IMG/VR virus record: IMGVR_UViG_3300034407_001303
Coordinates: 1-22,890 of that record
Strand: one strand, 5' to 3'
From: a virus
Length of the DNA stretch: 22,890 nt
Shown here: positions 1 to 22,890 of the stretch, in pieces
How the letters are laid out: each line of letters begins with the position of its first letter
Position numbering within the stretch: the stretch's first letter is position 1
Notes under the pieces: model-generated
Told to the model about the DNA's origin: nothing
Seen by the model: the letters and a program-made list of their open reading frames with translations, nothing else
Databases searched by the model: none
Program-made: the position numbers and the translations under genes

Positions 1-69
1 CTTATTGTCACTTACAGCTATATGTTTTTCTAGTGTTACATGAATCTCTTGAATGGTAGGTTTAGCCAT
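1..69 (-). CDS. Partial CDS, unknown small protein (C-terminus beyond left edge)
   Basis: An ATG at 69 on the minus strand shares its A with the TAA stop of the preceding gene (TAATG), and 23 codons stay open to the window edge. The visible protein begins MAKPTIQEIHVTLEKHIAVS, charged and probably helical. Its ribosome binding site, AGGAG, lies inside the last codons of the upstream gene, as for the other genes of this cluster. The position, directly after the tail fibre genes, would suit a small lysis or tail accessory protein, but too little is visible to assign a family. Confidence 0.6.
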   Translation of the reverse strand, partial: MAKPTIQEIHVTLEKHIAVSDNK

Positions 70-476
70 TATGCTAAATCTCCTGCTACCATTCCCATAA
101 CATAACCATTATCTAATGGAGTACCACCACTTGATATATTTTTAGTTCTTACAAAACTTGCACTAGTTGATGCAGGTTCATAATACATATTATAACTATT
201 TATACCAGACTGACTGTTACTACCATTTGTTCCAGTAGTCGTACAAAAATCATCACTACTCATAACATTAGTAAAGTTATGTTGATGGTCTCCAGTTCCT
301 ATATCTGTCATATCAGTTATATTAAATTTATCACGATAGTCATCATCTGAATTTAAATTAAACCATGCTTTAACTAACCCTTGTTGTAAACTTGTAGTAG
401 CTGTTCCCTCACCTCTTACTGTTATAGCATTAGCAGAACTAACACCGACTAGGGCATCTACGTTTAATGTACTCAT
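69..476 (-). CDS. Tail fibre-associated beta-domain protein, tandem paralogue 3
   Basis: This 135-aa protein is the third of three neighbouring paralogues. All begin with a short M-S/A-x-L-N/K-V-[DN] peptide and then share a core of QGL-x-K-x-W (QQGLVKAWFNL here), F-N-[IV]-x-x-[MI]-TD-x-G-TG, an N-x-M stretch, and a C-terminal GDLA. I recognise the K-A-W...F-N-...TD-G-T-G pattern as a beta-rich domain common in tail fibre and appendage proteins of marine phages, which I infer to be a virion surface or fibre-tip role. No signal peptide or enzyme motif is visible. The ATG overlaps the upstream TGA (ATGA) and has AGGAG about 8 nt upstream, within the upstream coding sequence. Confidence 0.8.
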   Translation of the reverse strand: MSTLNVDALVGVSSANAITVRGEGTATTSLQQGLVKAWFNLNSDDDYRDKFNITDMTDIGTGDHQHNFTNVMSSDDFCTTTGTNGSNSQSGINSYNMYYEPASTSASFVRTKNISSGGTPLDNGYVMGMVAGDLA

Positions 477-883
477 GCTAAATCTCCTAGTAATGATACA
501 TAAGTAACGGCATTAACAACTGACCCTGCATCATTTCTTGTCTCTACACGAACTTGAGATGCTGTTTGTGTTCCAGAATCGACTGCTCCATAAGTAGCTG
601 TTTCACCACTTGATATATGAACTACATAATTTACAGTTGCCATGTCATTTGTTATAACCATCATAATTTGACCAGTTCCATTGTCTGTCATAGAATCAAT
701 ATTAAATGAATCCACTAGAGATATAGCAGCTCCACTACTTGTAGTTGGTGCATCAATATCTACCCAAGCCTTAGTCAATCCTTGTTGTAAATTTGTTGTT
801 GTTGAATTTCCCTCGCCAGTAACAGCGATTGATCCTGCTGTGCTTAAACCAGTGAGTGTATTTACTTTTAATTGTGATGCCAT
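473..883 (-). CDS. Tail fibre-associated beta-domain protein, tandem paralogue 2
   Basis: This 136-aa protein is the middle member of the tandem set. It opens MASQLKVNTLTGLSTAG, like the leader peptides that begin or punctuate many marine phage fibre proteins. It then shows LQQGLTKAWVDID, DSFNIDSMTDNGTG, ITNDM, a Thr/Ser/Ala-rich beta stretch and a C-terminal LLGDLA. It is closest to the paralogue at 69-476: both have GEG followed by TT and LQQGL near residue 30. The ATG shares a base with the previous stop (TAATG) and uses the AGGAG in the preceding gene's GDLA codons. It probably forms part of the tail fibre or its tip. Confidence 0.8.
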   Translation of the reverse strand: MASQLKVNTLTGLSTAGSIAVTGEGNSTTTNLQQGLTKAWVDIDAPTTSSGAAISLVDSFNIDSMTDNGTGQIMMVITNDMATVNYVVHISSGETATYGAVDSGTQTASQVRVETRNDAGSVVNAVTYVSLLGDLA

Positions 884-1314
884 TATGCTAAATCTCCTGC
901 TATTTGTACGCCAAATATAGTGCTGTCAGCAAGAGCATTATATCGTCTACCAGATACTTTGCAATCAGTAGTATTTACGACAGAACAACCAGAATAAATT
1001 CCTACACCACCACTAGTAGATTCACTATTACCTGCTGTTGTTACAGAATAATCATCATTAGCCATATTATTGGCTATTGTTACTGTGGTTGTTCCTCCAC
1101 CACCATCCGTTATAGTAGTCACATTAAAACTACCTTGTATTGCTTGTGTACCACTCTGATTAATCTGTACCCAACACTTCATCAACCCTTGCACAGTATT
1201 CTGTGTAACTGCACCACCATCAGATACATAGGTTGAGGTGTTAGCCATCTTAACATTTGACCCACCACTACCTGCTTTATCTACAATGGTATCTACATTT
1301 AATTGACTACTCAT
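883..1314 (-). CDS. Tail fibre-associated beta-domain protein, tandem paralogue 1
   Basis: This protein has 143 aa when started at the ATG at 1314, which overlaps the preceding TGA as ATGA. An open frame extends four codons further to a TTG at 1326, but the overlap junction matches the rest of the cluster, so the ATG is preferred. The protein starts MSSQLNVDTIVDKAGSGGSN, a leader typical of marine phage fibre proteins. It continues with NTVQGLMKCWVQI, GSFNVTTITDGGGG, IANNMANDDYSV and C-terminal IAGDLA. It is the most divergent of the three paralogues in its N-terminal third. A virion adhesin or fibre-tip role is inferred. Confidence 0.78.
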   Translation of the reverse strand: MSSQLNVDTIVDKAGSGGSNVKMANTSTYVSDGGAVTQNTVQGLMKCWVQINQSGTQAIQGSFNVTTITDGGGGTTTVTIANNMANDDYSVTTAGNSESTSGGVGIYSGCSVVNTTDCKVSGRRYNALADSTIFGVQIAGDLA

Positions 1315-1493
1315 ACTATTGTCCAATTCCCACTAAGAGTTATAGTTGTGCCTGATCCAATAGTAATTGGTCCACAAGACAAAGCATTGTTAGTTGCATC
1401 AACAGTTAATGATCCAGTAACAGTATTTTCATGTTGTTGTATAATAGCTTCGTAACTTGTAGTGTCAGCTTTCTTACCGATATTATTAAACAT
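1311..1493 (-). CDS. Small tail fibre terminal-domain-like protein (60 aa)
   Basis: This 60-aa protein starts at an ATG preceded by GGAG about 7 nt upstream, and its stop overlaps the next start (ATGA). The first 25 residues are polar. The rest is a beta-type sequence with GSLTVDATNNALSCGPITIG followed by GTTITLSGNWTIV. I recognise this ending as like the extreme C-termini of marine phage fibre proteins (…GPITI…G…VT…W.V), here standing alone as a separate gene. It may be a detached distal fibre domain or a fibre cap. Confidence 0.7.
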   Translation of the reverse strand: MFNNIGKKADTTSYEAIIQQHENTVTGSLTVDATNNALSCGPITIGSGTTITLSGNWTIV

Positions 1494-1502
1494 ATTAAAC
1501 TC

Positions 1503-1871
1503 CTATGCGTAAGGGCTTGTTCCTAAAACACTTGTATCCCAAGCTGCTTTTAATTTAGCAATAGTGTCTGCATTAGTTATTGCACTTGCAGCAGGAGCAT
1601 CTCTTAATGCTTTCTTAGCATTTTTAGCTGTGGTTTGTGCATCACTATCATCTGCTTCTAATGCTTTCATATAAGCTACATCTTGTGCTTCAAGTAAATC
1701 TTTTCTAACTTCTCTTATCTTATCTTTAAAGATTACTTTAGATGCAGTTAAATCTTCAGTTATAACTGTTCCTGATAATGTCCAAGCACTTCTAAAATGT
1801 CTATCAGAGGGGATTGTTGCTTTAGATGCTTCAATCATATTCCCATCTTTGTCTGCTATATTAGTTGCCAT
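1503..1871 (-). CDS. Putative tail fibre assembly chaperone / tail accessory protein
   Basis: This 122-aa protein has IPSDRHFRSAWTLSG at about residues 20-34, matching the IPxDRxFRxAW motif of phage tail fibre assembly and chaperone-like proteins. It continues with a helical stretch, DKIREVRKDLLEAQDVAYMKALE (about 50-72), which is the usual companion IR-x-x-R…LDxxFM-x-A-L pattern. The C-terminal third is Ala-rich and ends with a LKAAWDTS segment. It sits directly after the fibre and a gene bearing a related motif. The ATG is 1 nt from the previous stop, with a GAGGTGG site upstream. The family resemblance is clear; the exact role (chaperone or virion component) is not settled. Confidence 0.75.
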   Translation of the reverse strand: MATNIADKDGNMIEASKATIPSDRHFRSAWTLSGTVITEDLTASKVIFKDKIREVRKDLLEAQDVAYMKALEADDSDAQTTAKNAKKALRDAPAASAITNADTIAKLKAAWDTSVLGTSPYA

Positions 1872-1872
1872 A

Positions 1873-2358
1873 TTATGCCACCTCTTGTTTAGTTATTGTT
1901 AATTCTTCTGATATCTTCCATGAGTTTCGCCATGTTCTTGTACTTGGCAGTTGTGATTTCTTGCATATAACAAGTCTTGGTTTATTTGCTTTATCCCAGT
2001 CTTGCCAAACATGACGAGGTATGTCTTTCATAATTGCATATTCAATCGCTTGTTCTTCGGTCATTGCATCTATTGGTTTAGTGTTATGTAATAGATAACC
2101 TCTTGTATGTTTTTTAAAACCAGGTTTAGCTTCGTCTTTAGCTAACTCCCAATACACTCTTACATCTGGTAATACCCCACCTTGCAGCGCACAAGCTAAC
2201 CAATTAGGATCTGGATGAGTTACTTTTGCAGGAGCATCTGGTTCATTCTGATCTTCCCACACCACACAATAGTCTGTTTTATGTGGCTCTAGGTTTTCTT
2301 TCGCCCAACATAATCTATCCCATAAATGTGTACCTTGAAATTCTGGTGTTGTTATCAT
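1873..2358 (-). CDS. Conserved phage tail-region protein with C-terminal RxWRNSW motif
   Basis: I start this 161-aa protein at the ATG at 2358. It overlaps the previous stop as ATGA and has GGAG five bases upstream; the longer frame to 2409 would overlap the upstream gene by 55 bases and has no better site. It is a soluble, Trp-rich, charged protein (HLWDRLCWAKENLEP, VVWEDQNEPDAPAK, DVRVYWELA). It ends with EEQAIEYAIMKDIP…LVICKKSQLPSTRTWRNSWKI. The last part resembles the LPxxRTFRNAW ending of tail fibre assembly-type proteins and echoes the motif in the next gene. A role in fibre assembly or attachment is inferred from position and this motif only. Confidence 0.72.
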   Translation of the reverse strand: MITTPEFQGTHLWDRLCWAKENLEPHKTDYCVVWEDQNEPDAPAKVTHPDPNWLACALQGGVLPDVRVYWELAKDEAKPGFKKHTRGYLLHNTKPIDAMTEEQAIEYAIMKDIPRHVWQDWDKANKPRLVICKKSQLPSTRTWRNSWKISEELTITKQEVA

Positions 2359-2708
2359 GTGATCTCCATATAACTCATTGTAACTGATAGTTTGTCTGCG
2401 ACTGAACAATCCACTTTTACAATATCGCCAACATTCAAATTGATTTTATTTATTATAACTTCGACTGTTTGCCCTACTGCAATAGGCATACTTTTAGCAA
2501 TATGTGCTGTTGTGTTTTGTGTTTGTGCAGTTTGAGTTGTCGTACTAACAATCTGGACTGTTGCTGTAACTTGTGCTGTGTGAACATTACAAAGCGTTAG
2601 ACCTAAAACAACAAGAGTGCTTCCAGACTGAACAGTATATATTGTTTCTGGACTTCCCGCTCCTGCTGGAGCAACATCCCTTGTTAATAATTTAAATGTG
2701 TTTGCCAT
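2355..2708 (-). CDS. Conserved virion-type beta protein (MANTFKL family)
   Basis: This 117-aa protein starts MANTFKLLTRDVAPAG, continues with TIYTVQSGSTLVVLGLTLCN and VTATVQIV, and ends with GDIVKVDCSVADKLSVTMSY. It is an all-beta sequence without membrane segments. I recognise the MANTFKL…YTV…VVLGL-x-x-x-N layout from small structural proteins of marine phages, including large myoviruses, where it is annotated as virion structural. It sits immediately downstream of the fibre gene, so it may decorate the fibre or baseplate. Its stop overlaps the next ATG (ATGA), giving translational coupling. Confidence 0.72.
   Translation of the reverse strand: MANTFKLLTRDVAPAGAGSPETIYTVQSGSTLVVLGLTLCNVHTAQVTATVQIVSTTTQTAQTQNTTAHIAKSMPIAVGQTVEVIINKINLNVGDIVKVDCSVADKLSVTMSYMEIT
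2364..2367 (-). promoter_or_regulatory. Ribosome binding site deciding the 2358 start
   Basis: GGAG on the minus strand, followed by ATCAC and ATG, lies inside the last codons of the upstream gene. It gives ideal Shine-Dalgarno spacing for the ATG at 2358 and supports the 161-aa form over the 178-aa open frame. Confidence 0.6.
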
Positions 2709-2717
2709 TTTATCTCC

Positions 2718-4229
2718 TTATCCGAGTGCGATTGCTAAAGCTGTGGGATCATCTAAAGTACAAGCAATCGTTATTGTATCTGTAGAACTACCAGTTGTTG
2801 TAATGTTTGCACCAGCTGCTATTGTTAATGTGTTGCCATTTGTAATTGTTTGGTTTGATCCAGAAGTACCAGCAACAGTAAAGCTTGTCATATCACCACT
2901 AGGACCTTGTATGCCTTGACTACCAGTTGCACCTGTATCGCCTTTTAATCCAGTTCTTGTAAAATGTACTGACAATTCATCTGCTGCACTAAATGTGTTA
3001 TTACTTGCTAAGTGTGCTACAGTAATTTTGTTGTAACCACTTTCGTCTGACACAGACGCTGTAATCTTAAATCTTGCATAAGTAGAGCTATCGTTTATAT
3101 CAACTATGTGCAAAAATCCTTTTATTGTTGATGTGCTTGATCCCCATGTTGCTGTATCAGTCTGTGTAGCTGCACCATTTGCATCTGCATCATCAATGTA
3201 AATTTCTGTAACGCTTGCATATGTTGCATTGTTAAAAGCTATCTCTCCAGCTCCAGGATCAGCATCACTTGTTCCAGTATCAAACTTATAAAAGTAACCT
3301 GGTATTGCTCCATCTTCACCAGAAGCAACAAAACTTAAAAATACTTTGTCGTTGTTAGCAAAAGTTCCAGCTGTATCTATATAAGTTAAAGCTAGTTTTG
3401 TGTAACCACTAGCATCAGTAACCGCACCAGATATTTTAAATACAGCCCAGGTATCTAAAGAATTTGCTTTAGACATTCTAATTCTGCCACGATTTGTGTC
3501 ATTGCCAGTAACGTCATCAAAGCTTTGAACCCATGCAGACACATCAGTTCCATTAGCTTCAAGGTCATCTACATAAGCGATTGTAGCTGAAGATAAAGTT
3601 GTATTATTAAATCTAATAACACCACTACCAGGATCAGCATCAGTTGTTGTGGTTGAATATGTAAATTGTGCTGAATCTCCGCCAGCTGGCAAAAAGTCTG
3701 CTACAGTTGTAAGGTTTCCATCACTATCAAATCCAAGTGTTTTTGATGCTCTAGCTGTCGCACTATCAGTAAATTCTGGAGTTGTAATAGTGTTTGTTCT
3801 TGATACTTTAAATGATCTATCTAATTGTTCTTGGATATCCTGGGTAATAAATGTCAATCTATCAAGAGCTGTTTCGTGATCTTCAGCTGCGAAAGGATCG
3901 TTTTCTACATAATCTGTACTCTGTGTTAAATCAAGTGATCTTCTTATAAGGACAGTTTCACCAGATTGCGGCCTTTTATCTGAACTTGAAAAATGAGCAT
4001 CACTAGAACTGCCTGTATTGAATTTAAATAAAACATTACCGCCACTATCAACCCCAGCGTTAGTAACTATGTAATCAGTATTTAATACTTTTACTGTTTC
4101 AGTTCCAGTTGAACTTCTTACAATTACATCTAAATCACCATCTGCAAAGATTTTAAATTCATAGATAAAGCTATGTAAAGTTCCATTACCATCAGCAGAA
4201 TTTTTTATTGTGGTTGTTGATACTGTCAT
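2718..4229 (-). CDS. T7 gp17-like tail fibre with two internal repeats and a collagen-like stretch
   Basis: This 503-aa protein begins with the T7 tail-fibre N-terminal domain (about residues 1-145), which attaches the fibre to the tail. Markers are F-x-Y-x-F-K-I at 21-27, TDYIV, ETVLIRRSLDLTQSTDY and FAAEDHETALDRLTFITQDIQEQLDRSF. Next come a linker with LGFDSDGNLTTV, two tandem beta repeats (about 188-303 and 313-427, both containing DADPG, FNN and SGY-x-K), a collagen-like Gly-x-Y run (429-445), and a short tail with ITNGNTLTIAAGANI. It is shorter than T7 gp17 plus a large receptor-binding tip, and no obvious tip domain follows. The small downstream genes may supply that function. Confidence 0.9.
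   Translation of the reverse strand: MTVSTTTIKNSADGNGTLHSFIYEFKIFADGDLDVIVRSSTGTETVKVLNTDYIVTNAGVDSGGNVLFKFNTGSSSDAHFSSSDKRPQSGETVLIRRSLDLTQSTDYVENDPFAAEDHETALDRLTFITQDIQEQLDRSFKVSRTNTITTPEFTDSATARASKTLGFDSDGNLTTVADFLPAGGDSAQFTYSTTTTDADPGSGVIRFNNTTLSSATIAYVDDLEANGTDVSAWVQSFDDVTGNDTNRGRIRMSKANSLDTWAVFKISGAVTDASGYTKLALTYIDTAGTFANNDKVFLSFVASGEDGAIPGYFYKFDTGTSDADPGAGEIAFNNATYASVTEIYIDDADANGAATQTDTATWGSSTSTIKGFLHIVDINDSSTYARFKITASVSDESGYNKITVAHLASNNTFSAADELSVHFTRTGLKGDTGATGSQGIQGPSGDMTSFTVAGTSGSNQTITNGNTLTIAAGANITTTGSSTDTITIACTLDDPTALAIALG
2949..3293 (-). repeat. Fibre internal beta repeat, copy 2
   Basis: This encodes residues about 313-427 of the fibre. It aligns with copy 1 through T-SDADPGAGEIAFNNATY, IYIDDADANG, ARFKI, SDESGYNKITVAHL and LSVHFTRTG. 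The protein repeat is clear although the DNA identity is modest, indicating an old duplication within the fibre shaft. Confidence 0.75.
3321..3668 (-). repeat. Fibre internal beta repeat, copy 1
   Basis: This encodes residues about 188-303, with TTDADPGSGVIRFNNTTL, IAYVDDLEANG, AVFKI, TDASGYTKLALTYI and VFLSFVASG. It is the paired copy of the repeat at 2949-3293, with the same order of motifs. Confidence 0.75.
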
Positions 4230-4231
4230 AT

Positions 4232-7200
4232 CTACCTCATTATATTATTTATTTTTTCGAACTTCTTTTTTTTGATAGCATTTGATCTTTCTATTCTATC
4301 TCTGATAGCGCTACCAAACTTGTCATCATTAAGAAGATCGTTTTTTGCTTCTGCCCTAGCGGATACAACAGCTCCATTTAACATGGTTTCTGCTGTCTCT
4401 CTAGCAGACACATCTCCTGCAACTAACCAGGCTTTTTTTAGATTTTGATATTCACTTGTTGCAATTATCTTTTCAGCTGCATCAAGTGTTCTGATACCAG
4501 AGTATTGATGTAACTTATCAATTTCTTCTCCTGTAAGACCTACGTCAGCATCCCAGGTTTCATGATGTTTAGATGGTCCAAATCTTAAAGCAATAAACTC
4601 CTGGTCAATTTTATAAGTTCTTTTAGCATAAGCTTCTTGAGCTTTCCCACTACCAGCTAACTCATTACTTTCTGTAACTGCGTTATTAGGTCCTATAGTT
4701 GAGCTGTAAATAGGACTGATTATGTCTGGTCCATAAGCTCCAGATAACATTATTTTTTGACCCCACAAGTTTCGTCTTGGAAAAAGATCATTACTTAAAA
4801 ATGGGATCTGTGATTTTAATTGATCTATTAATCCATAAGTTGCCCTTACTAAAGGATCAACAGTTTTTTCTCCCTGGGCCGCTATTCTTGGTACAATAGA
4901 TTTCCAAAAGTTTTCAGCTGTTGAGCCAGCATATCTGTCTGGATCTTGCAAAGCTTTCATCAATGAGCTGAAACCTTGCATAAAGGTTTTATTTGTCATT
5001 TGATTACCAAGAGCTGCTGCTAAAGCTGCCATGACAGCTTTACCTTTTTCGTCATCTCCATCACCACTTTGCATGGCTTCTGCTGCATCTGCCGCCAATC
5101 CTAAAATTGATGAGAATGGCTCAGCTGCCTGGTATGAATAGTATGTATTACCAATCTTAATTGAGTAAGGCTGCCATCCGGTTCGTCTTAAAGCACTTCT
5201 TAAATCTGGATCAGTTGGGCCACCACCTGTAACCTCACCATTTTTTGCCATCATAAATACAGCAGCTCCTGTAGCGTTACCCACAAATAGCTTTGCCTGG
5301 GCCATTTGACCAGCGGCTTTATCTGCTGCTGAAGCACCAGGAGCTTTAGCCGCTTTCATAGCTGCCGCAGTTTCACCATAGAAGAATCCAATAGGTCCTC
5401 TATCAATAGCAGCATATTTAAATGCGTTATATGGTGTTTTGAAAAATGGCAGAAAATATCTCATTCCTGGTATTTTTCTTATTGCGTTAATTCCCTTACC
5501 AACATTATCTAAATCAGTTTGTAATGTTATATATTTAGCGTGTGAGTCTGTTTGTTTTACAGCTGCATCTGGTGGATTAAATACATAATCTCCAATATGG
5601 TTTGATAACTCATCACCAGATAAACCTTTTGTTTTACCAGATCTATAGGCTTGCTGATAAATGCTCATACGTTTTGCCATCACCTTGAAAAACGTATCTT
5701 CAAATTCTAGCAGCCTTGTTGGTATTCTGCCTAAAGTTGCAAAGTTACCAGCAATATCAATAAAGTTACCTATCATTCCATTAGCTTCAAAAGCTTCAGC
5801 TGTAAAATCATTACCAAATCTTTTTGTGCCAGAACCTTGTAGCTTTGATCCCTCAATAGGAGATTGACCATATTTAAAAGATGAACCAGCTGCGCTAAAT
5901 GCTTCTCGTAAAACCATTAAGCCAGCAAATAACTGTGCGTTTCCTTCTCCTATGTAAGCTCCACCTTCACCGCCCATAGCTCTTTTAACTGTGCCTATGC
6001 CACCAGCAACATAAGATTCACCAACATGAGCCAAGGTTGTAAGAATGTTTCCTGTAATATTTTTGACATGAGTAATACCAGAAGATAATAAAATGTTTAT
6101 CCAGGCTTCGTATAAAGCATCACCCATCTTTTTAAGCTTAGAGCCTTTATTAGCAAAAGCTAATTTAGCTGCGTTGCTTTCACCAGAGGTAAGATACATT
6201 CTGGCCATATCTTTTATATCATCTACACCGCCAAAGCTTTCTAATAGAGTATTTACATTAGCTGTTCTGGTTTGGTCAAAATCGCCACCCCTTACAGGAA
6301 TCTTAAATTGCCCTAACGCTCTAGCTATTTCTGTCTGCGCTCCTTTAATTTGAGCTTGTAAATTACCGACTAATTCTAATTGAGTCCTAAAATCTAATAC
6401 AGCCTGGTTATCTCCGCCATCTGCTTTCAATGCAAGCTCATCTAATTTCTTAACTTCTGCAACTAAAAGTTCTCTGGAAGCCAGCATTGTTTCTGCCAGG
6501 CCAGCATCTGAAGTTATTACGCCACCTTTTTTTCTTTCTAATATACTTTTAGTTAATGTTTTAGCATCAACACCTAAATCATCAGCAAGAGATTGTGTTG
6601 CTTTTTGTGTTATTTCACCTCTATTGGCATCTGTTATCTTGTCTTTAAAAGTAAGACTAACGCTATCTATTGTTGAATAAATATTTCCTTCATTTGGAAT
6701 TTTAGCATCACCACCAGCGCCAACAGCTCTAAAGTCTGACAACATACCATCATTTAGATTGACCGGTTTTAAATTAGATTTAAAATTTTCTGCGTTTTTA
6801 GCTTCTTCAGCTTTTCTTATCTTTAATGCAGCAGCTTCTTTTGTATATTGTTCCTCTGTTACTATTCTTACAGGTAATGTTTCAAGCTCCATATCCTTAG
6901 AAGCAAACCAGGTAGCATTACCATCCATCAATCTGTAAGTACCATCTCCATTATCTATAACACTTAATGGACCTCGTTTACCTCTTTGGCCACCAGCTGC
7001 TTCAGACATAAGTCTTTTAGCAACAGGTATTCCTTTATTATCAGCACTCTTAGTAGGAATAATCTTATCTATAGCTATATCAACAGTATCATTTGTCCTG
7101 GTAAAATATGATGAGCTATCTTTAAGATTAAATGCAGGAACTTTAACATCTGTTCCTGGTGGTTTTGGCCCTATAAAATTTTTATTATCTATTAATTCCT

Positions 7201-7510
7201 GTTCTCTTTGAATTGCTTTCCCAAAAGTATTATTAGAATTTTTAAGTAAATCCTCAAGTTTTCTTAATGGATAAGAAACAACAGGAGCTACATAATCAGA
7301 CACAACACTTGATATACCAGAGTATTTTGCTAACTGAATAAACTGTTCATCCTGGTTAACAGGCAAAGTATAACTGTTATTAGGCGCAATATTTTGATTG
7401 TCAAAACTAATACTAGGCTGAAGTAACTCAGACCCATCAAGCGGTTTAACTACGTCACCAGCAACAGATTTTTCAATATCAAGATTTTCTATGGAGTTTG
7501 GTATAGACAA
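4232..7510 (-). CDS. Large internal virion / ejection-type protein with N-terminal ParB-like domain
   Basis: This 1092-aa protein is the largest in the window. Residues about 145-222 look like a ParB/sulfiredoxin-fold domain: IDKIIPTKS, GPLSVIDNGDGTYRLMDGNATW, then LPVRIVT, where DGNATW sits at the usual DGxRR box. Residues 345-405 are helical. From about 465 to 930 there is a long module with WINILLSSGITHVKNITGN, IPGMRYFLPFFKTPYNAFKY and GWQPYSIKIGNTYYSYQAAEPFSSI, a layout I associate with large phage polyvalent or ejection proteins. It sits where T7 has gp16, but no transglycosylase motif is visible. The start is a TTG: an in-frame TAA lies immediately upstream and the first internal ATG is near residue 168. 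It is probably packaged and ejected with DNA. Confidence 0.82.
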   Translation of the reverse strand: MSIPNSIENLDIEKSVAGDVVKPLDGSELLQPSISFDNQNIAPNNSYTLPVNQDEQFIQLAKYSGISSVVSDYVAPVVSYPLRKLEDLLKNSNNTFGKAIQREQELIDNKNFIGPKPPGTDVKVPAFNLKDSSSYFTRTNDTVDIAIDKIIPTKSADNKGIPVAKRLMSEAAGGQRGKRGPLSVIDNGDGTYRLMDGNATWFASKDMELETLPVRIVTEEQYTKEAAALKIRKAEEAKNAENFKSNLKPVNLNDGMLSDFRAVGAGGDAKIPNEGNIYSTIDSVSLTFKDKITDANRGEITQKATQSLADDLGVDAKTLTKSILERKKGGVITSDAGLAETMLASRELLVAEVKKLDELALKADGGDNQAVLDFRTQLELVGNLQAQIKGAQTEIARALGQFKIPVRGGDFDQTRTANVNTLLESFGGVDDIKDMARMYLTSGESNAAKLAFANKGSKLKKMGDALYEAWINILLSSGITHVKNITGNILTTLAHVGESYVAGGIGTVKRAMGGEGGAYIGEGNAQLFAGLMVLREAFSAAGSSFKYGQSPIEGSKLQGSGTKRFGNDFTAEAFEANGMIGNFIDIAGNFATLGRIPTRLLEFEDTFFKVMAKRMSIYQQAYRSGKTKGLSGDELSNHIGDYVFNPPDAAVKQTDSHAKYITLQTDLDNVGKGINAIRKIPGMRYFLPFFKTPYNAFKYAAIDRGPIGFFYGETAAAMKAAKAPGASAADKAAGQMAQAKLFVGNATGAAVFMMAKNGEVTGGGPTDPDLRSALRRTGWQPYSIKIGNTYYSYQAAEPFSSILGLAADAAEAMQSGDGDDEKGKAVMAALAAALGNQMTNKTFMQGFSSLMKALQDPDRYAGSTAENFWKSIVPRIAAQGEKTVDPLVRATYGLIDQLKSQIPFLSNDLFPRRNLWGQKIMLSGAYGPDIISPIYSSTIGPNNAVTESNELAGSGKAQEAYAKRTYKIDQEFIALRFGPSKHHETWDADVGLTGEEIDKLHQYSGIRTLDAAEKIIATSEYQNLKKAWLVAGDVSARETAETMLNGAVVSARAEAKNDLLNDDKFGSAIRDRIERSNAIKKKKFEKINNIMR

Positions 7511-7550
7511 TTATATTTCTTTCTAACATAAATTAAAGACATTGGAAACA

Positions 7551-9020
7551 CTATATTCCAGGAACACTTAAATTAATTTGATCGTAAATTGGTTTCCATA
7601 TATCAGCACCAGCTACTAAAGCAGCTGTTGCTATGCTCTCACTTTCTTTAAGCATATTTTGATAGTCACCTTTTTTAGCATCATCTTTTTCTATAACTCT
7701 GGCTTTATCGTAGATACTCCAGAGCTGTTCTTTAACAGCGCCCATTTCCTGTGACCAAATCTGAACTTCTGCTTTCTTGCCTTCCGGTGTTGTAACAATT
7801 ACTTTTCTGTCAAAGTACCCACCAGGGTAAGCTCTCCAGCCTTCATCAACTATCTCATAGTTTTCACTTAACATTTTTACGATTGCTTCTGCATCTTCTG
7901 GTCTATCAGTATTAACACCTGTTCTGACAATATCAGTTACCTGGTCTGGATCTGTGTAACCTTTAGCACCTACTTTTCTTCTTAGGCTGTCTTTTGTTTT
8001 TATCCCTGGGTCTACTGTCGTTGCACCTGTAACAACAGATTTGTCATTAACATTTAATGGATTTTCAGTAGCTTCTTTTAAAAAACCAACTAAACCAGCT
8101 TGAGCTTCTTCTGCGTTATTATAAACTTTCTTTAAAAATCTTTCAGTAGGACTAGCCATATCAGCAAGGAAGTTTGCACCTTTAGCTAAAGCACCACCGA
8201 AAAGCGCACCCATTCCAAAAGATTGAGCTGACTGACCAAAATCAAACCCTGCCTGTTCTCCGCCCTGGATCTTTACAGACTGTCTAAGACCATCATCAGC
8301 AGCAAAATATGTACCGCCTTCAAATGCAGCCAGAGCTGTTGTGCTTTTAATTGATCCTTTTAAAGCTTCTACAATCCCTTTTTTAGTTGTTTGAGCTACA
8401 CCATGTCTACCAACAACACCTATGCCAAGCGTTCCCAGGCCCACATAAGTAGTAGGATCTGTCAGCATATTCTTAAAAAATCTTCCTGTTCCTGCCCAGG
8501 TTATTTCTTTATCGTCATAAGTTTTCATCATTTGCAGAAAACGAAACTTAGTATCATCTTCCATGCCAGATAGCTGACCAGTTCTTATTCCCATCATTGG
8601 TAAGTTATAATTAAAAGTTCCCATGAACTCTAAGCCAAAATCTGCATATTCCCTTTTCTGCTCATCTGACATTTGCTCAAATGGTATGTCAGCTAAAAGC
8701 TTTGGGCCTTCAGCATTATTACTATTCATTATTTTTTGGGCAGCAGATCTGTAACTTGCAGGACCTACTGTACCTACATTCTTTTCTCCAGCCTGGGCAA
8801 AAGCTACATTTGGTCTGTAAAACTTATCATAGATAAGCTTGCTGCTTACAATCCAATTAGTATCTGAAAAAAGATCTTCTTCTTTTATATCTCTTTTTAT
8901 ATCAGTTTGATCTTTGTCAAATAAATAATCTGAATTAGATTCTGGCGGCGCATCTTCTGCCCACGATTTCTTATGAAGTATATCTTGCCTTCTGTTAATA
9001 TATTCTTCTAGGTATCCCAT
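7551..9020 (-). CDS. Internal virion / ejection-type protein with C-terminal RelA/SpoT-like domain
   Basis: This is a 489-aa protein. The N-terminal part has EEYINRRQDILHKK, ADFGLEFMGTFNYNLPMMG and FFKNMLTDPTTYVGLG, and is rich in small residues with weakly hydrophobic stretches near 190-205 and 265-285, typical of internal or polyvalent phage proteins. Residues about 341-440 resemble a RelA/SpoT nucleotidyltransferase: VTDIVRTGV (D363), GYFDRK (G401-Y402) and AEVQIWSQEM (E418, Q420). The D-to-E spacing of 55 and Y-to-E spacing of 16 fit the alarmone synthetase fold, but the usual QIRT is QIWS and GYRSLH is GYFDRK. Activity is uncertain. The next gene, 40 nt away, carries a ParB-like domain. 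The ATG has AGGAT upstream. Confidence 0.8.
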   Translation of the reverse strand: MGYLEEYINRRQDILHKKSWAEDAPPESNSDYLFDKDQTDIKRDIKEEDLFSDTNWIVSSKLIYDKFYRPNVAFAQAGEKNVGTVGPASYRSAAQKIMNSNNAEGPKLLADIPFEQMSDEQKREYADFGLEFMGTFNYNLPMMGIRTGQLSGMEDDTKFRFLQMMKTYDDKEITWAGTGRFFKNMLTDPTTYVGLGTLGIGVVGRHGVAQTTKKGIVEALKGSIKSTTALAAFEGGTYFAADDGLRQSVKIQGGEQAGFDFGQSAQSFGMGALFGGALAKGANFLADMASPTERFLKKVYNNAEEAQAGLVGFLKEATENPLNVNDKSVVTGATTVDPGIKTKDSLRRKVGAKGYTDPDQVTDIVRTGVNTDRPEDAEAIVKMLSENYEIVDEGWRAYPGGYFDRKVIVTTPEGKKAEVQIWSQEMGAVKEQLWSIYDKARVIEKDDAKKGDYQNMLKESESIATAALVAGADIWKPIYDQINLSVPGI

Positions 9021-9028
9021 GCCATATC

Positions 9029-10837
9029 CTATTTAGGGTTTTTGATGTCATCTTCTTCTGAAGAACTAAATATACTCAGTATGGAATCCCAGGTACTTAC
9101 ACCACCGGATTTTGCATCAGTATCATTTTGACCTTTTTGCGCTTTTAATTGTTTAATAAAATTACCTTTGTCGATTTGATAGGTTTCTATTTCATTTATT
9201 GTTTCTTTTTCTAAAACAACTTCTATAGGTGAATAGATGCGTTTATTCGTTGTAGGGTTTATAGGATTACTTTTTACAAATTCTCTAGCTTTGATAATAT
9301 CGTCTTTAGTCCAGTTTTTAATTTCCTTTTTGCCAATCGCTTTTGACAATGCAGAAGTCGGAGCTATGAAACCTATATCTTGCTCCAGGTTTCTTGCATA
9401 CATACCAGCAACCTCTTTATAGGCTTCTAGTGGGGATTTTTTCCCATCAGTAACAAGAGTGTAATAAGTAGACATAGCATCAGCTCTTAATAAACCTGTG
9501 CTAGTTTTTTGTTTGTAACCACCCATTGAAATGCCACCAGCTGAATCACCAATAGCTGTTTTTAATATGCCAGCATAACGCTTGATCTGGTTTGATTCAC
9601 TTGAGCTGTTTAAATATCCTTTTGCAGTTTTAATAATATTAACAGCATCACCAACAACTAAGCTCCCATTTAAACCAATATTACTTTTAACTTCTTCAAT
9701 AACTTCCATAATCTCATCATTGTTTTTTGCTTCAGCTAATCTTTCATGAAAGCCAACAACTACAGAAGCATCAGACACAGGCGCATCTTTTCCTAAAATA
9801 AGATCATTTAAAATTTTAAATTGTTTGTCATCAATGTCTGCATTTTTATAAGATTGTAAAATTTGATTTGTTGTCGGTAGCTGAACTGTAGATCCATCTC
9901 TTGAAGCTTCAATTAAATTAGTTATGAAATTATCAAAATTACCCTGTTGTTTAATTTTAAGATCTTTTGTATTTTTTTTAGCAGTTCTATTATCTTCAGC
10001 AATCCTTCTTCTTTCTAAAGTTCCAACTAAGTTATTCGCTTCTCTAAGTAAATTATCTCTGTCTGCTGGTTTTAAAAAAGGAAAGTTTTTAGGATCACTT
10101 AAATTTTGTAGCACTACTAAAGCATCACCTGGCTTACCAGAAATAGCAGCGTTACTTATTTGCTGTCTTACACCAATTCTTGCGACATTACCTCTTGCTG
10201 ATAAATTTTTATTAGTTGCTTCAACATTTGTGAAATACCCTGTTCTCGCTGCGTTTTGATACAAACCGCCTACAAACTTACCAGGTGATATTTCAACACC
10301 AAACAATTCTATCTGAGCTTTAGACTTTTCAGCAGGATTTCCTGTTGCAATAATATTTTCTAATTGGGTTGCTCTTGTAATGATTTGAGCTTTACCAATA
10401 TCAATCGCTGAGTTTCTGACAGTCTGCATAACTGACAGACGTTTGTTTGAGACATTACTTGCAGCACTTGCTAAAAACCTTTTTTTAACAATACCATCAT
10501 CAATCTTACCAGCTATTCTTTTACTTGAATTAGACACAACTTTATTATAATTTTTTAAAGCTTTGCTTGGGTTTTGTTGGGCATTTGTCTTTGCTAGTAT
10601 TTGTTCATTGTCTAATATAATTTTAAATTCATTTTCAGCAGCTGCTAGTTTAGAAGCTCTTTCTGCTTTTAACTCTTGTTCATACCAGGCAAGACTTTCT
10701 TTTTGTGCGCCAGCTGCAACTTGTGTAAAGGCAGCCGCTCCAGCTGTAAGAGCAGAAGGGTTTGCCTGGACACTAAATTGAGTAGCTCCAACCTTAGATG
10801 TTACAACACCTTGGCTTTGATAAGTAGGAACTTTCAT
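9029..10837 (-). CDS. Internal virion protein (T7 gp15-position)
   Basis: This 602-aa protein is Lys/Asn/Ala-rich and largely alpha-helical, with long charged helices (for example LAWYEQELKAERASKLAAAE near 50-70) and no signal peptide or enzyme motif that I recognise. It starts MKVPTYQSQGVVTSK and ends with an acidic SSSEEDDIKNPK tail. It lies directly after the gp14-like gene and before the other large internal proteins, which is the place of gp15 in T7-like phages, where such proteins form part of the ejected core channel. Assignment rests on size, composition and order rather than on a motif. The start shares its A with the previous TAA (TAATG). Confidence 0.75.
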   Translation of the reverse strand: MKVPTYQSQGVVTSKVGATQFSVQANPSALTAGAAAFTQVAAGAQKESLAWYEQELKAERASKLAAAENEFKIILDNEQILAKTNAQQNPSKALKNYNKVVSNSSKRIAGKIDDGIVKKRFLASAASNVSNKRLSVMQTVRNSAIDIGKAQIITRATQLENIIATGNPAEKSKAQIELFGVEISPGKFVGGLYQNAARTGYFTNVEATNKNLSARGNVARIGVRQQISNAAISGKPGDALVVLQNLSDPKNFPFLKPADRDNLLREANNLVGTLERRRIAEDNRTAKKNTKDLKIKQQGNFDNFITNLIEASRDGSTVQLPTTNQILQSYKNADIDDKQFKILNDLILGKDAPVSDASVVVGFHERLAEAKNNDEIMEVIEEVKSNIGLNGSLVVGDAVNIIKTAKGYLNSSSESNQIKRYAGILKTAIGDSAGGISMGGYKQKTSTGLLRADAMSTYYTLVTDGKKSPLEAYKEVAGMYARNLEQDIGFIAPTSALSKAIGKKEIKNWTKDDIIKAREFVKSNPINPTTNKRIYSPIEVVLEKETINEIETYQIDKGNFIKQLKAQKGQNDTDAKSGGVSTWDSILSIFSSSEEDDIKNPK

Positions 10838-11340
10838 TAGGCTGTCGCATAAATTCTAGCGCCGGTAGATGCGCCGCTAAGTAATGATCCAAACGCCTTA
10901 ATGTTCCCTGCTCTCCTTGCTTCTCTGCCATATAATCTATTTAAGTTACCTTGCATAGTCTGTTGCAATCCTTGTTCTTCAAGTTGTTGCTTACCAACTT
11001 GGGCATTATATCTTTTAATATTTATTTCATTGTCAGCTTCCTGGGCATTTGCCAGAGCTATTTTAAGTGGAGTGCCACTATCTGCTAACCATCCATTATA
11101 TGAATTAGCCATTTGTGTTTGCTGCGCCAACTCATCATAAGAGTTTTCAAATTGCACAATCTGTAGTTCTTCAGCAAGAATGAGCTGGTCCGCAGCAATC
11201 TGTGAAGCATCAGCATTTCTGTCGTTAATATCAGCATTGTATTTATAAGCTGCTTCTTGGCCTTTGCCCTGGGCCGCATGGCCTGCCGCTGTTGCTACAG
11301 TTGATATGACCGCTGCTGCTATTGCTACTTCTACACCCAT
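10837..11340 (-). CDS. Internal virion protein, T7 gp14-like
   Basis: This 167-aa protein has a hydrophobic Ala-rich N-terminus (VAIAAAVISTVATAAGHAAQG, about 4-24), then a long Gln/Ala/Asn-rich helix with YKYNADINDRNADASQIAAD, and a C-terminal ARRAGNIKAFGSLLSGASTG segment. This is the usual pattern of podovirus gp14-type proteins, which are stored in the head and inserted into the outer membrane at ejection. It is overlapped by a TAATG junction at each end and followed by the gp15-position protein. I am fairly sure of the family by layout, not by a catalytic motif. Confidence 0.8.
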   Translation of the reverse strand: MGVEVAIAAAVISTVATAAGHAAQGKGQEAAYKYNADINDRNADASQIAADQLILAEELQIVQFENSYDELAQQTQMANSYNGWLADSGTPLKIALANAQEADNEINIKRYNAQVGKQQLEEQGLQQTMQGNLNRLYGREARRAGNIKAFGSLLSGASTGARIYATA

Positions 11341-11780
11341 TAAGTTATCCTCGCTACTCTGTAATAATCAGATCCATCTGGACCAAATTTTTCCATTAAA
11401 CCTTCTTGCTTAAAACCTAAGAACCTTGAGAACCTTTGAGCTTCCGGCCAATCTGTTCTGACTGCTGCCTGGACTCTTTTAAATTCATGTTCTTCAATAA
11501 TCTTTTTAAAATCTTTTGTGACTGCTTTTATGATTGGCTTGCTATAATCATGTAGCCTTTCACTAGCCAAAAACCACGCTTCACCGACCCCATTCCATAA
11601 AGGTATAATCCCAGCACACGCTATCAAATACCCATTGTCCAGGGCAGTAAACGCTGTTCCAGGGGTGTTTAGGTTGTCAGCAAAGTTCCTAAACTGTCCA
11701 ATATGTTTTGGTGCGCCTTTATTCATTTCACCAGCCAGAATATCCCTTGCGTGTTCTGGCTTGTAATCAACAATAATCAT
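11340..11780 (-). CDS. GNAT-fold acetyltransferase-like protein (T7 gp13 position)
   Basis: This 146-aa protein has a GNAT-like order of elements: an N-terminal YKPEHARDIL helix, LIACAGIIPLWNGVGEAWFL as the central strands, KPIIKAVTKDFKKIIEE as a helix, and AVRTDWPEAQRFSRFLGFKQEG, which matches the usual N/D-x-x-A-x-x-F-x-x-x-LGF-x-x-EG end of the fold. The standard Q/R-x-x-G-x-G/A acetyl-CoA loop is not obvious, so catalytic activity is doubtful. Proteins of this fold stand at the gp13 position in many podoviruses and help assemble the internal core. The start overlaps the preceding stop (ATGA). Confidence 0.8.
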   Translation of the reverse strand: MIIVDYKPEHARDILAGEMNKGAPKHIGQFRNFADNLNTPGTAFTALDNGYLIACAGIIPLWNGVGEAWFLASERLHDYSKPIIKAVTKDFKKIIEEHEFKRVQAAVRTDWPEAQRFSRFLGFKQEGLMEKFGPDGSDYYRVARIT

Positions 11781-14371
11781 TGATCGTATGTTATCAATCT
11801 CGGATAAATAGCTAAGACTGTAAGCGGTAATGGCTGATCTTGTTTAACTACAACAAAGCCATCAGAGTCGTATCCACCTCTAAACTCAACTTCTTTGTCA
11901 CCGGTAAACAAACCAATAGCAGTATCCATCTTATCAGCTGAGCTTCTAAAGTGAATTAAATCTAACTCATTTTCTGTACTGCCTACCTTTGCACCAACAG
12001 ATCTATATAATCTTAATGTTACATCATGTATTCTTTTTGTTTTAGCCTGGGAAGTTCCTTCTGTTCCACCAGCTTCAACTCTCATTGTCTTTAATAAAGA
12101 AGAAAAACTAAGTCCTATATGAGCCTTTGTTGTTGATCTTTCTAAAGTTAATGCACCAGAAGCCACACTTTTTGTAGGGTGAGTCGATCCATCAGCTAAT
12201 ATAGCTACTGTCTGTGCTTCTAAATGGCTTAAACCACTCATTGAAGTTGCAGCAGTTCCGCTGTAACTAAGAGCTGAATCAACAAAGAAAGCATCTGTTA
12301 CATCTGTTCCAAAATCAAATGTAGAAAAATACTCCACATATCTGGCAGTAGAACCATTGATAGTTCTTTTGACTATCATATAAACTTGGTCCTCATCTAA
12401 GTCACCAGGTACAATAGCCAAACTTTCAACCTGGGCAATTCCTTCATCTGTTGTTGTAAGTCTTACTTTATCTGAGCTGACACAGCTCAAGAACCCTGTG
12501 CCATTATGATTTGTTTCAGTTATTGTCACAACAGCTGCACTAGGATTAGCTACAGTAAAATCTGCATGAGCGTTGATCCTGGTAAATATATTATCAGCTG
12601 TAGTGTTATTATTTGTATGCGGTCTAAAACCAAATGTTGTATCAGTTGGAGCAGAAGCGCCTGCTGCTTCGCTAGTAAATGTTACAGTAGTTCCATCAGA
12701 CTTTGTAAATGTTAAAGTTGTTCCCACAGCAATATTTGCATAATCAGAAACAGTTACAGTACATTCACCAAATCTGCCACCTATAATATGTTCATGCCAG
12801 GCAACAACCTGTTCTTCTCTCCTATAAGTCATACCAGCTAGGCGGCCATTATTAAGAACGCACCACACAATATTGTCTGGCTCTTGCTGTAATGAAAACT
12901 GTTTTATACCACTTTCAGTTATATGCTCTGCCAGAATGGTCATATCTGGAGCTGTATAACTATCAGCATCAAAATTATATATTAATTCTCTTATCTTTCT
13001 TTTTGCTCGCTGCACAAACAAAGTAACATTACCAACCTGGACCGGTTGAATATCAGCTGACCCATAAGTTGTTTGTCTTTTAATCTGTGCATTAGTCGGA
13101 CTTAATGGCTCTGGTGATCCAGAAGCTGAAACAGCATATTCACCGCCAGACGTTCCAACAATTAAACTTCTTGCTGCTACCAGGTATCTAATAACATTTA
13201 CCTGGTTAGATCCAATCGTATAAGTCAATGATGATCCACTTGATGTACCATCAGCAAAATCTGTAAAGTCTCCACTAACTGAGAAAAACAAAGTCTGAGG
13301 AGCAGTTGCAGTATTTGCAAACACAAGACGTTCTTCAAAGAAACTCACACAAGAAGGAAACCCTGTGGTAGTTGAAAACGCACCTAAAGACCAGGATGTT
13401 GAAGCTGTCAGCACCCCAACTATTGTTACAGACTGTCCAGCTGTTTCATTAACCAGGTCAACACTTGGCGCAAATAAAATAGTATCGGCAGTAACCTGGA
13501 CTATAAGTTTACTTGTTACATTGTTACCAGAGTTTGAAGCACCTGTAATTGTTACAAGTTGATTAACTGCAAATCCCTGGGTTATAAATCCACTAGCTGC
13601 ATCAGTAATTCTGTCATTATGCTCCAGGCCTGTTGAGCTTGGATCACCTTCAGCAAAAGCTATTGTTGATACATTATAGCTTGGCATCAGCTCAGTTCTG
13701 CCTTCTGTGTTCTCCTGGACAGCTGCTGTTACAGTTGTTGCATTAGTGAACGCAGTTATTTTAGCATAACCTTCATGCAGCTTTACAATTCTACCTACAT
13801 CTGTAGATGCGAATAAATCAGCACTAGCTGTTATAGTTACGCTTCCTGTTCTTCCATTTGATACTAAAGTTGTTGCTGTTGTGTTTTCATCCTGCATAGG
13901 CCCACGCCTAAAGTCCACCTCACTCATTGTCCAAGCTGTATGACTACTTCTAGTAATCACTCTTGGAGAATGATCTGGGTGGACCAGGTACATAACATCA
14001 GCACTCTGGGTAAATTTAATCGTGTCTAAATCGGCTGTAGTGTAAGGAGAAGAAACTTCCACAGCAGATCCACTTGATGTAACCTGGCCACCATCTTTAT
14101 AAATTCTAAAATATTCGTTACCAAACTCTAAGACATAAGTTTGCGTTACTGAAAACTCAAATGGTATTAGTCTTGTTGCGTTAGCTGCTGTCTTAACAGA
14201 AGCTATAAATTTTGTACCAGGCCTTCTTGATGCACCACCATGAGGATGTATAACAAAGTTTTCTAACCTGGAGCATCCATTAAAATATTTATTTACGTCA
14301 GTCCTTCCATCAAGCCTTGGCGATAATTCACCAGCTGTGAAATTTGTAAACGCATGACTAGCTTTAGCCAT
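11777..14371 (-). CDS. Tail tubular protein B / tail nozzle (T7 gp12-like) with extra beta insertions
   Basis: This is an 864-aa protein. Its N-terminus has NFTAGELSPRLDGRTDVNKY and ENFVIHPHGGASRRPGT, the hallmark of podovirus tail nozzle proteins. Further family landmarks are FPSCVSFFEERLVFA (338-352), DFTDFADGTSSG, RSLIVGTSGGEYAV (401-414), VGNVTLFVQRAKRKIRELIY, and AWHEHIIGG (524-532) followed later by AQVESLAIVPGDLDEDQVYMIVKR. Between the last two, about 105 residues (537-645) appear inserted. A second beta module lies at 235-320. The protein builds the distal tail tube below tail tubular protein A, encoded 2 nt upstream. Confidence 0.92.
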   Translation of the reverse strand: MAKASHAFTNFTAGELSPRLDGRTDVNKYFNGCSRLENFVIHPHGGASRRPGTKFIASVKTAANATRLIPFEFSVTQTYVLEFGNEYFRIYKDGGQVTSSGSAVEVSSPYTTADLDTIKFTQSADVMYLVHPDHSPRVITRSSHTAWTMSEVDFRRGPMQDENTTATTLVSNGRTGSVTITASADLFASTDVGRIVKLHEGYAKITAFTNATTVTAAVQENTEGRTELMPSYNVSTIAFAEGDPSSTGLEHNDRITDAASGFITQGFAVNQLVTITGASNSGNNVTSKLIVQVTADTILFAPSVDLVNETAGQSVTIVGVLTASTSWSLGAFSTTTGFPSCVSFFEERLVFANTATAPQTLFFSVSGDFTDFADGTSSGSSLTYTIGSNQVNVIRYLVAARSLIVGTSGGEYAVSASGSPEPLSPTNAQIKRQTTYGSADIQPVQVGNVTLFVQRAKRKIRELIYNFDADSYTAPDMTILAEHITESGIKQFSLQQEPDNIVWCVLNNGRLAGMTYRREEQVVAWHEHIIGGRFGECTVTVSDYANIAVGTTLTFTKSDGTTVTFTSEAAGASAPTDTTFGFRPHTNNNTTADNIFTRINAHADFTVANPSAAVVTITETNHNGTGFLSCVSSDKVRLTTTDEGIAQVESLAIVPGDLDEDQVYMIVKRTINGSTARYVEYFSTFDFGTDVTDAFFVDSALSYSGTAATSMSGLSHLEAQTVAILADGSTHPTKSVASGALTLERSTTKAHIGLSFSSLLKTMRVEAGGTEGTSQAKTKRIHDVTLRLYRSVGAKVGSTENELDLIHFRSSADKMDTAIGLFTGDKEVEFRGGYDSDGFVVVKQDQPLPLTVLAIYPRLITYDQ

Positions 14372-14373
14372 TC

Positions 14374-14964
14374 TTAAAACCTTGAGTTAATAAATGTTGG
14401 TGTAGCTACGTTAGCGTTCTGAACATCAGTAATAATATTACCTGGCGAACCTTCGGTGGCATCAACAAACCTTGATTCAATTAGTTTCTGGTCATAATTA
14501 GCTTTCATTTGCTGAGATAAACTAACACTTCCTATCAATGGATAGGCTAAAGATGCAGCTAAAGCAGCTGATAAAGTTTCTATAAGTCCAAAATCATATT
14601 CATTTGTGTCTAGTACTCTGGCAACATAAATAATATTTACTACAGTTTCGTTAGTTAATATCTTTCTGCCTTCTACTTTAAACAAAAAGTCAGCTGTTTC
14701 TAAACTTAGAACACGCAAACAATAAGGATCTGTAGGTAAAGTGTACTGATAAGAGTATTCAAAAGCTGGTGTATCTGTGTCTGCTGCAAGAGATGCTCTT
14801 TTAACTAAACAGTTCCAGGGATGAAATCTAAAGACTGTATCTCTTATAGAGTCAAATCTTTGGTTACATAACCTGGCAGCTTTACTATCTTCAGTTAATG
14901 AGCTGATAGCACTAGCGCCTAGATCAATCAAAGCATTGTTACATATATCCACTACTGAAGGCAT
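14374..14964 (-). CDS. Tail tubular protein A / tail adaptor (T7 gp11-like)
   Basis: This 196-aa protein starts MPSVVDICNNALIDLGA, contains ARLCNQRFDSIRDTVFRFHPWN, then YQYTLPTDPYCLRVLSLE, and a helical C-terminal half with LSAALAASLAYPLIG. This is the classical gp11 pattern (N-x-AL-x-x-LG; R-x-x-VL-R-x-HPWN; LP-x-D-x-x-R-V). It forms the ring linking portal to nozzle. The ATG has an AGGAA site 8 nt upstream, which lies just after an intrinsic terminator, so it begins the tail part of the block. Confidence 0.93.
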   Translation of the reverse strand: MPSVVDICNNALIDLGASAISSLTEDSKAARLCNQRFDSIRDTVFRFHPWNCLVKRASLAADTDTPAFEYSYQYTLPTDPYCLRVLSLETADFLFKVEGRKILTNETVVNIIYVARVLDTNEYDFGLIETLSAALAASLAYPLIGSVSLSQQMKANYDQKLIESRFVDATEGSPGNIITDVQNANVATPTFINSRF

Positions 14965-14977
14965 TTTAAATTCCTAT

Positions 14978-15007
14978 AAAAAAGGACAGCATATTTCTAT
15001 GCTGCCC
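14978..15007 (-). terminator. Intrinsic terminator after capsid/decoration genes
   Basis: Read on the minus strand, GGGCAGCAT, loop AGAAAT, ATGCTGTCC, then six T. The stem has 9 pairs including one G·U, and it starts 7 nt after the decoration gene's TAA. T7 has its late terminator at the same place, between the capsid gene and gene 11. It would lower transcription into the tail genes relative to capsid. Confidence 0.85.
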
Positions 15008-15013
15008 AAATTG

Positions 15014-15493
15014 TTAGTTTACAACGTATTCAATAATGAATGACATTGATCCAGCAGTACCACCGGTTGCATTAAAAGTAACTGCAACGTAGTAGAAACC
15101 ACCAGGATCACTTGAATCACCAGCATTGGTATAAACCTTATCACCACAAGTGGTAATGTTAGCTGCTTCAAAACGAACATCTGTCATTGCGCCTGCATCT
15201 GCTACAGAGCTTGCAAAACAATCTTCGTCTTTAACAACACCAGCACTTGTGTATAAGCCAACATTAAAAGTACAGCTGCCACCAAAAGTGTCAGTTGCAA
15301 TCTTCAATGAAGTTATACTAGCGTGAGTTGGAATTGGAGCTAACATAACAATATCATTGTCTGTGCTATCTCCGGCGGCTAGTTCAAGAGTACCTTGAGC
15401 AATACGAGTAACGCCAGTTAAAAGGCTGGCATCTGTCATTACTGCTGGTGTAGCTTCAAAGTTTGAAACTAGAGTTGAGTCTAATGTAGTCAT
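15014..15493 (-). CDS. Head decoration-like structural protein
   Basis: This 159-aa all-beta protein has an N-terminal FEATPAVMTDASLLTGVTRI, then ELAAGDSTDNDIVMLAPIP, ASITSLKIATDTFGGSCTFNVGLY, and a C-terminal DPGGFYYVAVTFNATG. Such proteins commonly follow the major capsid gene in marine podoviruses and are taken to be head decoration or accessory structural proteins. It has a strong AAGGGAGAA site overlapping the capsid stop, implying high expression, and is followed directly by the terminator. The role is inferred from place and composition. Confidence 0.75.
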   Translation of the reverse strand: MTTLDSTLVSNFEATPAVMTDASLLTGVTRIAQGTLELAAGDSTDNDIVMLAPIPTHASITSLKIATDTFGGSCTFNVGLYTSAGVVKDEDCFASSVADAGAMTDVRFEAANITTCGDKVYTNAGDSSDPGGFYYVAVTFNATGGTAGSMSFIIEYVVN

Positions 15494-15507
15494 ATCAAGT
15501 TCTCCCT

Positions 15508-16371
15508 TTAAGCTGATTCATCACAAAGGACAGAAACCACTTTAGCTTCTTCCATTCGTGTTGATCCAAATGTTGAACAATAAAAGACTTGAGTGGAGTA
15601 GGACTTATCTGCTCTCTCATCAATCTTCGCCATAACGTCTTTTCCAACAGCAAGCTTAACTCCATCTTCAGCCCATGCAAAACAAGTTCTGATATTAGAA
15701 GCCACAGCTAATCTTGTAGACATGATAAATTTGAAACCCATAAAAGTATCAACTTCACCTTGAACAAGAGCTTTGATGTTAGAAAAATCGCTTGATGTTA
15801 CTTGAGTTGTACCAAGTAAAGCTTCAACTTGCGCTGGAGCTACAGCAATATATCTAGGAATAGAAGGATCTACAGAACCTTCATCTAAGATTTTCTTTGC
15901 CTGGATAAGCTTTGCTACTGTTAAATCAGCAGACCCATGAGCAATAATGTTACCACTCACCATATCAGTTGACGTACCACCAGAAGAACCAGTTAAGGAT
16001 GTTCCAGTTGCAGCGGATATAATTGAATCATCCATAGCTCTACCCATAGCAGCAGCTGCTGCTTGAGCATAAGTTGATGTAGGATCAATTAACATACGAA
16101 CCTTATCAGCATCATCTATTAGATCTGCCCACTCATATGTATCCATAGTTACCATTCGTCTTGAATGAGGTGTATCAAGAATCTGTGTGTCCATATGTCT
16201 GCTTGTACGCTTGACAGCTGCAACACTTCCAACTTGATCGAAAAATGCTTTCTCACCAGTTACAGATTCTTCTGAAACAGCACCACGCAACAAAGAACCT
16301 TTTTGCTGTGATAGTAACTGTACGTTAGAACTAAACTGATTTACGAAAGCGGTAGTTATTTGTGTACTCAT
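15508..16371 (-). CDS. Major capsid protein
   Basis: This is a 287-aa protein. Landmarks are FVNQFSSNVQLLSQQKGSLLRG, TGEKAFFDQVG, TPHSRRMVTMDTYEWADLIDD, YAQAAAAAMGRAMDDSII, a middle IPRYIAVAPAQVEALLG, then EVDTFMGFKFIMSTRL, a DVMAKIDERADKSYS stretch and the C-terminal RMEEAKVVSV. This matches a Phage_capsid_2-type HK97-fold coat protein of podoviruses. It lies between scaffold and decoration genes. A 61-nt untranslated leader with GGAG 7 nt before the ATG, a long gap for this packed block, suggests a separate strong expression signal. Confidence 0.92.
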   Translation of the reverse strand: MSTQITTAFVNQFSSNVQLLSQQKGSLLRGAVSEESVTGEKAFFDQVGSVAAVKRTSRHMDTQILDTPHSRRMVTMDTYEWADLIDDADKVRMLIDPTSTYAQAAAAAMGRAMDDSIISAATGTSLTGSSGGTSTDMVSGNIIAHGSADLTVAKLIQAKKILDEGSVDPSIPRYIAVAPAQVEALLGTTQVTSSDFSNIKALVQGEVDTFMGFKFIMSTRLAVASNIRTCFAWAEDGVKLAVGKDVMAKIDERADKSYSTQVFYCSTFGSTRMEEAKVVSVLCDESA

Positions 16372-16432
16372 TACACTTCTCCGCAGTTTAAAGTTAAAAT
16401 TAAAACGCTACCTGGGGAATCCAGACGTAAGT

Positions 16433-16639
16433 TTATTTGATGTTGCGAGGGCCTTTGCTTATCTCGACTATTTTGCTAGTGATTTTTTTAGAAGGACCAT
16501 TTGGTTTATCTTCTTGATTACACCATTGCAAATACTTGTCAGCTCTATCAAGTGGATCATCTATAATCCTTCCAGATCCGGTTTCAAGTACCATTCTTAA
16601 AACCTCAAGCTTAAATTCTCTATTGTCTATACTACTCAT
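16433..16639 (-). CDS. Small conserved protein between scaffold and capsid (68 aa)
   Basis: This 68-aa protein begins MSSIDNREFKLEVLRMVLET, then RIIDDPLDRADKYLQWCNQED, and ends in a Lys-rich KKITSKIVEISKGPRNIK. It is helical and soluble. Its ATG overlaps the scaffold stop by ATGA. I do not recognise a family with known function. The place between scaffold and capsid suggests a head-assembly accessory role. Confidence 0.7.
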   Translation of the reverse strand: MSSIDNREFKLEVLRMVLETGSGRIIDDPLDRADKYLQWCNQEDKPNGPSKKITSKIVEISKGPRNIK

Positions 16640-17472
16640 ACCTCTAATTGCTCCGCTATTTTAAGAGATTCTTCTACATACCAGGTATGTTCTGGGTGTT
16701 TTGCATCCCAAAAAGGACCATCTGGCCTTCTGATCTCTCTTAGTTTCTCACTAAGCTCGGCATTTGTAGGAGCGCCATTCATTTTTGTTCCGGCTAAAGA
16801 ATCCTCTCCAACCTTATCTTTTAGAAATCTACCTAATTTAGACATCATTCTTACGACTTCTGGGTGATCTCCGAACAAAGACCCATCTGCCATTTGTAAA
16901 TCTGTAATACCTTCTGTGCTAAATTCTGACAAAACGCCATTACTTAGAGCTATATTATCATCATAAGCTGCACCCATTTCTCTTTTTAAAGATTCAATGG
17001 TTTCACTTTGCTTTGCTGCCATAGCGTTTGGATCTGGCAAAGCATCAGCTGTTGTTGTGTTAAACCAATTTAACAAACCCTGGGCCTGCCTTGGCTGCAA
17101 TCCTAACTTGTGAGCTACATCCTTATAGTTAGTAAGCATCTCAACATTCTCAGACTGACCTTCTGCCAATTTGTTTTCTAGCTCATAACCAGAGCTTTCT
17201 GCCGGTCTGCCCATTTTATCATAAACAATATTCCAATCATCATCTGTTGCATACTTGCCTGGTATAGCAACCTTATCAGCACCAATCATTGACTGTGCAT
17301 TGACAAAGCTCTTAGCAAGACTAGGTATGTCCTGGATTGTTTCTAAAGACTTATGACTTCTAATTTCTTCTGGAATTTCTGAGCGCCAATCAATTTTCGC
17401 TGGCTCAACAGACGTTGCTTGTCCAGCTTCTTCTACAGCCGGAGCATCCGCTACCTGTGTTTCTTCACTCAT
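16636..17472 (-). CDS. Capsid scaffold / assembly protein
   Basis: This 278-aa acidic protein has a disordered N-terminus (EETQVADAPAVEEAG), IDWRSEIPEEIRSHKSLE, IQDIPSLAKSFVNAQSMIG, KVAIPGKYATDDDW, a KLGLQPRQAQGLLNWF segment, and a charged C-terminus with PFWDAKHPEHTWYVEESLKI. The WR…LPEE…L…DI..LAKS-V-x-AQ-x-MIG pattern and FW-D-x-x-HP are usual for podovirus scaffold proteins placed between portal and coat. It chaperones head assembly and is lost on maturation. Both ends overlap neighbours by ATGA. Confidence 0.88.
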   Translation of the reverse strand: MSEETQVADAPAVEEAGQATSVEPAKIDWRSEIPEEIRSHKSLETIQDIPSLAKSFVNAQSMIGADKVAIPGKYATDDDWNIVYDKMGRPAESSGYELENKLAEGQSENVEMLTNYKDVAHKLGLQPRQAQGLLNWFNTTTADALPDPNAMAAKQSETIESLKREMGAAYDDNIALSNGVLSEFSTEGITDLQMADGSLFGDHPEVVRMMSKLGRFLKDKVGEDSLAGTKMNGAPTNAELSEKLREIRRPDGPFWDAKHPEHTWYVEESLKIAEQLEV

Positions 17473-17690
17473 GTTTCTACCATATCCTCTCTTTTAGGTT
17501 TGTCTTTCAGCATTGATTTTAAAAATAACACTACAGTTCGCTGACCTTCTCTGTAGGCTGTTTCGTTTGCATTATCTGAAAATGTAGTTCCATCAATATG
17601 AAACCTGGCTTCTAAATCTTTTATAACTTTTTCGCCGCTGACTGATTTCAATACAACTTGATAAGCAACTCTTAATTCATCTGGGGTCAT
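17469..17690 (-). CDS. Bbp19-like small phage protein
   Basis: This 73-aa protein has VAYQVVLKSVSGEKVIKDLE, a middle FHIDGTTFSDNANETAYREG and QRTVVLFLKSML. This follows the pattern of the Bbp19 family (F/Y-x-x-VL-x-S-x-x-G-x-x-V-x-x-DL…A-x-R-EGQR-x-x-V) found beside podovirus portal genes. The molecular function is not known. It overlaps both the portal and scaffold genes by four bases. Confidence 0.78.
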   Translation of the reverse strand: MTPDELRVAYQVVLKSVSGEKVIKDLEARFHIDGTTFSDNANETAYREGQRTVVLFLKSMLKDKPKREDMVET

Positions 17691-19294
17691 TGCTGTACTG
17701 CCTTAATCATAGGAGCTGCATTACCAGCTGCTTCAGCTGTCTGCATCATTTCTTGTTGTTCTGCCTGCTTTTGTTGTTGAGCTTGTCGTTGCTCTCTTAC
17801 CTCTGCAACTTCTTCATCACCTTTAACGACTGTTGCTGGTATAGATAAAACCTTAATCATTTCTTTTGCCATGCCATCAACATCCAGGAAGTCAAGAACA
17901 CCTGGGTCAATCTGTGCAAAAGGTGAAAGCATTTCAAGGAATCTCATCATTGACTGAACATCACCCTGGCGTTGTGCTTTGGCTAAAGGACTGACATATT
18001 CAATCTCAATATCACTTTCCCTCATAAACTCTGGCGCAGCTTCAAACGCTTTTTGTCTTGATAGTAGATTATAAGTTCTGCTTATAAGTGGTTGTAATAA
18101 CTCAAATTGTAGCCTTCCTAATACCGGACCAAGCATACGCATTTTTTCTTCTGTCCTCTGGACAACTTCTGTTGCTGTCATTTGTGGACCTTGACCAAGA
18201 AGCAGCTGGTCAACATAGAAAGCGGCCTGGATTGCTTTTCGTCTTTGTTCTTCCATATTCAGACCAAGAACATTATTAGCGCCAATATTTAGTGGCTCTA
18301 TTCTGTCTCTAGTTCCAGACCTGTAAAAATTTAATCCACCAGGCACAGTACGAACCGGCAGAACAAACCCATCATCAGGTACAAGAAGTGGAGGATCAAC
18401 TTGTTTTTGAGCTGCTCGGATCGTGACCTGGCTCATAACATTAATCATTTTAATGTCTGGCAAAGCAACCATAGAGGGGGATCTTCCATAGCCAACTTCG
18501 TATGAGCTTTTTAAAAATCTTGGTACACAGTAAGGAAACTCATCAAAGCCACTTTCTGATAAGACCGCTTTAGCTTCCGGATCTAAGTATACAGAAGCAA
18601 CAGGCTTATTACCGGCATCTATTTTTGTTATATCTCTTTCATCACGCTTAAAAACAGCATGAATAAGAGTAACCATTTCATAAGGGTTCTCTTGTTCTCT
18701 CTTTAAAATCTTTTGTGATACGTTTGCCACGCCAAATTTATTGACAACCGCTCTAGCTGGCATCTTAAATTTTCTAAAAACAGTATCAACTCTGCCATTA
18801 TCATCTTCTGAAACGTAACATTCAGAGATATGCCTGGCTGAAAATCTTATTTGAAAGTCATCATCACGCTCTATAAACAGAACGCCTGTGCCAAATGTAA
18901 TTAAATCATGATACAGCTCATGGATTTGCTCAGCAAAGTTTGACCTGGCAAACGCCTGGTACATAACTTCTTCAACAGAACCTAGCCATTCTCTAGCTTC
19001 ATCATTGCCATTAAGTTCTCTGTCTCTAAAATTTAAAGAAAACCATTTAGTAGACATATTGGTAAGCATACCATGAAGGGATGCACTCAATAACTCAGCA
19101 GCTAAAGGAGCTGTTGTGTCAAACATCAACTCAGTATTCTTATCGCCTGGTGATCTTTTCTTTGTAATGTCAGCTTTTCTGGTAACAACATAGTCACCAA
19201 TCTCCTGCCAATGAGATTCCCAGGTAGCTCTTTGTGACTCTAAGCTGCCAAATCTTTTCATAAGCAAGTGAGCTGTTTTATCAATCTCTGCCAT
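17687..19294 (-). CDS. Portal / head-tail connector protein (T7 gp8-like)
   Basis: This 535-aa protein has the features of T7-type head-to-tail connectors: SQRATWESHWQEIGDYVVTR at the N-terminus, FDTTAPLAAELLSASLHGML, TKWFSLNF, FGTGVLFIE, a middle YGRSPSMVALPDIKMINVMS, PPLLVPDDG, NFYRSGTRDRIEPLNIG and MTATEVVQRTEEKMRMLGPVLGRLQ. The C-terminus has DFLDVDGMAKEM and a Gln-rich coiled-coil-like REQRQAQQQKQAEQQEM. It forms the dodecameric DNA channel, binding terminase during packaging and the tail adaptor afterwards. Its ATG follows the previous TAA directly. Confidence 0.95.
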   Translation of the reverse strand: MAEIDKTAHLLMKRFGSLESQRATWESHWQEIGDYVVTRKADITKKRSPGDKNTELMFDTTAPLAAELLSASLHGMLTNMSTKWFSLNFRDRELNGNDEAREWLGSVEEVMYQAFARSNFAEQIHELYHDLITFGTGVLFIERDDDFQIRFSARHISECYVSEDDNGRVDTVFRKFKMPARAVVNKFGVANVSQKILKREQENPYEMVTLIHAVFKRDERDITKIDAGNKPVASVYLDPEAKAVLSESGFDEFPYCVPRFLKSSYEVGYGRSPSMVALPDIKMINVMSQVTIRAAQKQVDPPLLVPDDGFVLPVRTVPGGLNFYRSGTRDRIEPLNIGANNVLGLNMEEQRRKAIQAAFYVDQLLLGQGPQMTATEVVQRTEEKMRMLGPVLGRLQFELLQPLISRTYNLLSRQKAFEAAPEFMRESDIEIEYVSPLAKAQRQGDVQSMMRFLEMLSPFAQIDPGVLDFLDVDGMAKEMIKVLSIPATVVKGDEEVAEVREQRQAQQQKQAEQQEMMQTAEAAGNAAPMIKAVQQ

Positions 19295-19948
19295 TTATCC
19301 TAATGTTCCTTTTAAACCAGGTCTTAAAATCGTCTTCAGCTGTGATGTATCGCCCTGGGCGCTGGTCATAATTGTATCTTTTCTACCAGATCCCCTGCCT
19401 TTTTTATTCTGCATACCATAAGCATCAACCGCTTCATTCGGATTATAACTTGCAGTTCTTACAGGAGCAGAAGCTGCTTTCACAGGTGCAGCTACTCGGC
19501 TTGATACAATAGATGGCGTTGAAGAATCATCACCACCCCTATTACCACCACCAATAGGATCTAAGTCTGGATTACCACTATAAGTACTGAATGTTGTTCC
19601 AAAAGCTGAGGTTTCATTAACAACACCTTCTACATTTCCGCTGCTGCCATAAACAGGAGAAGCTCCCCTTTGTATGCTCGACTGCATATAACCAGCACTT
19701 AAAGTTGAGATGAGTGACAAAGTACCAACACCAGGCACTAACGCATCCATCAAATTGCTTCCAGTAATACTACCACTTTGCTGATTAGATAAAGATGTGC
19801 TGCCAGCATAATTACCGAAACCACCAGACAATCCCATTTCTGACATTTGCGCCTGGCTTTGTGCATCTGTCATACCAGCTATGGCGTTTTCTTCTTCCAT
19901 CTGGTCAACAGTATCTTGACCGCTAGGTTCACTTGTTTCCGAAGACAT
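19295..19948 (-). CDS. Low-complexity virion-region protein with C-terminal TIMT motif (217 aa)
   Basis: This 217-aa protein is rich in Ser/Gly and largely disordered, with an acidic N-terminus (QDTVDQMEEENAIAGMTDAQ), a middle segment ALVPGVGTLSLISTLSAGYM (about 69-88) that may pack against a membrane or head, and a basic C-terminus GRKDTIMTSAQGD…QLKTIL. That tail resembles the end of its upstream neighbour. It sits between terminase large and portal, with a TAA-ATG junction at each end. The function is unknown; an accessory head or internal protein is the likeliest guess. Confidence 0.68.
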   Translation of the reverse strand: MSSETSEPSGQDTVDQMEEENAIAGMTDAQSQAQMSEMGLSGGFGNYAGSTSLSNQQSGSITGSNLMDALVPGVGTLSLISTLSAGYMQSSIQRGASPVYGSSGNVEGVVNETSAFGTTFSTYSGNPDLDPIGGGNRGGDDSSTPSIVSSRVAAPVKAASAPVRTASYNPNEAVDAYGMQNKKGRGSGRKDTIMTSAQGDTSQLKTILRPGLKGTLG

Positions 19949-20170
19949 TTATTTATTACCACCCAATAAAGTCTTATAGGAAATTTCCTCATCTTCAATC
20001 ATGCCTGTCGGTCCTGTCATGATAGTTTTTTTCCTGGTCTTTTTTTTAGGATCAGTACGCTTTCTTTCAGCTTCCGCCTGGACAGTTGTGTTAGGTTTTA
20101 CAACAGGTGGCGGCGGTGGTGCTGCTTCTACCGGCGGCGGTGTGCTAACTTTAGGTGATAAGAAACCCAT
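19949..20170 (-). CDS. Small proline-rich phage protein with C-terminal TIMTGPTG motif (73 aa)
   Basis: This 73-aa protein starts MGFLSPKVSTPPPVEAAPPP, then runs through a basic KRTDPKKKTRKKT segment to TIMTGPTGMIED…YKTLLGG. Small proteins with a Pro-rich start and a T-I-[ML]-T-x-P-x-G…KTLLG end are frequent beside portal or terminase genes in podoviruses; I know no established function. The start shares its A with the terminase stop (TAATG), so it is probably coupled to terminase translation. Confidence 0.72.
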   Translation of the reverse strand: MGFLSPKVSTPPPVEAAPPPPPVVKPNTTVQAEAERKRTDPKKKTRKKTIMTGPTGMIEDEEISYKTLLGGNK

Positions 20171-21450
20171 TATACTGCTACTCCAAATACGTTATAACTA
20201 CTATCCGCTATTTCTTGCGGCGGCCTTTCGAAGCCTTTGTTTTCTTTAATTCCCACGCCACAGTACCGCCACGCATCCGCTGCATGACTTGAAAAATCAT
20301 GGACCGGAGTTGCCCTAAAAGTTCTAAGCCTTTCATTATAGGCCCTGTGATAATGTCTAAGCGCTTCCAGACCCACCTTGCAGCGGTCCTGGTCAAACCA
20401 AGTCCTTGTAATAAGCATTTGAGCAGCATGGATACCATCCTCAATAGGTAGCTTTGGAACAACTCTAAAATTGATACCAAGGTCATACGAGATCTCCCTG
20501 CGACTCTTGCCGCTTCCAAGTTCTCTAACTTCAATGTCATGCGGCGCATTGTGAGTACCAAAAACATAATCTTTATTTGCAAGTATTTTCGCATAATGGG
20601 GTAAGCCTTCACCCCTCGCTTCATAATAATCAATAACATGAACAGCTCTACCTACATTCTGTGTAAACCAAATAGCGGTGCTATCGCCTATTCCAAGATC
20701 CCACCAGGTATCAACCCTTTGTGTCGGATCATATGGCACATTGCTAATCCTGCCGGCTTCCTGTGCGGCCTGTAATTCTTTTCCAAAAATAGAACCAGGT
20801 ACATTCGCAACCCATGAACATTCAAATTCCTGGGCAAACTGATCCTGGCTCATCATAGTCTGAGCAGCTACCAGCTCCTCATCATCAACAATGCCTGTCT
20901 CACTAGCCTTATACACAGCAGTAAACCAATCATCAGAGGTCGTAGCAGCTTCATACAGATCATAAAAAGCATTGTGACCTCTTGGCGTACCTATAAAAAA
21001 GGCCCACCCCTTACGATCAGATAACGCCGGTCTAAGCACAGTTGGAAATAAACTCTCTGGAATATCTGCCATTTCATCTATGCAGCACCCATCAAGGTAA
21101 ATTCCACGAAGGCTATCAAAATTTTCTGATCCAAGCAGCTGTATCCTTGCACCATTCGGCAAATCACAACGCAGCTCAGTCTCATGAAAAGAAGCCATAG
21201 GAACTTTAGATGCAAAATCTTTTAAGTAACTCCAGGCAACCATCTTAGCCTGCCTATAAGTAGGCGCTATATAAGCGTATCTGGGGTTAGTCTTTGTGTT
21301 TAGTATTGCTGCCCTCAGTAGATGGTTTATAGCCATCACAGTCTTGCCAAATCGTCTGTGCATCACTAAGACTGCCCAGCGCTTCTTATCAAGCTCAGCG
21401 TGTAGCTTTGCCTGGAGTGGTCTTGGCTTGTAGGGTATCTCAATGTTCAT
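20170..21450 (-). CDS. terL: Terminase large subunit
   Basis: This 426-aa packaging motor has an N-terminal ATPase with Walker A-like HRRFGKT (31-37), an adenine-binding YIAPTYRQAKM segment (60-70), Walker B YLDGCCIDE (118-126) and coupling motif GTPRG (154-158). The C-terminal RNase H-type nuclease has acidic residues at D251 (WWDLGIGDST), D274 (VIDYYE) and D392 (SSHAADAWRY). The length is on the short side but both domains are complete. The start follows a 275-nt gap after the small subunit, with only a weak GAGAG site about 9-13 nt upstream of the ATG. Confidence 0.96.
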   Translation of the reverse strand: MNIEIPYKPRPLQAKLHAELDKKRWAVLVMHRRFGKTVMAINHLLRAAILNTKTNPRYAYIAPTYRQAKMVAWSYLKDFASKVPMASFHETELRCDLPNGARIQLLGSENFDSLRGIYLDGCCIDEMADIPESLFPTVLRPALSDRKGWAFFIGTPRGHNAFYDLYEAATTSDDWFTAVYKASETGIVDDEELVAAQTMMSQDQFAQEFECSWVANVPGSIFGKELQAAQEAGRISNVPYDPTQRVDTWWDLGIGDSTAIWFTQNVGRAVHVIDYYEARGEGLPHYAKILANKDYVFGTHNAPHDIEVRELGSGKSRREISYDLGINFRVVPKLPIEDGIHAAQMLITRTWFDQDRCKVGLEALRHYHRAYNERLRTFRATPVHDFSSHAADAWRYCGVGIKENKGFERPPQEIADSSYNVFGVAV

Positions 21451-21725
21451 GTGTCAGACACTCTCAACTAGGTATATATTATCGTATAGACAAGCGCCCA
21501 CTTCGTTTGGGGGTGGTGGGGGGTCTAAAAAATAAATAGGCCACCCTACTTCTACGAACTAAATACTCGTATGGATCTGACAGCCAGCTTATATTACAGC
21601 AGACCAGGTACAATCCCAGGTACAAAACAATAATAATTTAATAAATGATAATGGTTGTGTGTCGCATTACTATTCTTAATCTCGTGTGCGTGAATACTGC
21701 CAACAATCCTTACAAATCACAGCAA
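21451..21725. other. Non-coding gap between terminase genes, candidate packaging or control site
   Basis: No credible gene lies here. The gap holds a 10-bp direct repeat (CCAGGTACAA at 21604 and 21616), a G-rich tract at 21509-21523, and CCACCC at 21541-21546, which can pair with GGGTGG at 21511-21516. On the minus strand a weak hairpin (TAGG, CCTA) precedes TTTATTTTTT. Such a gap is unusual in this tightly packed block. A terminase recognition (cos or pac) site or a terL control region are both possible. Confidence 0.5.
21604..21625. repeat. Tandem 10-bp direct repeat CCAGGTACAA
   Basis: Two perfect copies start 12 bp apart (21604-21613 and 21616-21625), separated by TC. They lie in the gap between the terminase genes and could be paired sites for the small terminase or a regulator. 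A two-copy repeat can also arise by chance in a region of simple composition. Confidence 0.6.
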
Positions 21726-22139
21726 CTACTGCACACTCTCCACACTTCCATTCTGCCAGCTCAACGTAATCTGGCCTTGAGCTGTTCCCTTATCTTCTGG
21801 CTTATCTCTTAGTCCACTACTCTGCATCTGTCTTATATGCTTATCCTTGTGGTCGGCTTCCAGCCTTCTTCTCTGAACCTCTGCCATTGCAAGCTTTGGA
21901 TCTGTTGGCAATGGAGCTTCAACTAAATCTAAGATCTGATCTCGCATCACTTCACATTGCAGAACTCTTGCTGTTCTATATAAAGCGTAAGCTTCTTCAC
22001 TCTCCTGGACATGGCGTAAAACTGTTCTCCAAGAAGGCAAATGCTCTCTTTCATTGCATATTCTGGTCAAACTTACGCCTTCAGCTATACTTTCGCATAT
22101 CTCAGTCATCTGCGTTTTATTTACTCTAATCTTAGCCAT
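21726..22139 (-). CDS. terS: Terminase small subunit
   Basis: This is a 137-aa protein. The N-terminal helix-turn-helix region (QMTEICESIAEGVSLTRICN, then PSWRTVLRHV) matches DNA-binding small terminases that recruit viral DNA to the large subunit. The middle has YALYRTARVLQCEVMRDQIL and AEVQRRRLEADHKDKHIRQM, the usual oligomerisation helices. The C-terminus is Gln/Ser-rich. It is the first gene of the leftward block, with no strong ribosome binding site visible before the ATG. The large subunit follows. Confidence 0.9.
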   Translation of the reverse strand: MAKIRVNKTQMTEICESIAEGVSLTRICNEREHLPSWRTVLRHVQESEEAYALYRTARVLQCEVMRDQILDLVEAPLPTDPKLAMAEVQRRRLEADHKDKHIRQMQSSGLRDKPEDKGTAQGQITLSWQNGSVESVQ

Positions 22140-22189
22140 CTAAGCTATTCAAACCCTAATATAATAATGATAAATTTATGGTAATTCGG

Positions 22190-22202
22190 TCAGCTCGGCT
22201 GA
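22190..22202. repeat. Palindrome TCAGCTCGGCTGA, possible operator
   Basis: Arms TCAGC and GCTGA flank TCG. No U-run follows on either strand, so it is not an intrinsic terminator. It lies downstream of the candidate leftward promoter and upstream of terS, so an operator or a leader hairpin is possible. Confidence 0.45.
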
Positions 22203-22215
22203 GCTTAATAAAAAC

Positions 22216-22242
22216 CCTATATATTTCGCATCATTCAGTCAA
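22216..22242 (-). promoter_or_regulatory. Candidate leftward promoter before terS (weak)
   Basis: On the minus strand, TTGACT (22242-22237), 15 bases, then TATAGG (22221-22216). The -35 is good but the spacing is short and the -10 poor. The TATAGGG sequence also recalls initiation sites of phage single-subunit polymerases, but no polymerase gene is visible to support this. Confidence 0.35.
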
Positions 22243-22290
22243 GTGCATTGATTAAAAATAATTTAATTAATATTTATCATATCATACTAC

Positions 22291-22319
22291 TTGACGTTTA
22301 ACGTCATGCACATTATATA
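22291..22319 (+). promoter_or_regulatory. Rightward sigma70-type early promoter
   Basis: TTGACG (22291-22296), 17 bases, TATATA (22314-22319), with an A/T-rich UP-like stretch just upstream. It lies 37 bases before the first rightward ATG. Host sigma70 use fits an early gene set. Confidence 0.7.
22292..22306. promoter_or_regulatory. Perfect 15-bp palindrome overlapping the -35 (operator candidate)
   Basis: TGACGTTTAACGTCA has 7-bp perfect arms around one central base and covers most of the -35 hexamer. A dimeric repressor bound here would block the promoter. The binder is unknown. Confidence 0.6.
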
Positions 22320-22355
22320 AGAGATGTAAGGTTATTAGCAACAAAAGGAGAGACA

Positions 22356-22535
22356 ATGAAAACACCAGCAGTCATGAAATACGAAGCTATTTGCGGTGAG
22401 CTGTTAATAGATCCAGCATTACCTTTTGAAGATGAGAAGTTTATACTTTTTGTCGAAGCAGTAAAAAAGATGAAAGACATCAAACCGCCAAAGCATTGGG
22501 AACTAATCAAAAACTTTCTAAAGGAGAACTACTAA
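22356..22535 (+). CDS. Small early-region protein, unknown (59 aa)
   Basis: The ATG at 22356 follows AAAGGAG at good spacing and the frame is open for 59 codons to TAA. The protein reads MKTPAVMKYEAICGELLIDP at the start and ends with PPKHWELIKNFLKENY. It is acidic to neutral and helical, with no motif that I recognise. It is the first gene after the rightward promoter and is followed after one base by the next gene, whose AAGGAG site lies within its last codons. Small first genes of this type in lytic phages often counter host functions, but nothing here proves it. Confidence 0.72.
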   Translation: MKTPAVMKYEAICGELLIDPALPFEDEKFILFVEAVKKMKDIKPPKHWELIKNFLKENY

Positions 22536-22536
22536 C

Positions 22537-22854
22537 ATGGAAAACAAAGTAAAAGTTGGAACAATCTTTAAATGCAGCTGGGGTTATGACCAGACAAACG
22601 TAGACTTTTTTAAGTGTGTTGGTTTCACTCCCTGCTTCATGAAATATGTAGCTGTAGAAACTGTAATAGTTGAGAACAAAGGTAGCGGAGCTGACTACGT
22701 TGTACCAGGCAGAAAAGAAGGCACAAAAGTCTACAAAGCAAAGATCAAGAACAGCTATTGCGGTGAACCTGGCTTTGCTCCAAACACTTACAGCTGGGCA
22801 GGCTATTGGGATGGCAAGCCAACTTACCAAACAGCAGCTGGATGGGGTCATTAA
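22537..22854 (+). CDS. SWGYDQTN-motif phage protein, unknown function (105 aa)
   Basis: This 105-aa protein starts at an ATG with AAGGAG 10 nt upstream. The N-terminal GTIFKCSWGYDQTNVDFFKC includes a motif, SWGYDQTN-[VI]-DF, that I recognise from small proteins of unknown function in phages and plasmids of several phyla. The C-terminus YSWAGYWDGKPTYQTAAGWG also has the family's W-D-G-K-P…GHG-like end. Four Cys are present. It is probably cytosolic. Its stop overlaps the following ATG (TAATG). A different-frame open stretch inside it is taken as a shadow. Confidence 0.8.
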   Translation: MENKVKVGTIFKCSWGYDQTNVDFFKCVGFTPCFMKYVAVETVIVENKGSGADYVVPGRKEGTKVYKAKIKNSYCGEPGFAPNTYSWAGYWDGKPTYQTAAGWGH

Positions 22855-22890
22855 TGACTGACAAAGAGCTTAAAACAACCTGGGTCGATA
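22854..22890 (+). CDS. Partial CDS at right edge
   Basis: An ATG at 22854 shares its A with the preceding TAA stop and opens a frame of 12 complete codons (MTDKELKTTWVD) to the window end. The overlap junction is the same type as elsewhere in the phage, which supports a real start, but the identity cannot be judged. Confidence 0.55.
   Translation, partial: MTDKELKTTWVD

What the first reader, a model, noticed from the sequence alone, without database searches (positions are those of the whole stretch)
6845..7078. ParB-like domain at the start of the giant internal protein, next to the RelA/SpoT-like domain
Residues 145-222 have IIPTKS, GDGTYRLMDGNATW and LPVRIVT, the order seen in ParB/sulfiredoxin-fold domains (ILP…G-x-Y-x-x-x-DG-x-x-R/T…P-V-x-V). 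Such domains bind or hydrolyse nucleotides such as CTP or ATP, or act as nucleases. The RelA-like and ParB-like domains lie on consecutive genes, 40 nt apart. Together with the downstream module of the 1092-aa protein, this resembles one phage polyvalent protein split in two, a possible effector pair that enters with DNA.
Basis: partly seen in the sequence, partly recalled or inferred. Interest (0 to 1): 0.7.

Follow-up and report, generated by a model that had tools for sequence, protein, structure and literature searches.

The report
Split phage injection protein carrying effectors
A marine short-tailed phage appears to carry two nucleotide-handling domains, one like bacterial alarmone-synthesising toxins and one like a ParB/sulfiredoxin domain, inside the proteins it probably ejects into its host with its DNA, and many uncultured relatives carry the same pair shuffled in different ways.

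Summary
The ParB-like domain is real. From the window alone the evidence is weak (Pfam ParB_N E 0.13). A 10-sequence family profile finds Noc at E 9.6e-6, then Spo0J, KorB and SbnI, and the AlphaFold model matches ParB/sulfiredoxin folds (SerK Z 10.4, Noc 9.2, SbnI 9.0). The clade has DGN[AS/G]T where ParB/Srx proteins have a motif arginine, so canonical CTPase or nuclease activity is doubtful. The host gene is a T7 gp16-type ejection protein. The gene before it carries a RelA-fold synthetase domain whose best PDB sequence match is the type VI toxin Tas1/Apk1 (E 1.4e-10), with donor-site D, R, E and Q conserved but an unusual acceptor motif (FDxK). Linkage is strong: the two domains share one polypeptide in four RelA sequence clusters, in both orders, and lie on adjacent genes in two more. 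LUZ100 gp47 is an unsplit gp16 without the inserts; L088 is a 2481-aa fusion of synthetase and gp16 C-part. Where the synthetase is absent, the slot holds an ART-PolyVal or DUF7178 domain. New variant of a known kind.

The parts
6854..7096 (-).
   Evidence: Profile vs PDB, AlphaFold model m26f584418733, Foldseek and VIA-align
6911..6925 (-). DGNAT motif (residues 196-200), in place of the GxxR arginine motif of ParB; D, G, N and T invariant in the clade
   Evidence: Alignment A2, relatives with DG[ST]HR, HMMER alignment to Noc
6935..6952 (-). NGDGTY hairpin motif (residues 187-192)
   Evidence: Alignment A2: DGTY invariant among ten
4232..7510 (-). P1: 1092-aa gp16-type internal virion (ejection) protein with the ParB-like domain near its N-terminus; TTG start
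   Evidence: PHROG 6651 internal virion protein E 3.9e-38; tblastn hits to internal virion proteins D of marine podoviruses
4232..6790 (-). gp16-like C-terminal part of P1 (residues 241-1092), shared by relatives with and without the ParB-like domain
7551..9020 (-). P2: 489-aa upstream protein; N-terminal/middle part homologous to the N-terminus of LUZ100 gp47 (gp16-like)
   Evidence: hhalign E 2e-36 to LUZ100 gp47 residues 38-234
7551..8090 (-). RelA-fold synthetase domain (P2 residues 311-489), Tas1/Apk-like; invariant K341, K349, D363, R366, F403-D404-x-K406, E418, Q420
   Evidence: Pfam RelA_SpoT 1.1e-5, just below cut-off; Tas1 E 1.4e-10; model matches SAS1 Z 13.4, Tas1 Z 10.7; alignment A3
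8091..8684 (-). gp16 N-terminal-part homology in P2 (residues 113-310)
   Evidence: LUZ100 46.6% identity over residues 113-260, hhalign
9029..10837 (-). gp15-position protein (602 aa), upstream in the ejection-protein operon
   Evidence: Gene order as in LUZ100; conserved upstream in relatives
10837..11340 (-). gp14-type internal virion protein
   Evidence: PHROG 418 E 1.4e-9

Best explanation
The window's 489-aa and 1092-aa genes are the two halves of a T7 gp16-type ejection protein. Between the gp16 N-terminal part (in P2) and C-terminal part (in P1), two nucleotide-handling domains are inserted: a Tas1/Apk-like RelA-fold pyrophosphokinase and a divergent ParB/sulfiredoxin-fold domain. The gene break falls between the two. 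Most likely mechanism: the domains are packaged in the virion, enter the cell with the genome, and act on the host nucleotide pool or an RNA/nucleotide target early in infection. The synthetase-like domain would pyrophosphorylate an adenosine, guanosine or RNA acceptor. The ParB-like domain would bind a nucleotide (or the synthetase product) and tune or complement that activity. Shown by computation: both folds, conservation of synthetase donor-site residues, recurrent physical linkage, homology to ejection proteins. Inferred: packaging, ejection, catalytic activity, substrate, cooperation of the two domains.
For: ParB/Srx fold. gp16 identity. LUZ100 gp47 is the unsplit, insert-free form (P2-like at 38-234, E 2e-36; P1-like at 792-1030, E 5.7e-5). 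Synthetase: with DxxR, E and Q as in Apk1/SaEAS (against residues listed in PMC12691689). Linkage: of 14 RelA-domain clusters at 75% identity, 4 have the DGN-type ParB domain in the same protein (one RelA-ParB, three ParB-RelA), 2 in the adjacent gene, 5 have only a DGHQR-type domain, and 3 have neither (one of these truncated). L105-L107 were recruited by the ParB profile alone and all proved to contain the synthetase domain. Slot swapping: ART-PolyVal in L011, DUF7178 in L013/L014. Precedent for RelA plus ParB in polyvalent proteins: PMC5512222.
Against: No peptide, virion proteome or assay supports packaging or activity. The ParB-like clade lacks the superfamily arginine. The synthetase acceptor motif (FDxK) is neither the GxN of Apk2 nor the SxH of RelA, so substrate and even activity are uncertain. 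The L009-type lineage keeps the synthetase without the ParB-like domain, and large phages keep the ParB-like domain without a synthetase in the same protein or fetched neighbourhood, so neither strictly needs the other. In T7 the gp16 N-terminal domain resides in the periplasm (PMC8954989), where ATP would be scarce.
Confidence: 0.5

Rival explanations
1. The ParB-like domain is a regulator of the synthetase: it keeps the toxic domain off in the producing cell during late expression and assembly (an immunity-like role) and releases it after ejection.
For: Synthetases of the Tas1/Apk kind are paired with immunity proteins (PMC12226406, PMC12691689). The DGN-type domain is linked to the synthetase in six clusters in three arrangements.
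Against: The L009-type lineage has the synthetase without any ParB-like domain in P1 or P2. The domain also occurs without a synthetase in large phage contigs L028, L029, L039, L112.
Confidence: 0.2
2. The domain is a non-enzymatic leftover or structural module of the ejection machinery that kept the ParB/Srx fold but lost its catalysis.
For: The motif arginine is replaced by threonine throughout the clade. Ejection proteins are mosaic, with domains swapped between them (PMC8954989).
Against: DGN[AS]T, GDGTY and KRxP stay invariant or nearly so across sequences about 30% identical, which suggests a ligand site. dN/dS is 0.03-0.14. Linkage is to an enzyme-like domain, not to a fixed structural partner.
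Confidence: 0.2
3. A conventional ParB-type CTPase or ParB-like nuclease injected with the DNA.
For: Fold and profile matches to ParB_N, Noc and ParB. Nuclease/NTPase activity is proposed for DdrB-like ParB domains of polyvalent proteins (PMC5512222).
Against: The GxxR arginine is missing. The matched stretch covers only the ParB N domain; no ParB DNA-binding domain follows, as the rest of P1 is gp16-like.
Confidence: 0.08
4. Chance resemblance of a short hairpin to ParB.
For: Window-only profile E-values are 0.05-0.13. The DNGDGTY hairpin also matches filamins and an adhesin by chance (L044).
Against: The match extends over the whole ParB domain in Noc, and the listed folds are ParB/Srx relatives.
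Confidence: 0.02

Closest known systems
Phage polyvalent proteins (Iyer et al. 2017, PMC5512222), including the DdrB-like ParB plus RelA/SpoT combination in Helicobacter prophages
   Same: Phage multidomain proteins combining ParB/Srx-fold, RelA-fold, ART and other effector domains; late-gene context
   Different: Here the domains sit in a split T7 gp16-type ejection protein of marine podovirus-like contigs; no metallopeptidase match in P1/P2; the ParB-like domain lacks the arginine described as highly conserved in DdrB-like ParB
T7 gp16 / Pseudomonas phage LUZ100 gp47 (internal virion protein D)
   Same: Operon position; for LUZ100 gp47, N-terminal and C-terminal homology in one chain
   Different: T7 carries a transglycosylase at the N-terminus and LUZ100 has no such inserts; here two genes and two inserted nucleotide-handling domains
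Tas1/Apk1, Apk2 (MuF) and exported alarmone synthetases
   Same: RelA-fold synthetase domain attached to a delivery protein; DxxR, E and Q donor-site residues
   Different: Acceptor motif FDxK instead of GxN; no dedicated immunity gene identified; delivered, if at all, by the ejection machinery
ParB/Noc, SbnI, SerK, sulfiredoxin (ParB/Srx superfamily)
   Same: Fold and strand/helix order; position of the DGxxx motif
   Different: Arginine replaced by threonine; no ParB DNA-binding domain; different genomic role

Membership tests
ParB/sulfiredoxin superfamily | b-a-b-b-a-b fold shared with ParB N domain, Srx, SerK, SbnI | tested here: met
ParB/sulfiredoxin superfamily | Conserved arginine in the GxxR motif of the nucleotide pocket | tested here: not met
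   DGNAT in the window, DGN[AS/G]T in the clade; DG[ST]HR only in L043, L115, L116
ParB/sulfiredoxin superfamily | Nucleotide binding, NTPase or nuclease activity | not testable with these tools
   needs biochemistry
DdrB-like ParB domains of polyvalent proteins | Highly conserved active-site arginine described in PMC5512222 | tested here: not met
   no arginine at the motif position; Pfam scan of ten members reports ParB_N as the only ParB-type model
T7 gp16-type ejection protein | Homology to internal virion protein D and operon order 14-15-16-tail fibre | tested here: met
T7 gp16-type ejection protein | Packaging in the capsid and ejection into the host | not testable with these tools
   needs virion proteomics and infection experiments
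T7 gp16-type ejection protein | N-terminal peptidoglycan hydrolase (present in T7, not universal) | tested here: not met
   no Pfam hydrolase match in P1, P2, P3 at E<1
RelA-fold synthetase (Tas1/Apk-like) | SYNTH fold and sequence similarity | tested here: met
RelA-fold synthetase (Tas1/Apk-like) | Donor-site D, R (DxxR), E and Q | tested here: met
   invariant D363, R366, E418, Q420, compared with residues in PMC12691689
RelA-fold synthetase (Tas1/Apk-like) | Acceptor motif GxN (Apk2) or SxH (RelA) | tested here: not met
   FDxK in all ten sequences; motif definitions from PMC12226406
Phage polyvalent protein | Several unrelated effector domains combined in one phage protein, with frequent reshuffling | tested here: met
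   met by relatives L027, L037, L045, L105-L107, L088; slot swaps in L011, L013, L014. In the window itself the domains are on two genes

The most novel reading that the evidence does not exclude
Uncultured marine podoviruses use the gp16 ejection protein as an effector carrier: a Tas1-like pyrophosphokinase with a new acceptor specificity (FDxK) and an arginine-less ParB/Srx-fold nucleotide-binding partner form a functional pair that enters the host in the first moments of infection, with the effector slot exchanged between phages (synthetase, ADP-ribosyltransferase, DUF7178).
Probability: 0.3. Interest if true: 0.8.

Novelty: new variant of a known kind. Interest (0 to 1): 0.6.

Why it matters
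It would show that the DNA-ejection machinery of T7-like phages doubles as a delivery vehicle for exchangeable enzymes, including a relative of a bactericidal interbacterial toxin. It would give a defined, testable pair (synthetase plus ParB-like domain) for the open question of what polyvalent proteins do at the start of infection. It also marks a ParB/Srx clade with an altered active site. No paper in the library searched holds both 'internal virion protein' and 'ParB' together with a word beginning 'rela'.

Tried and rejected
Window-only searches against Pfam, PHROGs and NCBIfam gave only sub-threshold ParB hits. tblastn of the ParB domain against isolate phages gave only hits of E 2 or worse; the ParB-RelA segment of L037 gave none, nor did the synthetase segment of L076. 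The genome contigs match L044 is a chance hit of the DNGDGTY hairpin in a repeat adhesin. PADLOC gave nothing useful. I tried to link P1's C-part to L043 (which has a weak LPD38 match) and to the virion protein of L045; hhalign was negative. The DGHQR domain found with the synthetase in many relatives looks ParB-like by motif, but profile searches and comparison with the DGN clade were inconclusive, so it is not counted as ParB. A paper search for Tas1, ppApp, phage and virion together found none. Sequencing error as cause of the gene split was rejected because relatives keep the same gap.

Full report
What is there. The window is a virus record of 22,890 bases with the late gene order of a T7-like podovirus on the minus strand: terminase, portal, capsid, tail tubes A and B, a gp13/GNAT-like protein, a gp14-type protein, a gp15-position protein, P2 (489 aa), P1 (1092 aa) and tail fibre (terminase, portal and capsid by my reading of the translations). 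The finding lies in P1, window:4232-7510:-, residues 145-222.

The three motifs are at the stated residues. P1 starts at TTG, 40 nt after the P2 stop, with an in-frame TAA directly before the start. L002, L021 and L024 keep the same gap, and L002 and L021 were listed with the same TTG start.

Is it ParB? From the window alone only weak hits appear, but they agree in position across libraries. Relatives were collected from viral contigs. A profile of ten sequences matches solved ParB-family chains: Noc 9.6e-6, Spo0J 0.0018, ParB 0.0037, KorB 0.010, SbnI 0.032. The AlphaFold model has a confident core (block pLDDT about 80-93 over P1 residues 139-219) with strand-helix-strand-strand-helix-strand order. 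Foldseek and VIA-align list ParB/Srx-superfamily chains throughout: SerK Z 10.4, Noc 9.2, SbnI 9.0, sulfiredoxin 8.6, ParB 8.4, Osa 5.9. Membership in the ParB/Srx fold superfamily is therefore well supported.

What is unusual in it. In the HMMER alignment to Noc the ParB box GERR lines up with the family's GNST/GNAT. Distant relatives L043 and L115/L116 have DGTHR and DGSHR at this place, but every member of the window's clade has DGN[AS/G]T. The arginine that PMC5512222 describes as typical of the active-site pocket has no counterpart at this position in the clade, while D, G, N and T are invariant and the GDGTY hairpin nearly so (L075 has ENGTY). The fold is retained, the ligand site is changed. 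I therefore do not carry over CTPase or nuclease activity.

The partner gene. P2's last 180 residues match Pfam RelA_SpoT just below its cut-off (E 1.1e-5, 26.1 bits against 27). The family profile matches Tas1 in the PDB at 1.4e-10, the next hit being 0.065. The model matches small alarmone synthetases (SAS1 Z 13.4), Tas1 (10.7) and CapRel (9.9) (Foldseek). D363, R366, E418 and Q420 are invariant and correspond to the D, R, E and Q reported for SaEAS and Apk1 (PMC12691689). The acceptor motif is F-D-x-K in all ten sequences, unlike GxN (Apk2) or SxH (RelA) described in PMC12226406. So it is a Tas1/Apk-like synthetase domain whose acceptor cannot be predicted.

The carrier. P1 matches the PHROG internal virion protein family (3.9e-38) and internal virion proteins D of marine podoviruses. 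Pseudomonas phage LUZ100 gp47, annotated as similar to T7 gp16, contains the P2 N-terminal/middle region at residues 38-234 (E 2e-36) and the P1 C-terminal region at 792-1030 (E 5.7e-5, probability 66%) in one chain. In T7, gp16 is ejected, its N-terminal domain residing in the periplasm and its C-terminal domain reaching the cytoplasm (review PMC8954989). The simplest reading is that P2 and P1 are the halves of a gp16, with the synthetase domain at the end of the first and the ParB-like domain near the start of the second. P1, P2 and P3 have no Pfam hydrolase match.

Linkage test. RelA-fold domains fetched from all loci fall into 14 clusters at 75% identity. DGN-type ParB domain in the same protein: L027 (RelA then ParB), L037, L045 and L106 (ParB then RelA). 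In the adjacent gene: the window/L020 cluster and L075. DGHQR-type domain only: L078, L084, L095, L088 and L100. Neither: the L009 cluster (23 loci), L085 and the truncated L087. L105-L107 were found with the ParB profile alone and turned out to carry the synthetase in the same protein. Conversely, the DGN-type domain occurs without a synthetase in large-phage contigs (L028, L029, L039, L112). Loci overlap and several contigs were fetched repeatedly; clusters, not loci, are the unit, and the number of independent events is small. L088 shows synthetase, DGHQR domain and gp16 C-part in one 2481-aa chain. In loci whose P2 lacks the synthetase, the slot holds an ART-PolyVal domain (L011, E 1.4e-4, below cut-off) or DUF7178 (L013, L014, E 2.7e-12 and 1e-11). 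This is the behaviour expected of an exchangeable effector slot.

Selection. Between the window and L002, and between L021 and L024, dN/dS in the ParB region is 0.03 and 0.14, against 0.23 and 0.25 in the N-terminal 125 residues. Pairs window-L021 and window-L024 have saturated dS and are only indicative.

How it most likely works (inference). Both domains travel in the virion and act on nucleotides in the newly infected cell; the synthetase-like domain is the probable effector and the ParB-like domain a nucleotide-binding partner or regulator. Rivals are a cis-regulator, a structural leftover, and a conventional ParB enzyme. The gp16 N-terminal side is periplasmic in T7, which would be a problem for an ATP-dependent enzyme unless the inserted domains pass to the cytoplasm; this is unresolved.

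Relation to known systems. Polyvalent proteins with DdrB-like ParB and RelA/SpoT domains are known, including both in one protein family in Helicobacter prophages (PMC5512222). Apk2-type synthetases fused to the MuF capsid-associated domain are known in temperate phages. New here, as far as my searches reach, are the gp16-type carrier, the split, the arginine-less ParB clade and the FDxK acceptor motif. Hence: new variant of a known kind.

Noticed in passing
window 69-1326, minus strand: Three consecutive small ORFs (135, 136, 147 aa) share a pattern (QGLxKxW ... GDLA) and look like tandem paralogues of a tail-tip or fibre protein.
   Followed up: no
window 11340-11780, minus strand: GNAT-like protein in the T7 gp13 position (PHROG 4177 E 2.3e-30, PHROG 308 E 1.7e-9).
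   Followed up: partly
L011:3296-5410, L013:2897-5458, L014:2835-5414: P2-equivalents with an ART-PolyVal or DUF7178 domain where the window has the synthetase domain.
   Followed up: partly
L088:4997-12442: 2481-aa protein with synthetase, DGHQR domain and gp16 C-part in one chain on a 64.6-kb contig.
   Followed up: partly
L037, L045, L076, L088, L089, L106: A conserved ADGHQR domain (about 150 aa) accompanies the synthetase domain; it resembles ParB/Srx by motif only, profile searches were inconclusive. Relatives occur in Ruegeria and Prochlorococcus phages.
   Followed up: partly
L028, L029, L039, L112: Large-phage contigs encode 1063-1331-aa proteins with the DGN-type ParB domain; L028 and L039 have a weak SWIM zinc-finger match near the C-terminus.
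   Followed up: no
L031:2715-5579 (Pelagibacter phage HTVC028P gp34): 954-aa hypothetical protein in the P2 position of an isolate phage, without any Pfam match; a possible carrier of another cargo.
   Followed up: partly

Follow-up and report, generated by a model that had tools for sequence, protein, structure and literature searches.

What an alarmone-synthetase-like domain is doing at the end of a protein that a phage may eject into its host is the question raised by a 489-aa open reading frame (ORF) in the window, by which we mean the whole 22,890-nucleotide stretch analysed here (positions 1 to 22,890 of IMG/VR virus record IMGVR_UViG_3300034407_001303). An earlier note, made from the letters alone, proposed that this minus-strand ORF lies in an ejection-protein gene block, ends in a RelA/SpoT-like nucleotidyltransferase domain and could act in the host at the moment of infection. 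Its reading of the letters is accurate: the ORF is where it was placed, positions 7701-8000 encode residues 341-440, the strings VTDIVRTGV, GYFDRK and AEVQIWS are all present, and D363, Y402 and E418 are correctly numbered, with spacings of 55 (Asp to Glu) and 16 (Tyr to Glu). The features on which our argument draws are collected in Table 1.

Table 1. Features of the 489-aa ORF and its neighbourhood, in window coordinates; residue roles are those assigned by alignment.
Feature	Position	Strand	Remarks
489-aa ORF with C-terminal RelA/SpoT-like domain, predicted first part of a T7-gp16-like ejection (internal virion) protein split in two	7551..9020	minus	
Conserved N-terminal module of the ejection protein, residues 119-263	8232..8666	minus	common to 73 viral loci irrespective of payload
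Extent of the modelled RelA/SpoT (SYNTH)-like domain, residues 331-471	7608..8030	minus	
Pfam PF04607 RelA_SpoT match, residues 340-431	7728..8003	minus	
K341 ... K349, first-helix lysines aligned with two Apk1 lysines	7974..8000	minus	invariant in 21 sequences
D363-I-V-R366, catalytic Asp and ATP-binding Arg (DxxR of Apk1 and SaEAS)	7923..7934	minus	
GGYFDRK (residues 400-406), corresponding to the Gly-Tyr motif	7803..7823	minus	
E418-V-Q420, catalytic Glu and ATP-binding Gln	7761..7769	minus	
1092-aa ORF, predicted second part of the split gp16-like protein	4232..7510	minus	phrog_6651 internal virion protein, E 3.9e-38
602-aa ORF occupying the place of gp15 (tunnel protein)	9029..10837	minus	synteny with LUZ100 gp46; position only
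167-aa gp14-like internal virion protein	10837..11340	minus	phrog_418, E 1.4e-9; synteny with LUZ100 gp45

The location in an ejection-protein block was confirmed and can be given more sharply: judged by homology and gene order, both of which place it among the T7-gp16-like ejection proteins, the 489-aa chain makes up the N-terminal half of a gp16-like protein that is split in two. Residues 113-260 are homologous to LUZ100 gp47, internal virion protein D (46.6% over 148 residues), and the 1092-aa ORF, which opens with a TTG start 40 bases past the stop of the 489-aa ORF, matches an internal virion protein family of its own; it is from these two matches that we take a gp16-like protein to have been split, with the payload ending the first half. 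The genes follow a T7-like order of portal, tail-tube, a GNAT-like protein at the gp13 place, gp14, the gp15 place, the 489-aa ORF, the 1092-aa ORF and tail fibre, and LUZ100 has the same gp11-12-13-14-15-16-17 order. Pfam and PHROGs profile searches returned no family match for the 602-aa ORF at the gp15 place. LUZ100 gp47 shares the gene position and the N-terminal module of the 489-aa protein, but is a single chain of 1210 aa without a RelA-like domain; T7 gp16 shares the position and bears a lytic transglycosylase at its N-terminus (PMC8954989). A frameshift or wrong stop was rejected as the cause of the split, since RelA-bearing relatives keep the same two ORFs where their downstream sequence is at hand.

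Three further observations concern the neighbourhood. The GNAT-like protein at the gp13 position (11340-11780, minus strand) matches phrog_4177 (2.3e-30), the internal virion protein family phrog_308 (1.7e-9) and the acyltransferase family phrog_4470 (0.008). Residues ~177-235 of the 1092-aa protein gave weak ParB-like and SbnI matches in two libraries (E 0.05-0.13), so that this part of the split protein may contain a ParB-like domain. Downstream of the tail fibre, three tandem minus-strand ORFs of 135-147 aa (69-476, 473-883 and 883-1326) have similar ends (...GDLA) and look like diverged paralogues.

The domain itself, which the earlier note had argued from motifs, is upheld by profile searches. 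RelA_SpoT is the sole Pfam domain in the 489-aa protein; it scores 23.3 bits (E 7.9e-5) against the whole protein, where the cut-off is 27, and a marginal 26.4 bits (E 9.1e-6) against the domain alone, with 26.7 bits in a six-frame search and 27.3 when neighbours are included. Relatives were gathered stepwise from viral contigs to a final alignment of 21 sequences with identity down to ~30%, and a profile of these relatives run against the whole PDB matched Tas1/Apk1 (E 7.5e-8) and SaEAS (1.1e-4), the next row standing at E 0.79. The single sequence gave no match in the PDB or NCBIfam and, in PHROGs, one weak family of unknown function; relatives of the domain in a second subgroup were not called by Pfam. 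With the C-terminal domain alone as query, annotated phages yielded no relative of useful E-value; the whole 489-aa protein had none in plasmids, and a scan of bacterial genomes found none. A chance motif was rejected on the PDB profile matches together with the invariance of the active site in the 21 sequences. Within the domain dN/dS is 0.04-0.23 (six pairs), indicating purifying selection. In our view homology is settled: residues 340-431 form a RelA/SpoT synthetase (SYNTH) domain of divergent sequence, having the profile, the fold and the catalytic Asp and Glu of that superfamily.

The fold was seen in an AlphaFold2 model built from the 21-sequence alignment (pLDDT 82.8, pTM 0.67), which shows a nucleotidyltransferase core of mixed beta-sheet flanked by helices. 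All 50 Foldseek matches listed for this model are alarmone synthetases, Tas1 being top at 5.6e-6. Two of the outcomes that the earlier note had named as refuting its proposal, no significant match to RelA/SpoT profiles and a predicted structure without the mixed-sheet core, thus did not occur. A previous model, from 11 near-identical relatives, had low confidence (pLDDT 63.6, pTM 0.49), and its Foldseek matches already pointed towards synthetases. VIA-align gave Z scores of 10.9 for Tas1 (135 residues, 3.2 A), 9.9 for SAS1, 9.1 for SaEAS, 7.3 for CapRel and 6.5 for FaRel2, with clearly unrelated folds at ~4.7 or less and one at 5.5. The last two of these synthetases share the fold and bring in a different substrate: a tRNA pyrophosphokinase like FaRel2 or CapRel would block host tRNA at its 3' CCA end and bring host translation to a stop. 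Both rank below Tas1, SAS1 and SaEAS, however, and are absent from the profile matches, and a phage that needs translation would gain little unless its own tRNAs escaped; we hold such an activity to be improbable.

Roles were assigned to active-site residues by alignment to Apk1 and from the published residue list for SaEAS (PMC12691689), which was relied on because the HMMER alignment of SaEAS is shifted around its Asp (Ala in the crystal). In that list D121 of SaEAS is catalytic, and the ATP-binding residues of SaEAS and Apk1 are R124/R330, the Glu and Gln of the E-x-Q motif, N169/N370 and K154/K353 (PMC12691689). By alignment D363 and E418 occupy the catalytic positions of the homologous structures, and the phage domain has the DxxR (D363 and R366), the Glu and the Gln (Q420) of an Apk1/EAS-type ATP site. 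K341, K349, D363, R366 and E418 are found in 21 of 21 sequences and Q420 in 20, so that five of the six active-site positions outside the search pattern are invariant (random expectation P ~1.7e-5); the invariance of GGYFDRK is partly ascertained, the same string having served as the search pattern, and L022, a close relative outside the set, has Phe for Y402. At the place of N370 stands K406, and no residue aligns with K353. The absence of these two equivalents is why we do not file the domain in the Apk1/EAS-type subfamily, and with two ATP-site residues of Apk1 and SaEAS replaced or missing its substrate and activity may differ, as the earlier note had cautioned.

These losses bear on a second alternative, in which the ejection machine retains the SYNTH fold for structure or binding and the domain catalyses little or nothing; the Phe of L022 and the lack of an immunity gene in the fragments searched speak for it too. 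A scaffold would not require such conservation of active-site residues, though, and here it is maintained down to ~30% identity and across varied architectures. The other payloads at this place, moreover, are members of enzyme families, and there are related phages that have no domain there at all. We therefore think a purely structural role unlikely.

Those other payloads emerged from a profile of the N-terminal module, which retrieved 73 viral loci whose payload was judged by ORF extent and Pfam. At about 25 of the 73 the module-bearing ORF has no recognised payload, many of these being a single gp16-like chain of ~1200 aa. Elsewhere the module carries a RelA-like domain (three subgroups), a zeta-toxin kinase (L074, L093 and L098; E 6e-12 to 4e-20), an ADP-ribosyltransferase of the ART-PolyVal family (L017/L112, L097 and L108; E 1.6e-4 to 2.7e-6, below the cut-off) or DUF7178 (L019/L099, L020/L104, L082, L101 and, weakly, L072), and locus L105 has a domain of no recognised family in the payload place. 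The position of DUF7178 suggests that it, too, is an effector. At L021 a zeta-toxin kinase lies just upstream of a gp16-like ejection protein, the module itself not being covered. The RelA-like profile found nothing in 26 searched module-bearing records with another payload or none. In a tree of the module the RelA-bearing rows fall in few clusters; exchange shows inside supported groups, where L097 (ART) sits among L099 and L101 (both DUF7178), and L108 (ART) groups with L105, the linker start MELLKMTGFGTAAGVTLG being common to both. Between L105 and L108 the ejection module and linker are near-identical and the C-terminal domains different, a direct payload swap.

The RelA/SpoT-like domain is thus one among several payloads that replace each other at this site, a point that the earlier note missed, and we read the C-terminus as a putative polymorphic payload slot on an ejection protein, after the pattern of polymorphic toxins. 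Such exchange is typical of conflict systems (PMC5512222) and would also suit an enzyme aimed at rivals and not at the host, which on ejection would trigger dormancy or exclude superinfecting phages, or which would act late in the producing cell. No ORF that could be an immunity gene lies in the 40-base gap between the 489-aa and 1092-aa ORFs, and HD_4 hydrolases were absent from the ten records searched, all of them fragments. The lack of an immunity gene in these fragments counts against an anti-rival role, itself a putative one, which we rate as slightly more improbable than the modification of tRNA.

Several known systems approach this arrangement. Apk1/Tas1, the Pseudomonas aeruginosa type VI secretion (T6SS) effector and (p)ppApp synthetase (PDB 6ox6), is both the best profile match and the best structural match, with the same DxxR, Glu and Gln positions and the two helix lysines; it differs in sequence (~21% identity), in having N370 and K353 where the phage domain has K406 and no equivalent, and in its PAAR/T6SS delivery and accompanying immunity protein. 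Apk2, a proven (p)ppApp synthetase, forms the C-terminus of a MuF minor-capsid protein of temperate phages (PMC12226406). It resembles the 489-aa protein in ending with a SYNTH domain and in belonging to the phage particle, where the latter would also reside; its carrier is MuF, whereas ours is gp16-like, and it is found in temperate phages with the adjoining immunity genes iapK and aph1, whereas no immunity gene was seen in the fragments searched here. A MuF toxin was rejected, Pfam having found no MuF domain and the N-terminal homology being to a gp16-like protein. SaEAS (PDB 8vx3), the second profile match, is an exported alarmone synthetase whose SYNTH domain is likewise coupled to a delivery route; the routes given for this group are Sec, T3SS, T6SS, T7SS, eCIS and MuF, and a podoviral ejection protein is not among them (PMC12691689).

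Phage polyvalent proteins, predicted to be injected, carry the same effector repertoire, including RelA/SpoT, ART, zeta and ParB domains, and RelA/SpoT domains were described in phages of spirochaetes and epsilonproteobacteria and on MuF; the words ejection and internal virion do not occur in that account (PMC5512222). Polyvalent proteins hold several effectors per chain; the 489-aa chain has a single recognised one, whose site on the constant gp16-like module is fixed, and the possible ParB-like stretch belongs to the neighbouring chain. Exchange of a peptidoglycan hydrolase domain is already known for ejection proteins (PMC8954989); we found no report, among the open-licence papers searched, of ejection or internal virion proteins with payloads of the present kind, which is weak evidence. 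RelA/SpoT domains on the MuF head protein (Apk2) and on polyvalent proteins are already known; it is the gp16-like vehicle that may be new.

Distant relatives of the domain (L136-L145) were also observed within phage proteins of 1100-1870 aa. One of these has a ddrB-ParB domain, one is fused to the virion structural family phrog_684, and others have stretches that match phrog_10691 and the end of phrog_21; for L140 the match is to pneumococcal-phage minor head (MuF) proteins (E 8e-3), the protein family of Apk2 (PMC12226406). The best viral matches in the fold library are phage proteins ~1000 aa long whose annotations include DdrB-like, ART-PolyVal and RelA/SpoT.

The reading that we favour, with a probability of roughly 0.55, is that an ejection protein has been turned into a payload carrier, and that an ATP-dependent 3'-pyrophosphotransferase is delivered to the host cytoplasm with or before the DNA. 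The constant N-terminal module would be part of the DNA-ejection machine and the C-terminus an exchangeable effector. The 489-aa protein would be packaged in the head with the gp14-, gp15- and gp16-like proteins and, by analogy with T7, would leave the particle with or ahead of the DNA, exposing its C-terminal domain in the host cytoplasm. There the domain would use ATP to place pyrophosphate on the 3'-OH of a nucleotide; going by its nearest relatives, the acceptor would most likely be an adenine nucleotide, giving (p)ppApp as Apk1 and Apk2 do, and possibly a guanine nucleotide. A fall in ATP, or altered control of host growth, as infection begins would then aid the take-over of the cell or hinder rivals.

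The periplasm contains little ATP. It therefore weighs against a cytoplasmic, ATP-using payload that, of the ejected T7 proteins gp14-16, gp16 leaves its N-terminal part in the periplasm while its C-terminal part reaches the cytoplasm (PMC8954989). Given that neither an adjoining immunity gene nor HD_4 was found (ten records), a strongly toxic enzyme would moreover be made unguarded late in infection. We also count against our favoured reading the replacement of N370 by K406, the missing equivalent of K353 and the weakly hydrophobic character of the segments preceding the domain.

Beyond this locus, we propose tentatively, at somewhat short of even odds, that in this podovirus family the gp16-like ejection protein serves as a general injection vehicle for polymorphic payloads that reach the host in the opening moments of infection, the payload here making an alarmone, possibly an unusual one, before phage genes are expressed. 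If this is so, T7-type ejection machines, hitherto viewed as conduits for DNA, would double as secretion devices with exchangeable toxins, and one more delivery route would stand beside those listed for alarmone synthetases. The question of how podoviruses act on their host before the first gene is transcribed would then have a concrete set of payloads to address.
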